This document shows, one piece after another, positions 1-64,000 of a stretch of DNA of 64,000 nt; within the stretch, counting starts at the first letter, position 1; the number at the start of each line of letters is the position of its first letter. The notes beneath the pieces were generated by a model that saw nothing but the letters and a program-made list of their open reading frames with translations, had not been told where the DNA came from and searched no databases. The position numbers and the translations under genes were made by a program. Source of the stretch: Myxococcales bacterium (GTDB lineage: Bacteria; Myxococcota_A; UBA9160; UBA4427); contig JADFNE010000017.1 of NCBI GenBank assembly GCA_022563535.1, positions 1-64,000 of the forward strand. The letters run 5' to 3'.

Positions 1-2
1 GC

Positions 3-1166
3 AACTGCTACGTCTGTAAACGGGACTTCTTCGAACTCCACAGCTTCTACGATTCCATGTGCGCGCCGTGTGCCGACTTCAATTGGCTGAAGCGCATCCA
101 GACTGCGGATCTCTCGGGTCGCACTGCGCTCGTCACGGGCGGGCGCATCAAAATCGGCTACCAGACCGTAATCAAGCTGCTACGCGCCGGCGCTCATGTG
201 ATTGTGACCACTCGCTTTCCCCGGGACGCCGCCTCGCGCTTTGTCGGGGAAGAAGACTTTTCGTGCTGGCACGATCACCTGGAGATCCATGGACTCGATC
301 TGCGCCACACCCCCAGCGTCGAGACATTTGCGCAACAACTTCAGACAGAGCATGGTCGTCTCGACTTCATTCTCAACAACGCCTGCCAGACCGTGCGGCG
401 TCCGCCCAATTTCTACGCCCACATGATCGACAAGGAAGGGGCGAGCCTGTCGTCGTTGCCCGGAGAGGAGCGGACCCTGCTGCGCGGTGCGGCCGGGGCC
501 AATGAATCGACCTCCCCCCTGACTGAGCTGCTCCCCAGCCAGACCCGCTGGCGCGAAGGGCTCGACCGGGCCGCGGCCCTTTCGCAGATCCCCCTGACCG
601 ATGACGACTGCGACACTGATCCCACGCTGTTTCCAGTCGGTGACCTGGATGCCGATCTACAACAGGTGGATCTGCGGACGAAAAACAGCTGGCGCCTCGC
701 CCTCGACGAAGTGCCCTCGGTCGAATTGCTCGAAGTCCATCTGGTCAACGCCGTGGCGCCGTTCATCCTGAATGCGCGGCTCAAAGCGTTGATGCTGCGC
801 AAACCCGGAGGCGACAAACACATCGTCAACGTCTCCGCGATGGAAGGCCAGTTCTATCGCAGCTTCAAAACCGACAAGCATCCGCACACCAACATGGCCA
901 AGGCGAGCCTCAACATGTTGACCCGCACATCGGCACCCGATTATGTGCGCGATGGAATCCACATGAACAGCGTCGATACCGGCTGGATCACCGATGAAGA
1001 CCCGATCGAGATCACCCTGCGCAAAGAACGTGAGCACGGTTTCCATCCACCCCTGGACATCGTGGATGCCGCGGCGCGAATCTGCGATCCGATTTTTTCG
1101 GGTTTTAATACTGGAACCCACATCTGGGGCCAGTTTCTCAAAGACTATTCCCCGACCGACTGGTAG
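3..1166 (+). CDS. SDR-family oxidoreductase-like protein with N-terminal CxxC pairs (5' partial)
   Basis: The frame is open from the first bases of the window, so the start codon lies outside it; the ATG at 57 is probably internal. The residues before that ATG contain CYVC and those just after contain CAPC, a four-cysteine zinc-ribbon-like element just ahead of the Rossmann fold. The nucleotide-binding loop VTGGRIKIG and the NNAC strand motif mark a short-chain dehydrogenase/reductase fold. The usual YxxxK catalytic pair is not intact: the expected position reads HTNMAK, with Thr where Tyr should be. About 100 extra residues sit between the NNAC motif and the active-site region. The substrate is unknown, and an altered or non-redox role is possible. 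A minus-strand terminator-like hairpin lies 29 bases downstream. Confidence 0.8.
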
Positions 1167-1194
1167 CGCGCCAAAGAGGGCCGGGAAAAAGAAA

Positions 1195-1223
1195 AACCCG
1201 GCAGGCTAAACGCCTACCGGGTT
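1195..1223 (-). terminator. Rho-independent terminator, minus strand
   Basis: Arms AACCCGG and CCGGGTT, then AGGC and GCCT around one A/C mismatch, enclose a TAAAC loop. Read on the minus strand, the hairpin is followed by TTTTTCTTTTT. On the plus strand no T-run follows, so it best serves minus-strand transcripts arriving from the DUF2797 gene about 395 bases away. It may also help insulate the converging plus-strand gene. Confidence 0.6.
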
Positions 1224-1617
1224 CCTCTGGGATTGGGATCTATGATGTTGTTAGGGAGGTGGACGCGAAGGGCGGTCAGGTGTCAAATATTCTTGTCGAA
1301 TTCGCGATTTATTTGAATTTCCGCTCTAAGCGCTCTCAGGCTCGCTTCAGCTTGAAAATTTGCCTCCAGAGAAGCGATTTTTTGTATCAGGTCCCCCCCC
1401 AGAACCAAATGACCCGAAGCTGCACTGAGCAGCCTCGGGTCTCCCTGGGAAGGGGATATGGTGATGTACATAGGAAGTGTCCAATTCGCGGCACAGGTGT
1501 CAGATTATTCGGACATTATTTGACGTGGCTGGCAATTGCGCATCGCTGAGGCACCGCACGAGCTTCGTAGCCCCCGAAAATTGGAAGCACTCACCTCTCT
1601 CAGCCCCGCCCCGGGCG
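1224..1617. other. Intergenic stretch without a recognisable gene
   Basis: This stretch holds no reading frame with protein-like composition and no RNA gene I can recognise. It is more AT-rich than its surroundings and contains an 8-C run at 1393-1400. It probably represents the 3' untranslated leader-to-terminator region of the convergent gene pair, or decayed sequence. Confidence 0.5.
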
Positions 1618-2427
1618 CTACGTGTCCGCCAGTTCCATGTGGTAGCCGCCGTACTTGCGGATGTTTACGACCGCGGTGTCCAGGATCAGATACTGCCCCT
1701 TGATCCCGAGCAGGGTCCCTTCGAGGACTGCGTTCTTGTCGAAGTTGTGAGAAACAATCTTCTTCGGATAGACCCGAACCGGATAGTCGATCTCGACCGG
1801 CTTCGCTCCTTCGACCTCCTCTCCGGGCAGCGGATTGTCGGGGTCTTTCTCCAGCTGAAGGCGCAGGATCGATTCGCGTTCTGCGGGCAGATCGACGGCA
1901 TCTGCCGTGCCCTGCAGCATCTTTCGCCAGTTGGTCCGGTCCGCGACGAAGTGCTTCAAGGCAACTTCGACCCGCCCGGATTCCAGCCGAGTCGCCACCC
2001 GGCGGATCGCCAACCCCTGGCTGGCCCCCTGATCAATCCAGCGAGACACGGGTTCAACGCCCCGGGTAATCCCCACCTTCAGCCCCGATGAATTTGCGAG
2101 ATAAACCGTATGGGGAATCATGCAATGGGATTCTCCCCAATCGGGCTCTCGGCAGGTCCCCTGGGCAAAATGGCAGAGTTCAGGTTTGACGATGCAGCTG
2201 TCACAACTCGCAAGCCCGATAAAACACGGATAGCAGTGCCCCTGCGAGAAGGTCTTCTTGATTTTTCGGTCACAGCTGATGCAGCTGATGGCCTGTTTGA
2301 ACTCGAGCCTGAAGGTCTTTTCGAGTCGCGAGTTGAGGGGCACGTCTTCACTTCCCAATGGCAGCGCATAGCGAACCGGCTCCCCGGCTCGAAATTCAGT
2401 TTTCATCTTTCGCACTTGACCCTGCAT
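1618..2427 (-). CDS. DUF2797 family protein
   Basis: About 269 residues. The middle carries cysteine pairs characteristic of DUF2797: CISC and CYPC around residues 40-60, then CDSC, and single Cys in the ELCHFAQGTCREP stretch. These probably bind zinc. A C-terminal part (VYLANSSGLKVGITRG, then ARWIDQGA-like residues) is typical of the family and resembles GIY-YIG-like folds, whose function is unknown. The ATG at 2427 is preferred because AAGGGG lies a few bases upstream; the frame runs 61 codons further up without family similarity. The gene lies downstream of a small membrane-protein gene on the same strand (125-base gap), so the two may be co-transcribed. The family assignment is from recognised motifs; no biochemical role is known to me. 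Confidence 0.8.
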   Translation of the reverse strand: MQGQVRKMKTEFRAGEPVRYALPLGSEDVPLNSRLEKTFRLEFKQAISCISCDRKIKKTFSQGHCYPCFIGLASCDSCIVKPELCHFAQGTCREPDWGESHCMIPHTVYLANSSGLKVGITRGVEPVSRWIDQGASQGLAIRRVATRLESGRVEVALKHFVADRTNWRKMLQGTADAVDLPAERESILRLQLEKDPDNPLPGEEVEGAKPVEIDYPVRVYPKKIVSHNFDKNAVLEGTLLGIKGQYLILDTAVVNIRKYGGYHMELADT

Positions 2428-2552
2428 GTCGCCCCTTTTCTCGAGCTTGCGTTCTGGCCGATGATAGAGGCGATTCAGGTGGGTCGGCACACGAAAGAAC
2501 ACTGCGCTCGCAGACGCGGGGCTTTTGGCAGAGGAGCCATTGAGAAGAGAAA

Positions 2553-2783
2553 CTATTGGAAGGAGAGTTGCTGGTACTCGAAGATCCAGTGGCTTCCCCA
2601 AAACACGCAAAAGGAGACAACCAGGCTGTAGATGCCCCAGCAGACGATTGTCTCGACGGTTTGGGAGAAGCGTGGAACCCGGGAGCGACCGGTCACGGCC
2701 CAGCGTCGAAAGCGGAAACCGCCCAACGTGCAGATCAACACGATCACGACTTGAAGCAGAAACCCCTGCGGATCCTCACTCAT
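2553..2783 (-). CDS. Small two-helix membrane protein, unknown
   Basis: A 76-residue protein with two hydrophobic segments, roughly residues 8-22 and 47-65, joined by a basic loop rich in Arg (RFRRWAVTGRSRVPR). The ATG at 2783 follows GGGGAAAG by two bases; a TTG four codons earlier is also possible. No family is recognised. The positive loop between helices suggests both termini face the periplasm, which is inference. It sits upstream of the DUF2797 gene in the same orientation. Confidence 0.5.
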   Translation of the reverse strand: MSEDPQGFLLQVVIVLICTLGGFRFRRWAVTGRSRVPRFSQTVETIVCWGIYSLVVSFCVFWGSHWIFEYQQLSFQ

Positions 2784-3103
2784 GTCTTTCCCCAATTCTC
2801 GCGTATGAGCTTTCTTCGGCTACCGGTCCCCTGGGCAAAAGTGCGATGGAACGCAGCACGGACCTCGCTTTGAACCGTGCGGGAAAGGAGTTGCCCCGCA
2901 AGCTTGGGGACGTCGATGAAAACGACGAGAGCTGCATGGGGTTTACTCGTAGAGGCTCTTGGCGTTAGTACCGAGTTGCGGGGAACTAGCTGTGATTGAG
3001 GTGGATTTTCTCGCAATGATTGGATGGTGTCCGGGACAAACTGGCTGTCGTCGTGTACGTTTCACCCGCCAGAACGACATTGTATTTGCTGACTCGACCC
3101 CCC
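2784..3103. other. Divergent intergenic region
   Basis: This roughly 320-base region separates the minus-strand membrane-protein gene from the plus-strand cyclase/ATPase gene and should hold both promoters. I see no convincing -35/-10 pair, operator palindrome or small gene. The plus-strand cyclase frame stays open back to a TTG at 3020, so part of this region may be coding. Confidence 0.4.
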
Positions 3104-6100
3104 ATGAGGCGGTCAGCTGTGATTCGCGACTCTTCTCAGGGCACATCTGAGGGACCGACACCCGGTCAGGTACACGAGTCTGCCAATGACCCGCGGCCGA
3201 GCGCCGAACCCGACTCCAGACCATGGCGCGTTCAAAGAAAACCCGGCAACGGCGCGCCCCGGCCGGGCGAACACGACCATTCCCGTGTTGACGACTCGGC
3301 CGACTGCGAACGCTGCGGCAAGCCGCTTCTGCCGCCCCACTCAGCCTCAATTCCCCGCCTCCCCCGGGACTACACGCCGCGCCATCTGGCAGAACGAATC
3401 CTCTCCTCGCGCTCCGCACTCGAGGGACAACGCAAGCATGTGACGGTCCTCTTCGTGGACGTCAAGGGGTCGATGCAACTCGCGGGGGAGATCGATGCCG
3501 AACTTCTCCACGACATCATGGATCGCTTCTTCGCGGTGCTCAGCGAGGGCATTCACCGCTTTCAGGGAACCATCAATCAGTTTACCGGCGACGGGATCAT
3601 GGCCCTGTTCGGCGCGCCCATCGCCCACGAAGACCACGCCCAACGCGCGTGCTACGCGGCTCTCTACCTCAATGACGAACTGCGACGCTACTCGGCGGAA
3701 CTGAAGCGCAGTCTGGGGATCACCTTTTCCGTGCGCATGGGGATCAACTCCGGGGAAGTCGTGGTGGGCAGTATCGGTGACGATCTTCGCATGGACTACA
3801 CCGCGCAGGGACACACGGTCGGGCTCGCGGCGCGCATGGAGCAATTGGCAGATCCGGGGACGATTTACTTGAGCGAAGACACCCAGAGCCTGGTCGCGGG
3901 CTACTTTCATCTGCAAAGCCTCGGCGAATTCGAGATCAAGGGCTTGCGACAGCCCGTCGAGGTCTACGACCTGCAGGGTATCGGCCCGCTACGTTCCCGA
4001 TTCGACCGCTCCCACGCCCGCGGGCTCACCGAATTCGTCGGCCGGGACGAAGAAATGCATGTGCTCGAAACCGCACTCGAGCGTGCGATGAAGGGCAACG
4101 CCCAGGTCGTGGGTGTGATCGCCGAGGCGGGCATCGGCAAGAGCAGGCTGTGTCTCGAATTTGCCAAGCGCTGTCGAGATCGAGGGATCAAGGTAAGGGA
4201 GGCGCACGCCCAGGCCCACGGACAACTGACTCCCTTCCTGCCCGTGCTCGAAATGATGCGCGGTCTGTTTGGCATCGATCCAAAGGAGGATCCCGCGGAC
4301 GCGCGCGAGAAGATCGCGGGGGCAACACTGCTGCTCGAACCCGCCCTGGTCGAAGGCCTGCCGCTGCTGTTCGAATTTCTCGGTGTCCCGGATCCCGACA
4401 AAGACCCGCTTCCCCTCGACCCCGACGCCCGCCAGCGACGCCTGCTCGGCATCATCACCCGACTGCTTCACGCGAAGAATCGCCAGGAGAGCAGCGTGTT
4501 CCTGCTCGAAGATCTTCACTGGCTCGATTCGAGCAGCGAGTTGTTCCTCGAAAAGCTCGTCGAATCGATCGCCGGCACCCAGACGATGCTCTTGATCAAC
4601 TTCCGTCCGGACTATCACGCACCGTGGATGAATCGATCCTACTACCAACAGCTTCCCCTCATGCCCCTGGATGAGGACTCTGTTTCAAAATTCTTGACTC
4701 ACCTGCTCGGCACCGACCCCAGCCTGCAGGATCTCCCCCAGGCCATCCACGCGCGTTGCGATGGCAACCCCTTCTTCATCGAAGAAGTCGTTCAATCCCT
4801 GGTCGATTCGGGCAACCTCACCGGGAGCCGGAAAACCTATCGACTGGTCACGCCCGTCGAACACATCTCGGTACCGCAGACCGTGCATTCGGTTCTGGAC
4901 GCGCGCATTGACCAACTTCCAGAAACCGAAAAGCAAGTCCTTCAGGCTGCCGCAATTGTCGGGAACCGGTTCACCGAGGCATTGCTCCATCGAATTCTCA
5001 CATTGAGTGAGGTGGAACTCACCTCCGCACTCCAAACCCTGACGCGTCTCGAGTTCATTAATGAATGCGCACTCTATCCCTCGGCCGAATACGCCTTCAG
5101 CCATCCGCTGACCCAGGAAGTCGCCTACCGCTGCCAACTGAAGGAGGGTCGAACCCGCGTCCACGGCCAGGTCGCCTGTGCCCTCGAAGAGATGTACCCC
5201 AAGAAACTCGACGAACTTGCGTCGCTGCTCGCACACCACTTCGAAGAAGCGGGACAAAGCATGCGGGCCGCGCACTGGCACCAGCGGGCGGCCGAATGGA
5301 TCGGGCTACGAGACATTTCTGAGGCCTACTGTCACTGGCGCATCGTGCTGGCCTTGATTGGTGACGAAGCGGACACCCCCGAGCGGGTCCGCCTTGGCTT
5401 GACGGCGCGCATCTGGCTGCTCCAACTCGCCTGGCGCCTCGGATTGTCTCAGGGCGAGGCCACGAGAATCTACAACCGCGGGATGGAACTCGCGCAAATG
5501 GCCGAGGATGATTCCGCGCGGGTTGTGCTCAACCTGATGTATGCCGTTTTCCGGGGAGTCGCCGGCGATCACGACGGACACCACCGATACGCGTTGCAGG
5601 CGGCGAACCTCGCGGACGAACTCGGGTTCGCCAGTCTGTCCCGCGCTTCGCGACTCTCCATGTTGACGCCGTTGATCTATCACGGACGTCTGTCCGAAGC
5701 CATCGACGTCCTGAACTCGACCGCGGATATACCCGAGGACAAGACACCCGGTTTCTATCTCAACGACGCCGTGACTCATCGCGCATACGCGGTGGGCATG
5801 CGCGGCATCCTGCTTGCTCTCACCGGTCAGATGGAGGAGGCTGCGGTGCAGATCCGTCGCTCCGGTGAACTGGCAGCGCAGACCGACGAACCAGAAACCC
5901 AAGGCTACGTTCACGCGTTTGGAGTGCAGCAGGCGGTATTGTCCGGCGACGTCGAGAGGGCGATCGAACACGGAACGCAAGCTGCGCGACTCGCGGACGA
6001 AACTGGAATTCCGCTTCAGATCGCCGACGGATATCTGGCCAAAGCAGACGCTCAGATCCTGGCTGAGCGCTGGCAGGATGCGATCGATTCTCTCGGGAAG

Positions 6101-6574
6101 ACGATGGAGATCACCGATACGCGCAAGAACCTGCTGTCGATTCAGCCGCGTCTATACAATTCCCTGGCGCTGGCGTATCTCGGCAAGGGAGACGAAACCC
6201 GAGCGCTCTATTACGCCGAAGAAACCCTCGCCCTTGCGGAAGCCCGAGACGCCCACATCATCGAGTTGATCGCGCGCATCACCCTGGTGCGCGCGATGCT
6301 CGTTTCCCACGACCGCGACGACCCCGACGCAATTCAAGCTGGCATCGGCACCATCCTGAATCTGGTGGATTCGACGGGTGCAATCGCATACCGACCCATG
6401 GTCCATCTGGTCCTCGCTGAGCTCGCCCGCCTGGCGGCGGACCCGGAACGCCGCGCCGCCCAGCTCGGACGCGCCCACCAGTTCTATACCGAGATGGGGG
6501 CCCGAGGACACGCGAGGTCGGTCGCAGTACTGTTGGCTGAACACCTGCAAAAAGAACGCAGCGCGTCCGGCTGA
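3104..6574 (+). CDS. Class III nucleotide cyclase - AAA ATPase - TPR regulator
   Basis: About 1,156 residues. A short Cys pair (CERC) near residue 72 looks like a reduced zinc ribbon. A class III adenylate/guanylate cyclase domain follows at about 110-285, with metal-binding Asp in LFVDVKGS and TGDGIMALFG. A P-loop ATPase at about 310-560 has AEAGIGKS as Walker A and VFLLEDLHW as Walker B. The C-terminal half (from about residue 730) is helical TPR-like repeats. This layout is common for large soluble bacterial regulators of the adenylate cyclase/AAA/tetratricopeptide type; ligand and target are unknown. The transition-state Asn of classical cyclases reads Gly (TVGLAARME), as in many relatives. 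The start is uncertain: no good ribosome site precedes the ATG at 3104, and a TTG at 3020 is in frame. Confidence 0.85.
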   Translation: MRRSAVIRDSSQGTSEGPTPGQVHESANDPRPSAEPDSRPWRVQRKPGNGAPRPGEHDHSRVDDSADCERCGKPLLPPHSASIPRLPRDYTPRHLAERILSSRSALEGQRKHVTVLFVDVKGSMQLAGEIDAELLHDIMDRFFAVLSEGIHRFQGTINQFTGDGIMALFGAPIAHEDHAQRACYAALYLNDELRRYSAELKRSLGITFSVRMGINSGEVVVGSIGDDLRMDYTAQGHTVGLAARMEQLADPGTIYLSEDTQSLVAGYFHLQSLGEFEIKGLRQPVEVYDLQGIGPLRSRFDRSHARGLTEFVGRDEEMHVLETALERAMKGNAQVVGVIAEAGIGKSRLCLEFAKRCRDRGIKVREAHAQAHGQLTPFLPVLEMMRGLFGIDPKEDPADAREKIAGATLLLEPALVEGLPLLFEFLGVPDPDKDPLPLDPDARQRRLLGIITRLLHAKNRQESSVFLLEDLHWLDSSSELFLEKLVESIAGTQTMLLINFRPDYHAPWMNRSYYQQLPLMPLDEDSVSKFLTHLLGTDPSLQDLPQAIHARCDGNPFFIEEVVQSLVDSGNLTGSRKTYRLVTPVEHISVPQTVHSVLDARIDQLPETEKQVLQAAAIVGNRFTEALLHRILTLSEVELTSALQTLTRLEFINECALYPSAEYAFSHPLTQEVAYRCQLKEGRTRVHGQVACALEEMYPKKLDELASLLAHHFEEAGQSMRAAHWHQRAAEWIGLRDISEAYCHWRIVLALIGDEADTPERVRLGLTARIWLLQLAWRLGLSQGEATRIYNRGMELAQMAEDDSARVVLNLMYAVFRGVAGDHDGHHRYALQAANLADELGFASLSRASRLSMLTPLIYHGRLSEAIDVLNSTADIPEDKTPGFYLNDAVTHRAYAVGMRGILLALTGQMEEAAVQIRRSGELAAQTDEPETQGYVHAFGVQQAVLSGDVERAIEHGTQAARLADETGIPLQIADGYLAKADAQILAERWQDAIDSLGKTMEITDTRKNLLSIQPRLYNSLALAYLGKGDETRALYYAEETLALAEARDAHIIELIARITLVRAMLVSHDRDDPDAIQAGIGTILNLVDSTGAIAYRPMVHLVLAELARLAADPERRAAQLGRAHQFYTEMGARGHARSVAVLLAEHLQKERSASG

Positions 6575-6586
6575 ATCCGCGCGCCG

Positions 6587-7270
6587 TTACTCTATTCCCA
6601 GCTCGAGCCGGTAACCCTTGGTCGCGATGCGGAATTCTGATCCCTGATGGAGCACCGTCGCGCCCGACACCTTTACGAAGGTCCCGTTGCTGGCGCCTCG
6701 ATCGAAGACGTGGAGTACTCCATCCAGGACGCGAAACTCAGCATGTCGGCGCGACAACAAGCCGTCGTCGGGATCGAGTTCGTGATCGGAGCCCCGCCCG
6801 ACGATCATTCCGCCCTCGACGACTGCATGCGTTTCTCGCATCTCTCCGCTCGGTCCGTAGTGGACCAGGTACCAGCGATCGTCTTCCACGACGGCTACGA
6901 GGATCTGCGCGCCCAGCCAGATCTGATCGTCGCTCTCGAGGGGTCGACCCTCCTGGGCATCGAGGCGCAGCCAAACTCCCGTCCCCGTTCCCGAATCGGC
7001 AATGAACCACTCGCCCGACTCATATACCAGGCTCGCGTGATGGTCCGCCATCTGCTCGTCGTCGGGTTCGGCAATATCGCGACCCCGTCGTCCGATCTCG
7101 GTGACATCGCTCGTAATCAAATGAATTGACCCTTCGGACCCATCCGCATTGAGTTCCACGAGGCGCCAGCGCGCTTCTTCGGGTGCGACCGCTCGCGTCG
7201 GATCTCGGGGGGCGTTGCGGCCGTGCGCGACGCCCTGAACATCCCGCGAGTGCCGCGACGACTCGTCCAC
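6587..7270 (-). CDS. Double FHA-domain protein
   Basis: 227 residues with two forkhead-associated (phosphothreonine-binding) domains. The second, about residues 140-220, is textbook: GRGSD, SRRHAEF and SNGTFVKV. The first, about 35-125, is more divergent (GRRGRDI, DHHASL, GTGVWLRL) and may have lost peptide binding. No membrane segment or signal peptide is seen, so it should be cytoplasmic. The GTG start at 7270 is set by AAGGGGAAG seven bases upstream. A protein-like open frame without a normal start ends immediately before this GTG (see 7271-7501). It converges on the cyclase/ATPase gene with a 12-base gap. The partner, probably a Ser/Thr kinase substrate, is not in the window. Confidence 0.85.
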   Translation of the reverse strand: MDESSRHSRDVQGVAHGRNAPRDPTRAVAPEEARWRLVELNADGSEGSIHLITSDVTEIGRRGRDIAEPDDEQMADHHASLVYESGEWFIADSGTGTGVWLRLDAQEGRPLESDDQIWLGAQILVAVVEDDRWYLVHYGPSGEMRETHAVVEGGMIVGRGSDHELDPDDGLLSRRHAEFRVLDGVLHVFDRGASNGTFVKVSGATVLHQGSEFRIATKGYRLELGIE

Positions 7271-7501
7271 TCAGAACTTCCCCTTTGGCTGCTGAGCGGT
7301 AATGATGCTGAAACTCACCGCCTCGATGGCCAGCAGAAGATACCCGTGCCCGTAGCGGCTTTCACCCTCGAAAGGGTCGGCCGCGTTCTGCGCTGCAAAG
7401 TTCGCTGTTCGGTTTAGAAGGTCGATTGCGGGGATTGGTTCGCGATACCGATTCGCGCGGTCGCAAACTCGAATTGCATGGCGCGGCTCAACAGCACGCT
7501 G
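7271..7501 (-). other. Protein-like open frame without a start codon, overlapping the GGDEF gene end
   Basis: An open frame of about 76 codons ends in TGA immediately before the GTG start of the FHA gene. Its last 55 or so codons encode protein-like sequence (for example DLLNRTANFAAQNAADPFEG and ending AQQPKGKF) with GC-rich third positions like the neighbours. No ATG, GTG or TTG occurs in frame. The upstream part overlaps the last 30 codons of the REC-GGDEF gene in another frame. It could be a C-terminal extension of that protein reached by a frameshift, a small gene with a rare start, or a remnant. I do not recognise the family. Confidence 0.35.
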
Positions 7502-8397
7502 CTATCGCATCCGTTGTCTGGATGGATCGACACGCCGACGCTGGTGCTCATGTCCCGGGAGGGGAGATCTGAATTCTCTGGCAGCGAAACACTCGAAAGC
7601 GACATGACCAATGACCCGACCGTACTGTTGACGGCGGCGACGTCCGAAAGGCCGCTGATCACCACGCCAAACGAGTCCCGCGAGATGCGCGCGAGGCTGT
7701 CGCTCTTCCGCACCCTGCGCGAAAGACAGTCGGCCGCAGAACACATCAGGGTCGCTACGGCATATTCGCTCTGCATCTCCGAAAGTTCGTTCAGGCGCAG
7801 GGCCACGACGGTAAATGGTTCCTGCTTGCGCTCAGCACATGCAAGCACGTGCTCGAGTCGATCCTTGAACAGGGCTTCGCTCATCAATCCGGTGATCGGG
7901 TCATGCAAAGAATCACGCATCTCCGGGGCGATCTGATCCGACACCGAACCTACGAGTAAGTTCAGGCGTCGCTGACGTTCGACAGCGCATTCGATCGTCT
8001 TGGCGAGGTGGACTTCTCTAAGTGCCGATTTGCAGATGTAGTCCGCAGCTCCGGCATGAATCGCCTTCATCGCCAACGACTCGTCTTCAATGCCAGTCAA
8101 AATGATGACGGGAATTCTCTGTGCGAATTGCGCCGCAAAGTCGATGGTAAAGGAGCCGTAGCCGTCGGGAAGCGACAAGTCGAGGAGCACCAGATCGAAC
8201 TCTTCCTTGCTGACGAGCGCCACCGCCAATTCGAGATGAGTTACATGGGTGACTTCGAACAGCACGTCTTCGCTTGCATCGAGCAGGTGTTGCACCAGGT
8301 GGGCGTCGGCCGCGTGATCTTCTACGAGCAGGACACGCAGGGGCTGCGGGGCCGTGGCGCTGGATGCTGCGATGTAGGGCTTTGCAGTACTGGACAT
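7414..8397 (-). CDS. Response regulator with degenerate GGDEF domain
   Basis: About 327 residues. An N-terminal receiver domain (about 22-140) has the acidic pair VEDH and phosphoacceptor Asp near residue 73 in LLDLSLPDG; the Lys is in YICKS. A linker leads to a GGDEF-like fold (about 168-320). The signature loop reads SRDSF instead of GG[DE]EF (about residues 239-243), so diguanylate cyclase activity is unlikely; such domains often act as c-di-GMP or GTP sensors or dimerisation units. The ATG at 8397 gives a start close to the receiver domain; another ATG at 8433 is in frame and neither has a strong ribosome site. It precedes the FHA gene on the same strand. Confidence 0.85.
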   Translation of the reverse strand: MSSTAKPYIAASSATAPQPLRVLLVEDHAADAHLVQHLLDASEDVLFEVTHVTHLELAVALVSKEEFDLVLLDLSLPDGYGSFTIDFAAQFAQRIPVIILTGIEDESLAMKAIHAGAADYICKSALREVHLAKTIECAVERQRRLNLLVGSVSDQIAPEMRDSLHDPITGLMSEALFKDRLEHVLACAERKQEPFTVVALRLNELSEMQSEYAVATLMCSAADCLSRRVRKSDSLARISRDSFGVVISGLSDVAAVNSTVGSLVMSLSSVSLPENSDLPSRDMSTSVGVSIHPDNGCDSSVLLSRAMQFEFATARIGIANQSPQSTF

Positions 8398-8599
8398 AGT
8401 CAAATGCTCGCTATCGCTTTGCGGCCTTCTCATGGCATGAACGTACGCTCATCAATTTCATGATTCGGATCGACGCATGACTCCCTTTAAGGCAAATTAT
8501 TCCTCGGGGTCGGGTCCGACGGTCGACACTGAGAACCATCGCTGCTCTGCCATGCAGTACAAATCAACGGGGCGGGTGGCGTGATTGAGAAGCAGTCCC

Positions 8600-9034
8600 A
8601 TGAAGCAGTTCTACTTTGCATACGGTTCGAATATGAGTACCGATCGTCTTCGAGCGCGCATCCCCGATGCGGCTCCGATTGGCCGAGCGAGTTGGCCCGG
8701 GATGAGGCTGGTGTTCAACAAGGTTGCGGCCGACGGTTCCGGAAAGGCCAACCTGATTGAAGACCCCGAATCTTTGGCCTGGGGCGTGGTGTTTCAGATC
8801 TCGTCATCGGATTGGTCGAGTCTCGACGAATTTGAACCGGGCTATGCCCGCGTCCCGTGCAACGTCACCGTGGATTCCGGAGAAGCCCTCGGCACCCAGG
8901 TCTATTTGGGTACTGGGTCAATGCGCGAAACACCTCCCCACGACTGGTATCGGGACCATCTGGTCCGGGGTGCGGTCGAACACGGACTTCCGGCAGACAT
9001 CGTTCAGATGATCAAGACATTGCAGCGCGAGTAG
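8600..9034 (+). CDS. Gamma-glutamylcyclotransferase-like protein
   Basis: 144 residues of the GGCT/AIG2-like fold. The N-terminal glycine-rich substrate loop FAYGSNMS is intact, and an acidic residue in the SLDEFEPGYAR segment occupies the place of the general-base Glu of the family (LDxxEG[AY] consensus). Members cleave gamma-glutamyl amino acids to 5-oxoproline; the exact substrate here is unknown. The ATG at 8600 has GAGAAG about eight bases upstream; a TTG five codons earlier is a weaker choice. The gene stands alone and converges on batE with a 29-base gap. Confidence 0.85.
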   Translation: MKQFYFAYGSNMSTDRLRARIPDAAPIGRASWPGMRLVFNKVAADGSGKANLIEDPESLAWGVVFQISSSDWSSLDEFEPGYARVPCNVTVDSGEALGTQVYLGTGSMRETPPHDWYRDHLVRGAVEHGLPADIVQMIKTLQRE

Positions 9035-9063
9035 AGGTTCCAACCGCAACACTGCGATCTCGA

Positions 9064-9888
9064 TCAGGGAAGCACCCGTGCCAGGCTCGAAGAACGCACC
9101 CACGCTTCTCGCCCGTTGGCCAGAGCAATTCTCAACCAGGTGTCGCGGGACTCGAGAATTTCGACCTCAGTGCCTGTCGGCAGCGGGCGCGCGAACCGCG
9201 CAGGAGAGTGAATTGAATCTGCGGAACGGGCGACGACCTCGCGAGCTACGACCACAGCATCGTTCTTGGCGGCGGATGCCGGATCTAGAGCCATCGATGC
9301 CAGCAACGCGCACCAGACCAAACCCGGCAGCAGGGAAGCGTTGCGGGCGGCGACGCTGCGAATCGCGATCCCGAGCGCAAACAGCAGCGATGCCGCCGCA
9401 AAGGCGAGCGCTGCAGCCAACGCCCTTTCGCCATCCGAGATCGTCTGGTGCCAAAGGAAAAAATTGTCGAACATTGCCGAAGACTCGGGTCGCGGCACCC
9501 AGTCTGGCGCGAGACCTCGCACGTGTTCGAGGTTCTGACTCGCGCGCGAGTGATCCGGGTCAATCAGCAGGGCTCGCCGGTACGCGAGCACCGCTGCGCC
9601 AAGGTGCTCTGCTTGCAGTGCGGCGTTGCCCAGGTTGGCATACAGGTCAGCGCTGGGGTGACCGTGGTCGACGCCTGCGGCAAACAGTCGCTCGGCCCGG
9701 CGAAACGCTTCGAGCCTTTGGTCCCGGTCCACCGTGTCGAGGGCCGCGGCGTAACCAGCAACCGCCTCGCCGAGGGTGGACGCTGGATCCAAATCCGTTG
9801 CCCCAGACGACACCGAACCGATGGCGACCATGATGGCAAAGGTCATGGCGATGGCGGCAAGCATGCGGGCCGAGATTGAGTGCATCAT
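9064..9888 (-). CDS. batE: BatE-like TPR and SH3 membrane protein
   Basis: 274 residues: a signal-like hydrophobic stretch (about 8-28), TPR repeats (about 60-125; ADLYANLGNAAL, AVLAYRRALLIDPDH), two membrane segments (about 155-200), and a C-terminal SH3b-like domain (about 210-272; TGTEVEILESRDTWLRI, GREAWV). This order is that of BatE of Bacteroides aerotolerance (Bat) operons, where it helps envelope stress tolerance in an undefined way. The start ATG overlaps the batD stop by ATGA. It is the last gene of the seven-gene run beginning with moxR at 19277. Confidence 0.8.
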   Translation of the reverse strand: MMHSISARMLAAIAMTFAIMVAIGSVSSGATDLDPASTLGEAVAGYAAALDTVDRDQRLEAFRRAERLFAAGVDHGHPSADLYANLGNAALQAEHLGAAVLAYRRALLIDPDHSRASQNLEHVRGLAPDWVPRPESSAMFDNFFLWHQTISDGERALAAALAFAAASLLFALGIAIRSVAARNASLLPGLVWCALLASMALDPASAAKNDAVVVAREVVARSADSIHSPARFARPLPTGTEVEILESRDTWLRIALANGREAWVRSSSLARVLP

Positions 9889-11735
9889 GCCCCGTTCTCC
9901 TCGATCAAATCAGCGAGGGCCTGGGCGCGCTCGATGATTTCGGGTGCGATCCCTTCCCGGTCTCCTTTCGTGCGCGCATACGTCACGGCATCGCACTCGG
10001 AGAGGAAAGCGTCGAGTTCGGCAGTGCGCGCCCCCGGCGCGGCGCGCAGCATGGCCCGGAGGGAACCCGACAGGATCGACATCGCCTCTGCCCGAGAAGA
10101 ACCACGCGCTCGCTCGATCTTCTTCCGCTCTTCGGCGAAGAGTTTGCGGCGCTCCACAACAGCCGGATCCAGGTCGCTGCGCCGACGATAGGTAAGCGCA
10201 CTGGCGATCATCGCCAGTGACAGCGAATAGAGCAAAACGACGGCCAGCGTGTTGAAGCTACCCGCCCCCGCGCTCGCGAGTAACAAGCCGGGCTCTCGAA
10301 CGATCGAAAGGTTGGCTCCGCTCAGCACCAGTTCCCCGGTCGCCGAACGCGTATCTCCCGCGCGAATCCCATCGCCCTGCTCCTCCCCCGGCGACAGCCC
10401 CTGTTTTGTCAATGGGTCGTTGGGTGTTGCTGCTCCACTCACGACATCTGCTGCGGTAATGACCTGGCCCCGGCGCACCGACAGCGCGATTGGACGCGAC
10501 TCGACAGTGACGAACTGCTTCTTGTCCGTATCGAAATAGCTGTACGGAATTGGCGGGATCTCACGTACCGAGGCATCGAGTACCCGAAGCTGAACCCGAA
10601 ACGTCTTGGCCGCGTCTTTGACGATCCCACCCGGAGAGCCTATCGGGGTGCGAAACAGTTCGGCCGAGAGCCCACCGGGGGCGCCCAGATCCGGCAGACC
10701 TGCCCCTTCGAGGTTGCCGTCGCCGCGCAACACCAAGGTCAACTCAATCGGATCTCCCACCTGCAAGACCGAGCGATCGGCACTGACTTCCAGACTGAAC
10801 CCGCGACCAATCGCCCCGGCATAACTCTCGGGACGACCACGCCTTGGAACATCGCGCACCACCAGGGTGCGGGCATCGTCGCTCGATGCGACTTTGCGCG
10901 TCCCTTGCGGCGTGCGCTGGCCAAACAAGTCTCGCCGCCAGCGCACGACTTCGTCGACCACGATCGTGGCGCCCGGAAACTCGAACGTCCCCGAACGCAG
11001 GGGCACCAAAATGCGTTCGGCGGTCACGACCTTGAAACTGCGCCCGCCCTCTTCGCGCTCGGTTACCGTCGCCTGGAGCGAAACCGGTCCCCCAGCGGTT
11101 CGTATGACCAGTTCGGTTTCTCCACGCTGGGGTGGCGAATCGATGAAGCGAAACAGATCGCTGCGGTTGAAGATCGGCAACTCGATCCGATAGTCCTGCA
11201 TCCGATCACTGAGGTCGGTCTCAAACCACCACTCGATCCTGACTGCGAAACGCTGACCAGGATACAGCTCACCCCGGGGCCAACTCGCCTTGATGCGCAC
11301 GCGATCGCTCTTGCCGAGGGCAGTGACATCGACCCGAACCGGCCCCGTCGTCCGCTCGACACTCCCCTGCTTCACCCGAAAGGGTCCAATCTCATAGGTT
11401 CCGGCTGCGTTTGCGACGAAGCGATACTGGTATACGAAGCGCACAGTCCTGGTCTGGGTCATGCGTCCGTTGACGATCGAAATACTGCTGCGCGTCGATG
11501 GATTCACGCCCACGAAGTCGATGCGCCCCTTCGCGAGGGGAGCGACATCGACCTCCGGTGTTGGATGCTCTTCGAAGTCCTCGACGACCAGGTGGACCTC
11601 GACCGCCTCACCCGGATAGTACGGACCGGATGAAATCTGGATATGAATCTTTTGCGCGGCGGCGCTGCCGGCAAGCAGCAAGCTGAATACGAAGAGAGCC
11701 ATTGGGATCGGCCATTTGACCCTTGCGCCCCTCAC
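9885..11735 (-). CDS. batD: BatD-like secreted/membrane protein
   Basis: About 616 residues: N-terminal signal (MALFVFSLLLAGSAAAQ), tandem immunoglobulin-like beta domains that match the BatD/oxygen-tolerance family (SSGPYYPGEAVEVHL near the start; SADRSVLQVGDPIELTL later), and one membrane span near residues 495-516 followed by a charged cytoplasmic tail of about 100 residues. The GTG at 11735 is chosen because GTGA overlaps the upstream stop, the rule in this operon; an ATG at 11702 just before the hydrophobic core is also plausible. BatD probably forms a periplasmic scaffold with the BatA/BatB VWA proteins. Its stop overlaps the batE start. Confidence 0.85.
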   Translation of the reverse strand: MRGARVKWPIPMALFVFSLLLAGSAAAQKIHIQISSGPYYPGEAVEVHLVVEDFEEHPTPEVDVAPLAKGRIDFVGVNPSTRSSISIVNGRMTQTRTVRFVYQYRFVANAAGTYEIGPFRVKQGSVERTTGPVRVDVTALGKSDRVRIKASWPRGELYPGQRFAVRIEWWFETDLSDRMQDYRIELPIFNRSDLFRFIDSPPQRGETELVIRTAGGPVSLQATVTEREEGGRSFKVVTAERILVPLRSGTFEFPGATIVVDEVVRWRRDLFGQRTPQGTRKVASSDDARTLVVRDVPRRGRPESYAGAIGRGFSLEVSADRSVLQVGDPIELTLVLRGDGNLEGAGLPDLGAPGGLSAELFRTPIGSPGGIVKDAAKTFRVQLRVLDASVREIPPIPYSYFDTDKKQFVTVESRPIALSVRRGQVITAADVVSGAATPNDPLTKQGLSPGEEQGDGIRAGDTRSATGELVLSGANLSIVREPGLLLASAGAGSFNTLAVVLLYSLSLAMIASALTYRRRSDLDPAVVERRKLFAEERKKIERARGSSRAEAMSILSGSLRAMLRAAPGARTAELDAFLSECDAVTYARTKGDREGIAPEIIERAQALADLIEENGA

Positions 11736-14700
11736 CAGTCCCGCTCCACAGTGTCGAAGCCACGCTGATTGCGTTTGGCCTTTTCGCGCCAACGCTCCGT
11801 TTCCCGATCCCGCACCTCCTGCAGCATCTGCGAGGGATCGGCCTCTTGCTCTTCTGGCTTTGGCTCCGCAGCTTGTTGTTGTTCTTGTTGCTGTTGTTGC
11901 TCTTGCTGTTGTTGCTCTTGCTGCTGTTGATCCTGGTCCTGTTTTTCCCGAGGAGGTGTCAACAGCTCAATTGCTTCGAGCAGAAGAGTGAACGCCAAAT
12001 CCTGGTGTTCCCGGGCGGATGCAAAATCGACAGGCTCGGCTTCGAGCACGACGCCCGTCCCTTCCATCTCGATCTGTCCCTCGAGTACGAGCTCCGCCGC
12101 GCGCCGCAACTTGGCGGCTTCGTCCGCCTGCGCTTGTTCATCCGCGTTGGGATTGGGATTGCCACCGATCAAATCCCCGGGTTGCTGTCGCGACTGTTCT
12201 TCGAGGGTATTGGCAATCACACCCGCGAGTTGGGCCAGTTCGGCCTGGCGCGGGATCAAGGGTCCCAAACCCCGCGCAAGGTCGTCCTCAGGTAGAGCCG
12301 CGACTTCTTCGGTCGCGTCTCCCAGCTCCTGTTGGCGCTCCGCGGTCTCGCGCAGGAACTCAATGATCGAGAAAAATAACCGGCGCAGATTTTCGAGACC
12401 TTTGACCGCTTCCCGCCCGGGAACGATGGCAGTCCGCCAGCCCGCCGCGACGGGGTCAACTGCGCTCGGTTCGGCGAGCCCCGCGACAACACCCCGCATA
12501 CTCGTTTCGGTGGCGGCCAATATTCGTTCGGCCAGTTCGAACTGCTGCTTTGCCTGTTCGGCTTCTTCTGCCGACGACGAATCCGCGCCTTCAAGGTCGA
12601 GAAGCGACGCCTGTTCGTCGTCGATCAATTCTTGCAGGCGAGCTGTGCGCGCAAGATTGCGCTGCTGGACTTCGCGCAGTGCCGGCAACAACTCCGATAT
12701 TTCTTCCTTCGACCTGTCGGCCTGGCCCGGCGTCTCGGGGTCGATGACCCCCTGCAGCCTGCCTTGATCCGCGTAGGCTAGTTCAATCAGGCGCCGCAGG
12801 TCGAGAAAGCGCTCGCGCGCCTCCGCCAATGCTTTGAGACCCCGATCCTGACTGCGCGCAGCTGCTGCCAGGTCTTCGATTTCAAGGGCGATCAAGGCTT
12901 CCCCTAATGCCGTACTGGCCTCGCTTACCAAAGGCGAGGCATCGATCACCTGCTCCAGGAACCGCTGCTGCTGGGCAAACGCTGCCGCTTCCTCCTGGCT
13001 CGACGGCTCGTGAGGCGCCTGTTGTTGTTGATGACGTTTTGCGTAGGCTACCCCGGCAAGCAGGCGCTCATCCAATTCACTCGCGCGTTCGCCCAGGCTC
13101 TGTTGGCCTTCGCGCAGCAACGAGAGTGTCAACCAGGGTGGCGCCTTGGGTACTGCGGCGGCATCCGACGATAGGCCCGTCAAGTCGGATCCCAACCTGC
13201 CGACAACAGCCAAGCCCTGGGTGTAGCGAGCCAACTCCGAACCGTCGCGCAGCAACGCGTCCAGCACTTGCACAGGATCGCGCAATTGATCTCGCGCCCG
13301 CTTGAGCTCGGCAAGTGCCGCATTCGCCCGACGATAGGCCCTTTCCCCGCGACGCCCGCGCAATTCGCGGCGCGAGTGCCCCATGCGTTCCCGGGCGCGC
13401 TGCAAAAAGATCTCGAGCTGTTGCAGCTGCACGATGCGGGTCGAATCTTCGGGCGAGCGGTCTGCATCGGGTGTCGCTTCGAGATTGGCGCGCTCGCGGT
13501 CGACGCGTACGGCAAACCGATCGCTGTCCGAAAGCAACTGCCGCTGTTGTGTAGAAAGCGTGCGGAACTCACGCCTGAAGGAATCGGCGAGCTGCGTGCC
13601 CTGGTCCGCCAACTCGATTTGCTCGAGCAATCCTCGCGTATCTCGCCCCGCTGCGCGCTGGCGTTCGACCAATTCGTCCAACCGCGCCGCGAGATCGCGG
13701 TCGTCGGTTTTGGCCAGTGAATCGGCGAGTTCTCTGGCGCGACGCAGTACGATCTCGAGGTTGTGACGGGGATCGTCGTTCGCAGGTTGCAGGCGCACGG
13801 CCTCGCGAAAAAAGTCGCCCGCGCGGTAGAGCGAGGCAAGCGCTTCATGCGGGGCGCTCTCGAGCTTTCCATCGGCTTCGATCACCGAGACCCACCCCAG
13901 GCCGTAGGTGGCTCGGTAGCGGGCCTCGCCATCTGTTCCCGCGCCTGAGCGCGTGTTTTCAAAATGCTGCATGGCCGCTTCGATGCGTCCCACGGCGAGA
14001 GCTTCCAATGCGAGATTGTAATTTTCGCGCGGATCACCGAGCGCCTCTTTTACTACTTCTGCTACCGCGGGCCGGGGTTCGTCCTCGACGTTTTCGATGC
14101 TCGGCGGGATGGCTTCGCTTACCGGGGTTGCCTGGGCTCGGGCTGCCCCAGGTGCAAACTGCAACATCCCAAGCTGCATCAACACGCAGAACAAGCTCGT
14201 CTTGGCGAATGCTGATGCGGTCACGCGTCGCCGCTGACCGATCAAGACGCTGATCACGAGACAAATGATTGCCGCCAGCACGAACCATTGGAAACCTTCG
14301 CTGCGAATCACCCGCCCCTCGTCGTCTATTTCCGCCCGCATCAAACCCGCGATGTGCTGGTCGTAGATCGACTCGAGATCGAGGGACCGGAGCCCAGCGG
14401 GAACGTAGACGCCATCGGTAATCAGGGCCATCTCGCGCAGGGTGTCGCCGTCGAGTCGGGTGCGGACGACGTTACCGTCGCTATCTCGCAACAGGGTGCG
14501 GGCGCCCGTTTCTGGATCGGTGATCGGAATCTCGCTGCCGGATTCAGAGCCAAATCCGATCGCGATGATCCGGATTCCCCGCAGTGCGGCCTCTTTGGCG
14601 GCTTCGATGGGAAACGAGTCTTGATCCTCGCCATCGGTGATCAAGAGCAGAACTCGGGCCACGTCACCGGTCGCCTTGAAGCCGCCGATCGCCTTGCGGA

Positions 14701-15232
14701 TCGGCTCTTCGAGGCGCGTTCCTCCAAGACCCACACTGTTCGGGCCTACGGAGTCGAGCACCAGTCTGAAAAAACCAAAGTCTGGGGTCATCGGAGCCAG
14801 CACACTGGCCCGGCCCGCAAAGGCGATGAGCCCCACCCGGTCGCCGACCAGGAACTCGAGCAAGTCTCGAACTTCCGACTTGGCTCGCTCGAGTCGATTG
14901 GGTGCGACATCTTCCGCCAGCATCGAACGCGATACGTCCAGCGCGATCATCAGTTCCGCGCTGGCGCGGGGCGACTTGACGAATTCGAAACCCCATTGGG
15001 GACGCATCAGCGCGAGCACGGCAAACGTACAGGCGAGGATCAAAAAACCGTGGCGCGTGTAGCGCTGGCCCGAACTCGGACCGACGACGAGCTGAGCCTG
15101 CAAGACATCCGACACCAGCGCCCGGAATTGATTCCCAGCGCGGCGCTCGAGGGCGATCAAGACAAGGGCCAAAACCGCCACCCCCCACAGCGCGTGAATG
15201 AACTGAGGCTCTGCGAAGCGGAAGTCGCTCAC
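11732..15232 (-). CDS. batB: BatB-BatC fusion: VWA domain, TPR and long coiled coil with Q-rich tail
   Basis: 1,166 residues, more than three times a normal BatB. The first 335 residues are BatB: membrane spans near 12-28 and 63-77, a von Willebrand A domain (about 92-270) with the MIDAS motif DVSRSM, and a span near 313-331. Another hydrophobic stretch (343-365) leads to TPR-like repeats (about 390-485), then roughly 600 residues of Arg/Glu/Ala-rich helical, probably coiled-coil, sequence. Near the C-terminus (about 1095-1120) lies a Gln-rich block. Bat operons often have separate BatB and TPR-containing BatC genes, so this looks like their fusion enlarged by the coiled coil. The GTG start overlaps the batA stop. 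Confidence 0.85.
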   Translation of the reverse strand: MSDFRFAEPQFIHALWGVAVLALVLIALERRAGNQFRALVSDVLQAQLVVGPSSGQRYTRHGFLILACTFAVLALMRPQWGFEFVKSPRASAELMIALDVSRSMLAEDVAPNRLERAKSEVRDLLEFLVGDRVGLIAFAGRASVLAPMTPDFGFFRLVLDSVGPNSVGLGGTRLEEPIRKAIGGFKATGDVARVLLLITDGEDQDSFPIEAAKEAALRGIRIIAIGFGSESGSEIPITDPETGARTLLRDSDGNVVRTRLDGDTLREMALITDGVYVPAGLRSLDLESIYDQHIAGLMRAEIDDEGRVIRSEGFQWFVLAAIICLVISVLIGQRRRVTASAFAKTSLFCVLMQLGMLQFAPGAARAQATPVSEAIPPSIENVEDEPRPAVAEVVKEALGDPRENYNLALEALAVGRIEAAMQHFENTRSGAGTDGEARYRATYGLGWVSVIEADGKLESAPHEALASLYRAGDFFREAVRLQPANDDPRHNLEIVLRRARELADSLAKTDDRDLAARLDELVERQRAAGRDTRGLLEQIELADQGTQLADSFRREFRTLSTQQRQLLSDSDRFAVRVDRERANLEATPDADRSPEDSTRIVQLQQLEIFLQRARERMGHSRRELRGRRGERAYRRANAALAELKRARDQLRDPVQVLDALLRDGSELARYTQGLAVVGRLGSDLTGLSSDAAAVPKAPPWLTLSLLREGQQSLGERASELDERLLAGVAYAKRHQQQQAPHEPSSQEEAAAFAQQQRFLEQVIDASPLVSEASTALGEALIALEIEDLAAAARSQDRGLKALAEARERFLDLRRLIELAYADQGRLQGVIDPETPGQADRSKEEISELLPALREVQQRNLARTARLQELIDDEQASLLDLEGADSSSAEEAEQAKQQFELAERILAATETSMRGVVAGLAEPSAVDPVAAGWRTAIVPGREAVKGLENLRRLFFSIIEFLRETAERQQELGDATEEVAALPEDDLARGLGPLIPRQAELAQLAGVIANTLEEQSRQQPGDLIGGNPNPNADEQAQADEAAKLRRAAELVLEGQIEMEGTGVVLEAEPVDFASAREHQDLAFTLLLEAIELLTPPREKQDQDQQQQEQQQQEQQQQQEQQQAAEPKPEEQEADPSQMLQEVRDRETERWREKAKRNQRGFDTVERDW
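11873..11950 (-). repeat. Poly-glutamine coding microsatellite in batB
   Basis: Runs of CAA/CAG codons interrupted by GAG and GAC encode a block of about 20 Gln within 26 residues. The plus strand reads as TTG/CTG triplets with interspersed CTC. Triplet repeats of this kind can change length by slippage without breaking the frame. Confidence 0.85.
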
Positions 15233-16251
15233 GGGAACCTCCGCAACACACTACTGCCGAGCAGTGCCGACAACCCGATGCAGAAAAGAGAACCCGCCAC
15301 CCAGCCGTCGTAGTGCTCGCTGTACTGCAGGTAGCGGATCTCCGTGATCTCGGTCTGCTCGAGTTCGTCGATCTCGCGGTAGACCGCTGCCAATCCCTTC
15401 GAACTCGAGGCATGGAAGTACCGCCCTCCCGTTCGCGCGGCGATTTCCTGCAGGGTCTTTTCATCCAGTTCTACGCGTACGCGCCTCAGTACCGTCTGGC
15501 CACCGAGGGTCTGGACGGGGACCGGGGCGAGCCCCGTGCTCCCGGCACCGATCGCGTAGACGCGAATGTCGTGTTGGGCCGCGACCGTCGCCGCCTGGAG
15601 CGGGTCGATAGCTCCCTGATTGTTCACGCCATCGGTGAGAAGAATGATGACCTTCGACTTTGCGGGATGCCGATGCAGACGTTCGATCGCGAGCGCGAGC
15701 CCTTCCCCGACAGCAGTCCCCTGCTCGTCTGGATCCACGTTGATCTCGACTTGATCCAGGATGTGATCGAGATTGAGATGATCGAGGGTCAGCGGGCAGA
15801 TCGCATCCGCATAGCGGGCAAAGACAACCAGGCCAATCAGATCGTCGGGTCGACCACTGAGTTCTCCATCGCCGATCACGAACCGGCTCACGATCTCTTT
15901 GACGGCGTCTAGACGACTGACACCCATGTTCCCGCGCACGAAGTCTCGGGCATCCATCGAACCCGAAACGTCGACTGCGATCAAAACCGCAATCCCTTCT
16001 CGGTGCACTTCAGTGGTCGCGTCGCCGACGCGAGGTCCGGCGAACGCCACCCCGAGCAGCAGACACGCGAGCCCCAACAACAGCGCGGGAAGCCACGACA
16101 GGCGATGCCGAAGCGATCGCTGGGTGTGGTCAAACAGGCGAACACTCGAATACGAGAGCCGACCGCCGCCGCGTATCGCCAGCCAGATCACCAGCGGTGC
16201 CAGCAGTCCGACGAACAAGAAGAAAGGATCGCGCAATTCCCACTGGTTCAT
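15229..16251 (-). CDS. batA: BatA-like VWA-domain membrane protein
   Basis: 340 residues: membrane spans near 10-27 and 52-72, a von Willebrand A domain (about 80-275) with MIDAS DVSGSM and the downstream TDGVNNQG motif, and a C-terminal span. BatA and BatB are thought to form a metal-dependent VWA pair at the inner membrane, served by the MoxR ATPase. The ATG at 16251 overlaps the preceding stop by ATGA; codons upstream of it in the same frame are only the shadow of the preceding gene. The stop overlaps the batB GTG start. Confidence 0.88.
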   Translation of the reverse strand: MNQWELRDPFFLFVGLLAPLVIWLAIRGGGRLSYSSVRLFDHTQRSLRHRLSWLPALLLGLACLLLGVAFAGPRVGDATTEVHREGIAVLIAVDVSGSMDARDFVRGNMGVSRLDAVKEIVSRFVIGDGELSGRPDDLIGLVVFARYADAICPLTLDHLNLDHILDQVEINVDPDEQGTAVGEGLALAIERLHRHPAKSKVIILLTDGVNNQGAIDPLQAATVAAQHDIRVYAIGAGSTGLAPVPVQTLGGQTVLRRVRVELDEKTLQEIAARTGGRYFHASSSKGLAAVYREIDELEQTEITEIRYLQYSEHYDGWVAGSLFCIGLSALLGSSVLRRFP

Positions 16252-17276
16252 GCGGCGCGCTCCTCGAAGCGAGGCGCGTTGGGCGATTCGTCCGGATTTC
16301 GGGTCTGTTCGAGAAATAGACGGGCCGCCCTGATCGATTCGTCGATCTCCTCTTGCGTCGGCATCAGTCCCGCAAACTTCACCAGATCGGCTCGCTTCAA
16401 GAAATCGCTGAGCAGGCTGCGCAAGGCGCTGCTCAGATCGGGCGAGCGACTCGCCAGCACGAGGAATTCTTCGGTGGTGAGTTCCGGGGAACGCAGGTTG
16501 AAGCGATTTTCCAGATAGCGACGAACGATCCCCGACAGCTTGATGTAGAACTCCTGGATCATGCTGCCACTGGGATGGCTCTCCCACTGCAACAATTCCT
16601 CGAGTTCAGCGCTGGCGATCTGATACGCACTGCGCCGACGTCGCTTGGCCCCACGCGCGAGAAAGGCCCGGAACGCCAACGGCAGCGCGATGATCAGCAA
16701 CGCAACCACCAGGCTGATCACCAACCAGGTCGGAAGCCCGAAGATGCGAAATGACCTGAGCCGCCCGGGCATCGGCCGCAGATCGTTACCGGCATTCTGC
16801 GGCACCACGGACCGCACCGTGAAGTCGATCCGCTCGGTGAGAACTTCGTAAGCGTCGGCGCCCTCGGGAGCTGGCTTTGACCCGGGACGTCGATCGACAA
16901 ACTCGATCAGCAAGGGCGGGATGCTGTGCTCCCCTGAACGCGGTGGCTCCAGGGTGTAGCGCTGAAGCGTGCGACTTCGACCATCGGCCGCGATACTCTC
17001 CTCTGGGGCAAAATCGAGGATCAAGAATCGATCGAGGGCCTCGCCGAACTCGGGCATCAACAACTCGACACCATCCGGAGCCAGGGCCTCAATCTCGAGA
17101 TGAATTGGATCGCCGATCAATGGATCCTTTGGCTCGAGCCGCACGATCACATCGACCGGTCCGCGAGTCACCTGTCTCTCGAGGGACTCGGCCAGGGCCG
17201 GCGAGGGCCAGAAAATCGCGAGTAGTGCCGCAGTGAAAAAACCGACGGAGATAAACCGGTAGGCGATTGGATTCAT
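16248..17276 (-). CDS. DUF4381/BatD-like membrane protein of the MoxR-Bat operon
   Basis: 342 residues: a signal peptide (about 1-28, ending PSPALAES), a periplasmic beta-rich domain (about 30-185, with BatD-like VDVIVRLEPKDPLIGDPIHL), one strong membrane span (about 190-212), a run of Arg/Lys, and a helical cytoplasmic domain with EFYIKLSGIVRRYLENRF, a motif seen in DUF4381-like partners of MoxR. The ATG at 17276 overlaps the DUF58 stop (ATGA), and the stop overlaps batA. Its role is probably to hold the VWA proteins at the membrane. The family name is my best match and is less certain than the operon membership. Confidence 0.75.
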   Translation of the reverse strand: MNPIAYRFISVGFFTAALLAIFWPSPALAESLERQVTRGPVDVIVRLEPKDPLIGDPIHLEIEALAPDGVELLMPEFGEALDRFLILDFAPEESIAADGRSRTLQRYTLEPPRSGEHSIPPLLIEFVDRRPGSKPAPEGADAYEVLTERIDFTVRSVVPQNAGNDLRPMPGRLRSFRIFGLPTWLVISLVVALLIIALPLAFRAFLARGAKRRRRSAYQIASAELEELLQWESHPSGSMIQEFYIKLSGIVRRYLENRFNLRSPELTTEEFLVLASRSPDLSSALRSLLSDFLKRADLVKFAGLMPTQEEIDESIRAARLFLEQTRNPDESPNAPRFEERAA

Positions 17277-18274
17277 CGCTTCTGCCTCCGCTCGCGCATG
17301 CGGAAGAACTGCACCAGGGGATCGACGATCGAGCCCGAAGCATCCACGTGAATGAAGTCGATGCCCCACTTGCGCAGCCTGCGTTCCAGAGATTCGACGC
17401 GCTCCAAAGACTGCCGCTCGAAATCTCTTCGAAAGCCCGCCGACGCCGTGTCGATTACTCGCACTTTTCCGGTCTCGGCGTCACGCAGCTCGACCAGACC
17501 GATGGACGGAAATTTGAACTCCCGGGGATCGGAAATCAGCACCGCGATGACGTCGTGCTTTCGATTGGCCGCCACCAACGCCTTTTCATAACCCTCGTCG
17601 AGAAAGTCGCTGATCAGAAAGCAAACCGACTTTCGCGAGCGAACCGACATCAAAAACTCGAGTGCGGTGGCAATTCGCGTGGACTCCCTCGCTGGACGCA
17701 ACGGCCGCGAAAAGCGGAAGCCCAGCTCGCCCAGGAAGGGCAAGCCCCCGGCGGGTTTGTTCAAGAACCGCCGCCAGCGAGATAGCCTCGGCGTCGCTTC
17801 TTCCGAATCCGAGAGCCCGTGGGCGAGAACCTCGCGAATCACCCGGAGCGCGTGCTTTTGTCCCTTGCGCGGCGGGATGTACTGCTCGATTTCGCTGTGG
17901 AATAGCGTCAGGCCAACCTTGTCGTCGTTCTTGATCGCAGAGAACGCGAGCAGTGCACAGAGTTCGGCCGCGGCCTCGCGTTTCGATCTGCCGGCCGAAC
18001 CGAAATCCTGGGAAGCGGAAACATCTGCCATGATCATGATCGTGAGTTGTCGTTCTTCGACGTAGCGCTTGATGAACGGCTCGCCCATGCGGGCCGTCAC
18101 GTTCCAGTCGATTGAACGAACGTCATCCCCGGGCACATAGGGCCGCACCTCGTCGAACTCGACGCCGGTGCCTTTGAACACGGAGACGTATTCGCCGGCG
18201 AGTACGTCGGCGACCTGGCGTCCGGTCCGCAATTGAATCTCGCGGACGCGCCGTATGATTTCCCGGGTCAGCAT
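17273..18274 (-). CDS. DUF58 domain protein (VWA-like)
   Basis: 333 residues. The family hallmark lies near residues 46-75: VRPYVPGDDVRSIDW followed by NVTARMGEPFIKRYVEE. A VWA-like fold follows (IMIMADVSASQDFG). No membrane segment is seen. DUF58 proteins nearly always sit next to MoxR ATPases, and this one starts 16 bases after the moxR stop. It is likely a cytoplasmic adaptor between MoxR and the membrane VWA proteins. Its stop overlaps the next start by ATGA, so expression should be coupled. Confidence 0.9.
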   Translation of the reverse strand: MLTREIIRRVREIQLRTGRQVADVLAGEYVSVFKGTGVEFDEVRPYVPGDDVRSIDWNVTARMGEPFIKRYVEERQLTIMIMADVSASQDFGSAGRSKREAAAELCALLAFSAIKNDDKVGLTLFHSEIEQYIPPRKGQKHALRVIREVLAHGLSDSEEATPRLSRWRRFLNKPAGGLPFLGELGFRFSRPLRPARESTRIATALEFLMSVRSRKSVCFLISDFLDEGYEKALVAANRKHDVIAVLISDPREFKFPSIGLVELRDAETGKVRVIDTASAGFRRDFERQSLERVESLERRLRKWGIDFIHVDASGSIVDPLVQFFRMRERRQKR

Positions 18275-18290
18275 CGGACCGTGTGCGCTT

Positions 18291-19277
18291 TCAGGGAACC
18301 AGGACGCTGTCGAGGATCATCTCGATGATGTCGTCGGCGTCCTGCCCCTCGGCTTCCGCTTCGTAGCTCAACGAAATTCGGTGCCGCAGTACATCCGGCG
18401 CCAAGGACTTGACGTCGTGGGGCGTCGCATAACTGCGGCCCTCCATGAACGCCTGGGCCTTGGCCGCCCTCATCAACCAAATTGAGGCCCGAGGGCTCGC
18501 GCCCAGCTCGATCAGGCCGTCTAATTTTGCAATGCCCGCGTCGACAGGGTCTCGGGTGGCGCGGACGAGTTCGACGATGTACGCGCGTACTTTCTCATCC
18601 ACGAAGATCTGCTCGACTACGCCTCGCGCTGCAAGGATCTGTTCGACGCTCGCCACCTTGCTGATCTCGGGAGTGGGCACACCTCCCGCCATGCGATCAA
18701 TGATCTTGCGCTCTTCGTCCGCAGTCGGATAGCTCACCACGACCTTCAGCATGAAGCGATCGATCTGGGCTTCGGGCAGGGGATAGGTCCCCTCGTGTTC
18801 GATCGGGTTCTGGGTCGCCAACACCAGGAACGGATCCGACAACTTGAAAGTCTCTTTTCCGATCGTCGTCTGCTGCTCCTGCATGCATTCGAGCAATGCA
18901 GCCTGCACCTTGGCGGGGGCGCGGTTGATTTCGTCCGCGAGCACAACGTTGGCGAAGATCGGCCCCTTCTTGACGCTGTAGGTTCCCTCTCTAGGATTGA
19001 AGACTTCGGTCCCGACGACATCGGCCGGCAGCATGTCCGGAGTGAATTGGATGCGCGAAAACTCGGTGTCGAGCGCTTCGGCCAGGCTTCGCACCATCAG
19101 CGTCTTCGCCAATCCGGGCACACCCTCGAGCAACACATGCCCGCCCGAAAGCAAGCCCATCAACAGTCGTGAGACCATGGCCTCCTGGCCGACCAGTACC
19201 TTGCCTACTTCGCTAACCAGGTCCCGCACAACTTTGGATTGCGTCTGAACTTGTTCGCCGAGATCACCGCCATTCAT
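18291..19277 (-). CDS. moxR: MoxR-family AAA ATPase
   Basis: 328 residues. Walker A is GVPGLAKT, Walker B VVLADEINR, and sensor 1 ATQNPIEHEGTYPLPEAQ, a sequence almost diagnostic of MoxR ATPases. The ATG at 19277 has GGAGAAGGAAAG directly upstream. It is the first gene of the moxR-DUF58-DUF4381-like-batA-batBC-batD-batE run, and its promoter should lie in the 19278-19615 gap. MoxR proteins act as chaperones that activate VWA-domain clients, which here are encoded by the next genes. Confidence 0.93.
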   Translation of the reverse strand: MNGGDLGEQVQTQSKVVRDLVSEVGKVLVGQEAMVSRLLMGLLSGGHVLLEGVPGLAKTLMVRSLAEALDTEFSRIQFTPDMLPADVVGTEVFNPREGTYSVKKGPIFANVVLADEINRAPAKVQAALLECMQEQQTTIGKETFKLSDPFLVLATQNPIEHEGTYPLPEAQIDRFMLKVVVSYPTADEERKIIDRMAGGVPTPEISKVASVEQILAARGVVEQIFVDEKVRAYIVELVRATRDPVDAGIAKLDGLIELGASPRASIWLMRAAKAQAFMEGRSYATPHDVKSLAPDVLRHRISLSYEAEAEGQDADDIIEMILDSVLVP

Positions 19278-19370
19278 GGTGCTTTCCTTCTCCCTTGCAA
19301 TTTCATGCCCGGCTGAACCGGAGATTGCCCTGGCCCGCTGTCCTTCGAACACGAGGCCGCTGCTGTGGTT

Positions 19371-19407
19371 TCTATGGTTTTCTATGGTTTTCTATGGTTT
19401 TCTATGG
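19371..19407. repeat. 10-bp tandem repeat upstream of moxR
   Basis: The unit TCTATGGTTT occurs three times perfectly, then TCTATGG. The spacing of about one helical turn, and the place some 95 bases upstream of the moxR start in an otherwise empty 338-base gap, would allow a multi-site operator, but chance slippage is equally possible. The rest of the gap (19278-19615) shows no gene. Confidence 0.8.
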
Positions 19408-19615
19408 ACGGGGTTGGATGGTTTCTTTCGCCCTTACCCCGCGTAACGCGGGCGCAGTCTAGCAACCCGGAGCCGATGTCACGCGTTTGCGCCCGGCCAT
19501 TTCCCAGTGAGAAGAGTCCCTGCTAGACCCCGGAATCAGCACGTGGGTTCGGTTCGTGCGAAATCTGCCGGTTCGATCGCCTGTGCGTACGCCCCCAAGG
19601 CTGCTGGACGATTCC

Positions 19616-20461
19616 CTACCTCGCCCGGCCCGGCCGGTCCCGCGCACCGGCGCTCACAAATTCGATATCCCCGTACCATGCCCGGACGCGTTCTTTTGTG
19701 TCGTCGGTGTCGGTCATGATCGCCACGCCCACGACCTTCGGCGGATCTGCTCCGTAGAGTCGTAGGTAGTCCTCGAAGACGTCCCGCTCTTCGAACCGCC
19801 ACTGGCCGGCGAACTCCGCTCCGCTCTCCACAGCAATCAGCTTCACGAACTTGCCTACATACGCACTGTCGACCGTCGCTCCCTTTTCGAGCCGACTGGC
19901 CCAGACATAGTTGATCGCGCGGCTCGGGAAGTCGCCATAGATCTTGCGGGCGATCGTGAGCGATGTTCTCTCCCAGAACGTAAAGTCCTTCGTCCCGGGT
20001 TCAAAGGTGAGGTAGATGCGGGCAGCATAGTCATCACCGTCCTTGCGCCGGGCATCCCCCTTCTCGAGCACGCCATCGACCTTCCAGCGCCAGCGCAGAA
20101 TTGGATGTTCGCGCAGGTCGACAGCGGTGGCGTGCGTCAAGCCCGAGGCACTCGCGTCACTCGTCGCCGCGATCACCCAGGAGCTGTCTTCCGGATCGCG
20201 AACCAGCGCATACTCCGTATGGCGAGAGATTTTTGGAAATACGAGCGGTTGCCAACTCGACGCGAGGGTGCCGTCCGAAGTCGAGAAGCGAGCCGGCTGT
20301 GTCGTGTGAGCCTCTGCTTCGCCTCGCGCGGGCGACGCAATGAATCCGGCCATGCCGGCTACGCAAAAGACGCCAAGGACCCCGAGAACGCCGAGCACGC
20401 CCATCGCCCCCGGGATGCGAGCGGCCCGAGGACGGAACCTCGAATTCACTCCTTCGTTCAT
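19616..20461 (-). CDS. DUF3047 family exported protein
   Basis: 281 residues. An N-terminal signal segment contains a triple GVL repeat (GVLGVLGVLGVF) from a 9-bp DNA repeat. The mature part matches DUF3047: HPILRWRWKVD, DGDDYAARIYLTFE, and INYVWASRLEKGATVDSAY. The family is periplasmic with no assigned activity. The ATG at 20461 is preceded by GGAGAGG at eight bases. It stands alone, divergent from the amidotransferase gene at 20571, with which it shares a 109-base promoter region. Confidence 0.85.
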   Translation of the reverse strand: MNEGVNSRFRPRAARIPGAMGVLGVLGVLGVFCVAGMAGFIASPARGEAEAHTTQPARFSTSDGTLASSWQPLVFPKISRHTEYALVRDPEDSSWVIAATSDASASGLTHATAVDLREHPILRWRWKVDGVLEKGDARRKDGDDYAARIYLTFEPGTKDFTFWERTSLTIARKIYGDFPSRAINYVWASRLEKGATVDSAYVGKFVKLIAVESGAEFAGQWRFEERDVFEDYLRLYGADPPKVVGVAIMTDTDDTKERVRAWYGDIEFVSAGARDRPGRAR

Positions 20462-20570
20462 TTGCTGATCCTCTCCATCGCGACTCGGACCCTCGGCACG
20501 TGTCATTCAAATTTACCTGCGCAAACTAACGTGCGTGATTCCTTGAGTCCAGGATACACTGGACACACCG

Positions 20571-21317
20571 ATGCCGAGACTGCTCGTATTTCAGCACGTC
20601 GCCCACGAAATTCTGGGCACTCTCGATCCCCTGTTGCGAAGTCACGGGGTTCGTATTCGCTACGTCAACTTCGGTCGCAATCCAACGGCGGTGCCCAAGA
20701 TCGATGGCTACAACGGGCTCGTCGTGCTCGGTGGCCCCATGAACGTAAACGAATTTGAGTCGCACCCGCACCTCGAGACTGAACTCCGACTCATCTCCGA
20801 AGCGATCGAATGCGGCATTCCCATTCTCGGAATCTGTCTTGGTGCGCAACTGCTCGCCAAAGCCCTGGGGGCGGAGGTGCGGGCCTACGAAGAAAAGGAG
20901 ATCGGCTGGTACGAACTCGAGCCGACCCCCGACGGCTTGCAGGACCCGTTGTTCAGCCACTTTGCGGAACACGAAACCGTCTTCCAATGGCACGGAGACA
21001 CCTTCGACATCCCCGAGGACGCGGTCCAACTGGCGCTGGGACGAGGCTGTGCGAATCAAGCGTTTCGCTACGGCGATAGCGCCTACGGGTTGCAGTTTCA
21101 CCTGGAGGTCGATGCGGCCTTGATCGAGCGCTGGCTTGCGATCCCCGCCCACGTAGCCGAGATCGAAGCCTGCGACGGACGCATCTGTCCAGATGAGATT
21201 CGCCGCGGCACCGTTCTGCACGCCGCTCGTCTCGCCGAGATCAGCGACCAGACCTTCGCCAACTTCATCGCACTGATTGGCGATTTGCGTCGGCGCGGGC
21301 GTGGCCCTCATCACTGA
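20571..21317 (+). CDS. Class I glutamine amidotransferase domain protein
   Basis: 248 residues. The nucleophile Cys is in LGICLGAQLLA (about residue 88), the His in LQFHLEVD (about 177), and the catalytic Glu two residues later, so the triad is intact. It resembles stand-alone GMP-synthase-like GATase proteins that hydrolyse gamma-glutamyl compounds or glutamine; the partner is unknown. The ATG at 20571 has no strong ribosome site. A 253-base gap separates it from the bufferin operon on the same strand. Confidence 0.85.
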   Translation: MPRLLVFQHVAHEILGTLDPLLRSHGVRIRYVNFGRNPTAVPKIDGYNGLVVLGGPMNVNEFESHPHLETELRLISEAIECGIPILGICLGAQLLAKALGAEVRAYEEKEIGWYELEPTPDGLQDPLFSHFAEHETVFQWHGDTFDIPEDAVQLALGRGCANQAFRYGDSAYGLQFHLEVDAALIERWLAIPAHVAEIEACDGRICPDEIRRGTVLHAARLAEISDQTFANFIALIGDLRRRGRGPHH

Positions 21318-21556
21318 GAGACTGCTGAGCGACTCGTAACTAGCTCTCGAGGCACCTGAATGTTTCAAGCAATCTCTCGCTCGTAGCGCGAAACCATTGA
21401 TCTTGCGTCGCAATTTCAGGCCCAGGCCGTAGGAGATTGTCGGGTTTTGATCAGCCTCGAACCGATCTCGTCTACCAGGTGTCTGGGGTGTAGTGTTCAT
21501 GAAATCGAAACGCGGGACGTGGCCGCCGGTAAAAGCGGGTCGCCAGGTCTCAAACA

Positions 21557-21563
21557 GGGGAGG
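21557..21563 (+). promoter_or_regulatory. Shine-Dalgarno site fixing the bufA TTG start
   Basis: GGGGAGG, extended by AAAG, lies seven bases before the TTG at 21571. It favours that codon over an in-frame GTG at 21493, which has no such site and would add 26 hydrophilic residues before the signal peptide. The gap from 21318 to here holds no other gene. Confidence 0.75.
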
Positions 21564-21570
21564 AAAGACA

Positions 21571-21828
21571 TTGAACCTTCGAGGAGCATTGATCGCGACG
21601 GCCGCATTGGGCTTGCTCGCCGCAGGCCCGTCGGTCGCGGTCGCAGGAGATAGCGAAGGCGGCTCGGTAAAATGCGGCGGCATCAATGGATGTGGCGGCA
21701 AGGGAGAATGCGCCGCGGCAGATGGAAGTCACGGCTGCGGTGGGAAGAACAGTTGCAAGGGCAAGGGTTGGGTCCACGAGAAATCGGCAGATGCGTGCAC
21801 CGAAAAAGGTGGAACCGTCCTCAAGTAA
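21571..21828 (+). CDS. bufA2: Bufferin-type RiPP precursor (BufA2-like)
   Basis: 85 residues. A Sec-type signal peptide (about 1-26, cleaved after SVAVAG) precedes a small Gly/Lys/Cys-rich part with six cysteines at about 35, 41, 47, 56, 62 and 76. The spacing shows repeats such as NGCGGKGEC and HGCGGKNSCKGKGW. This matches bufferin precursors, exported peptides whose Cys are converted by a DUF692/MNIO enzyme and which bind copper. The enzyme and its partner are encoded next, at 21978 and 22820. Unlike most RiPPs, the leader here is an export signal. The copper role is from the family, not shown here. Confidence 0.8.
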   Translation: MNLRGALIATAALGLLAAGPSVAVAGDSEGGSVKCGGINGCGGKGECAAADGSHGCGGKNSCKGKGWVHEKSADACTEKGGTVLK

Positions 21829-21887
21829 CCCGGCCCCGCGCACCGCATGATTCGGTCTGCGTAGGGCTGTGAGTCAAGTTGGCGAAG

Positions 21888-21922
21888 CGGCCCGCGGCAG
21901 ATCCTGTCGCGGGCCGATCTGC
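21888..21922 (+). promoter_or_regulatory. Possible intercistronic RNA pseudoknot between bufA2 and bufB
   Basis: CGGCCCGCG (21888-21896) pairs perfectly with CGCGGGCCG (21908-21916). The loop begins with GCAGATC (21897-21903), which is complementary to GATCTGC (21916-21922) just after the stem. The order A-B-A'-B' is that of an H-type pseudoknot, or of two competing hairpins. No T-run follows, so it is not a simple terminator. It lies 60 bases after the bufA2 stop and 56 bases before the bufB start. Confidence 0.5.
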
Positions 21923-21977
21923 AGCGGGGGCGCCCACCGCTTTGGCAATACAGTGAAATGATCGGAGAGGGACGGCG

Positions 21978-22817
21978 GTGAGGGTGCAGAATCTCGGACA
22001 CGGCGTTGGCTTGCGATCCCAACACTACAATCGCGTACTCGAGGCCCCCACCTCGATCGACTGGTTCGAGGTGATCTCCGAGAACTTCATGATCAAGGGC
22101 GGTCGTCCGCTTCAGGTGCTCGACCAAGTTCGCCGGGACTACCCGGTGGTGCTCCATGGCGTGAGTCTTTCGATCGGCTCGTCCGATCCCCTGGACAAGC
22201 GCTACCTCGAGGCGCTTGCGAAGTTGATCCATCGCGTGGAACCCGCTTGGGTGTCAGACCATCTTTGCTGGACCGGCGTCGGCGGACACAACGCCCACGA
22301 CTTGCTCCCGCTCCCCTATACCGAGGAAGCGTTGCTCCACACGGTGCAGAGAGTGATCGCCGTGCAGGATTTTCTGGGTCGGCAGATCGCCCTGGAAAAC
22401 GTTTCGACGTATCTCTCCTTTGCGGGGTCGACACTCAGCGAATGGGAATTTCTCGCCGAGCTCGCAGAGCGGGCCGACTGCGGCATCTTGCTCGACGTCA
22501 ACAACATCTACGTGAGCGCCGCCAACCACGGATTTGACGCCGCAACTTATCTCGCAGGCATTCCGCGAGACCGGGTCTGGCAGATTCATCTCGCCGGCCA
22601 CACCGACCACGGCAGCCACTTGCTCGACACCCACAGCCGCCCGGTCTGCGACCCCGTCTGGTCCCTCTACCGTCGAGCACTGCAGCGTTTTGGAAGCGTC
22701 GCGAGCCTGGTCGAATGGGACGAAGACATTCCAGCATGGGAAGTCCTCGAAGCCGAATGCGAACGCGCGAAGCGGGAGTGTCGGGACGTGTTTGGCAATT
22801 CGGGCCAGGTCGCTTGA
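21978..22817 (+). CDS. bufB: DUF692 / MNIO-family peptide-modifying oxidase
   Basis: 279 residues, full length for the family. TIM-barrel motifs with metal ligands are visible: GVGLR and WFEVISEN at the N-terminus, VLHGVSLSIGS, WVSDHLCW, HDLLPLPYT, LENVSTY, LLDVNNIYVSA, HLAGH and SLVEWDEDIP. MNIO enzymes (MbnB relatives) use two or three iron atoms to convert Cys in a precursor to heterocycles. The expected substrate is the peptide encoded just upstream. The GTG at 21978 follows GGAGAGGG at a good distance. The stop is two bases from the next gene. Confidence 0.9.
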   Translation: MRVQNLGHGVGLRSQHYNRVLEAPTSIDWFEVISENFMIKGGRPLQVLDQVRRDYPVVLHGVSLSIGSSDPLDKRYLEALAKLIHRVEPAWVSDHLCWTGVGGHNAHDLLPLPYTEEALLHTVQRVIAVQDFLGRQIALENVSTYLSFAGSTLSEWEFLAELAERADCGILLDVNNIYVSAANHGFDAATYLAGIPRDRVWQIHLAGHTDHGSHLLDTHSRPVCDPVWSLYRRALQRFGSVASLVEWDEDIPAWEVLEAECERAKRECRDVFGNSGQVA

Positions 22818-22819
22818 GC

Positions 22820-23680
22820 GTGCAGCCCTTTCCCGCCCTCGAAGAGCTGCAACAACTGTTCCATCGCTTGATCCGCGCGCCCGAAGGCGTGGCCTCCGGT
22901 GTCGCCGACCTCGTCGGTCGCGGCGAACTCGAGAGCACCGACCTCTCCTTTGCCATCGCAGAAAGCGACCGATTGACGCCCAGTGAGCGACTCGACATCT
23001 ACGCGAACATGTACTTCTACCGGCTCCACGACTGCATCGCCGAGGACTACCCCAGAACCAGGGCGCGAATTGGGGATGCAAAGTTTCACAACTTGATCAC
23101 CGACTATCTGCTCGCCCACCCCCCCACCCACTACTCGCTGCGAGAAGCTGGCGGTGCGCTGCCCGATTTTCTCTCGCGTCACCCACTGGCTACTGAGTTT
23201 CCGGCCCTCGCCGACCTGGCGCAGCTCGAATGGGCGCGGGTCGAGGTGTTCGACGACGAAGACGCTCGACCGCTGGACCGGGAAACATTTCTCGCGGCAA
23301 GTGCGCGGAGCACAGACGAGTTCGCGCTTCGGTTGATTCCGGCCGCCCGGGTGCTCAGCCTCGACGAACGCGCACTCGCACTCTGGAAGGAAACACCCGA
23401 GGGCGAGGAACTCGAGCTCCCCGACACCGGCCGGCCGCGCTGTGTCGTAGTGTGGCGCAAAGGATTTGCAGTCTTTCATCGTTCCGGAGAGGAAGACGAA
23501 GAGGCGTGCCTCGCGGAACTTGCCACCAGCGGCATCACACTCTCCGAGCTGGCGGAGTGTCTGCTGAAGCCCGATGCCAGCGCCGAACGAACCAGCGAAC
23601 GCTTTGCCGCGCTGCTCGAACTCTGGCTGAACGATGAACTCGTCACCGGCGCTCCCCTCACCCCTTCCAACCGCGAGTAG
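22820..23680 (+). CDS. bufC: DUF2063 protein, MNIO partner (BufC-like)
   Basis: 286 residues. The N-terminal half carries the DUF2063 signature: RLDIYANMYFYRLHDCIAEDYP, then DYLLAHPPTHYSLREAG and LADLAQLEWARVEVF. This family nearly always follows DUF692 and binds the precursor for the oxidase. The C-terminal half is a less conserved winged-helix-like part. The GTG at 22820 starts two bases after the bufB stop; a TTG overlapping that stop is an alternative. No DoxX-like membrane gene, often fourth in these operons, follows; the next gene is on the other strand. Confidence 0.88.
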   Translation: MQPFPALEELQQLFHRLIRAPEGVASGVADLVGRGELESTDLSFAIAESDRLTPSERLDIYANMYFYRLHDCIAEDYPRTRARIGDAKFHNLITDYLLAHPPTHYSLREAGGALPDFLSRHPLATEFPALADLAQLEWARVEVFDDEDARPLDRETFLAASARSTDEFALRLIPAARVLSLDERALALWKETPEGEELELPDTGRPRCVVVWRKGFAVFHRSGEEDEEACLAELATSGITLSELAECLLKPDASAERTSERFAALLELWLNDELVTGAPLTPSNRE

Positions 23681-23778
23681 CAATAGCGTCCACCCCGATC
23701 ACCGAAGAATCTTCTGGAACAACTGCAGCGGCGCCCCAATCGGGAATCGTACGCGCCAGTTTTGCCGGGCAACTCGCG

Positions 23779-25281
23779 CTATCGCCGGGCGAGAGTGCGG
23801 CGACCGATCTCGGCCATGGCGCACGTCGCCAGCGCCAGTCCGGTGGGACCGAGTGCGGGTAGGACAGCCGAAGGCCCGGTGAGGTACGCGAAGATGTTGT
23901 CGAACAGGCGGTCGTAGCCGGGCAGGAAGAACGAATGTTGGAGCACCTGATGGCCCGCCATCCCGATCACCCGAGCGTCGTTGCCAGGCTCGCGCAGGGT
24001 GCACAGCGCGTAGCCGTCTGGATCGACCGGCCAATTCCAGTCTGTCTCGCCGGGCTCAGCTTCATCCCACTTGCGACCGTTTATCGACGGGACCGCGCCC
24101 CAGACCAACGTGTCGGAGGGTGTCCGAGACAGCCCCGCGTCGATCATGTTGAACTGGTTCCCCGAGAGCACGCCGCGGTTGCCCGCGCTCCAGTCCCAGA
24201 AGTAGCTCGGGACGAAGTCACTGAACCCGGTGCCCTCGAACAGCCATCCCGTATCACTCGGGTGGCAAATCTTCATGTCCTGCTTCGGAAAGCCGCCGAG
24301 ATTCCGAACGGGCCAAGTCGTCAGCCCGGCGAGTTCGGTCTCCCAGATCGTATCCGGGTTGTGCATTCCTACGCCAGCTCGTTCCACCCCCGTGACCGGG
24401 TCATCTTCCTCCGCGTCAAACCTGTAGGTGGTCATTGTCCCGGCAGTCACGTCGAGACGGACGCGGAAGATCGCGAACTCGTTCGACGCCAGCAGCAGCC
24501 GACCGCCATTCGCGACGTGCTGCTTCAGATGGCTCAGAAACGCGTGCGGCAGGTACTCGAACTGCCCCTGCACGACGATCAGGCTGTAAGGGTCCACGAT
24601 GGAGGACTCGGGGGCCTCGGAGAAAGCGATCGCATCCATGTACTCGAAGCGGTAGCCGTTCGACTTGAGCCGACGCAGCGGACTAGGGTTGGGGTCGTGG
24701 GGATGGTCGAGACCCGGCCTGCGCCACGAGATCGTATTAACCCCCTCGCTTCCCGAACCGGCGTAGATCGACTCGCCTCCGAATCCCCCGTAGGCGGTCG
24801 GCGTGAGTGAGTCGTAGAGCCAGAGCAGGTTCGAGTAGCTCCCGGGCACGGCTGCCGTCACCACGAATCGGAATAGGTGATTGTGGGACGTGAACGAAGA
24901 ACCGCTGTCACCGCTCTGGTTCTCGCGATTCTCCAACCGCATGGCGAGCGGGTCGATCGAAGCCTCGTAGATCCCTGGCTCCAAGCCCGTCGTATCCAGT
25001 GAGAGCCGGACGGGGAAAGGCATCGGCGCATCATCGACGGCAACGTTGTAGACCCCGAAGACGAACCCGCCGTTGATGTAATCCAGATGGTGAATCGTGA
25101 TCTCAACCGTCGTCCAATCGAGCAGCGAGACGCGAAGATCGATAGAATCGACGCCGGCCCGGAAGGTGAACTGGTCCCCGTACAGGCCCTCACAGCACCC
25201 TGTGTCGGCGCGCGCGGGTCTCGGTCGAAATACAGATACTGCAATCCCGGCTGAGTAGAGGATGAAATTACGTCGGTTCAC
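23779..25281 (-). CDS. Exported N,N-dimethylformamidase beta-subunit-like protein with PALG C-terminal signal
   Basis: 500 residues. The N-terminus (NRRNFILYSAG, ending RPARAD) is a Tat-like twin-arginine signal. The body resembles the large-subunit domain of N,N-dimethylformamidase: LYDSLTPTAYGGFGG, SWRRPG, then the amidotransferase-like part with YSLIVVQGQFEY and GRLLLASNEFA, and WDWSAGN. The C-terminus, LPALGPTGLALATCAM then GRRTLARR, is a short motif, hydrophobic stretch and Arg tail, as in IPTL-CTERM-type sorting signals. The GTG start at 25281 has only a distant AAGGG. It is probably a cell-surface protein of unknown substrate. Confidence 0.65.
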   Translation of the reverse strand: MNRRNFILYSAGIAVSVFRPRPARADTGCCEGLYGDQFTFRAGVDSIDLRVSLLDWTTVEITIHHLDYINGGFVFGVYNVAVDDAPMPFPVRLSLDTTGLEPGIYEASIDPLAMRLENRENQSGDSGSSFTSHNHLFRFVVTAAVPGSYSNLLWLYDSLTPTAYGGFGGESIYAGSGSEGVNTISWRRPGLDHPHDPNPSPLRRLKSNGYRFEYMDAIAFSEAPESSIVDPYSLIVVQGQFEYLPHAFLSHLKQHVANGGRLLLASNEFAIFRVRLDVTAGTMTTYRFDAEEDDPVTGVERAGVGMHNPDTIWETELAGLTTWPVRNLGGFPKQDMKICHPSDTGWLFEGTGFSDFVPSYFWDWSAGNRGVLSGNQFNMIDAGLSRTPSDTLVWGAVPSINGRKWDEAEPGETDWNWPVDPDGYALCTLREPGNDARVIGMAGHQVLQHSFFLPGYDRLFDNIFAYLTGPSAVLPALGPTGLALATCAMAEIGRRTLARR

Positions 25282-25468
25282 ACGCGCAGAATATCACCCT
25301 TGCCTCGCTGAATTCAAGCGAAAAACGACCTGCCGTTTTGCGGGGCTCGACAAGAGAAATGTCAATTTTATCAAGCTGATGATGGAGGCGAGGTTGCCTA
25401 GGCCAGAATTGTATTTAGGGGGAAGAGTTGCCGCCTCCATCGCTGAAGCGTGATATCTTTCCGCTCTG

Positions 25469-25801
25469 ATGAGCGAAGATTCTTCTGAGACGAAGGCGGG
25501 GGTCGCCCCGGCCAAGGACTATGTGCGGCAACTCGGCGTGGTGGAGAGCCTGGTTGCGATCACCAATGAATGCCAGAGCGCGCCGGTGCGCTCCGTCGCC
25601 AGTCGAGCGCTCGAAGCCATCAAGGACCGCAGCCCTGGCGTGATGCGCGAGCAGGTCTACTTCGTGCTGAGCGCAATGCAGGGCTGGCGTGGAGAACGCG
25701 CGACCCAGATCCACCGTTCGTTGTCTGCATACTACGAGAACTCCGAGCACGAGAGTTCGAATCCGCAGAGCACAGAAGCAGAAGGCGATCCCGATAAATA
25801 G
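25469..25801 (+). CDS. Hypothetical protein, small helical
   Basis: 110 residues, mostly helical, with acidic, low-complexity ends and a core around residues 17-80 (DYVRQLGVVESLVAITNE, REQVYFVLSAMQGW). No signal peptide or membrane span. The family is not recognised. The ATG has no clear ribosome site, and the 187 bases before it are more AT-rich than the surroundings. It is followed 34 bases later by the EthD gene on the same strand, so both may be one transcript. Confidence 0.5.
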   Translation: MSEDSSETKAGVAPAKDYVRQLGVVESLVAITNECQSAPVRSVASRALEAIKDRSPGVMREQVYFVLSAMQGWRGERATQIHRSLSAYYENSEHESSNPQSTEAEGDPDK

Positions 25802-25835
25802 AAGTAGACGTGGGAAACAACCCCAGGAGTCTGAG

Positions 25836-26537
25836 ATGGAGAAAATCTGTTACCTCGTCTGGAAGCCGGAAGGCGTTTCGGACGCGGACTTTCGAGATCA
25901 ATTGGTCGGGGAAACTGCGAAGCAGATTCTTTCGAGTGGAGTGCACAAACTCAGCATTCTTTGCGCCGACGAAACAACCGCCGCCCTCGAGAATGCGCGC
26001 ATTACGCAAATGGATCGCCCGCTCTGCGGGATGATCTCGGCTTGGGTCGACCTGGCGGATGATCGGGCCCCAATCGAAGCGGCGATCGATCGCGTCACAG
26101 AGCGGAAAGCCGGCTACCTGGTGGTCGAGTCCGTACCCCTGCTGAACACGACCCATACCGCGCCCGAAGGCAAACGCACTCCGGGAACGACCCTGCTCAC
26201 CTGCTTGATCCCGAAGGCCGGCATGGCCTACGAAGATTTCCTCGAACACTGGCAAGTGGTGCAACGTCAGGTCGCCCTCGAAACCCAGTGTACTTATCTC
26301 TACATCCGCAACGTCGTGGTACAAGCGCTGACCGAAGACGCACCACCCTGGGTCGGAATCGTCGAAGAAGGGTTCCCCACCGAAGCCGTGACCGATCCCA
26401 TGCTCTGGTACAAGGCGGGCGACTCAAAAGAAAAGCTCGAGCAAAACCTCACGAAAATGTTGAACAGCGTGAACGCGTTCCTCGACCTCAGCCAGCTCGA
26501 GTCCCATCCCACCAGCGAATACATCATCAAGGCGTAA
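25836..26537 (+). CDS. EthD-domain protein
   Basis: 233 residues forming two ferredoxin-like halves. The second half shows the EthD hallmark YEDFLEHWQVVQRQVA. The first half (ICYLVWKPEGVSDADFRDQL) is a diverged copy. EthD-like dimeric alpha-beta barrel proteins accompany oxidative degradation pathways, including polyketide and ether breakdown; no partner oxygenase is nearby. The ATG at 25836 is set by AGGAG six bases upstream; the frame extends further up without similarity. Confidence 0.75.
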   Translation: MEKICYLVWKPEGVSDADFRDQLVGETAKQILSSGVHKLSILCADETTAALENARITQMDRPLCGMISAWVDLADDRAPIEAAIDRVTERKAGYLVVESVPLLNTTHTAPEGKRTPGTTLLTCLIPKAGMAYEDFLEHWQVVQRQVALETQCTYLYIRNVVVQALTEDAPPWVGIVEEGFPTEAVTDPMLWYKAGDSKEKLEQNLTKMLNSVNAFLDLSQLESHPTSEYIIKA

Positions 26538-26651
26538 GTCGTCCGACACCTCATTGATTTCTCGACGGGCAAGTAGCTGTTCGCCTTCGACGATGATGGC
26601 GAGTCCGTGTTTCACCCTAGAAAGATCTCGATTGCACAAGTGACGCCGCAG

Positions 26652-26690
26652 GGGATATCCTATCGCTCACCAGGAGGCGAGATATATCCC
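26652..26690 (+). promoter_or_regulatory. Imperfect inverted repeat in the leader of the REC-kinase gene
   Basis: GGGATAT (26652-26658) and ATATCCC (26684-26690) pair over 25 bases, with CGC/GCG inside. It ends 19 bases before the GTG start of the kinase gene, near the ribosome site, so it might be an operator or a translation-controlling hairpin. Confidence 0.3.
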
Positions 26691-26709
26691 GAATGGGGGG
26701 AGCAGCAAC

Positions 26710-27774
26710 GTGACGCAACCTGCGACCATTCTTTTGGTCGAAGACGACATCATCGATCAAGCAGTCATTCGCAGAGCCGTCGAGAAAGAATTACCAGAAT
26801 TCCAGTGGGCGACGGCCGATTCACTGCATTCGGCCCGTGCCTATCTAGCGAGTCATCCAGTCGACCTCGCGGTCGTGGACCTGTCCCTTGGCGATGGCTA
26901 CGGCGGCGACCTCCTCAGCGACTCGTTTGATACGCCAATGATTATTCTGACCGGTACCGGGGATGAAGAACACGCAGTATCTGTTATGCGAGATGGCGCG
27001 TTCGACTATGTCGTCAAAGACATTTGTCTAGAGTACTTGAAGCGCCTACCAGGTACGATCACGGCAGCAATCGCATCCCATCAACGCAGAAAAGCAGAGA
27101 TGGCCCAGCGCGAAGAGATGAGTCACTTTGTCTCAACAGCGGCACACGATCTACGATCCCCACTCGCGGCGGTACAGCTCTGCCTGGAAATAGCGGCTGA
27201 ACAGCTTCGAGAAGATCCCGCTGAAGCAGAGCAGGTTTTGACTCGCGGACGAAAGACGGTCGGCAAGATGGCAGACTTCCTTTCACGGCTTCTGGCCTAC
27301 TGCGGGCTGAGTGAAGGCGATCTTAGTCGCGAGCCAGTGGCCCTCAACGAGATTGTGGCTGAGGTCCTCGAAGAACTTGTTCCGTTTGAGGGCCGGCGCC
27401 TCTCGCTGGGAGTGGGACCACTTCCAACTGTTCAAGGCGACCCGATACGCCTGCGTGAGGTCTTCCAAAACCTGCTGGAAAATGCGCTGAAATTCACTCC
27501 CGAACGCGATGCCAACATCAGCGTCTATTCAGAGGATCTCGGGAACGAATGGGAAATCTCTGTAAAGGACAACGGTCCGGGTATTGACCCCGAGATTGTA
27601 AAAGATGTGTTTCGGCCCATGGTGCGACGCAATTCCGAACATGCACCTGCGGGCTACGGGCTAGGGCTGGCCGTGTGCAAGCGAGTCGTCGAACTGCACC
27701 ATGGGACGATTGATCTGGAATCCATCCTCGGCGAGGGAACGACATTTCGCATTCGTCTTCCCAAGAACTCGTAG
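26710..27774 (+). CDS. Receiver-histidine kinase hybrid (REC-HisKA-HATPase)
   Basis: 354 residues without a membrane segment. The receiver domain is about 1-125, with VEDDIID and Asp in AVVDLSLGDG. HisKA follows at about 140-205, with the phospho-His in STAAHDLRSPL. The HATPase domain is about 240-352, with N-box NLLENALKF, G1 VKDNGPGID and G2 YGLGLAVCKR. Input by phosphotransfer into the receiver seems likely. The GTG at 26710 has GGGGGGAG before it. It is the first of a four-gene signalling cluster; 37 bases separate it from the substrate-binding protein gene. Confidence 0.9.
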   Translation: MTQPATILLVEDDIIDQAVIRRAVEKELPEFQWATADSLHSARAYLASHPVDLAVVDLSLGDGYGGDLLSDSFDTPMIILTGTGDEEHAVSVMRDGAFDYVVKDICLEYLKRLPGTITAAIASHQRRKAEMAQREEMSHFVSTAAHDLRSPLAAVQLCLEIAAEQLREDPAEAEQVLTRGRKTVGKMADFLSRLLAYCGLSEGDLSREPVALNEIVAEVLEELVPFEGRRLSLGVGPLPTVQGDPIRLREVFQNLLENALKFTPERDANISVYSEDLGNEWEISVKDNGPGIDPEIVKDVFRPMVRRNSEHAPAGYGLGLAVCKRVVELHHGTIDLESILGEGTTFRIRLPKNS

Positions 27775-27811
27775 AGTCGTGTGGCCTTCATCGAAACTGA
27801 GAACGTGACTT

Positions 27812-28798
27812 ATGCATAGAAACGCGACGCGTGTTGGCATTGTTGCTGTGCTTGTTTTTAGTGCCGCAACACTGCTGTGGCAGCTGACTCCGGGCAGACC
27901 GGATTCAGATCCGATAAGGATCACAATGCACCTGTGGCCCGGATATGCCCATGCCTACATCGCCCAGGAGAAGGGCTTCTTCAAGGAAGAAGGAGTCGAA
28001 GTCGAACTCAATTTGATCGAGGGAGTCGAAGACAACCTGGAACACTTTCGAGAAGGCAATGCGGACGCGGCCTTTGGCTTGCAATCCGACGCAATGCTCC
28101 TTTCCGCACAGGGAATCCCGCTGCACATCATGTATGTCGCCGATTTCTCAAACGGCGGAGATGTGATCATCAGCAAGTTGGAAATCACGACAATTCGCGG
28201 ACTCAAAGGCAGGAGAGTCAGTGTCGACAAACTAAACGGCTTCAACCACATCTTCCTCGTCGAACTCCTGCGGTTGAACGGACTGACGGAGGACGATGTA
28301 ACCGTTGTCCCTGTGCCCGCCAGTAAAGTACTGGCGGCACTGGATACGGGCAAGATCGATGCTGGGCAAACTTGGGAACCCTATCAATCTCAGGCGCTGG
28401 CAAAGGGTTACAGGCTCTTGGCAAGCACAAGAGACGCTCCGGGAATCGTCACTGACGTCTTGATGTCCGATTCGGACCTTTTCGCGAGACGACCCGAGGA
28501 TGTACGCAAGATCGTGAAATGTCTGTTTCGTGCGCTCAGGTTTCGCACCACAAACGAGAATGAAGCCTACGCGATCATGTCCAAGGCCTTCAAGATGTCA
28601 CCAGGAAGTCTGAAGAAAACGATTCAGGGCAATATCTTCCCTGGTCTTGCCGAGAACAACAGGGCATTTGAGAAAACTGAAGACTCGACCTCGTTGTTTC
28701 GCACCGGCAGGATCATCTCCGACTTTTTTCTCGTGAAGGGAGTCATCCAGCACCCTGTCGATCTCAACAAGCTGCACAGCCGAGAGGCTCTCCTATGA
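27812..28798 (+). CDS. Periplasmic substrate-binding protein (NMT1/SsuA-like), orphan
   Basis: 328 residues: N-terminal hydrophobic anchor or signal (about 8-25, no lipobox), then a two-lobed binding protein of the NMT1/THI5-SsuA-TauA group (LWPGYAHAYIAQEKGFFKEEGVEVEL; LKGRRVSVDKLNG; GKIDAGQTWEPY). No permease or ATPase gene is adjacent. Instead, the stop overlaps the start of a HAMP histidine kinase by ATGA, so the protein may act as a ligand sensor feeding that kinase instead of an importer. The ligand is unknown; relatives bind nitrate, sulfonates, taurine or pyrimidine compounds. Confidence 0.8.
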   Translation: MHRNATRVGIVAVLVFSAATLLWQLTPGRPDSDPIRITMHLWPGYAHAYIAQEKGFFKEEGVEVELNLIEGVEDNLEHFREGNADAAFGLQSDAMLLSAQGIPLHIMYVADFSNGGDVIISKLEITTIRGLKGRRVSVDKLNGFNHIFLVELLRLNGLTEDDVTVVPVPASKVLAALDTGKIDAGQTWEPYQSQALAKGYRLLASTRDAPGIVTDVLMSDSDLFARRPEDVRKIVKCLFRALRFRTTNENEAYAIMSKAFKMSPGSLKKTIQGNIFPGLAENNRAFEKTEDSTSLFRTGRIISDFFLVKGVIQHPVDLNKLHSREALL

Positions 28799-30421
28799 AG
28801 ATTCAGACCAGGATCTTCATTGGTTACTTCGCATCAGCCCTCCTCGTTCTGGGGCTGGGACTTTCCATTCTCTTCGCGATCCAAACAGTGGGCCCAGTCG
28901 TGGATGATTTGGAACGAGGAGTAGATTCCCTTGGCCGAGCCGTATCTTTGTCGAGGCTTTCTGCAAGAATCGTTTCGCTGAGAACTGAACTGGCACGCTC
29001 GGCGTACAACGTCGCTCTTACCCGCGATCGCGGCTATGCGTTGCGATACGAACGCGACTCCCTGGAACTATCAGAGACATTCGAACACGCTATCCGTGAG
29101 TCAGACGATGAGGATGATCGGACCGTCTTTCGCAATCTCGAGGAAACTAGCCAAAGGCTAGAAACCTGGGAGAGGGAAATGATGAGTCTGGCAGACAACA
29201 ACATGACTGAAGAGGCCAGGAAGTTGGCTCAGTCTCCAGATTACGTTCAGTTGAGCGAGGCAATCTCAGACTTCACGACAACACTTGCCAACACGGCGCG
29301 TTCCCATTCAAGAGACGAATTCAGCAGATTGATCGACGTATCAGTTGCGGCTCAGGAAACCCGCCAGAATCTCGAAACCGTCTTAGTGGTGACTTCAGTA
29401 TCCGTGGGCGTGATCCTCTGCACGAGCATCATTATCGGAGCCCTCGTCGCCCGTTCGATCGCTCGGCCGCTCGCAGTCCTGAGGGAGGGTGCAGTGGCCA
29501 TTGGCAAGGGAAACCTCGAATACAGAATCGGGTTGCACCGAAGAGATGAAATCGGCGTACTTTCGGACGCCTTCGACGGTATGGCCGCGAAGCTCTGCGC
29601 GTCGCGGGAAGAGCTGGCCTCCGGCCAACGGAGGCTGGAGACTCACGTACACGAGTTGGCCCGGTCCAACCAGGAACTCGAAGAGTTTGCCTATGTTGCT
29701 TCGCACGATCTGAAGGCCCCCTTGCGCGCGATCAACAGCCTGTCCCAGTGGATTGAAGAAGACCTGGGTGAATTGCTTGAAGGGCAGCCCCGCGAGAACA
29801 TGCAGCTGCTTCGAGCAAGGGTGTCCCGACTGGGGCGACTCCTGGACGATCTTTTGACCTATTCGCGTATGGGACGGTCGAACCGAGACCGAGACCGTAG
29901 ATACAGGCACCTTGGTCAGAAGCATTATCGATATGGTTGAAGCACCGCCCGGGATGGTGATTGACATCTCAGACGAGATGACCGGGCTCGAAACGAACCG
30001 CGGGCCGCTGGAACACGTATTTGGAAATCTGATCACGAACGCGATTGTGCATCACGATCGGGACACGGGGCGAATGAAGATCTCCGCGCAAAATCGGGGA
30101 GCCTTCTACGAATTCTCAGTGAAGGACGACGGGCCGGGAATTCCACCCGAACTGCACGACAAGGCCTTTCGGATGTTCCAGACCCTCCGCCCACGCGACG
30201 AACAAGAAGGCAGCGGCATTGGCCTGGCAATCGTCAAGCGGTTGGTCGAACAAAACGGAGGTAAGGTCCGGATCGACTCGCGGTCCGGTTCACGGGGGAC
30301 CGCAGTACTGTTCGAATGGCCAACCCCCCCCCCGCGGATTGTCGAATTTGACCGCACCAGTCATATAACGCCTGACATCCCTCAGGCCAGATACGAAGGG
30401 AGCCGCCATGAATGGAACTGA
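28795..30421 (+). pseudogene. HAMP histidine kinase interrupted by a one-base frameshift
   Basis: The first frame (28795-29940, 381 codons) has a membrane span (about 7-30), a helical periplasmic sensor region (to about 195), a second span (about 198-220), HAMP (about 222-272), and HisKA with VASHDLKAPLRA. It then runs into the out-of-frame tail RSNRDRDRRYRHLG and a stop. The second frame (through 29912-30421) resumes with VDTGTLVRSIIDMVEAPPG and a complete HATPase (NLITNAIVHH, KDDGPGIPP, GSGIGLAIVKR). The frames join if one base is removed around 29868-29885, next to a doubled ACCGAG. This may be a sequencing error, a recent mutation or, less likely, real frameshifting. The end overlaps the regulator gene. 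Confidence 0.8.
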
Positions 30422-30833
30422 AGCCACGATCTTGTTGGTCGAGGACGACGAGGTCGATCTGCAGGGCATGAGACGGGCTTTTGTTAGAGCCAATATCACC
30501 AATCCAATCGAGGTGGCCAAGGACGGCATCGATGCACTGGCGAAACTTCGCGGCGAAGGAGGACACAAGCCAGTCGCTCGGCCGTACATCACTGTGTTGG
30601 ATCTGAATCTACCGCGAATGAACGGGATCGAATTTCTCGAAGAGCTTCGCCGGGACGAAAAACTCAAGTCGTCTATCGTCTTTTTCTTTACGACTTCTTC
30701 CAGCGATGAGGATCGCACAAAGGCCTACGAAAAGAAATTCGCCGGCTATATGGTCAAATCAAATAGCGGCAACGGTTACGCCAGGGCTGCGACCTTGTTT
30801 GAGCACTACTTGCGAGCGGTGGAGTTGCCGTAG
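30408..30833 (+). CDS. CheY-like response regulator (Rcp1 type)
   Basis: 141 residues, a single receiver domain: VEDDEVD, phosphoacceptor Asp in VLDLNLPRMNG, Thr in FFTTSSS, Lys in YMVKS. The length and the long alpha-4/loop (SSSDEDRTKAYEKKFAGY) resemble Rcp1-type regulators paired with phytochrome-like kinases. The ATG at 30408 has GAAGGGAG upstream and lies inside the 3' end of the interrupted kinase gene, so it is the likely cognate regulator. A strong bidirectional terminator follows at 30950. Confidence 0.9.
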   Translation: MNGTEATILLVEDDEVDLQGMRRAFVRANITNPIEVAKDGIDALAKLRGEGGHKPVARPYITVLDLNLPRMNGIEFLEELRRDEKLKSSIVFFFTTSSSDEDRTKAYEKKFAGYMVKSNSGNGYARAATLFEHYLRAVELP

Positions 30834-30949
30834 ACGAAAAGGCCCCCGCTAATGGACGGCCATTGAAACAATCCCAGGCGACCCGGCGACGAGCCATCAC
30901 GCTCACTGCAAATTGCGTTGCGGCGCTGGAAGGCGGAGTGATCCAAGTA

Positions 30950-30983
30950 AAAAGGGCCACCGCATTGCTGCGGTGGCCCTTTT
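30950..30983. terminator. Bidirectional Rho-independent terminator
   Basis: A 15-bp perfect stem, AAAAGGGCCACCGCA with TGCGGTGGCCCTTTT, closes a TTGC loop. The A-run and T-run at the ends let it work in both directions. It lies between the plus-strand signalling cluster and the minus-strand hydrolase gene that converge here. Confidence 0.9.
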
Positions 30984-31021
30984 GGTACGCCAATGAACTC
31001 AGTAAGACTGAGCGGCGATTC

Positions 31022-32266
31022 TCAGCGCAGTGGGATGCGATCGTCGAAGTTGCCGATCACGTAGCTCGGATCGATTCGACACGGGCCCAAGAAGGCGGGA
31101 AGGGACTGGCAGACGCCCTGGATAAACGCGGCGCTCGGCTGTACGTCCGTTGCAACCCAGCCGCGCAATGACTCCCAGCCCGCGATCACCTCGGCGTCTG
31201 TAAAACCGCAGTGGGTGTTGCCAGCTTCGTCCACCACCGCGACCGTCAGATTGCTGGGATCCACGACCTTCTGGTATTCACTCTCGTTTTCGATGATCAC
31301 CAGGCCATCGCCGTCGGTGTGAATCGAAACGATCTTGACATCGCCAACGTTGCCCGTGGGTTGGTAGTTCTTGTTGAGCCGGTTCGCTCCGCCCGGATGC
31401 GCCGTAACGCGTTCGATGCTCGCGTCGAGGGCCGCGTCGCTATAAGTCACCCCGGCATTGCCGATCCCTCGCTGGCCGGCGAGCTTCGATTTATTGAAGA
31501 TGAGATCACTCATGCCGAAGAGTCCAAACCCGAGATCGGTAAGGACGAAGTTCTCGGGCAGGGTCGTGACCTCAAGATACTGAGCAAGGCGTGCCTGCTG
31601 ACCGGGGGATCTGAAATTCGGTGGAAATAGGATGCCCATGCATTCATTGGCCGCGAGAGCCATGTCTGTGAAGGAGAACGGATAAAAGGGAAAGCCCGGG
31701 GCCGGCAGGCCAGTGGCTCCGCCGGGGATGGCGGCGCCGGGGACCCCGTCGCAAACCGCGTCGTAGAGCAAGCGAAGGTCGATAGCTCCGTCCCAGGTTC
31801 GGCTTCCGGCCACGGCGCCGCAAATCATATAAGCACCAACGACGTTCCCGAGCTGGGCCTTCTCGATCGCCTGTGCGGTCACAATGCCGCCGAGGGATCC
31901 GCCGGTCACGATCACGTCGCCCGGTTCTCCGAAGTTGGCCTTGAAGACATTGACCAGGTTCTGCAGGTCGTTCTTCGTCTTGAAGAGCGCCCAACCGAAC
32001 TGTTGGTAACTCGATGCCGCCAACGCGTAGCCTTCGCCGAGCTGAAGTCCAGCGAGCGGTCCGAGATCGCTCACCGGGCCAACCGGGCTGAGGCTGAAGC
32101 CGTGGTTCCAGATGACGAGGTCACCGTTCCAGTTGTCGGGAACGACAATTCTGAAGAACGCACCGCCGTCCGTCGATCCGTCTAAAATGGTGTCGGCCTG
32201 GACGGTGGCGCTGAGGGGAAACACGAGAAGAGAGGCGACTAAAATCATACGCTTGAGCTGTTGCAT
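31022..32266 (-). CDS. Secreted alpha/beta hydrolase
   Basis: 414 residues with a signal peptide (about 1-24; ILVASLLVFPLSATVQA). The nucleophile elbow is GGSLGG within VIVTGGSLGGIV; an oxyanion-loop HG (IWNHGFS) lies earlier, and Asp (HTDGDGLV) and a late His (NTHCGF) could complete the triad. It resembles large extracellular esterase/hydrolase proteins of soil and marine bacteria; the substrate is unknown. AAGGAG seven bases before the ATG at 32266 fixes the start. It is terminated by the 30950 hairpin. Confidence 0.8.
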   Translation of the reverse strand: MQQLKRMILVASLLVFPLSATVQADTILDGSTDGGAFFRIVVPDNWNGDLVIWNHGFSLSPVGPVSDLGPLAGLQLGEGYALAASSYQQFGWALFKTKNDLQNLVNVFKANFGEPGDVIVTGGSLGGIVTAQAIEKAQLGNVVGAYMICGAVAGSRTWDGAIDLRLLYDAVCDGVPGAAIPGGATGLPAPGFPFYPFSFTDMALAANECMGILFPPNFRSPGQQARLAQYLEVTTLPENFVLTDLGFGLFGMSDLIFNKSKLAGQRGIGNAGVTYSDAALDASIERVTAHPGGANRLNKNYQPTGNVGDVKIVSIHTDGDGLVIIENESEYQKVVDPSNLTVAVVDEAGNTHCGFTDAEVIAGWESLRGWVATDVQPSAAFIQGVCQSLPAFLGPCRIDPSYVIGNFDDRIPLR

Positions 32267-32316
32267 TTGGATCTCCTTGGTCGATCAACAGTCTGGGGTA
32301 ACGAGTCGGTGATCGA

Positions 32317-32344
32317 GAATCAATGAACAAGAATCAACGAACAA
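32317..32344. repeat. 14-bp direct tandem repeat upstream of the hydrolase gene
   Basis: GAATCAATGAACAA is followed at once by GAATCAACGAACAA, one mismatch in 14. It lies 51-78 bases upstream of the hydrolase ATG in a 193-base gap, a position suited to an operator or activator site. Confidence 0.7.
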
Positions 32345-32459
32345 AGGCTGGGCACTAGCCGAAATAACTTTCACAACCAACAACGAGCAGGCGGCCGTGG
32401 GTCCTCGGGTACGCGGACGAACCCTACGTACAATTCTACTCGACAATACGCGAACTTGA

Positions 32460-33092
32460 TCAAGGAAAGACAGAGTTTCCTTCAAGAACCCAGAGTCCGG
32501 TTTGGTCGCGAACGATCGCCCGTCCCCCCGCTAAATCTTCTGCCCGCTCTCGTGCATAGTTCAAGCGCTCAAAAAGTTGGCTTTGGTCGTATAGGGACAT
32601 GAGGTCGACCCAGACCTGAGGATTCCCCGGGTCGAGTTGAGCTGCCTTTTCGAGATGAGGCCAGGCTTCATCGCGGGCCGTCATCAGCACAAGCAGCCTT
32701 CCGTAGTTCAAACGTGACTGTGGGTCATTGGGATCGGCCTTAATCGCAGCCTGAAAAAACTCCACCGCGCTTTCAATGTCGCCCGTCTTCCACGCCTCTA
32801 GTGCCCTTGCATCGAGGGCTCGGGCGGAATCGTTGAATTTGTCTTGGATATCCACTTCAGGGGTCGGCGCGGGCAGGGCTTCCGCTGCGAAATCCTCTCG
32901 ATCGACTTTCCGCTTTGTCAGGGTCCATATTTCGGGTTCGCCGTCTGCCCCCGGCAGTACCTGCTGAACGGTTTCACCCAGGGGAACTGGGCCGGGACCG
33001 ATTGCAGGTTCAGGAATACGTGTTCCCCACCAGGCTGCAGCGGCGATGGCGGCGCCAATGAAGGTGATGGCGGCGATCCGTTTCGAACTCAA
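32460..33092 (-). CDS. TPR protein with N-terminal membrane anchor
   Basis: 210 residues: an N-terminal hydrophobic segment (about 5-22) followed by a linker and TPR repeats (about 90-190; AWKTGDIESAVEFFQAAIKADPNDPQSRLNYG, LEKAAQLDPGNPQVWVDL). It should sit in the periplasm, anchored to the inner membrane. The TTG start at 33092 has AAGGAG six bases upstream and overlaps the stop of the beta-propeller gene (TTGA), so translation is coupled. This suggests that the two exported proteins work together. Confidence 0.75.
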   Translation of the reverse strand: MSSKRIAAITFIGAAIAAAAWWGTRIPEPAIGPGPVPLGETVQQVLPGADGEPEIWTLTKRKVDREDFAAEALPAPTPEVDIQDKFNDSARALDARALEAWKTGDIESAVEFFQAAIKADPNDPQSRLNYGRLLVLMTARDEAWPHLEKAAQLDPGNPQVWVDLMSLYDQSQLFERLNYARERAEDLAGGRAIVRDQTGLWVLEGNSVFP

Positions 33093-34903
33093 AAAAGGCT
33101 CCTTCGTGTGGTGAAGTGTGGATCAAAAAAATGCTTGGCGGATCCGAGCAGAACAAAGACGAGCAGGACTTGGCCCATTGTACCAAGAGCAGGAACCATC
33201 GGGGGCGATGTCTCACCTGTGAAAACGAGATCGACGGGACCGTCGAGGCCACCGCTTCCCGGCGGGACAAAGTCAGACACGAACACTCCCGTCATTCCGT
33301 CATAGCGCTTGATCGAGTCGCTGTTGAAACTCGTCACGTAGAGATCGCCGCCCGCACCAAAAGCCAGCGCCGTCGGACCGGCAAGACCACCGGCCCCCGA
33401 AGTGATGAAGGTCTGGATAAAATCGCCTGTCGCTGCATCGAACTCCCTCACCTCACTCGGGAAGAACGATGCGATGTAGAGCCGACCATTCTGAACCGCC
33501 ATGCCGTACGGATCGATCGGTCCACCGCCGTTGCCCCCGGTATCGATGAAGACCTCGAGGAACGCTCCCGTGGTGCCGTCGTAGCGAAGAACTTCACCGG
33601 TCGCGCTCGCCACCACGAGATCGCCGTTCGCCAGAAACACCAGACCGCGCGGAGAGACGAGCCCCCCGGAACCCTGAATGACGAAGAACCCGAGCGGAAA
33701 ACCGCTGGCGTCGAAGCGATGAATGCCATTTGAATTCGGACAACTCACGTAGACCCTGCCAGAGGAATCCGTGAGCACATCGAAGGGAAACGAGAGCGAG
33801 GTCGGGCAGGCGTCAAAGAACTTTCGCACGACACTTCCCGAAGTGCCGTCGAACTCGACCAGGTCGTTGTCGTTTTGGCTCGATGCGATGACATTGCCCG
33901 CCGGTGATAAACCGAACCCCGCATCAACGGGTGCAGACAGACCGGCGGCCACACTGCCGGTCGGATTGCCGCTGGCGTCGTAGTAGATGATGGCATTGGT
34001 CGCGAGACTGCCAATCAACAAGGTCGAACCGCTCCAGGCCACTCCACTCGCGAGGCTGAGCCCACCCGCGCCCTGGGCGACAAGAGGAGACACCGCGAGG
34101 GTGCCGAGATCGACCGCGACCGCATTGTTGGAGAACTGGCCCACGACCGTGAGTCGACCATCCGGCGCCATGGCGAGCCCAGTCGGTCCATCGACGCCGG
34201 CGCTTGCCGTGAGAACCTCGCGTTCGAAGAGCCAGTTACCCATTTCGAGGCGGTACTCGACCACGCGATCGTTGCCGGTATCCGCGACGAACATCTGGCT
34301 CGAACTGGGGACCCGAATGCCAGCGGGGAGCAAGAGTCCGTTCACGACCTCGCTACCGGCGCCATCGGAGGTCGCGTAGCGCAAAACCCGGCCGCTGAGC
34401 GAATCGCTCACGAACAAGTTCGAACCCTGTACTGATATGCTCGAGAAGTTGGCAGTGCCGTCGACGGCTACGGTCGAGACGACTCCAGTGCCGACGTTCA
34501 ATGCTTGAATTGAATCCGTACCGGTACTGAGCAGCGACTCCGCCGCGAGAAAGTAGAGCGTTGCGCCCGACGCATCAAAATCAGCACCTGCCGGGCTGAT
34601 CACTCCTGTCGCGAGTGCGGGAGGGAGTGCCGTACCGCTCCCGGTATCGTATTGCCAGATCTCGTCAGTTCCCGTGCTCGAGATGTAAAGCTGGCCATCG
34701 CCGGGTCTCACGGAGAAGCCGCCTGGCGTAGTAAAGCCTTCGGTCACCGGACTCGTGAAGACGCGAACGAAGGACCCGTCGGCTGCATCGTATTCGAGGA
34801 TCTCACTCGCGTTCTGACTCGCGACGAGCAGTCGGTCGCCCACGGCAGGACTCGCCAACGCGAGCGCGCATCCAAGGTTGAGCAGCAAAAACCATCGCAG
34901 CAT
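33089..34903 (-). CDS. Exported NHL/Vgb-type beta-propeller protein with PALG C-terminal signal
   Basis: 604 residues. A signal peptide (about 1-23; WFLLLNLGCALALASPAVG) leads into about a dozen blade repeats with the pattern GDLYVTS..ND.IKRYDG or GRLYIASF..EVREFD, typical of NHL/streptogramin-lyase-like propellers. The C-terminus reads VPALGTMGQVLLVFVLL, then a basic tail, closely resembling the PALG end of the DMF-amidase-like protein at 23779. This is likely a sorting or anchoring signal. The ATG at 34903 has GGAG eight bases upstream; codons before it in the same frame look non-coding. Confidence 0.8.
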   Translation of the reverse strand: MLRWFLLLNLGCALALASPAVGDRLLVASQNASEILEYDAADGSFVRVFTSPVTEGFTTPGGFSVRPGDGQLYISSTGTDEIWQYDTGSGTALPPALATGVISPAGADFDASGATLYFLAAESLLSTGTDSIQALNVGTGVVSTVAVDGTANFSSISVQGSNLFVSDSLSGRVLRYATSDGAGSEVVNGLLLPAGIRVPSSSQMFVADTGNDRVVEYRLEMGNWLFEREVLTASAGVDGPTGLAMAPDGRLTVVGQFSNNAVAVDLGTLAVSPLVAQGAGGLSLASGVAWSGSTLLIGSLATNAIIYYDASGNPTGSVAAGLSAPVDAGFGLSPAGNVIASSQNDNDLVEFDGTSGSVVRKFFDACPTSLSFPFDVLTDSSGRVYVSCPNSNGIHRFDASGFPLGFFVIQGSGGLVSPRGLVFLANGDLVVASATGEVLRYDGTTGAFLEVFIDTGGNGGGPIDPYGMAVQNGRLYIASFFPSEVREFDAATGDFIQTFITSGAGGLAGPTALAFGAGGDLYVTSFNSDSIKRYDGMTGVFVSDFVPPGSGGLDGPVDLVFTGETSPPMVPALGTMGQVLLVFVLLGSAKHFFDPHFTTRRSLF

Positions 34904-35108
34904 GTGACGCGCTCCAGCCAGAATCTTCCAATACGAACAATGCCACTTCGGACAGGCAGTGTCGCGGAACAGATCTATTGAAAGAGTGACTCTGGGCCAG
35001 GAATTCAAAGAAGCTGCGTTTTGTTTTCGGCGATGTGCAACTAAGTGTCAAATCGCTCCAAAGTTCCTGCAAATTGCCCCGATCCGGGGTCAACTCGATT
35101 GGCCTGGG

Positions 35109-35318
35109 CTAGAACGTCCAAGCCAGTGAGAGTGTGTATTCGCGAGAAGGGCCGGGGAGAGGAGGACCATCGCCGCGGTAGGGTTGCACGAAGTCGGGTG
35201 CCTGATCGAAGAGATCGTGGACCGCGAAGCGTGCTTCCAAACCTTCGATCAGAACATTCTTGTATCGCAAATTGACATCGACCAGATAGAACCGGGGGCT
35301 CCCCGAGTGCTCGCGCGG
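35109..35318 (-). pseudogene. Remnant of a TonB-dependent receptor (C-terminal end only)
   Basis: About 65 codons match the last strands of a TonB-dependent outer-membrane receptor: [30 protein letters not shown] and the ending YTLSLAWTF with terminal Phe as required for BAM recognition. No start, plug or main barrel precedes; further up the frame turns into Arg-rich nonsense before metG. The 3' end is intact, so the rest was probably deleted. The neighbouring bases up to 35547 show no other gene, and the gap 34904-35108 holds nothing I recognise. Confidence 0.7.
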
Positions 35319-35547
35319 GGTCCCGAACGGGAAAACTGGGGATCGGATTCTGTCGGCTAACCCTCTGCGACGCCGAAGGCACACCCGCCGCCGTAGACCG
35401 ACCCAGAACGCTCTGGGAGGGACCAGCGGGCGACCGATCGTTTGCCGTGAGACCTTGGCGTTACCTACCGATCGAGGCATTCTCCCCGGTTCACTTCTAC
35501 GGCTGTCCACAACGATTGGGGACGACCACCAAAGGGCGCACAATTCC

Positions 35548-37194
35548 ATGAGTCAACGTCAGATCCTCGCCACCAGCGCCCTCCCCTACGTGAATGGGAA
35601 CGTCCATCTGGGTCATCTCGTGGAGTACTTGTACTCCGACATCTGGGTGCAGTTCCAACGTCTCTGCGGTCACGACATCCGGTTCTTTTGCGCGGACGAC
35701 ACCCACGGCACTGCAACCATGATTCGCGCCCGGGAAGAAGGAATCGAACCCGAGGCCATCCTCGCCGACATGAGTGAGGCGCACCAGGCCGACCTGGCCG
35801 CGTTCGGCGTTCGCTTCGACCACTACGGCAGCACCCACGCTCCTTCGAATCAAGCTCTGGTCAACGAATTCTGGGCGGCGCTGCGTGCGGCCGGCCATGT
35901 TGTCGAGCGAGACGTCACTCAATTGTTCGACACCGAGGCCGGCGTGTTCCTGGCGGATCGCTTCGTCAAAGGCGACTGCCCGCGCTGCCAGGCCCCGGAA
36001 CAGTACGGCGACAATTGCGACGCATGCGGTGCCGCCTACTCCCCCGAGGAACTCACGAACCCCGTCAGCACGCTGAGTGGAAGCGTGCCCGAAACCCGCA
36101 CCGCCAAGCACCTGTTCATCGTGCTGAGCCGGCTGCAAGACTTCTTGACCGAGTGGACCCAGAACGGCAACCACGTACAACCCGAGATTGCCAACTGGCT
36201 CAAAGGCAGTTTCCTCACCGAGCCCCTGCGCGACTGGGACATCAGTCGACCCGCTCCCTACTTCGGTTTCGAAATCCCCGACGCTCCGGGCCACTACTTT
36301 TACGTCTGGGTCGACGCACCGATCGGGTACATCAGTGCCACCCAGGACTGGTGTGAAGCGAATGGACACGATCTCGATCATTGGTGGAAGAATGACGACT
36401 GCGAGATCCACCATTTCATCGGCAAGGACATCGCCTACTTCCACACCCTGTTCTGGCCGGCAATGCTTTCGACGGCCGGTTACAACCTGCCCGAGAAAGT
36501 CCACGTACACGGCTTTCTGACCGTGAACGGAGAAAAGATGAGCAAGAGCAAGGGCACCTTCATCCTTGCTCGCACTTATCTCGAGCACCTGTCTCCCGAC
36601 TACCTGCGGTACTACTTCGCGAGCAAGCTCTCACGCACGGTGCAGGATATCGATCTCAACTTTGACGAGTTCAGCGCCAAAGTGAATTCCGATCTGGTGG
36701 GCAAGGTGGTGAACCTCGCCAGCCGCACCGCGCGCTTTGTCGAGGGCAAAACGCTCTGTCCCTATCCGGACGACGGCGGGTTGTTCGCCGACGCTGCAAA
36801 GCTCGGGGTCGAGATTGCCGAATGCTACGAAACCTGTGACTACGGCAAGGCACTGCGCAACATCATGGCGCTTGCCGATCGGGCCAACGAATACGTGGAG
36901 TCGAAGGCTCCGTGGGTTTTGCGCAAAGATCCGGAGAAGGCCGACGAGTTGCTCGAAGTCTGCACCGTGGCCCTGAACCTGTTTCGCCAGATCACGATCT
37001 ACCTGTGCCCGGTGTTGCCGAATCTCGCCGAACGCGCGACTGCGTTGTTGGGGGCAAAACCGGCCCGCTGGCAAGACGCCAGCACTCCGGTCGCCGGGTC
37101 CGTGGTCGCTCCGTTCGAGCATCTGATGCGCAGGGTAGATCCCGAGCGCGTTGCGGCCATGATCGAAGCCAGCCGGGAAACGACGGACAGCTAA
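35548..37194 (+). CDS. metG: Methionyl-tRNA synthetase
   Basis: 548 residues. The class I signatures are clear: HLGH in [13 protein letters not shown] (HIGH motif) and KMSKS in [12 protein letters not shown] zinc knuckle with CPRC and CDAC lies at about 145-165. It charges tRNA-Met in the cytoplasm. It ends after the anticodon-binding helical domain and lacks the C-terminal EMAP-like tRNA-binding extension of longer enzymes. The ATG at 35548 fits the family N-terminus ([16 protein letters not shown]); the open frame begins earlier without similarity. The stop TAA overlaps the converging lpxK stop TAG (CTAA). Confidence 0.96.
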
Positions 37195-38309
37195 TCGTCG
37201 AGCAACGATTGGCGGCCTGCACCGCCGAGATCCAGCCGCGATTCGATCCAATCGATCAGGGCGTCATCTTCTGCAACGGCAATTCGCACCGCGAGCACGC
37301 GAAGATCAACCCCCGCAGTCCAGCCGGGAAGCATCTTGACCGCATCCTTCTCCGTTGTAATCCACACCGACGCCTGCTCGGTCAAGCCGCGAAAATTCTG
37401 CTCGCGGTAACGGTGGTGATCGCGAAACATCCGCTCCGCGACGATCTCCGCACCCAGGGCGCAAAGCGTTTGACGCAGGGATTCGGGGCGGGCGATGCCC
37501 GCGATGATGCCCACCTTCATGCCCCGAAGGACGTCCGGCGACACAACGGCTGTCGCGTCTAGATTGCGCAGAGAAACCGGCCTTCGCTGGGCGCGAAAGC
37601 GAAATGCTTCGGGTGCATGGCGAGAGATTGCCCGGGTGATTGCCTCGGGCAGTGCACCGTCTACTTCACCGATCGCATCGGCGCGCTGCAAGCCGCGGAG
37701 CGACTCGCGAAGCGGCCCTCGCGGCAGCAAGTGACCATTGCCCGCCCCGAACTCTGCGTCGAAGATCACCAGGTCAAGATCCCGCTGCAGTCGGTAGTGC
37801 TGGAAACCATCGTCGAGGATCAGCACATCTGCGCCGTAGGCGCTGATCGCGCGCAGTGCGGCGACCCCCCGATCCTGCGACACGACCACGGGAACCCCCG
37901 CAGCCTGGCCTGCCAACATGAACGGTTCGTCGCCGGTACGCTCCGGTCCGGTGAGAACGTGTTGGCCGTCGGATACGACCGTGACCGACTGCTCGGCGTG
38001 CCCTCCCAAAGGTCTTCCGCCTGGTCTTCCGCCGTAGCCACGACTCAGCAACGCAACCTTATGACCCCGACGGTGGAGCCGTTCGGCAAGCCAGGACGCC
38101 ATGGGCGTCTTACCGGAACCGCCGACCACCAGACTACCCACACTGATCACCCGGGCATCAACTCGGCGACGCTTCTTCCAGCCGCGCAAATAGCGAGTGC
38201 GATCTGCGAATGCCAGCAGACCGTAGCCCCAGGACAATATGGCGACGGGAAACAGCACCGCGCGCAATGGCACTCCCTCGGGCTCGGTTTCGCGCCACGG
38301 CCAATTCAC
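37191..38309 (-). CDS. lpxK: Tetraacyldisaccharide 4'-kinase (lipid A)
   Basis: 372 residues. An N-terminal membrane-associated helix (about 15-32) precedes the P-loop VVGGSGKTP (about residues 60-68); [17 protein letters not shown] and the C-terminal TEKDAVKM are LpxK hallmarks. It phosphorylates the 4' position of the lipid A disaccharide at the inner face of the inner membrane. GTG overlaps the waaA stop (GTGA), so it is the last gene of the envelope operon. Confidence 0.95.
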
Positions 38310-39625
38310 GATGGCTTCCGCTCCTCTTCGCCAAGATCGCCAAGATCGCCGAGACCGCCGCCGAGCCCATCACTTATCCACGTCGCCACTCTGAGTGCAC
38401 TGCCGCGATGGGATTCCAAGAATCGCTTCGCGGCAAAGCCCTTTTCTCGGCAGTCCTTCGGGTCGGCCATCAGCGCGACCACGACCTCGGCGAGCTTGGC
38501 GGCAGATTCAACGCAGATTCCCGCTCCGCTCTGCTCTGCGAGATTCGCACTTTCGCGCACGTTCTGAAAATGGGGCCCGAATACGACGGGACAACCCTCG
38601 AACAGCGGCTCGAGTAGATTATGTCCCCCGACTTCTGCCAGGGTCCCTCCTACAAAAGCGACCGACGCAGCTGCGTAGAGGGCGGCGAGTTCTCCGATCG
38701 AATCGAGCAGCAGCACGTCCCCATTGGCGAGCCGTTGGCCAGCCAATTCGCTGCGCAGGTGTAGTCGGCGGCCCGTTGCGCGGATCGTGCGCACGACGTC
38801 GTCCAATCGTTCCAGATGGCGCGGCGCGATCACGAGGGCGACTTCCTGGCCCGCGGCTTCGCACGCCGTGAGTGCATCGAGAGCGGCCCGCTCTTCGGAG
38901 GGATGCGTGCTCCCGGCGACGAGAATCGGCAGCGAAGATGTGGCCCGCACCAGATCCGTTGCGAGATGAGCGCGGACAACCGTGGGATCCAGTTTGAGAT
39001 CGCCGAGTACGCAGATCCGATCTGCGGGAACGCCGAGAGCAGCGAAGCGATCGGCGTCGAGCTGGGAGCGCGCTGCAACACCGTCGAGACGTCGCATGAT
39101 CGGCTGGACCCACCAGCGCATTCGTCGATAGCGGGAGAACGAGCGGTCAGAAAGTCGCCCCGAGGCGATCCGCACCGGAATGCTGCGACTGATCGCGACC
39201 AAAATGAGGCTCGGCCACAGCTCTGTTTCGATCAAAACCAACGCGCTCGGTCGTACGCGAGCGAGCGCGCGTGCAACGCAGACGGGATGATCCAGTGGTG
39301 CGAGCGACGAAGGGATCGCTGGAGCGATGCGCTTCAATACTTCGTATCCGGTTTTGGTGACGGCCGACCCAAAGCTCCGCAGGCCGAGACTCGAAAGCGC
39401 CAGGAGCAAGGACGCACCCGCTTGCGCCTCTCCCATGCTGGCCCCGTGCACCCAGACACAACCGGGCTGCTGCCGGGGCAATCCGCCCAATCGCTGCGAG
39501 AGACCCAAGCGAAGCGCGGGGCGTAGCAGCAGCAGCACCCCACCGACCAACAGACCGACCACGCCGAGAACCAGAGCGTATACCGAGCCCAGCAGGACGA
39601 GCGCGCTATGCCGCAGGTTCGGCAA
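38306..39625 (-). CDS. waaA: Kdo transferase
   Basis: 439 residues. N-terminal membrane anchor (about 8-34), then a GT30 glycosyltransferase: VWVHGASMGEAQA, ETELWPSL, SGRLSDRSF, DLKLD, AGSTHPSEE and the C-terminal GGTLAEVGGHNLLEP. It adds Kdo to lipid A precursor. The TTG at 39625, within the 3' end of lpxB (20-base overlap), has GGAGAG five bases upstream. The C-terminus has a short Gly-Leu-Asp repeat (GLGGGLGDLGDLG) from a 9-bp DNA repeat, not part of the enzyme. The stop overlaps the lpxK start. Confidence 0.93.
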   Translation of the reverse strand: MPNLRHSALVLLGSVYALVLGVVGLLVGGVLLLLRPALRLGLSQRLGGLPRQQPGCVWVHGASMGEAQAGASLLLALSSLGLRSFGSAVTKTGYEVLKRIAPAIPSSLAPLDHPVCVARALARVRPSALVLIETELWPSLILVAISRSIPVRIASGRLSDRSFSRYRRMRWWVQPIMRRLDGVAARSQLDADRFAALGVPADRICVLGDLKLDPTVVRAHLATDLVRATSSLPILVAGSTHPSEERAALDALTACEAAGQEVALVIAPRHLERLDDVVRTIRATGRRLHLRSELAGQRLANGDVLLLDSIGELAALYAAASVAFVGGTLAEVGGHNLLEPLFEGCPVVFGPHFQNVRESANLAEQSGAGICVESAAKLAEVVVALMADPKDCREKGFAAKRFLESHRGSALRVATWISDGLGGGLGDLGDLGEEERKPS

Positions 39626-40769
39626 TCATCTCTCCAGCAATTTCACTTGCGCGTCGGGCGGCGCCCAATGAAGACAGCACGTCTCGAACCTTGGCCAGAT
39701 GCTCGAGCTGACGCTCCCGGGAGGGACCGGCCATCAGTTCTGCCAGCGCCTTTGCAATCGCTTCAGGTCGTGCTTCTTCCTGGAGAAACTCAGGGACAAT
39801 CTCGCGACCCGCAACCAAATTGGGCATTGCGTAAAAGGGAACCTGGACCGCGCGGCGCAGCACCAGCGCGGTCAAACGATCGACTCGGCCCACGACCACC
39901 ATCGGTCGGGCGAGCAACGCCAGCTCGACGGTCACCGTGCCGGGTTTCGCCAGCGCCACGTCCGAAGCCAGCATCACTTCGTGAGATCGACCTTCGAAAA
40001 TGTCCAACCGGAGACTTGGAGGCAGGTTCGCCGCCACCACCCAGCGACCGATCGCTTTGCGGGACACCGTCGGCGCGGCGGCGAGCAGAAACCGCACGTT
40101 GGGAAGACGGGCGTGGAGCAGAGCGCAGGCTGCGAGTTGCACGGGCAAGTGATTGCGAATTTCATTGCTGCGGCTGCCCGGATAGAGCGAGACGATGTGC
40201 TCGGTTCCGTCGCATCCCAGCTGCTTGCGAGCTGTGTTGCGATTCGACTCGACCGCGAGCTTTGCGAGCCTTTCACCCAGGGGATGCCCGACAAACTCCA
40301 CCGGAAGACTCGAATCGGCATAGACCTTCGATTCGAAAGGAAAGATCACGGCCATCTGGTCTACACGTCGGGCCAGCTTCGCAATGCGACCTGGACGCCA
40401 GGCCCAGACTTGAGGCGCAACGAAGTAAAAGATTTTTGCGTCGCTGTGCCGCCGCACCCGCTTGGCAAAGGGAATATTGAAACCACCCGAATCGATCAAC
40501 ACCACCAGGTCGGGCTTGGCGCTCACGAGCGCTCGATTGAGTCTGCGCCAGGCGGAGATGATGCGCGGAAGACTCCGCGAGAGTTCGATCAGACCTCCAA
40601 CCGCCAGGTCTCGTTGATGGACCACCAACTCGACTCCGGCTTTGCGCATCTCGTCGCCGCCGAGTCCGAGAATCCGGGCAGTTTTGTGTTTGGACAGAAA
40701 GGCGCGCACGAATTCGGCTGCGTGTAGATCACCGGAGGCGTCACCCGCGGAGATCAGCAGCGTCGTCAT
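39606..40769 (-). CDS. lpxB: Lipid-A-disaccharide synthase
   Basis: 387 residues, GT19 family: SAGDASGDLHAAEF at the N-terminus, IDSGGFNIPFAKRVRR, APQVWAWRPGRI, FVGHPLGERL, LYPGSRSNEI, KPGTVTVELAL and the late MPNLVAGREIVPEFLQEEA. It joins UDP-diacylglucosamine and lipid X. The ATG overlaps the stop of the Gfo/Idh gene (ATGA). In many relatives msbA lies between lpxB and waaA; here they overlap directly. Confidence 0.96.
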   Translation of the reverse strand: MTTLLISAGDASGDLHAAEFVRAFLSKHKTARILGLGGDEMRKAGVELVVHQRDLAVGGLIELSRSLPRIISAWRRLNRALVSAKPDLVVLIDSGGFNIPFAKRVRRHSDAKIFYFVAPQVWAWRPGRIAKLARRVDQMAVIFPFESKVYADSSLPVEFVGHPLGERLAKLAVESNRNTARKQLGCDGTEHIVSLYPGSRSNEIRNHLPVQLAACALLHARLPNVRFLLAAAPTVSRKAIGRWVVAANLPPSLRLDIFEGRSHEVMLASDVALAKPGTVTVELALLARPMVVVGRVDRLTALVLRRAVQVPFYAMPNLVAGREIVPEFLQEEARPEAIAKALAELMAGPSRERQLEHLAKVRDVLSSLGAARRASEIAGEMIAEPAA

Positions 40770-41731
40770 GCTTCGAATTCGCTCTCGAAGTCGGGCATCG
40801 CATCGTTGATGCGCACCGCCGTTCGCAGCGCCCCTAGACCGTCGGCGCCATCCACCGCGGGCTTGCTGCGGGTTCGCACGGCTTCGATGAAGTGCTGCAG
40901 TTGATCGAGCAGCGCATCGCCGAGATCCACCTCGAGCTTTTCGATCTTGAGCTGGGGCGGAGCATCGTCGTAGGGGACCTCTCGCCGAATCACGATGGTG
41001 CTCTGTTCGAGGAAGTCGATCGAAAAATAACCGTCGCTCTGAAAGAAGCGCAGACGGCGCATCGGCGTGTGCGAGACCCGGCTCGCGGTAAGGTTCGCCA
41101 CGCAGCCGCCTGGAAACGTGAGTCGGGCATTGGCAATATCAATTCCTTTCGACAACACCGGAATTCCGATCGATTCGATGCGTTCGGGTTCTTCCCCGAC
41201 GAGACGATGCAATATTTCGAGATCGTGAATCATCAGGTCACGCACGACATCGATATCGGCAGCGCGCGGAGAATACGGTCCCAGGCGATGGACTTCGATG
41301 AAACGCGGCCGGTGGATGCGATCGCGAACCACCCGCATGGCGTTGTTGAACCATTCGAGGTGACCCACCTGCATCACACGTCCTCGCTGTTCAGCGAGTT
41401 CGATCAGCCGCTCCCCTTCATCGAGGGTGGCTGCGATGGGTTTCTCGACCAGCACATCGCAGTCGGCGAGCAGTGCCTGGTTTACAATTTTGTAGTGTTC
41501 GAGTGTCGAGACCGCGACGATCGCAGCGTCTGCATGCGAGAGAAACGCGGTCGCATCGACTGCATAGGGCACACCTAGCTTTCTACCGAGATCCTCGGCT
41601 CTGTGTTCGACGATGTCGACGACCCCCACGAGGCGGACCGGTTCACCGACGTCTTTCAGGGCCACGACTTTTTGCGCGTGTCGCCGGCCCATATGGCCCG
41701 CACCCACCACGACGATCTGTAGTTCGTTCAC
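40766..41731 (-). CDS. Gfo/Idh/MocA family oxidoreductase
   Basis: 321 residues. Rossmann loop VVGAGHMGRRHA at the N-terminus; the family EKPIAATLDEGERL motif near residues 97-110, then the substrate domain with MIHDLEI. It should reduce or oxidise a sugar nucleotide with NAD(P). Its place between lpxI and lpxB suggests a role with UDP-GlcNAc-type lipid A precursors, like GnnA, which makes the 3-keto sugar for 3-amino lipid A. No GnnB-like aminotransferase is next to it, so that role is only a suggestion. The stop overlaps the lpxB start. Confidence 0.85.
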   Translation of the reverse strand: MNELQIVVVGAGHMGRRHAQKVVALKDVGEPVRLVGVVDIVEHRAEDLGRKLGVPYAVDATAFLSHADAAIVAVSTLEHYKIVNQALLADCDVLVEKPIAATLDEGERLIELAEQRGRVMQVGHLEWFNNAMRVVRDRIHRPRFIEVHRLGPYSPRAADIDVVRDLMIHDLEILHRLVGEEPERIESIGIPVLSKGIDIANARLTFPGGCVANLTASRVSHTPMRRLRFFQSDGYFSIDFLEQSTIVIRREVPYDDAPPQLKIEKLEVDLGDALLDQLQHFIEAVRTRSKPAVDGADGLGALRTAVRINDAMPDFESEFEA

Positions 41732-41743
41732 TGGGGCTCTCTT

Positions 41744-42616
41744 TCAGCTGTCAATCAGGTTGGAGTTCGCGATGTCTGTCGGTCCTTCGGGACCGATCGC
41801 GACGACGGGGACTCCATTTGCATCGGCATTCCTCAGCAACTCTTCACGATCGAGAATAATCGTGCAGTGAGCCTCAAAGGCCAAGGCCGTCACCCTGGCT
41901 TCGAGCATGACTCGCAATGTTTCGGGCCCGATGGTGGGCAGATCGAAGCGCAGGTCCTGTGCGGGCTTTGCGACCTTGACCAGGCTGGCCCCTCCACTGC
42001 CCAGAGCACCTCCCCGCCGCACCGCCGCGTCAGTTCCCTCGATCGCCTCGACGGCCAGCACGGCACGAGACTCGACCACCACAGACTGACCGACGTCGAA
42101 CTCGCCCAACGCCTTCGCAATCGGCCAGGCGAATGCGATGTCATCGAACTGGGCGCGACTGGGTGCGATTCGACCCAATATGCCTGGTTGGGCAACCAGA
42201 TTCGGGCAGAATTGAAGTTGGGGAAGCAGCTCTACACCCTCTTCGCCCAGCGCGCGCGCAATGGCTGCGAGAATCGAGTCGTCTCGCAAGTCGTCGATTC
42301 CGTCGAACAAATCGAGGGCACGTCGATCCGGCTGCAGGGTCTTGCTCCCGCGATAGAGGTGCAGCTTCGACACCTTTCCAGCCATCACGGCTTCGCGCAC
42401 CCGCTGCCGAGAGAATTCGTCCAACAACTTTGTGAACTGTCCGAGGCTCAGCCAGGTAAACGAATCTACCTCCTTCTCGAGGCCGGGGTCGGTGATTCCC
42501 GGATAGCCGACGACACAAACACGGCGACCCTCCGCGCGCGCCGAGCGGGCCACCTCAAATGGAAGTCTGCCGTCTCCGGCGATCAATCCGAGGCATGACT
42601 GACTCCCATCGGACAC
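41744..42616 (-). CDS. lpxI: UDP-2,3-diacylglucosamine pyrophosphatase, LpxI type
   Basis: 290 residues: LGLIAGDGRLPFEVARSAR at the N-terminus, AGKVSKLHLYRG, DDSILAAIA and the C-terminal LRFDLPTIGPETLRVM are typical of LpxI (DUF1009). It cleaves UDP-2,3-diacylglucosamine to lipid X, replacing the unrelated LpxH. The GTG at 42616 is set by GGAGGGG six bases upstream and directly precedes the family N-terminus; codons further up are not similar. It lies between lpxA (46-base gap) and the oxidoreductase (12-base gap). Confidence 0.92.
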   Translation of the reverse strand: MSDGSQSCLGLIAGDGRLPFEVARSARAEGRRVCVVGYPGITDPGLEKEVDSFTWLSLGQFTKLLDEFSRQRVREAVMAGKVSKLHLYRGSKTLQPDRRALDLFDGIDDLRDDSILAAIARALGEEGVELLPQLQFCPNLVAQPGILGRIAPSRAQFDDIAFAWPIAKALGEFDVGQSVVVESRAVLAVEAIEGTDAAVRRGGALGSGGASLVKVAKPAQDLRFDLPTIGPETLRVMLEARVTALAFEAHCTIILDREELLRNADANGVPVVAIGPEGPTDIANSNLIDS

Positions 42617-42662
42617 TCCCTTGCCCCTCCAAGCTGCAGAGAATCCCCGCGCGCGATCTGCG

Positions 42663-43457
42663 CTAGCGACAAAATCCGCGACCACTGGTTTCAAGAAAAC
42701 TCACCAGGCGTTCTACGTCCGGTACTTCCTTGAGTTCCTCGCGCACGCTCTTGAGAGCCTGAGTGAGACTCAACTGCGATTGAAAAAGAATGGTATAGGC
42801 ACGCTTGATCTGCTGCTGTCTTTCACGCGAGACGCCGCGTCGCTTGAGCCCGACATAGTTGACGCCGATCCAATGAGCCCGATCCCCAGCCACGATCGAA
42901 AACGGCGATGCATCGAGTGAGAGCTTCGTGTTGGAGGCGGTCATCACCGATTCGCCCACGCGCGAGTACTGGTGCACCCCGGTATAGGCTCCGAGCACCG
43001 CGTAGTCGTCGACACTGACATGACCCGCGAGCCCGGAAAAACTCGCCACGACGCAATGGGATCCCACGCGACAGTCGTGCGCAATGTGCGCGGAGTTCAT
43101 GATCAGGTTGTCATCGCCAATGCGCGTACAACCTCCCCCGGCCTCTGTGCCTACGTGAATGGTCACGTGTTCACGGATGACATTGTCTTCGCCGATCTCG
43201 AGACTCGTCGTCTCGCCGGCGAAGTCATGGTCCTGGGGCGGCCCGCCGAGACAGGCGAATGGATGCACCTCGCTGCGCGCTCCAATGCGGGTACGTCCCA
43301 GAATCGCGACGTGCGGGCCGATCCTGACGCCTTCAGCCAATTCGACCTCGGGACCGATCGTCGCCAGCGGACCGACCTCGACGCCGTCGGCGAGGTTTGC
43401 ACCCGGCTCCACGACTGCGCTGGGATGAATTCGAGCCCCGGAACCGATACGAGACAT
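42663..43457 (-). CDS. lpxA: UDP-N-acetylglucosamine acyltransferase
   Basis: 264 residues. Left-handed beta-helix hexapeptide repeats fill the first 190 residues (IHPSAVVEPGANL, IGPHVAILGRTRIG). The catalytic His is in MNSAHIAHDCRVG (about residue 124). A C-terminal helical domain completes the trimeric enzyme. It begins lipid A synthesis by acylating UDP-GlcNAc at the 3-OH (or 3-amino if the adjacent oxidoreductase is a GnnA). It starts seven bases after skp. lpxD and fabZ, usually between skp and lpxA, are absent. Confidence 0.95.
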   Translation of the reverse strand: MSRIGSGARIHPSAVVEPGANLADGVEVGPLATIGPEVELAEGVRIGPHVAILGRTRIGARSEVHPFACLGGPPQDHDFAGETTSLEIGEDNVIREHVTIHVGTEAGGGCTRIGDDNLIMNSAHIAHDCRVGSHCVVASFSGLAGHVSVDDYAVLGAYTGVHQYSRVGESVMTASNTKLSLDASPFSIVAGDRAHWIGVNYVGLKRRGVSRERQQQIKRAYTILFQSQLSLTQALKSVREELKEVPDVERLVSFLETSGRGFCR

Positions 43458-43464
43458 AACGGGC

Positions 43465-43995
43465 TCAGCCCTGTTCGTTGAACTTCTCGATCACCTGGTC
43501 CGTAATATCGAGTGCCTCTCGGGTGTACACGAGGCCAGGCGTGTTGCGCATCATGATGAAAGAAAAACCATCTTCGCGGCCCATAGTCTCGACGATCCCG
43601 ACCAGCTTCGTGCGCAGCGGGCCGACCAGGCGCTCACGTGCGACTTCGAGCTTTCCCTGTAGCTGCTGCTGCTTGTGTTCGATTTCCTGGCGCAACTCCT
43701 GAAGGTCGAGCTGCTTTTGAAAGCGTGCATCGTCGGAGAGCACAAACTGCTTTGCATCGAAATCCTTGGCCATCGTCTGGTAGCGCTCGATGAGAGGCTG
43801 GAGGGATTGCTCCGCTTCGCGCTTCTTGCGTTCGAGTTCGTCGCGAGCGGCCTTGCCTTCGGTTGTAGATGACACAGCCTGGTCGAGGTCGACGATGCCG
43901 ATCTTGGTCGTTTGTGTTGAAGCACCCAGGCCCCAGCCGAGCAACAGCACGGCGGTGACAACAACTGTCAACTTCCTCGAGGTCAAATCGCGCAT
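43465..43995 (-). CDS. skp: OmpH/Skp-family periplasmic chaperone
   Basis: 176 residues: signal peptide (about 8-28), short beta strand (TKIGIVDLDQAVSSTTEG), a long coiled coil (ARDELERKKREAEQSL through LQELRQEIEHKQQQLQ), and a C-terminal strand part (FSFIMMRNTPGLVYTREALDIT). This is the Skp/OmpH jellyfish fold that holds unfolded outer-membrane proteins. The ATG at 43995 is favoured, with GGAG nine bases upstream; a TTG at 44010 is in frame. It follows bamA with a 121-base gap, the usual order. Confidence 0.9.
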   Translation of the reverse strand: MRDLTSRKLTVVVTAVLLLGWGLGASTQTTKIGIVDLDQAVSSTTEGKAARDELERKKREAEQSLQPLIERYQTMAKDFDAKQFVLSDDARFQKQLDLQELRQEIEHKQQQLQGKLEVARERLVGPLRTKLVGIVETMGREDGFSFIMMRNTPGLVYTREALDITDQVIEKFNEQG

Positions 43996-44116
43996 TTTAC
44001 GTTTCTCCAATTTCCCACCTCGACGCGCATCAGCTCACTGACCAGGAGCTGTTGGGACGGGTGATGTTCGATGGGTGGTCTATCCGGTGTTCTCGATGTG
44101 CTGGTTGTCCTTCAAC

Positions 44117-47100
44117 TCATTGCACGAACCCGCCAATGGAAAACTCGAACACTGGGCTCTTCTCGAAGGAAAGCGGGTTGATGGGAAATCCCAAGACGAT
44201 TTGCAGCGGTCCGAAGGGAGAGAACCATAACAGTCCACCACCGTAAGCGTAGCGCCACTCCGTGACATCGAACAGGCTTTCGCCTTCTCCGAAGGCATTC
44301 CCGCCGTCTACGAACAGAACGGCCTGCAATCCGACTTCTTCCGAGATCGGGAGGCGATATTCCAGGTTCACCAGCGCAAACTTGTTGCCGCCAATCACGT
44401 CGGTCTCGTCGAGGTCCTCGAAGTCTTTGATTTTCTTGTCATCGATATCGTTGCACTTTCCATCTTTGTCGCCCTGCGTATTGATCGGAGACAACAGGTC
44501 ATCCCGGCAAATTGCAACCCCATTCTCGAGTAACCTTCCGACCGGGACAAAGATCTGACCATCTCCGGGGGCTGCGAAGGGATCAAAATGGCGATAGAGG
44601 ACCGCTCGGCGGGGCCCGAGCGACCGCGCCTTGTAGCCGCGCAGCTGATATGCGCCGATCCCGCCGAGGAAGTAGCGCTCGGTGAGTGGCAGGGTGATGT
44701 TCGTGTCGATCTCGTCGAGCGGAGCCGCATTGTCGCATGCGCCATCGTCACAGATCGTCGGACCGTCGATGCCCTGAAAACTGTAATCGCTCAACGTGTT
44801 GAAGCTGTAGGCATATCCAATTCGCCCGCTGAAAACGAAGGAAGAGCGATCGAACAACCAGCCGGGGGCACCGAAATACCGACTGTAGTTCCCTTCGACC
44901 CGTACGAATCGGGCGAAACCGCCGAGCCCCGATACGTCCACGCTCGCGCCGTAGGTCGTGCCAGCCGTCGGAGAGAATCGATCGTTGCGAGTGTCACTGC
45001 GGGCCGAGAGCCCAAGCGTGCTGTTGCTCTCGTTGCCCTGCAGGATCTGCCTGAACACCGGAGCGGAAGCGTTGATTCCTCCGTCGTTTCGTTCAACCTT
45101 GCGCTGGGAATAGCTGTAGCGGATAAGTCCGCTCGCCGTGTTGTCTTCGCGTAGGGCGTGCCCCAGGCTCAAACTGAAACCGCGTTGTCGCTGCTTGAAG
45201 TTGTCGAAGTTGATCCGGCTCAAAAACAGAGAGCCACCGGCACTGAAATCACTTCCCAGGAAGTGAGGGTCGCGCAGCGAGATGTTGTAGCGACTGGTTC
45301 GCCCACCGAGATCGATCTGGAAATTCACCCCGTAGCCGCGCCCAAAGAGATTGGCCTGACTGAGCGATGCCGTAAAAACCAAGTTGTCTTGAGAAGAGTA
45401 GCCGGCACCAAAGCTGAAAGAACCCGTCGGACGCTCGGCGACAGTGATATCCAAGTCGAGTTTCGCAGGATCATCTGTGGGTTTGGGTTCAAAACTGACA
45501 TCTTCGAAGAAATTCAGGCGTTTGACCTTCAAATTGCTGATCTGCAGGTCGCGAGCCGAGTAAAGCTGCCCCTCGACCAGCTTCAGTTCTCGCCGGATGA
45601 CGGGATCGACCGTGATCGTGTTGCCGAATAGATTGATGTGCCGGATGAAGTACAGGGGGCCTTTCTTTACCTGGAACTCGACGTGGATCTTCCGCGTTTC
45701 TGTGTCGAGCCGAGTCCCAGGTCTCACACTCGCGAAATAAAAACCCCGGTCGGTGTAGTGTCGCTCCAGAATCTCGACGTCTTCGGTCAGGTGCGATCGG
45801 TTGAAGATCTCCCCAGTCTCGAGCTTCAGCTTATCCAGCAGCGCTTCAAAATCCATCGATTCGTCGCCGGTGATATTGATCTCACCGACGCTGAACTGCG
45901 GTCCCTCGCGGATCGCCACGCGAATCGCCAGCCCATCTTCGGAGACGTCGATCTCGGGTTCAGCGAGTTCCACCTGGAGGTAACCGATATCGCTGTACTT
46001 CTTTTCGATGGCGCGCAGATCGCGCATGAACACCTGTTCCGCGTAGGTTCCCGACTTATCGAACCAACTCGTCAGAAGTGACCACGGCCGCCACAACTTG
46101 GTGACGAAGTCCCCGCGAAGTTCACGATCGCTAAAGGCATGATTGCCCTCGAACTCCACCTTCTTGAGCCGCTGTTTTTCGTTTTCCTCGACCTCGAAGT
46201 GCACGGTGACCGAGCCCTCGGTGATATTTTCGATCTCGAAACCCGCTTGGGCCAGGTAGTAACCTTGGGCGCGATAGAGCGCTTTGATCCGCTCGGTATT
46301 CGCCTTGAGCAGAGAGCGATCGAGAGTGGACCCCGTGGTGAGGGTGAGAATCTCCTTGATGTCGTCGCCGTCGATCTTGTCATTGCCCGAAATCGAAATC
46401 TGACGCACGACGGGGTTCTCGACAACCTCGAAGATCAAGACCTTGCCCCGCTCGCCGTCGTCTACGAACGCCTTCACGTCACCAAAGAAGCCCAGCTCGA
46501 ATACGGAGCGGATATCTCGGGCGACATCGTCCTCGTTCAGCGGCGCATCGACTTGCGAAGTGATGCGACTCAAGATCGTGTCGGCTTCAATGCGACGATG
46601 GCCACGAATCACGATCGCCCCAATATTTGCTCCCTCTCGTTCTCTCGCCGCCGAACCGAAGAGGCGCTCGCTGCGGATGACCCGGTAGACCAGCTCGATC
46701 CCTTCGGGGCCGCGCTCGACATCGAGCTTGACCCGCGCCACACCAGGATGTGCCTCGATTTTGGCGCGATCCTGGCGCACTTCCGCGGGTTCGTAGATTG
46801 TGCCCGCGGTGTATTCGAGCGTCGCGCGAAGCTCGCCCTCGATTTCACCCGCGGCCTCGAAGGTCACGGCGGTGATCATGTCGGGGTCGGTCCCCGAAAG
46901 TGAAGCGACGCAGCGGTCCGCCAACTCGCTGAGTCGACCGATCAGGTCTTCTTCGCTGGGTGCGATGATCGCGATCGATTGACTGCGACCGGTCCCGACC
47001 GGTGTCAAGCGGATGTCGAGGCTAAAACGTCCTGCGAGTTCGGTGATGCTGCCCGAGATGACAACCCGCACCCCCAGGCGCTCCGCCAGCTTTCGCAGCT

Positions 47101-47428
47101 CTTCCTCGGAGAACTCCGCCCGGGTCGATCCCCCCAGAGCCTCACTTACGACGTGGCTTTCCAATACGTCGACCTTGCCGGTCGACTCGAGTCGGGTGGC
47201 GAGCAGATCCGAGAGCGATTCAGTCAGATAGCCGAGCGGCCGCGCGCTGTGAATACGAAAGGGAAGTACCGCGATCGGGATCCTGGCGGCTTCGCCTTCC
47301 TGTGAGCCGGTGGCTGGCGCGGGATTGTCCGACGCCCCATGCTCAGCCGCAGAAGGCGGCACGAACGCGAGCGCGATCCAAACCGAAAGCAAGAGGACAC
47401 TCGCCGCAAAGCGACCGGGGACGTGCAA
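44117..47428 (-). CDS. bamA: BamA outer-membrane assembly protein with extra N-terminal FlgO/TolB-like domain
   Basis: 1,103 residues against about 800 for a usual BamA. A signal peptide (about 5-28) is followed at about 49-178 by a FlgO/TolB/CsgG-like domain (IPIAVLPFRI, LATRLESTGKVDVLES, LAERLGVRVVISGSIT). Then come about six POTRA-like repeats: a diverged one (about 186-252) and five clear ones (for example AIVIRGHRRIEADTILSRI, FIRHINLFGNTIT). A 16-strand barrel follows (SFGAGYSSQDN, RDPHFLGSDF, the LRGY lock loop). It inserts barrel proteins into the outer membrane. The TTG at 47428 has GGAG seven bases upstream and directly precedes the signal peptide. The protein ends GGFVQ, without a terminal aromatic residue. 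Confidence 0.92.
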   Translation of the reverse strand: MHVPGRFAASVLLLSVWIALAFVPPSAAEHGASDNPAPATGSQEGEAARIPIAVLPFRIHSARPLGYLTESLSDLLATRLESTGKVDVLESHVVSEALGGSTRAEFSEEELRKLAERLGVRVVISGSITELAGRFSLDIRLTPVGTGRSQSIAIIAPSEEDLIGRLSELADRCVASLSGTDPDMITAVTFEAAGEIEGELRATLEYTAGTIYEPAEVRQDRAKIEAHPGVARVKLDVERGPEGIELVYRVIRSERLFGSAAREREGANIGAIVIRGHRRIEADTILSRITSQVDAPLNEDDVARDIRSVFELGFFGDVKAFVDDGERGKVLIFEVVENPVVRQISISGNDKIDGDDIKEILTLTTGSTLDRSLLKANTERIKALYRAQGYYLAQAGFEIENITEGSVTVHFEVEENEKQRLKKVEFEGNHAFSDRELRGDFVTKLWRPWSLLTSWFDKSGTYAEQVFMRDLRAIEKKYSDIGYLQVELAEPEIDVSEDGLAIRVAIREGPQFSVGEINITGDESMDFEALLDKLKLETGEIFNRSHLTEDVEILERHYTDRGFYFASVRPGTRLDTETRKIHVEFQVKKGPLYFIRHINLFGNTITVDPVIRRELKLVEGQLYSARDLQISNLKVKRLNFFEDVSFEPKPTDDPAKLDLDITVAERPTGSFSFGAGYSSQDNLVFTASLSQANLFGRGYGVNFQIDLGGRTSRYNISLRDPHFLGSDFSAGGSLFLSRINFDNFKQRQRGFSLSLGHALREDNTASGLIRYSYSQRKVERNDGGINASAPVFRQILQGNESNSTLGLSARSDTRNDRFSPTAGTTYGASVDVSGLGGFARFVRVEGNYSRYFGAPGWLFDRSSFVFSGRIGYAYSFNTLSDYSFQGIDGPTICDDGACDNAAPLDEIDTNITLPLTERYFLGGIGAYQLRGYKARSLGPRRAVLYRHFDPFAAPGDGQIFVPVGRLLENGVAICRDDLLSPINTQGDKDGKCNDIDDKKIKDFEDLDETDVIGGNKFALVNLEYRLPISEEVGLQAVLFVDGGNAFGEGESLFDVTEWRYAYGGGLLWFSPFGPLQIVLGFPINPLSFEKSPVFEFSIGGFVQ

Positions 47429-47604
47429 CTGTTTTCTCCAAAATGATGGGCGTGGAACCCCGAGGTGTCCGACTCGTTTTTCGAAGGAGCCGGAGTCTAG
47501 CCTGCAGAACGCTCTTGTCTTTGGTTTTGCCTTTGGCTTCGTCTTTGGCCCCATCGCCTTCGCACAAGACAGACTGGTGGTCCGAAGGGTCCGGATCCCG
47601 GAGT

Positions 47605-48336
47605 TCATGCGCGTAGAGCCCAGCCACCGGTGCCATCGACGAATCGACCATTCTCCAGTACCAGGATTTTCCCGAGTTTCTCCGCCAACCGTTCGTTGTG
47701 AGTCACGACGACCAGGGTCGTCCCCCGGGTCCGGTTGATTTCGAAAAGAAGATCGGAGATCTGTTCGCCAATGGCTGGATCGAGATTGCCGGTGGGTTCG
47801 TCGGCGAGGATCAGCGGCGGATCCAGAACCAGTGCCCTCGCCACCGCGACCCGTTGGCGCTCGCCGCCGGAGAGTTTTCCAACCCGATAATCGAGCCGGT
47901 GGCTGAGACCAACCTCAGAGAGAATCCGATCCGCGCGTTCGCGCATCTCGTCGCGCTCGAGGCGTCGGATCAAGCCCGGGATCATGACGTTCTCGATGGC
48001 GCTGAACTCGGGCAATAGATGATGAAATTGAAAAACGAAACCGAGAAACTCGTTGCGCACCTGGGCCAGGCCCGAATTGTCTTTGGCGAACACGTCCTCG
48101 CCGCGAAAGTAGACGTTGCCCCTCGTGGGGTGGTCGAGGGTGCCGAGAATGTGAAGAAAGGTCGACTTGCCGACGCCCGACTGCCCCACCACGGCAATTC
48201 GTTCGCCGGCTTCGATTTCGAAGTCCAGATCGTCCAGCACCGTGAGCGTGCCGTCGCCGGTCTGGAAGGTCTTCGTCAGCCCTTCGATCCGCACCAGCGG
48301 CTCGCTGGCCGGGGCGACCTCTGGTTTCTCATTCAT
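47605..48336 (-). CDS. lolD: Lipoprotein-release ABC transporter ATPase
   Basis: 243 residues: Walker A VVGQSGVGKST, Q-loop GFVFQFHHLLPEF, signature LSGGERQRVAVARAL, Walker B LILADEPTGNLD, and the His switch VVVTHNERLA. This is a LolD-type ATPase (MacB/LolD family) that powers extraction of outer-membrane lipoproteins. The ATG at 48336 lies inside the permease gene (eight-base overlap), so the two are coupled. A 176-base gap with no gene separates it from bamA. Confidence 0.93.
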   Translation of the reverse strand: MNEKPEVAPASEPLVRIEGLTKTFQTGDGTLTVLDDLDFEIEAGERIAVVGQSGVGKSTFLHILGTLDHPTRGNVYFRGEDVFAKDNSGLAQVRNEFLGFVFQFHHLLPEFSAIENVMIPGLIRRLERDEMRERADRILSEVGLSHRLDYRVGKLSGGERQRVAVARALVLDPPLILADEPTGNLDPAIGEQISDLLFEINRTRGTTLVVVTHNERLAEKLGKILVLENGRFVDGTGGWALRA

Positions 48337-50311
48337 AACGCAGGGCCTCGGCGGGATCGAGTCGCGCGCCCTGACGACTCGGCAACAGCGTGGCCCCAAG
48401 CGAAAGCACCATGGCGATTGTCGCCATCAGCCCCACCTGCATGGGGTCGACGCTCGAAGGCAGACTTGAAAACTGGTAAATGCTCGCCGGCAGCGTGTCG
48501 ATCCCAGTGAGATTCTCGATCGTTTGCTGGAACCACTGCAACTGCTGGGTTACTGCGACACCACCGATCACTCCAATGCTTGTCCCCATCAATCCGATCA
48601 ATGTTCCTTCGATCGCAAAGATGCGCTCGATCGCTGCATCCTCTGCACCCATGGCCTTGAGGATCGCGATGTCGCTCGACTTCTCCATGATCATCATGAT
48701 CAGGGTGGCGACAATCAAGAATGCGGCGACGACCAGAATCATCGAGAGCAACAAGAACATCATCACCCGTTCGCTCTTGAGCGCCTGAAAGAAAGCGGGA
48801 AAGAACTCCTTCCAGTCCCGGGTGAAGTAGGGGTACCCCAGGGTCTGGCGCACCAGAGCTCCCACCCGACGAGAGCGGTAGAAGTCCGTGGTCCGCGCCT
48901 CGATGCCGTCGATCACGTCACCCTCCCGACGAAAATCCTGAGCGGCCGGAAGGGTTGTATACGTGAAAACCTCGTCGTACTGAAAGAAGCTCGATTGAAA
49001 GATCCCCGCCACGCGAAACCGCTTGAGCCGCGGCGCGGGACCCAGTGGAGTCTGGGGTCCTCCGACCGGGGAGATCAGAATCAAATCGTCTCCGATCTGA
49101 CTTCCGGAGGCGATGGCCAACTGATTACCGATGATGATCCCGGGATCGCCACGGCCGACGTCCTTTCCCTCGCTGGACGGCGACAAATCGTCGAGCGAGC
49201 CAGCGATGATGTCCTGCCGAAGATCAGTCACGTCGGCGACAGTGTCCGGGTCGATGCCCCGCAACCGCACGCTGAAGATGCCGCCGTCCTCCCCTCGCAC
49301 CATCCCATGGGCATCGAGGTAGGGAGAGGCACCGGTGACACCGGGAACACCGCGCACGACCTCGAGAACATCAGCGTAGTTGCCAAACGATCCAGTGCCG
49401 CTGTGCACGGTAAAGTGGGCGCGATTGCCGAGTATCTCGTCCCGCCAGGTCGCTTCGAATCCATTCATCACCGAGAGCACGACAATGATGAGGCAGACGC
49501 CGGCGGCGATTCCTCCCACGCAAATTCCGCTGATTGCCGAGATGAACACCTGTCGTCGCTTCGCGACCAGATAGCGCAGCGCGATGAACCACTCGACCGA
49601 ACGCCGCATCTCGACCAATCCCGCGGCCGCCAGGGGCAGGAGCCCGAGCAACACGACCCCTGCAAAAAAGGCCACCAGCACGGTTCCACCCGCGGCAAAG
49701 TTTTGCTGGATCTCGAGAGGCATGAAGCTATTGGCGAAGCCGATGGCCCAGGCTGCGGCGAACCAACGCAATACGTCTTCAAATTCGCCGCGACTCGACT
49801 GTCCCCGGGCGCGTCGCCGGCGGGCCAACCACAGTGTGCCGACAAACGATACAATCACCGGTGCCACCAGCCAGGCGATGGGAACCGCGATCGAGAGCCA
49901 GGTGGAGAGGCCAAAGCTCGCGAGCGCGAGCACCCAGAGTCCGAGACTACGGCCTTCGACCCGGCCCAAAACAAAACGGGTGGCGAGCACCGCCACCAGG
50001 CTCAGGCCCACCATCCGGACAGACGAATTCGCATAGGCCGGCCACCACTCCGCCCATGGACGAGCACTTATTTCCGGCTGGGTGAGTTGGAGCACGAACA
50101 GACCCAAGACCCCACTCACGACCAGACAAGAGAACAGCATCAAGCCGGTTCGGGACGACACCCGGGCAAACCGTTCCAGGACCACGATGGCCGAGCCGAC
50201 GTACAGCAAGGACAACAGGATGATCCCGAGGATGAGCGCCACGATGAACGCCAGCGTGGCCGCTGCGCCAGCCGCCAGCACGGACGCAGCGATCCCAGAA
50301 GTGAATTCCAT
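48329..50311 (-). CDS. LolC/E-family permease with long N-terminal membrane extension
   Basis: 660 residues, against about 400-415 for a usual LolC or LolE. The permease core starts near residue 239 (SVEWFIALRYLVAKRRQVFIS), has the periplasmic domain (about 290-510), and ends with the three conserved spans (SDIAILKAMGAEDAAIERIF, PSRQGARLDPAEALRYE). The first 238 residues hold about six or seven additional hydrophobic spans of unrecognised family. Only one permease gene accompanies lolD, so it may act as a homodimer (LolF-like). GGAAG lies upstream of the ATG at 50311. Confidence 0.88.
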   Translation of the reverse strand: MEFTSGIAASVLAAGAAATLAFIVALILGIILLSLLYVGSAIVVLERFARVSSRTGLMLFSCLVVSGVLGLFVLQLTQPEISARPWAEWWPAYANSSVRMVGLSLVAVLATRFVLGRVEGRSLGLWVLALASFGLSTWLSIAVPIAWLVAPVIVSFVGTLWLARRRRARGQSSRGEFEDVLRWFAAAWAIGFANSFMPLEIQQNFAAGGTVLVAFFAGVVLLGLLPLAAAGLVEMRRSVEWFIALRYLVAKRRQVFISAISGICVGGIAAGVCLIIVVLSVMNGFEATWRDEILGNRAHFTVHSGTGSFGNYADVLEVVRGVPGVTGASPYLDAHGMVRGEDGGIFSVRLRGIDPDTVADVTDLRQDIIAGSLDDLSPSSEGKDVGRGDPGIIIGNQLAIASGSQIGDDLILISPVGGPQTPLGPAPRLKRFRVAGIFQSSFFQYDEVFTYTTLPAAQDFRREGDVIDGIEARTTDFYRSRRVGALVRQTLGYPYFTRDWKEFFPAFFQALKSERVMMFLLLSMILVVAAFLIVATLIMMIMEKSSDIAILKAMGAEDAAIERIFAIEGTLIGLMGTSIGVIGGVAVTQQLQWFQQTIENLTGIDTLPASIYQFSSLPSSVDPMQVGLMATIAMVLSLGATLLPSRQGARLDPAEALRYE

Positions 50312-50545
50312 GCTGTTCAGGCTTCCGAGTTAGGCCGTGGGGGAATGGCATCAGTGGTGGCTTTCGTCACGCCCCGCTTCCCAATCATAGATCGTCGGGA
50401 AGAATGAACCCTGGAGACTCGACGATCAAGGTCTACAACGTTCCCGTGGAGGTTCCCAGTGTAATGAGATCTTCTGCGCATTTTCTAGGACCCGCCGGCG
50501 GCGATGCAAGGTTAGAGTGCGGCAGCGGACATCTGGTTCCAGCCC
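50312..50545. other. Intergenic region between prfB and the lol operon
   Basis: No gene or RNA is recognised. As the upstream region of the lol-bam-lpx cluster on the minus strand it probably carries the cluster promoter. No convincing -35/-10 pair or terminator hairpin is visible. Confidence 0.4.
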
Positions 50546-51683
50546 TTAGTCGCTTCCCTGCGAACCCGACTGATGCAACAGCGTGGCGTGGATCAGCCGG
50601 TCCAGATCCCCGTCTAGAACCGCACTGACGTTGCCAACTTCGCAGTTGCTGCGGTGATCCTTCACCCGTTGTTGGGGATGGAGCGTATAGGAGCGGATCT
50701 GGCTGCCGAAGCCGATCTCGCGTTTCTCTCCCGTCAATTCCGCAAGCTTCTCGGCCTGCTCCTGCCGCTCGCGTTCGAATAGATGAGAGCGCAACACCTT
50801 CATCGCGGTGGCGCGATTTTTGTGCTGGGAGCGCTCGTTCTGGCACTGCACGACGATTCCGGACGGCAGGTGAGTGATGCGAATCGCCGAATCGGTCTTG
50901 TTGACGTGCTGCCCCCCAGCGCCGCTCGATCGATAGGTATCGATCCGGAGATCCTTTTCGTCGATCTCGACCTCGATTTCGTCGTCGATTTCGGGAACGG
51001 CCGTCACGCTGGCAAAAGCCGTGTGGCGCCGGGCCTGAGAATCGAAGGGCGAGATGCGGACCAGACGATGAACGCCCTGCTCTGAATTGAGGTAGCCGTA
51101 GGCGTAGTCCCCGGCGATCTCGAGGGTCACGCTGCGAATGCCCGCTTCGTCTGCGTACTGAACGTCGATAATGCTGACCTTGTAGCCCTTGCGATCGGCC
51201 CAGCGCAGGTACATCCGCATCAACATCTCGGCCCAGTCGCAGGCGTCTGTTCCGCCGGCACCGGAGTTGACCGAGAGGATCACGTCGTTGCGGTCGTATT
51301 CTCCACCGAGCAGTTGGCGAAGCTCGGCTTCTTCGAGGACCGCCTCCACATCGTCGAACTTGGCGACGACCTCGCGCAGCACGTCTTCGTCGTCGGCTTC
51401 GTTCGCCAACTCGAGTAACACCTCTGCATCTTCGAGAGAGCCGCTCAAATCGTCGTAGAATTGGATCTCTCGCTCGAGTCGGTTCTTCTCGCGGTTGACC
51501 TTCTCGGCATTCTCACGGTTTTCCCACAGATCGGGTCGCGCAGATTCGGCTTCGACTTCTTCGAAGCGCGCGCGCAAGCCATCTACGTCAAAGCCGCCCC
51601 CGAAACTCACCAAAGCGGTTGCGCAACCGGCGCAGACGTTCGGCCAATTCACCGGGATCGGGAATTTGTGTATCTCCACTCAT
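50546..51683 (-). CDS. prfB: Peptide chain release factor 2, with programmed +1 frameshift
   Basis: The gene begins at ATG 51683. After 31 codons it meets an in-frame TGA (51590-51588); the rest, from 51589 down to 50546, is in the +1 frame and starts DVDGLRARFEEVE. The joined product is about 378 residues. Release-factor hallmarks are the GGQ loop in SSGAGGQHVNKTDSAIR and the long N-terminal helix bundle; the anticodon-like SPF motif occurs in VRISPFDSQ, which marks RF2. RF2 reads UAA and UGA stops, so low RF2 favours frameshifting and thus its own synthesis. Ribosomes must skip the T at 51590. The next gene upstream is ybeY. Confidence 0.95.
51587..51601 (-). promoter_or_regulatory. prfB programmed +1 frameshift site
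   Basis: On the minus strand GGGGG (51601-51597) acts as an internal Shine-Dalgarno-like element. It is followed after three bases (CGG) by CTT TGA C (51593-51587), the classical RF2 autoregulation signal with the same spacing as in Escherichia coli. Confidence 0.93.
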
Positions 51684-51746
51684 TGCTGCGATTCCACTCC
51701 GACGTGCGCTTTGGGAAAGAGCAGTTGATAGCAGATCGAGACGCAG

Positions 51747-52190
51747 CTACGCGCGCAGCACCGCGGAAAGCCTTCGTTCCTCCGCGCGCATCCACCGATA
51801 TTCCTCGGGCACCTCGTGATCGTGCCCCACCAGGTGAAGCACGCCGTGGATCAGCAGACGTGCGGTTTCTTCATCCAGGCTGCGGTGCCGCTTTCGGGCC
51901 TGGCGCACTGCGGTATCGACTGAGATCACGACGTCGCCAAGCAACTCGCCTCGAAATCCAGCCCAGTCCCCGTCTACCAGCGAAAAGGACAGCACGTCGG
52001 TCGACTGATCTCGCTCGCGGTAATGTCGGTTGAGTTCGCGGATCTCGCCATCACCGACCAGCGCGATCGAGAGTTCCGACTTCGTGTGTTCGAGCATTCG
52101 CAGGATGGCTTTGGCTCGCCGCTTTAGCAATGGGATGTTCAGGCGAGAGACCGCGACCGAATTGTGGGGGACCACCAGCTGAACGCCCAT
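51747..52190 (-). CDS. ybeY: Endoribonuclease YbeY (rRNA maturation)
   Basis: 147 residues. The zinc-binding motif HGVLHLVGHDH (about residues 114-124) is intact, and the STDVLSFSL and LLGDVVISVDTA segments are diagnostic. YbeY takes part in 16S rRNA 3' maturation and ribosome quality control. The ATG shares one base with the phoH stop (TAATG), a coupling seen widely for phoH-ybeY. The stop is 63 bases from prfB. Confidence 0.94.
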   Translation of the reverse strand: MGVQLVVPHNSVAVSRLNIPLLKRRAKAILRMLEHTKSELSIALVGDGEIRELNRHYRERDQSTDVLSFSLVDGDWAGFRGELLGDVVISVDTAVRQARKRHRSLDEETARLLIHGVLHLVGHDHEVPEEYRWMRAEERRLSAVLRA

Positions 52191-53290
52191 TACTCGACTT
52201 TGTCAACTTCGCCAGCTGGGCCAGCTTCGTCAACTTCATCGACTTCATCGGCTTCGCCAGGGTCGGCAGGGCCTGCCCGGCCGCGAGGCCGTCGTCGCTG
52301 CCCCCGGGTGCTCTGCTTTCGCGCATGTTCGGCGCGTTCATAGGCGCGGACGATCGACTGCACCAGCGGATGGCGCACGACGTCCTTCTCGGTAAAGGTG
52401 GTGAAGCCGATTCCTTCGACGCCGTGCAAAATCGCGAGTGCCTCGCTGAGTCCGCTGCGGATATCCGCGCCCAGATCCGATTGCGTGATATCCCCGGTCA
52501 CGACGGCCACCGAATTGAAGCCCAGGCGGGTCAAAAACATTTTCATCTGCTCGGGGGTGGTGTTCTGCGCTTCGTCCAGAATGACGAACGCATCGTTCAG
52601 GGTTCGTCCGCGCATGAACGCCAGGGGAGCAACCTCGATCACGCCCCGCTCCATCAACCTTCCGACCTTTTCAAAATTCATCATGTCGTGCAGGGCGTCG
52701 TAGAGCGGGCGCAGGTACGGATTCACCTTCTCTGCGAGGTCGCCGGGGAGAAAACCCAGTTTTTCACCGGCTTCGACGGCGGGACGCGTCAGCACCACTC
52801 TGCTCACGTCCTGACGGTTCAGCGCTGCAATGGCCATCGCCATGGCGAGATAGGTCTTTCCCGTGCCCGCGGGCCCCGTGGCGAACACGATGTCGTTGCC
52901 GCGGATCATCTCGACGTAATTTCGCTGGGACAGATTCTTTGCGCGAATGCGATGCCGCGATCCGACCGAGTCGAGGATGTCCCGGGTCACCTCGTGCAGA
53001 TTCGTCCGCGGATCCTGTTCGAGCATGCGAATGGCTTCGCGCACATCGACCGGGCGCAGACCCTGGCCCCGCCGCACCAGCGAATAGAGTTCTTCCAGCA
53101 CCAGCTGTGCCTGGCCCACGTCTTCAGCGGTGCCCTCGATGCGGACAGTATTGCCCCGGGCGTGAATCTTGATACCGAGTTGTGACGAGATGAGGCGCAG
53201 ATGACGTTCGCGATCGCCGTAGAGAATTACGGCCGCGTGATTGTCGTCGAAGGTAACGCTCTGCTCTATATGTTCCGGCTGGTTGGCCAG
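52190..53290 (-). CDS. phoH: PhoH-like ATPase, probable CTG start
   Basis: About 366 residues: an N-terminal KH-like part (SVTFDDNHAAVILYGDRERHLRLI, GIKIHARGNTVRIEG), then a RecA-like ATPase with Walker A TGPAGTGKT (about 138-146) and FVILDEAQNTTPEQM. The N-terminal part is conserved but has no in-frame ATG, GTG or TTG between an upstream stop and the domain; a CTG at 53290 has GGGAG six bases upstream and is the best start. A GTG at 53119 would cut off the domain. The C-terminus is an acidic repeat tail (DEVDEVDEAG). PhoH works with YbeY in RNA metabolism. Confidence 0.85.
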   Translation of the reverse strand: MANQPEHIEQSVTFDDNHAAVILYGDRERHLRLISSQLGIKIHARGNTVRIEGTAEDVGQAQLVLEELYSLVRRGQGLRPVDVREAIRMLEQDPRTNLHEVTRDILDSVGSRHRIRAKNLSQRNYVEMIRGNDIVFATGPAGTGKTYLAMAMAIAALNRQDVSRVVLTRPAVEAGEKLGFLPGDLAEKVNPYLRPLYDALHDMMNFEKVGRLMERGVIEVAPLAFMRGRTLNDAFVILDEAQNTTPEQMKMFLTRLGFNSVAVVTGDITQSDLGADIRSGLSEALAILHGVEGIGFTTFTEKDVVRHPLVQSIVRAYERAEHARKQSTRGQRRRPRGRAGPADPGEADEVDEVDEAGPAGEVDKVE

Positions 53291-53361
53291 TCGAGGCTCC
53301 CGTGCACAGGCCTCCCGGCTAACCAGTCTTCAATCCGTTCAATCGAACAGATCTCTACGCG

Positions 53362-54486
53362 TTAGCGCTCGGGGGCGAGAAGTACGATCCCACTCTCACT
53401 TCGCGTGTAATAGTACGCAGCGACCGAGTCAGCCGCCATCGCTGGCGATCCCAACAGCCCCGATTCGTCGAGACCTGCGAGAACCTCGGGCCAGTTGCCT
53501 TTGAGATAGCGATGGGCTTCGAGGGCGTGGCGGATTTTACGCTTCTCGAACAGGGTATTGGCCTGAGAAAATACCTCGCGCACGATGGGAAAGGCTTCGA
53601 TTCGCTCCTGCTTCGCGGCCCCCTGAAGGTAGATCCAGCCCACCATGCAGACCAGCAAGAGCAACGGGAAGCAGGTGACCAGCACCCCCCGCAGCCACTG
53701 TCCCGCGCTGCGGCGATCCGAGGGTTCCCCCGTGGCGACCTTGGCGAGTCTTGCCTCGACGGGAATCACGAGACCAGCCGAGACCATCTCGGCGACAATC
53801 CGAGATGCGTCGAACAAACCGATCCGAGACAGATCGATCACCCTTTGCAAAGTCAAGCGACCGTCGAACAGTTGGTAGATTCTCTCAAAATGTTCGATCT
53901 GCTGTTCGCGATCGTGCCGATGTTGCTGCCGATATTCGTCGAGGTTGCCACCCCGGGCGAGAATGGTGTCGAGGGGCGGAATCGATTCGCGGAACGTCTG
54001 CCATTCGTCGACCATGCGCAGACCGTCCATCAGAATCTGTTCAGCACCGAGCAACTTCTCCTGGGGTCGGTCGTGTTCCACCGTTTGAGAGAGGAAGTCG
54101 AAGGACCCGGCCGTCCAGCTCAGCACATCGAAGATCGTGTCGTTTCTCATCAGGCTTTCGACGGCTTCGAGATCTCGCTCCGAGACGATTCCCTCCGAAA
54201 CCAACAACCTGCGAAACGAGCGTCCTGAAGACCTCGCTTCGGCGTCGAGCTGCGAGACCGCCTGGGAGGTCAGATAGCCGCAGCGAATCAGCCGCTGTGC
54301 CACCGCCTCGTGTTCGTGTTTGGCCGCTGGCGCAGCCCAGACGACCGACCCGGCGTCGAACGCCATGCAAATCCCACGGCCACCGTTCGAGACCTTCAGC
54401 AGCCCGGTCTTACGCTGCTGACCGATCAACTGGAAAACCTCGGCGATGCCGAAGTCCTGCAAATTTCCCCGCAGCGCGATCCCCAC
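53362..54486 (-). CDS. DUF4388 domain membrane protein
   Basis: 374 residues. The N-terminal DUF4388 (PatA-N-like) domain is clear: ALRGNLQDFGIAEVFQLIGQQRKTGLLKV, then GSVVWA, GYLT and a second helical part. A membrane span lies near residues 273-295 (FPLLLLVCMVGWIYL), with a short C-terminal domain outside. DUF4388 proteins occur as regulatory adaptors in myxobacteria-like organisms. The GTG at 54486 starts two bases after the preceding stop, with AGGAGG eleven bases upstream inside that gene. It is clearly co-translated with the TPR membrane protein. Confidence 0.8.
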   Translation of the reverse strand: MGIALRGNLQDFGIAEVFQLIGQQRKTGLLKVSNGGRGICMAFDAGSVVWAAPAAKHEHEAVAQRLIRCGYLTSQAVSQLDAEARSSGRSFRRLLVSEGIVSERDLEAVESLMRNDTIFDVLSWTAGSFDFLSQTVEHDRPQEKLLGAEQILMDGLRMVDEWQTFRESIPPLDTILARGGNLDEYRQQHRHDREQQIEHFERIYQLFDGRLTLQRVIDLSRIGLFDASRIVAEMVSAGLVIPVEARLAKVATGEPSDRRSAGQWLRGVLVTCFPLLLLVCMVGWIYLQGAAKQERIEAFPIVREVFSQANTLFEKRKIRHALEAHRYLKGNWPEVLAGLDESGLLGSPAMAADSVAAYYYTRSESGIVLLAPER

Positions 54487-54488
54487 GA

Positions 54489-56456
54489 TTAGAGGTTCCT
54501 CCTGATCATCAAACCCGCGCTCACGATCGCCAGATAGACGAGCACTGCCCCACACCCGACGACGATGAAGGCAATGGAGCCGGCCGCGCCCACGGACAAC
54601 GGGTCGGGCACGACGCCGTCGTGCCAGGCGAAAAATACGACTGCGAAGCCAAAGGCAAGAACGCCGAGGAAGCCCAGATCCGGTCTTCGCGCCAACAGCC
54701 CCCCAGCACCGGGGACCAGCAACGACACGGCCATCGCGACGCGTGCGAGTCGTGTATCCCGTACTTGCAGTTCGGTGAGCCGCTTCATTCGCATCACTGG
54801 ATCGGTGGTCTCGGGTCGATGGAAAAGGTGATGGCAACTGTCGCAAGTTTCGCTGTTCCACACCGAGCCATCGCAACGGGAACAAATGCGGCGACCGCAT
54901 CGGGTGCACGAGCTCGCCTGTTCGAAGCGAGTCGACAACCCGGCCGACAAGGCCGCCAGCAGGGCAAAGGCCAAGGCCGGGTGGATCCAGTTTTGGCCCA
55001 ACCAACCTGGCATCAGAAAATCAATCGCCACACGGGGGGTACCCCGCTCCTGAGACGCGGTCAGCAGCCGCGAGCGAAGCGCGGTCAACGGGAACTCGAG
55101 ATCGGCTACGAAGTTGGCGTCGCCAATCTTGGAGAGATCCGCCACCTCCTCTGCGTCGATACGCTGCGCCATGCGCAAGGCGGCCTCGAACTCATCAATG
55201 TGAAACATTCTCGCGTTGGCCTGGGAAAGATTGAACATGAGCCGGGCCGAGTCGACCAGCGCGGCCGAGCGCTCATAGAGTTCCACCGCGCCCTCGCCGT
55301 CCCCGGTCAAGAAGCGAAGATTCGCGAGATTGGTCAACACTTCGGCGTTTCGCGGGTGCGACTCGAGCAGCGCCGAATAGCGATCGAGCGCTTCCTGGGT
55401 GCGTCCGAGACGTCGAGAGCGAACGGCCAGGGCGTGTGCTGCAAGAAACTCGGATTCGCTCGCCCGTTCGAGCAGATCGATATCGGCTTCGGACTCGACC
55501 CCCTGCACCACGGCCAGGGTGGCGGACGCGACCGGGTCCGAATCCAGCACCATTAGCGCCGTGCTCGCCGTGTGCGCGACTGGATACGATCCCATCAAGA
55601 AGAACGCGATCGCCAGCCCCAGGGCAACTCGGTGCCCATGACTTCCGTAGGCAAATCCGAGCGCGAAGAGCGCCAACATGATTCCGACAATTCCCTCACC
55701 CAGCGCCAAAGGCAACAGCAACAGCGTTCCCAGCAGCGCCGCCCGGGCAAAGCTCGGCATTCTCCGGTCGAACAGATCTCCCAGGTCGTGAGAGGCTCGG
55801 CCAAACACGCTGATCCCGACGTTCGCCACGAACAGCAGCGGAGCCACAATCAGGACGACAGCGACCATCACCAGCAGCGATCCGACGAGCCAGGCAGTGG
55901 CTTCGAAGTTTCGGAAGATCGCCATCACTCCGGTGGCCGTTTGATTCATGGCTCCGGAATACTCTCCATCGCTCCACATCGCCCGAGCCAGGGCCATGTG
56001 GGCGATTGGTAGATCGGGTGCGAGACGCACCGCAAGCATCGCGTTGCTCAGGGCGTCGACCGGGTCGCCGGGGGCGATCAGGGCGCGTGCCGCCGCATCC
56101 AGGTTTCCGATTCCGAGGGCCAGAGCCACAACCCGCGCCCGCGCGGCGCGCTTCGCCAAGCCCCCCTCCGCCTCGAACCAGGCCCGTTCGACTTCGGACC
56201 GGTAACCTTCTTCCTCGGGCGTAAGAGGTTCGGAGGGCTCGAGGTCGATCGTCTCATTGCCCCCCGAGGGGGTCCGGGCCTCAATCTGCGAGCCCGCGAC
56301 GGATACAGAACTCGCGTCAGGGGCCGAAATTTGGGCAACTGGGGCCGTGGTCCCGAAAGCTTCTGGCGCACCACCAGGGGTGTCCGCCGAGGCAGCAAGA
56401 CTCAGCACACTGGTCAGAGCCCAGCTCAGCACGATCCCCGCGCGATTCAATCTCAC
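54489..56456 (-). CDS. TPR polytopic membrane protein with zinc-ribbon
   Basis: 655 residues: signal peptide (about 1-24), a Ser/Thr/Pro-rich stretch, two or more TPR-like helices, a group of membrane spans (about 188-300), then TPR repeats (about 350-460; EALDRYSALLESHPRNAEVLTNLANL). A further span leads to a zinc-binding loop, CTRCGRRICSRCDG with CDSC, at about 525-552, and four C-terminal hydrophobic spans. No assigned family. The GTG at 56456 follows GGGGGA five bases upstream. It is the first gene of the pair with the DUF4388 protein. Confidence 0.75.
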   Translation of the reverse strand: MRLNRAGIVLSWALTSVLSLAASADTPGGAPEAFGTTAPVAQISAPDASSVSVAGSQIEARTPSGGNETIDLEPSEPLTPEEEGYRSEVERAWFEAEGGLAKRAARARVVALALGIGNLDAAARALIAPGDPVDALSNAMLAVRLAPDLPIAHMALARAMWSDGEYSGAMNQTATGVMAIFRNFEATAWLVGSLLVMVAVVLIVAPLLFVANVGISVFGRASHDLGDLFDRRMPSFARAALLGTLLLLPLALGEGIVGIMLALFALGFAYGSHGHRVALGLAIAFFLMGSYPVAHTASTALMVLDSDPVASATLAVVQGVESEADIDLLERASESEFLAAHALAVRSRRLGRTQEALDRYSALLESHPRNAEVLTNLANLRFLTGDGEGAVELYERSAALVDSARLMFNLSQANARMFHIDEFEAALRMAQRIDAEEVADLSKIGDANFVADLEFPLTALRSRLLTASQERGTPRVAIDFLMPGWLGQNWIHPALAFALLAALSAGLSTRFEQASSCTRCGRRICSRCDGSVWNSETCDSCHHLFHRPETTDPVMRMKRLTELQVRDTRLARVAMAVSLLVPGAGGLLARRPDLGFLGVLAFGFAVVFFAWHDGVVPDPLSVGAAGSIAFIVVGCGAVLVYLAIVSAGLMIRRNL

Positions 56457-56631
56457 AACAATCCCCCGAGCCGGCGATGCGGCACTCCCTGCACATCGGC
56501 GGATCGGGGATTCGGCTGAACAGCCGACATCAATCTCGGGTCCCTCCCGGGCGCAAAATCACGCATTTCGGCATCGACACGGCCACGCCCTCAGTCTATG
56601 CTGCGCCTCCGCAAGACAACGGGAGACGGGC

Positions 56632-56901
56632 TTGGCCACGCACAAATCTGCAATCAAGCGGCACCGGCAATCACTTCGCCGCCGGAGTCGCAATCGTCAC
56701 ATCAAAGTAGGGGTGGGAACGCTGATCAAGCGTTTTCGATCCGCAGTCCAGGAGCAGGATGCGACTGGAGCCGCAGAGAAGTTTGCTGCGGCTGCACGCG
56801 CGATCCGCAAGGCCACGACCAAGGGCGTGGTCCCGAAGAAGCGCGCCGATCGGCACATTAGCCGTCTGGCCAAGTCGCTGAACACACTGGCTTCGAGCTA
56901 G
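56632..56901 (+). CDS. rpsT: 30S ribosomal protein S20
   Basis: 89 residues, very basic: ATHKSAIKRHRQSLRRRSRNRH at the N-terminus (16 S rRNA-binding helix) and KGVVPKKRADRHISRLAKSLN near the end, as in all S20 proteins. The start is TTG at 56632 with GGGAG six bases upstream; S20 genes often use TTG, and this weak start takes part in autoregulation in Escherichia coli. It is transcribed alone on the plus strand, divergent from the TPR gene and convergent with holA, the usual neighbour in related genomes. Confidence 0.95.
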   Translation: MATHKSAIKRHRQSLRRRSRNRHIKVGVGTLIKRFRSAVQEQDATGAAEKFAAAARAIRKATTKGVVPKKRADRHISRLAKSLNTLASS

Positions 56902-56909
56902 CACTTTTT

Positions 56910-56991
56910 CGCCGGTAGGCGCCGCGGGCGCTCTCCTACGCCGGTAGGCCGCAGGCGCTCTCCCACGCCGGTAGGCCGCGGGCGATACGAT
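56910..56991. repeat. Tandem repeat of about 27-29 bp between rpsT and holA
   Basis: Three diverged copies begin CGCCGGTAGGC at 56910, 56939 and 56966, each followed by CGCGGGCG or CGCAGGCG and CTCTCC[CT]A in the first two. Each copy has short GC-rich self-complementary parts. It lies just after the rpsT stop, where a terminator would be expected. The remaining bases to 57089 hold nothing recognised. Confidence 0.75.
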
Positions 56992-57089
56992 CCGCTGGCG
57001 CTTCAAGTCTCTACTTCCAGGGTATGACTTCCGAGCTGCGGCCCGCATCCGCCGTGGATGATTCCGACGGCCTTGTAATGGGCGGGCGA

Positions 57090-58070
57090 TCAGCCCGACA
57101 GCCCGACGACCAGGCGCTCGAGTGCCATGTTCGGCGGCAATGCCCCCGCTCCCTTGAGAGCGGTGTCGGTGTCGTGGATGGCTTCCAGACAGCGGAGCAA
57201 GCGGTTGGCCGTGAAGCGTCTGGCCTGGTGCTGAAGTTTTTTGACGACGAACGGCGGTCCGGGAACCACCCCACCCGTGCGCAGTCGCGAGAGCTTGCGA
57301 AAATGGGACGCCAACGAAGCGAGCACGACCGGTGCAGGAGCGCCCATTCCCACCATGCGCGAGAGCAGCATCAATGCGAGCGCGCCCCGGCCATCTCCGA
57401 TCGCATCCATCAAATCCCAGATCGATTCCTCGGCGATATGACTGGTCGATTGTGCGACATGGTCTCGGCTCACCCGCTCACCGGCCCCGGCAAACAGGGC
57501 TATTTTGCTGAGTTCCTGGCGCAGCATCAGCAGCCGCGGGCCGATACGATCGGCGAGCATCTCGGGCACCCCTGACTCGTAGGCAATTCCCTGGGCCGAA
57601 GCCTCCTCCGCGATGAACGATGCCAGGGCCTTTGCCCCCTTCGGCGGAGCACAATCGACCACCACCGCCGGCGCCTTGAAGGCCTTCACCCAGCTGAGAC
57701 GTTTATCGACCTTGGCCGCGGTCACGACCAGGATGGTCTCGTTTTGATCCGCCAACTCTGTGACGAGTTCGGCGAGTGCGGTCCCGATTTTCTTGCCGGC
57801 GGCACCGCGTGCCGTTTCCGGTTCGCTCAGAATCACCAACCGACGTTGGGCCATGACCGGCAAGGCGCGCACTGAATCGTAGAGCTGATTCAGGGAAGTA
57901 CTGCGACCGTCGAGTCGATCGAGATTGAAATCATCGGCGGATCCGTCCAACACCGCTGATCGCACAGCCAACAGGGCGTCGTCTCGCAGCAGCGGCTCTT
58001 CACCCGCCAGTAGATAGGCGGGGCGAATTTTCCCCTTTGCGAGTTCTTTGTCGAGTTCGGAAGTCTTCAT
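57090..58070 (-). CDS. holA: DNA polymerase III delta subunit
   Basis: 326 residues. AYLLAGEEPLLRDDALLAVR at the N-terminus, RRLVILSEPE, and the C-terminal helical collar domain (SIWDLMDAIGDGRGALALM, LRTGGVVPGPPFVVKKLQ) identify HolA. It opens the sliding clamp in the clamp loader. The ATG at 58070 has AAGGG eight bases upstream. It follows lptE with a 28-base gap, the order conserved in many proteobacteria. Confidence 0.92.
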   Translation of the reverse strand: MKTSELDKELAKGKIRPAYLLAGEEPLLRDDALLAVRSAVLDGSADDFNLDRLDGRSTSLNQLYDSVRALPVMAQRRLVILSEPETARGAAGKKIGTALAELVTELADQNETILVVTAAKVDKRLSWVKAFKAPAVVVDCAPPKGAKALASFIAEEASAQGIAYESGVPEMLADRIGPRLLMLRQELSKIALFAGAGERVSRDHVAQSTSHIAEESIWDLMDAIGDGRGALALMLLSRMVGMGAPAPVVLASLASHFRKLSRLRTGGVVPGPPFVVKKLQHQARRFTANRLLRCLEAIHDTDTALKGAGALPPNMALERLVVGLSG

Positions 58071-58098
58071 GCCCGAATCCCTTCGCAACTTGCGAGAG

Positions 58099-58638
58099 TC
58101 ACGGCAGTGCACTCAGAAGTCTGCGATCCATCGAATCGTGTACGCGGCTGGCGAGCAAGCCACTCAGGTAGCGTAACGCCTCACGGCGGTTTTTTCGCAG
58201 CACCGCCACGTCGGCACTGGCAAAATAGATCTCGCCCGCTTGAAAAACTTCGGGTTCCATCTGGGCACTGTCCGCGTCTGCCGCGTCGACCCGGAGTTCC
58301 AGCAATAGGGTGACTTCGTACTCCCGGGCCAGCGCAGAACCGGTAAAGCTCCGGCTCCTGGTTCGCACCTGGGTCACACGACCTCGCAGCGTGTAGTTCG
58401 CGCGCGCTGGATCGGAAATCAGTTTGAGTCCACCGCGGGTGAGGATCTCGTGCCGCAGGGCCTCGGTTGCCAGCAGTTCGACACCGGCTTCCTTGGAATC
58501 GTTTTGCAGGGTTACGACGCAGATGCGCTGGGCATCGCCGTCTGCGCGCTGATAACGCACGAATCGATAACCGCATCCGGCCACGAGGATCGGTAGGAGC
58601 AACAGGAGGACGAGCCGAAGGTTTTGGCGACCGCGCAC
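58099..58638 (-). CDS. lptE: LPS-assembly lipoprotein LptE
   Basis: 179 residues. A lipoprotein signal ends in LVAGC (Cys about 22), followed at once by GYRF, the LptE/RlpB hallmark. The mature part (ICVVTLQNDSKEAGVELLATEALRHEIL) is the usual alpha-beta fold. With LptD it forms the LPS translocon at the outer membrane; its export needs the lol system encoded at 47-50 kb. The GTG at 58638 is the family-length start. leuS, often upstream, is replaced by a chemosensory module. Confidence 0.88.
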   Translation of the reverse strand: MRGRQNLRLVLLLLLPILVAGCGYRFVRYQRADGDAQRICVVTLQNDSKEAGVELLATEALRHEILTRGGLKLISDPARANYTLRGRVTQVRTRSRSFTGSALAREYEVTLLLELRVDAADADSAQMEPEVFQAGEIYFASADVAVLRKNRREALRYLSGLLASRVHDSMDRRLLSALP

Positions 58639-58695
58639 GAAGCACTTATAGCACGGCGAGTTCAGGCTGGTGAGTGGGCTACGCGACGCTCGGGT

Positions 58696-59076
58696 TCAGG
58701 AGTCGACCTTCAGCAGGCTCTTGGCTACGGCGAGAACCTTGTTCGCCTGTATGGGTTTGGTGAGATATTCGTCCGCACCCAGGGACATCGCGCGCTGCCG
58801 GTCTTCCCTGGCGCCTTCGGTCGTGATCACGCAGATGGGCAATTTAGCGAGATTCTGGTCACCCCGAATCAAGTTGATGAGTTTCAATCCGTCCATGATC
58901 GGCATGTTGATGTCGATCAGCGCGAGATCGAAATGATCACTCGTAACCTTGCGCAAGCCATCCATTCCGTCTTGCGCCTCTACGATTTCGATATTCTTCA
59001 TGCGTTTGAGTGCGAAGATGAGGAGCTGCCGCATGGTCGGGCTGTCCTCCACAATCAAGATTCGATGTTTCGCCAT
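58696..59076 (-). CDS. CheY-like single-domain response regulator
   Basis: 126 residues: VEDSPTMRQLL with the acidic pair, phosphoacceptor in ALIDINMPIMDG (about residue 54), Thr in VITTEG, Lys in YLTKPI. This is a classical CheY fold with the typical TKP end. It stands downstream of the GAF protein (59-base gap) in the chemosensory run from 64 kb. The kinase that phosphorylates it is not in the window. Confidence 0.93.
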   Translation of the reverse strand: MAKHRILIVEDSPTMRQLLIFALKRMKNIEIVEAQDGMDGLRKVTSDHFDLALIDINMPIMDGLKLINLIRGDQNLAKLPICVITTEGAREDRQRAMSLGADEYLTKPIQANKVLAVAKSLLKVDS

Positions 59077-59135
59077 GATGTATCTCCTTGCAGTATCTGC
59101 GGACGCAGTCGAACTTCGCTCCGCCTAAATCTCTG

Positions 59136-59978
59136 TTACTTCGTCAAAAGATCAATGAACCCCTGAATCGTGCTCAGCTTTCGCGTCGATTGCGCATGGA
59201 GTCGCGACGCGAAGATCGCAGTGGCCGCGTGCCCTGCGAGCAGAGTAAACAGTTCGTGATCGAGGGGTGAAAAGCCCGACTTCTGTTGCAGCACGCTGTA
59301 AATGACAATGGCACCGACTGGGCGATTGTCGACCTGCAGCGGAATACTGACCACCGGATCTTCACTGTCCGGAGACACCGACTCCCTGGTTGCGACATCG
59401 CCCGTAGCGACGGACTCGCCTACGAACCCTGTTCCCACCTCGACACGCGGGAAAGATTCGAGGGCGCGCCCTTCGGCGGCGACAGCCTCGAGAAAGTTGG
59501 TCTTCTCGTCGTATACGTAGACTGAAAAGATTTCAGCACCGACCAGGTTGATCACGATCTCCAGGATGATCTTCAATACTTCAGAGGCATCGAGGGTCGA
59601 ATGCAGCTGATAGCTCGCCACGTAGAGGTTCGCGATGTTGTTGTTTTCTTCCTCGATCTCGAGATATCGCTCGGCGAACTGATGGTTCTCGGTTTCCACC
59701 TCGACGAGTTGATCGCGGATGCTCTGGTTTTCGAACTCGAGTGTGGTGATCCGGGTTTTGAGTTCCTGTCGCAACTTCTCCCACTGGTCGGGACTCTGCG
59801 CGGCATCATTTTGCCGGCTGAGCACATCCTGCAGTCGCTTGCGAAGCGTCTCGTTGTCCGCCAGGAGCTGACGGGTAAATTCAGCACCTCGCTTGAAGAT
59901 CGAGAGAACGGCTTCACCGCGCTCGTAAGCCAGTTCCACGACTTCGTTGTTGTCCGTATCTCGTATATCGCGGGTCAC
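59136..59978 (-). CDS. GAF-domain coiled-coil protein
   Basis: 280 residues. Helical coiled coil at about 30-115 (LRKRLQDVLSRQN, LEFENQSIRDQLVEVETENHQF), then a GAF domain at about 125-265 (YQLHSTLDASEVLKIILE, GTGFVGESVATGD, VVSIPLQVDNRPVGAIVIY, GFSPLDHELFTLLAGHAATAI). No output domain, so it probably senses a small molecule and controls a partner through the coiled coil. ATG overlaps the cheB stop (ATGA). The tight coupling to cheB makes it part of the pathway. Confidence 0.88.
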   Translation of the reverse strand: MTRDIRDTDNNEVVELAYERGEAVLSIFKRGAEFTRQLLADNETLRKRLQDVLSRQNDAAQSPDQWEKLRQELKTRITTLEFENQSIRDQLVEVETENHQFAERYLEIEEENNNIANLYVASYQLHSTLDASEVLKIILEIVINLVGAEIFSVYVYDEKTNFLEAVAAEGRALESFPRVEVGTGFVGESVATGDVATRESVSPDSEDPVVSIPLQVDNRPVGAIVIYSVLQQKSGFSPLDHELFTLLAGHAATAIFASRLHAQSTRKLSTIQGFIDLLTK

Positions 59979-61069
59979 ACCGACCCCCTTCCTCTTGCCC
60001 TCTTCAATTCACCGGGCGCCACGCCCGATTGAATTGCCGCTGGCACAGCATGTAGTGGAACCACTTGATCCACAGCTCCGGATCGAATGGCCTGTTGCGG
60101 CATTCCGAAGATCACCGCGGTTTCTTCTGATTCGGCGATGACACGTCCACCTGCCTTTTGGATCGCGAGGGCACCTCGACGACCGTCGTTTCCCATCCCC
60201 GTCAAAACCACCCCCAAAACGTCCGAGCCGCATTGTTTCGCGGCAGTTTCGAAGAGTCGATCGACCGAGGGCGCGTATTTGTCAGTGGGTTCGCTCGGCG
60301 TGACGCGGGCTTGAATCTGCCCACGAACCTTCACCACTTCGAGATTCATGCCCCCGGGAGCCAGTAACACATTGCCGGGAATGAGTGCTTCACCCCCCTC
60401 GGCCTCCTTGACGGAGAACCGAGTCATCCGGTCCAGCCTCTCCGCGAAACCCTGGGTAAATCCGGCCGGCATGTGCTGTGCTATCAAGATGGGACAGGGC
60501 GGCGGCTCCGCAAAAGCGCCCAGTGTCTGCATGATTGCCGCTGGGCCTCCCGTCGACGATCCGATCACGACAACACTCGAAACACTCTCCGCACTCGGAA
60601 TACTCTCCGGAAGGTCTGACAGCATCGGGGGTACCGCGGCGATGCGGTCTTTGACTTTGTCGATTCGCAGATCGCGAATGGCGTGCACCTTGCGGATCAA
60701 CTCCGCCTGGATGCGCTGCAGATCGGGGGTTGCGCGCTGGTTCGGCTTGGCAATGAAATCGACGGCACCCAGGTCGAGGGCCTTGAATACGTCTCCCTCT
60801 CCCGCGCGACCGCTGATCACCATTACCGGAGTCGGGATCTTTGCCATCAAGAGGCGCAAGAAGGTAAAGCCGTCCATGCGAGGCATTTCGAGGTCCAGGC
60901 AAATGAGGTTCGGCTTGAGACTGAACGCCTTGCGGAGCGCTTCCTCACCGTCCCGAGCCGCTCCCACCACCGTGACCAGGGGCGACGTCTCCAGCATGCG
61001 GGTGATGGTGCGACGACTGAACGCCGAATCGTCGATCACAAGCACTCGAATCTGATCGCGAGGTGTCAT
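59975..61069 (-). CDS. cheB: Chemotaxis methylesterase CheB
   Basis: 364 residues. Receiver domain (about 1-125; VIDDSAFSRR, LDLEMPRMDG) linked to the methylesterase domain with the catalytic Ser in IGSSTGGPAA, His in IAQHMPAGFT and Asp in TGMGNDGRRGA. It removes methyl groups from, or deamidates, receptor glutamates. The ATG overlaps the cheR stop (ATGA), and the stop overlaps the GAF gene. Confidence 0.95.
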   Translation of the reverse strand: MTPRDQIRVLVIDDSAFSRRTITRMLETSPLVTVVGAARDGEEALRKAFSLKPNLICLDLEMPRMDGFTFLRLLMAKIPTPVMVISGRAGEGDVFKALDLGAVDFIAKPNQRATPDLQRIQAELIRKVHAIRDLRIDKVKDRIAAVPPMLSDLPESIPSAESVSSVVVIGSSTGGPAAIMQTLGAFAEPPPCPILIAQHMPAGFTQGFAERLDRMTRFSVKEAEGGEALIPGNVLLAPGGMNLEVVKVRGQIQARVTPSEPTDKYAPSVDRLFETAAKQCGSDVLGVVLTGMGNDGRRGALAIQKAGGRVIAESEETAVIFGMPQQAIRSGAVDQVVPLHAVPAAIQSGVAPGELKRARGRGSV

Positions 61070-62001
61070 GCGATGCCCCCCTCGCGGTCCGTCTCATCGA
61101 TCGCTGCCTCTGCAAGAGCCTGCCAGGAATCCGACACCTCACTCCCAAGTCCGGGTCTGCGGTACACGAGGTCTTCTTTGAGTTGCGCAAATTCGAATGC
61201 ATTCGTGACGTTGATCAGTGATTCCGAGTGACCGAGTAACAGGTATCCACCCGGGACCAGTTTGTCGTGAAAGGTCTGGATGACCTCCTTCTTCGTCGCG
61301 AGATCGAAATAGATGATCACGTTGCGGCACATGATCGTGTCCATCGTGCCCAACAACGAAACTTTCGAGCGATCCAACAGATTGATCTGGACGAAATCGA
61401 CTTCCTTGCGCACGGCCTCGGAGACCTGGCTCAAGTCATCCTTGTCACTGAAGTACTTCGCGCGCAGGATGGATTCGGTTTCGCGAAATGAAGCCTCGCG
61501 ATAAACACCCTTGCGAGCCTTGCGCAGCACCAGGCGCGAAATGTCCGAGGCGTAAACCCGAAAGTCCCTGCCCGGCCGCAAATTCGCCTCGAGCCCCAAC
61601 ATCACGATGCTCAGCGGCTCCTCTCCACTCGAGCATCCCGCCGACCATATATTGACGGGCTCTCGAGATCCAGCATGTCGCTTGCGCAGGAGTTGTTCCG
61701 GAATGATCTCGTTGACCAATGCGTTGAGTTGCCGCCGCTCGCGAAAGAAGTAGGTCTCGTTGGTCGTCAGGTCGTCGATCACGCCGGCAAACTCTTCGTC
61801 GCCATCCTGACCGTTGCGCAGGTAGTAGCGGTACGCGGCAAAACTACCCAGCTCGAGCTTGGCGACTCGGCGAGCCAGGCGCTTCTCCACGAGAAAGCGC
61901 ATGTCCGTATCGAAATGCAGTCCGCAGCGATCTCGCAATAGTTTGCAGAACATGCGGAACTCGGCATCTGTCATTTCGAGTCGTGTTGGCTGGACGGACA
62001 T
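61066..62001 (-). CDS. cheR: Chemoreceptor methyltransferase CheR
   Basis: 311 residues: N-terminal helical domain (MTDAEFRMFCKLLRDRCGLHF) and SAM-binding domain with TTNETYFFRE, WSAGCSSGEEPLSIVM, YASDIS, MCRNVIIYFD and LLLGHSESL. All match CheR. It methylates receptor glutamates with SAM. The ATG at 62001 fits the family N-terminus; its ribosome site GGAGG lies 13 bases upstream at the end of the HEAT-repeat gene. The stop overlaps cheB. Confidence 0.95.
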   Translation of the reverse strand: MSVQPTRLEMTDAEFRMFCKLLRDRCGLHFDTDMRFLVEKRLARRVAKLELGSFAAYRYYLRNGQDGDEEFAGVIDDLTTNETYFFRERRQLNALVNEIIPEQLLRKRHAGSREPVNIWSAGCSSGEEPLSIVMLGLEANLRPGRDFRVYASDISRLVLRKARKGVYREASFRETESILRAKYFSDKDDLSQVSEAVRKEVDFVQINLLDRSKVSLLGTMDTIMCRNVIIYFDLATKKEVIQTFHDKLVPGGYLLLGHSESLINVTNAFEFAQLKEDLVYRRPGLGSEVSDSWQALAEAAIDETDREGGIA

Positions 62002-62009
62002 ACCCGAAC

Positions 62010-64000
62010 TCAGACCTCCAACCGTTTGAGGGCGTGAAGGATTGCATCGCGAACAAAGGCATCTTGTTCTATCTCGAGGCGGCGCAGAATACTCGGCAGC
62101 GCCCGGGTTACGCGTCGATCTGCGAGCACCTGAATCGCATCGGCTCGGACCGCCCAATTCGGGTGAGAGACCAACGGCAGCAGTTCCAGAAGTTGTTCCT
62201 GGTCTGCATGAGCACCGAGACAGCTCACCGCCGCCTGCGCCAGTTCCTGCTGCTCATGAGAAAGCAGCGGAGACGCAACCCGCGCTGCCTCAGCGCCACC
62301 CACCTGAGTCAAAGCTTCGAGTGCAGCCAAACACACGGCCCCGATGTCTCCGAACCCAGTTGTAAGCAGGGCGATCTTGTCTTCCCGAGTCAAACCGACA
62401 CAATCGTGGGCGCCGATGGATCGCATCGCCGACGATCGAACACGCCAGTCTTCGTCGTGCAACAGGCGCTCGAGGTCCTCCCGGATGCCCTCGCGGCCTG
62501 AAGCGATCAGGGCTCCGGTGGCGGCAATTCGGACCAGGTAGGATTCGTCGGCGAGCGCCAGACGCAAAGGCTCGCAATCGCCGCCCACAGATATTCTCGA
62601 AAGCCCCTCTACAGCGGAGCGGCGAACGTCAGCGCTCGCGTCTTTCATCAGCGAAGTCACAATTTCCAGGTCTTCGCTGCGCCCGATACGACTCAGCACT
62701 CGGGCACATTCCAGGCGAACTCTTTCGCTCGCGCCTTCCAGAACTCCCGATATGAGTTCCACTGCTTCGGCCAGCAACACATCATGTTCGTCGTGAGGAC
62801 CCGTACATAGTGTGACAAGAGCATCCACCAACACGATGCACTCTTCTTCGGCTTCGATGTCGTCACCGTTAGCCGACAGTTCGAGTCGCCGCACCAACGG
62901 CGCGAGCGCCTCGGCACAACCGCAGGCCGCCAACGCCTCAGCGGCGGCAGAGCGTTGCTCTCCATCGTTTGAATTGAGAGACTCGAGCAAGCGCTCAATG
63001 GCATGGGGACCGGCCGTCCCTCCCAACAAGCGACACGCGTCCCGGCGCATGGGTGAATCGAGCCCATCCCAACCGTCATTGATCGCGTCCTCACTGACAT
63101 GTCCCAGCTGTTCCAGAGTCGCTTGCGCTACTTCTGCGATCGCTTCGTCACGCCCCGCTTCGAGAATTGCGATGACACATTCGGGTTCGCCGACCAGGCC
63201 GAGGAATTGAACCATGTTGAGTCGACTCGCCAGGTCCGATTCGGGCAACCGTTCGATGACACTCTCGGCCAATCGCGGTAGAGACCGCGCCACTTCTCGG
63301 ATACGCGACACCATGGATTCGAATTCAGCGCCGTCTCGCCGGGACAAGACTCGCAGCAGCGCCGTCATCGCGGCATCGCGGCCAACCCGGGAATTTTCCT
63401 CCAATCCCTTGAGCAGGCACTCTGTTGCCTCGGCGTCGTCGAGATAGCCCAGCAGAGCGTAACCCGCCGTCGCGAGGACTGGATCCTCCAGGACCCCGCG
63501 CAAATCCGCGACGCATACCGTGACTTCGAGGTCGACGAGCGAACGCAACGACGACAAGCGCAAGAGTTGGTCGTTGTTTTCATCGATTGCACATGTCCGA
63601 AGCGCAGACTCGGCGCCAACGCCGCCGATCGCGCCGAGTGCGTCGGCTGCCGCCGCGCACACATTCGCGTCCGAATCGCTGAGTGAAGCAATCATGGCCG
63701 TCTCGCCGAGTTGGTCTCCAATGCCCGCGACGGTGTCGACGATCAATTTCCGAACATCGATGTCCTCGCTATCCAGGGAATCGATGAGTTGCGGCAGAAC
63801 CAATGGCCCCATCGCTACCAGCGCTTCGACTGCAGAGTTGCGTCGCCCCGTATTGTCGCCATCAGAAAAAGCGGCGATCAGGGCATCCGCGACGATGTTC
63901 GTTTCTCCGCAAGCAACGAGTCGTTCGACACTGGCCTTTCGGACCCGCCAGCTGGAATCACCCAGGCTCGATACCAGGTGCGTGATGGCATCCAGAATCG
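62010..64000 (-). CDS. HEAT-repeat protein of the chemosensory cluster (5' partial)
   Basis: The frame is open to the window edge, so the start is missing; at least 663 residues are encoded. They form some 17-20 HEAT/PBS-lyase-like repeats of about 30-33 residues (for example DGEQRSAAAEALAACGCAEALAPLVRRLE, DEDWRVRSSAMRSIGAHD). There is no signal peptide or membrane span in the visible part. Such solenoids bind proteins; HEAT proteins are frequent companions of cheR/cheB in non-motility chemosensory systems of myxobacteria-like organisms. The stop is nine bases from the cheR start. Confidence 0.88.
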   Translation of the reverse strand, partial: ILDAITHLVSSLGDSSWRVRKASVERLVACGETNIVADALIAAFSDGDNTGRRNSAVEALVAMGPLVLPQLIDSLDSEDIDVRKLIVDTVAGIGDQLGETAMIASLSDSDANVCAAAADALGAIGGVGAESALRTCAIDENNDQLLRLSSLRSLVDLEVTVCVADLRGVLEDPVLATAGYALLGYLDDAEATECLLKGLEENSRVGRDAAMTALLRVLSRRDGAEFESMVSRIREVARSLPRLAESVIERLPESDLASRLNMVQFLGLVGEPECVIAILEAGRDEAIAEVAQATLEQLGHVSEDAINDGWDGLDSPMRRDACRLLGGTAGPHAIERLLESLNSNDGEQRSAAAEALAACGCAEALAPLVRRLELSANGDDIEAEEECIVLVDALVTLCTGPHDEHDVLLAEAVELISGVLEGASERVRLECARVLSRIGRSEDLEIVTSLMKDASADVRRSAVEGLSRISVGGDCEPLRLALADESYLVRIAATGALIASGREGIREDLERLLHDEDWRVRSSAMRSIGAHDCVGLTREDKIALLTTGFGDIGAVCLAALEALTQVGGAEAARVASPLLSHEQQELAQAAVSCLGAHADQEQLLELLPLVSHPNWAVRADAIQVLADRRVTRALPSILRRLEIEQDAFVRDAILHALKRLEV

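Follow-up and report, generated by a model that had tools for sequence, protein, structure and literature searches.

The BAM complex is essential in diderm bacteria, and its composition is poorly known outside the alpha-, beta- and gamma-proteobacteria. Its canonical BamA subunit (TIGR03303; exemplified by E. coli) consists of five POTRA domains and a beta-barrel. BamAs with anything from one to seven POTRAs are already known, including six in Thermus and seven in Myxococcus xanthus (PMC6604945). For delta-proteobacteria, the HMM-based work of Anwari et al. (2012) found BamB to be rare and BamC absent, saw nothing to indicate that BamB, BamC or BamE belong to the complex, and reported a BAM made of BamA and BamD with predicted unknown substitute proteins (PMC3359395). 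Several lineages have their own BAM additions, such as partners of the BamF, RmpM or Pal type (PMC3359395, PMC6604945), and among the ten Omp85 subfamilies that Heinz and Lithgow (2014) distinguished are several, one of them a WD40 fusion, in which the Omp85 barrel is joined to an unusual N-terminal domain (PMC4104836).

The DNA analysed here, hereafter the window, is a stretch of 64,000 nucleotides from a Myxococcales bacterium (Myxococcota_A; UBA9160; UBA4427; assembly GCA_022563535.1, contig JADFNE010000017.1). It contains a BamA gene with an architecture that departs from all of these, within the following set of features:

42663..43457, minus strand: LpxA (Hexapep and Acetyltransf_11)
43465..44010, minus strand: Skp/OmpH periplasmic chaperone, directly downstream of bamA (PF03938, E 2e-26)
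44117..47428, minus strand: BamA precursor, 1103 aa from a TTG start (open reading frame and TIGR03303), the only canonical BamA of the genome
44129..45352, minus strand: Omp85 beta-barrel, residues 693-1100 (PF01103, E 4e-49)
45434..45649, minus strand: POTRA5, residues 594-665 (Pfam, AF2)
45662..45892, minus strand: POTRA4, residues 513-589 (Pfam, AF2)
45908..46168, minus strand: POTRA3, residues 421-507 (Pfam, AF2)
46187..46411, minus strand: POTRA2, residues 340-414 (Pfam, AF2)
46418..46627, minus strand: canonical POTRA1, residues 268-337 (Pfam, TIGR03303, AF2)
46673..46879, minus strand: extra POTRA ("POTRA0"), residues 184-252 (beta-alpha-alpha-beta-beta in AF2; hhalign)
46856..47293, minus strand: TolB_N/LpoB/FlgT/CsgG-fold domain, residues 46-191, confident core about 49-178 (profile E 2e-54; Pfam; AF2; Foldseek)
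47345..47428, minus strand: signal peptide, residues 1-28, LHVPGRFAASVLLLSVWIALAFVPPSAA (reading of the translation; putative cleavage site)
47605..48399, minus strand: LolD-like ABC ATPase, directly upstream of bamA (open reading frame and Pfam)
48329..50311, minus strand: LolC/E-type permease, upstream of bamA (open reading frame; FtsX and MacB_PCD)

The TTG start is preceded by TTTTGGAGAAAACAG, and an additional in-frame ATG lies at 47608. TIGR03303, the BamA equivalog model, covers residues 269-1099 with 590.6 bits (cut-off 297.15), and Pfam recognizes POTRAs (PF07244) in five stretches and the barrel as PF01103. We found no second canonical BamA in the genome, where the remaining Omp85 matches are short, weak and partial. 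This open reading frame is the principal BamA of the genome, sited in a lol/skp/lpx neighbourhood that forms an operon, lolC/E-lolD-bamA-skp-lpxA, and family membership predicts that it acts in OMP insertion. It shares with canonical BamAs POTRA1 to POTRA5, the barrel, the lolD/skp/lpxA context and the single copy, but has two additions, a sixth POTRA and, at the N-terminus, a TolB_N-type domain. Downstream of LpxA follow LpxI and two open reading frames named by eye from their sequence, one oxidoreductase-like and one LpxB-like. In proteobacteria, lpxD and fabZ usually lie between skp and lpxA; here (42663-44010, minus strand) lpxA directly follows skp and both genes are absent from that spot. 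The LolC/E-type permease (48329-50311, minus strand) carries a hydrophobic, multi-helix N-terminal extension of about 250 residues, much longer than in usual LolC/E proteins, its MacB_PCD domain beginning at residue 261 of 660.

Reading of the translation revealed no lipobox cysteine in the signal peptide, and the mature protein begins with a domain of about 130 residues belonging to the TolB_N/LpoB/FlgT/CsgG fold. The TolB_N profile (PF04052) scored 26.9 bits on the isolated domain, over its cut-off of 22.4, and 21.8 bits, slightly below that Pfam cut-off, on the whole protein. It matched 48 of 69 homologous domains at E<=0.1, and fewer of them matched FlgT_M, LpoB, FlgO or CsgG; on the window's own domain the CsgG profile reached 17.1 bits (below the 20.8 cut-off) and FlgO was not among the Pfam matches. 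Phmmer and hmmsearch comparisons of the N-terminal region with PDB sequences returned chance matches only, so that a comparison of folds was required. With an AlphaFold2 (AF2) model of the domain (pLDDT 87.6, 69-row alignment), Foldseek placed TolB (4pwz; E 8e-8, TMq 0.67) at the top of the PDB, followed by GNA1162, FlgT, PelC and LpoB, with CsgG lower. Given this ranking and that of the profiles, TolB_N/LpoB-type domain is a better name than FlgO. The first-pass annotation, which had proposed a FlgO/TolB/CsgG-type domain here and a structure prediction with a fold search to examine it, named the right fold superfamily, and the region does not consist of ordinary POTRAs only: the domain matches no POTRA (hhalign, E>0.1). 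Residues T90, S97 and D99 are invariant across the 69 domains, whose sequence core is conserved in both Myxococcota and Desulfobacterota.

This domain shares fold, sequence family and periplasmic location with the TolB N-terminal domain (PF04052) and LpoB (PF13036), but it sits on BamA and not on a propeller or a lipoprotein. Neither Pfam nor the AF2 models show a propeller in the protein, which sets it apart from WD40-Omp85, and it is not a TolB (TolB_N, then a WD40 propeller) because POTRAs and a barrel follow the domain. The WD40 fusion and its like in the scheme of Heinz and Lithgow are distinct Omp85 subfamilies with non-POTRA N-termini, whereas here the carrier of the domain is BamA itself, which retains all its POTRAs; a TolB_N-POTRA-BamA arrangement is not described for the ten subfamilies in the accessible part of that account (PMC4104836). 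Likewise, the TolB_N domain is not reported for the multi-POTRA BamAs (PMC6604945). The addition resembles BamF, RmpM or Pal in being lineage-specific (PMC3359395, PMC6604945) but differs in that it is part of the BamA chain; its candidate partner, described below, is a paralogue that would act in trans.

As for the POTRA arm, the AF2 model of the 651-residue periplasmic part (pLDDT 88.9) contains six beta-alpha-alpha-beta-beta units, although their mutual placement is unreliable at a pTM of 0.55. The diverged POTRA-like repeat that the initial reading had seen ahead of five clear ones is a genuine sixth POTRA. It is closest to POTRA1 (hhalign 98.6%, E 9e-16), and its sequence is consistent with a duplication of that domain. 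The fusions of Desulfobacterota lack the extra POTRA, and their N-terminal domain abuts POTRA1. Since counts from one to seven are on record (PMC6604945), six POTRAs are by themselves not new. The main BamA of this cell carries on its POTRA arm both the fused TolB_N/LpoB/CsgG-fold domain and a POTRA1-like sixth POTRA. A further supposed oddity, the missing terminal aromatic residue, is true of this BamA but is ordinary lineage variation: among 50 complete BamAs of the order the last residue is Phe in 23, Leu in 17, Gln in 4, Ile in 4, Arg in 1 and Asn in 1.

Among the solved relatives of the fold, TolB and LpoB are protein-binding modules and PelC and CsgG form oligomers; LpoB activates PBP1B, and TolB_N binds TolA. 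By analogy, the domain might tether BamA to the cell wall, to wall synthases or to Tol-Pal and thereby link the insertion of OMPs with growth of the wall or with division; the initial reading had proposed a tie to the peptidoglycan or inner membrane. Both TolB and LpoB are among its closest solved folds, and it lies at the membrane-distal end of a POTRA arm that the extra POTRA lengthens in this order. We nevertheless find such tethering rather unlikely, as the argument is drawn from fold similarity alone, no conserved TolA-box-like segment was recognized before the first strand of the domain, where the linker varies, and the genome has a complete TolB. TolB-like proteins of near-full length are present in this genome and in most of the order, and the presence of that complete, separate TolB led us to reject the possibility that the BamA domain stands in for TolB.

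The fusion is fixed in this order of Myxococcota, common in Desulfobacterota, and has changed state several times on the tree. Our Myxococcota sample comprised 142 genomes: 25 from the order of the window (8 families), 5 from the sister order and 112 from outside the class. The N-terminal domain and the extra POTRA occur together in 25/25 genomes of the order, a recurrence that is not due to chance; in the rest of the sample, matches to the window BamA start near residue 260, and eight BamAs from other Myxococcota families show no trace of the domain. The domain search across the phylum also gave numerous weak TolB/FlgO-like matches, which we left out of the count of fusions. In Desulfobacterota, profile analysis of 135 BamAs assigned 70 to the fused state and 63 to the unfused one and left 2 ambiguous, so that 70 of the 133 classifiable ones are fused. 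The search for the same fusion in related genomes, which the first-pass annotation had recommended, was thus productive, and we could discard both the idea that the architecture is unique to this window and the opposite one that all BamAs of the phylum carry it, given the other Myxococcota without the domain. We found no description of a TolB_N-BamA fusion in the open-access literature; because of that scope, and because such an architecture is necessarily visible in sequence databases, we consider it undescribed only as far as we have searched.

In the sister order, the domain is missing from two BamAs (L031 and L032), reduced to a decayed remnant in a third (L033, E 2e-8) and replaced by an unrecognizable stretch in a fourth (L034), a graded series of domain loss on an essential protein. 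The BamA tree places the window's class as one strongly supported group (100, starred) beside the other Myxococcota (91, unstarred) and apart from Desulfobacterota. The fused state changes at least six times on the 82-row BamA tree and eight times within Desulfobacterota, and several of these changes, for instance within the clades of L182, L184 and L185, are naturally read as probable losses. A tree of the domains groups the BamA-borne copies from the two phyla together, apart from the stand-alone copies from both (SH-aLRT 80, unstarred); one old shared fusion and exchange between the two phyla are both compatible readings.

The first interpretation of the locus also held that the domain could replace an accessory lipoprotein of the BamB/C/D type. 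This fails for BamD, since TIGR03302 detects it in 142/142 Myxococcota, this genome included, and replacement of BamD was rejected. For BamB, a propeller scaffold that binds the POTRAs of BamA, the domain could have taken over its function, the BAM of this lineage then being a machine of BamA with its domain and BamD. A search for bamB in genomes with the fusion is in keeping with this: TIGR03300 did not detect it in any of the 30 sampled genomes of the class (best match in this genome 6e-7), whereas about 106 of the 112 genomes outside the class have BamB-like matches at E<1e-20, mostly near full length. Complete BamB likewise accompanies 0/70 fused and 8/63 unfused BamAs of Desulfobacterota (p=0.002; hardly any of this contrast is phylogenetically independent), and a BamA plus BamD machine with predicted unknown substitutes is what has been reported for the delta lineage (PMC3359395). 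Yet BamB is also missing from the sister-order genomes that lack an intact domain and from most unfused Desulfobacterota, the difference fades under a looser criterion (4/70 versus 10/63, p=0.09), and the fold of the domain is not a propeller. As the class-wide absence of BamB thus includes genomes without the domain, we hold its replacement to be improbable.

The strongest clue to function comes from a second periplasmic protein, which carries this domain separately from BamA. In this Myxococcota order it consists of a signal peptide, the domain and a C-terminal coiled-coil-like segment; the copy in this genome is 208 aa long:

L158 4743-5369 (G000, contig C25), plus strand: stand-alone TolB_N-like/coiled-coil protein

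This coiled-coil paralogue was retrieved at E<1e-53 from 21/25 genomes of the order, 0/5 of the sister order and 0/112 other Myxococcota. Its Desulfobacterota counterpart, of 520-600 aa, has a signal peptide, the domain and FG-GAP repeats, which predict a beta-propeller. The full-length form occurs with 51 of 70 fused BamAs and with 8 of 63 unfused ones (p=8.5e-13), or 51/62 and 8/45 when partial matches are set aside; the exceptions are the 8 unfused genomes with a full-length paralogue and 19 fused ones without it. Because this co-occurrence is clustered on the tree, it represents few independent events: controlling for phylogeny leaves 3-6 independent pairs, which puts significance out of reach, of which on average 2.4 of 3 in Desulfobacterota and 3.2 of 4 across both phyla are concordant and 0.0 discordant.

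From this co-distribution, the best explanation, to which we assign a probability of roughly 45%, is that the BamA domain is a docking module for the stand-alone paralogue, with which it has been largely co-inherited. The protein-binding character of TolB and LpoB, the split between BamA-borne and stand-alone copies in the domain tree, and the conservation of the fusion on the sole canonical BamA also speak for it. The domain, at the membrane-distal end of BamA, would bind the separate periplasmic protein bearing the same domain, in its coiled-coil form in the Myxococcota order and its FG-GAP propeller form in Desulfobacterota, and the pair would bring to the POTRA arm, or place there, a substrate, a chaperone or some other envelope complex; the extra POTRA would lengthen that arm. 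The role of the pair would be akin to that of an accessory BAM lipoprotein elsewhere, with BamD retained; more speculatively, the coiled coil or propeller may contact a client or the Tol/peptidoglycan machinery.

The same data could instead reflect a structurally tolerated extension of the lineage that has no dedicated partner, its co-occurrence with the paralogue being due to shared ancestry. On the tree the trait forms clusters and has changed state several times, and the paralogue gene is unlinked to bamA in the loci checked. It adjoins a response regulator-GAF-histidine kinase gene in three Myxococcota loci (L158, L162 and L163) and glyoxalase/meaB-like or mutL genes in Desulfobacterota, neighbourhoods in which we found no link to BAM. 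Such passive persistence is nonetheless hard to reconcile with a domain that is conserved throughout the order, with a core maintained in both phyla (T90, S97 and D99), or with a paralogue that is absent exactly where the BamA domain has decayed, and we judge it doubtful at best.

If docking is the correct reading, a wider and more tentative possibility is an unrecognised BAM variant of the delta lineages, in which a TolB_N-type receptor on BamA would recruit a soluble paralogue as a lipoprotein-independent substitute for the enterobacterial accessory subunits. The paralogue may then be a long-missing BAM partner, and the cis-fused domain, in about half of the sampled Desulfobacterota, and this co-inherited soluble protein are two testable candidates for missing BAM roles. 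Genetic tools exist for some cultured Desulfobacterota, and the question becomes directly testable if one tractable species carries the fusion.

The domain plus FG-GAP protein is widespread in Desulfobacterota (L098 4887-6572, L104 4908-6566, L109 4875-6494, L110 4794-6500 and L102 4890-6530), with a layout like that of TolB but a different propeller. Two loci, L112 and L113, encode short Desulfobacterota proteins (220-265 aa) with the same domain and W/K-rich C-terminal motifs, PFWKVW/PFWKFW in L113 and WRLWKYIW at the end of L112.
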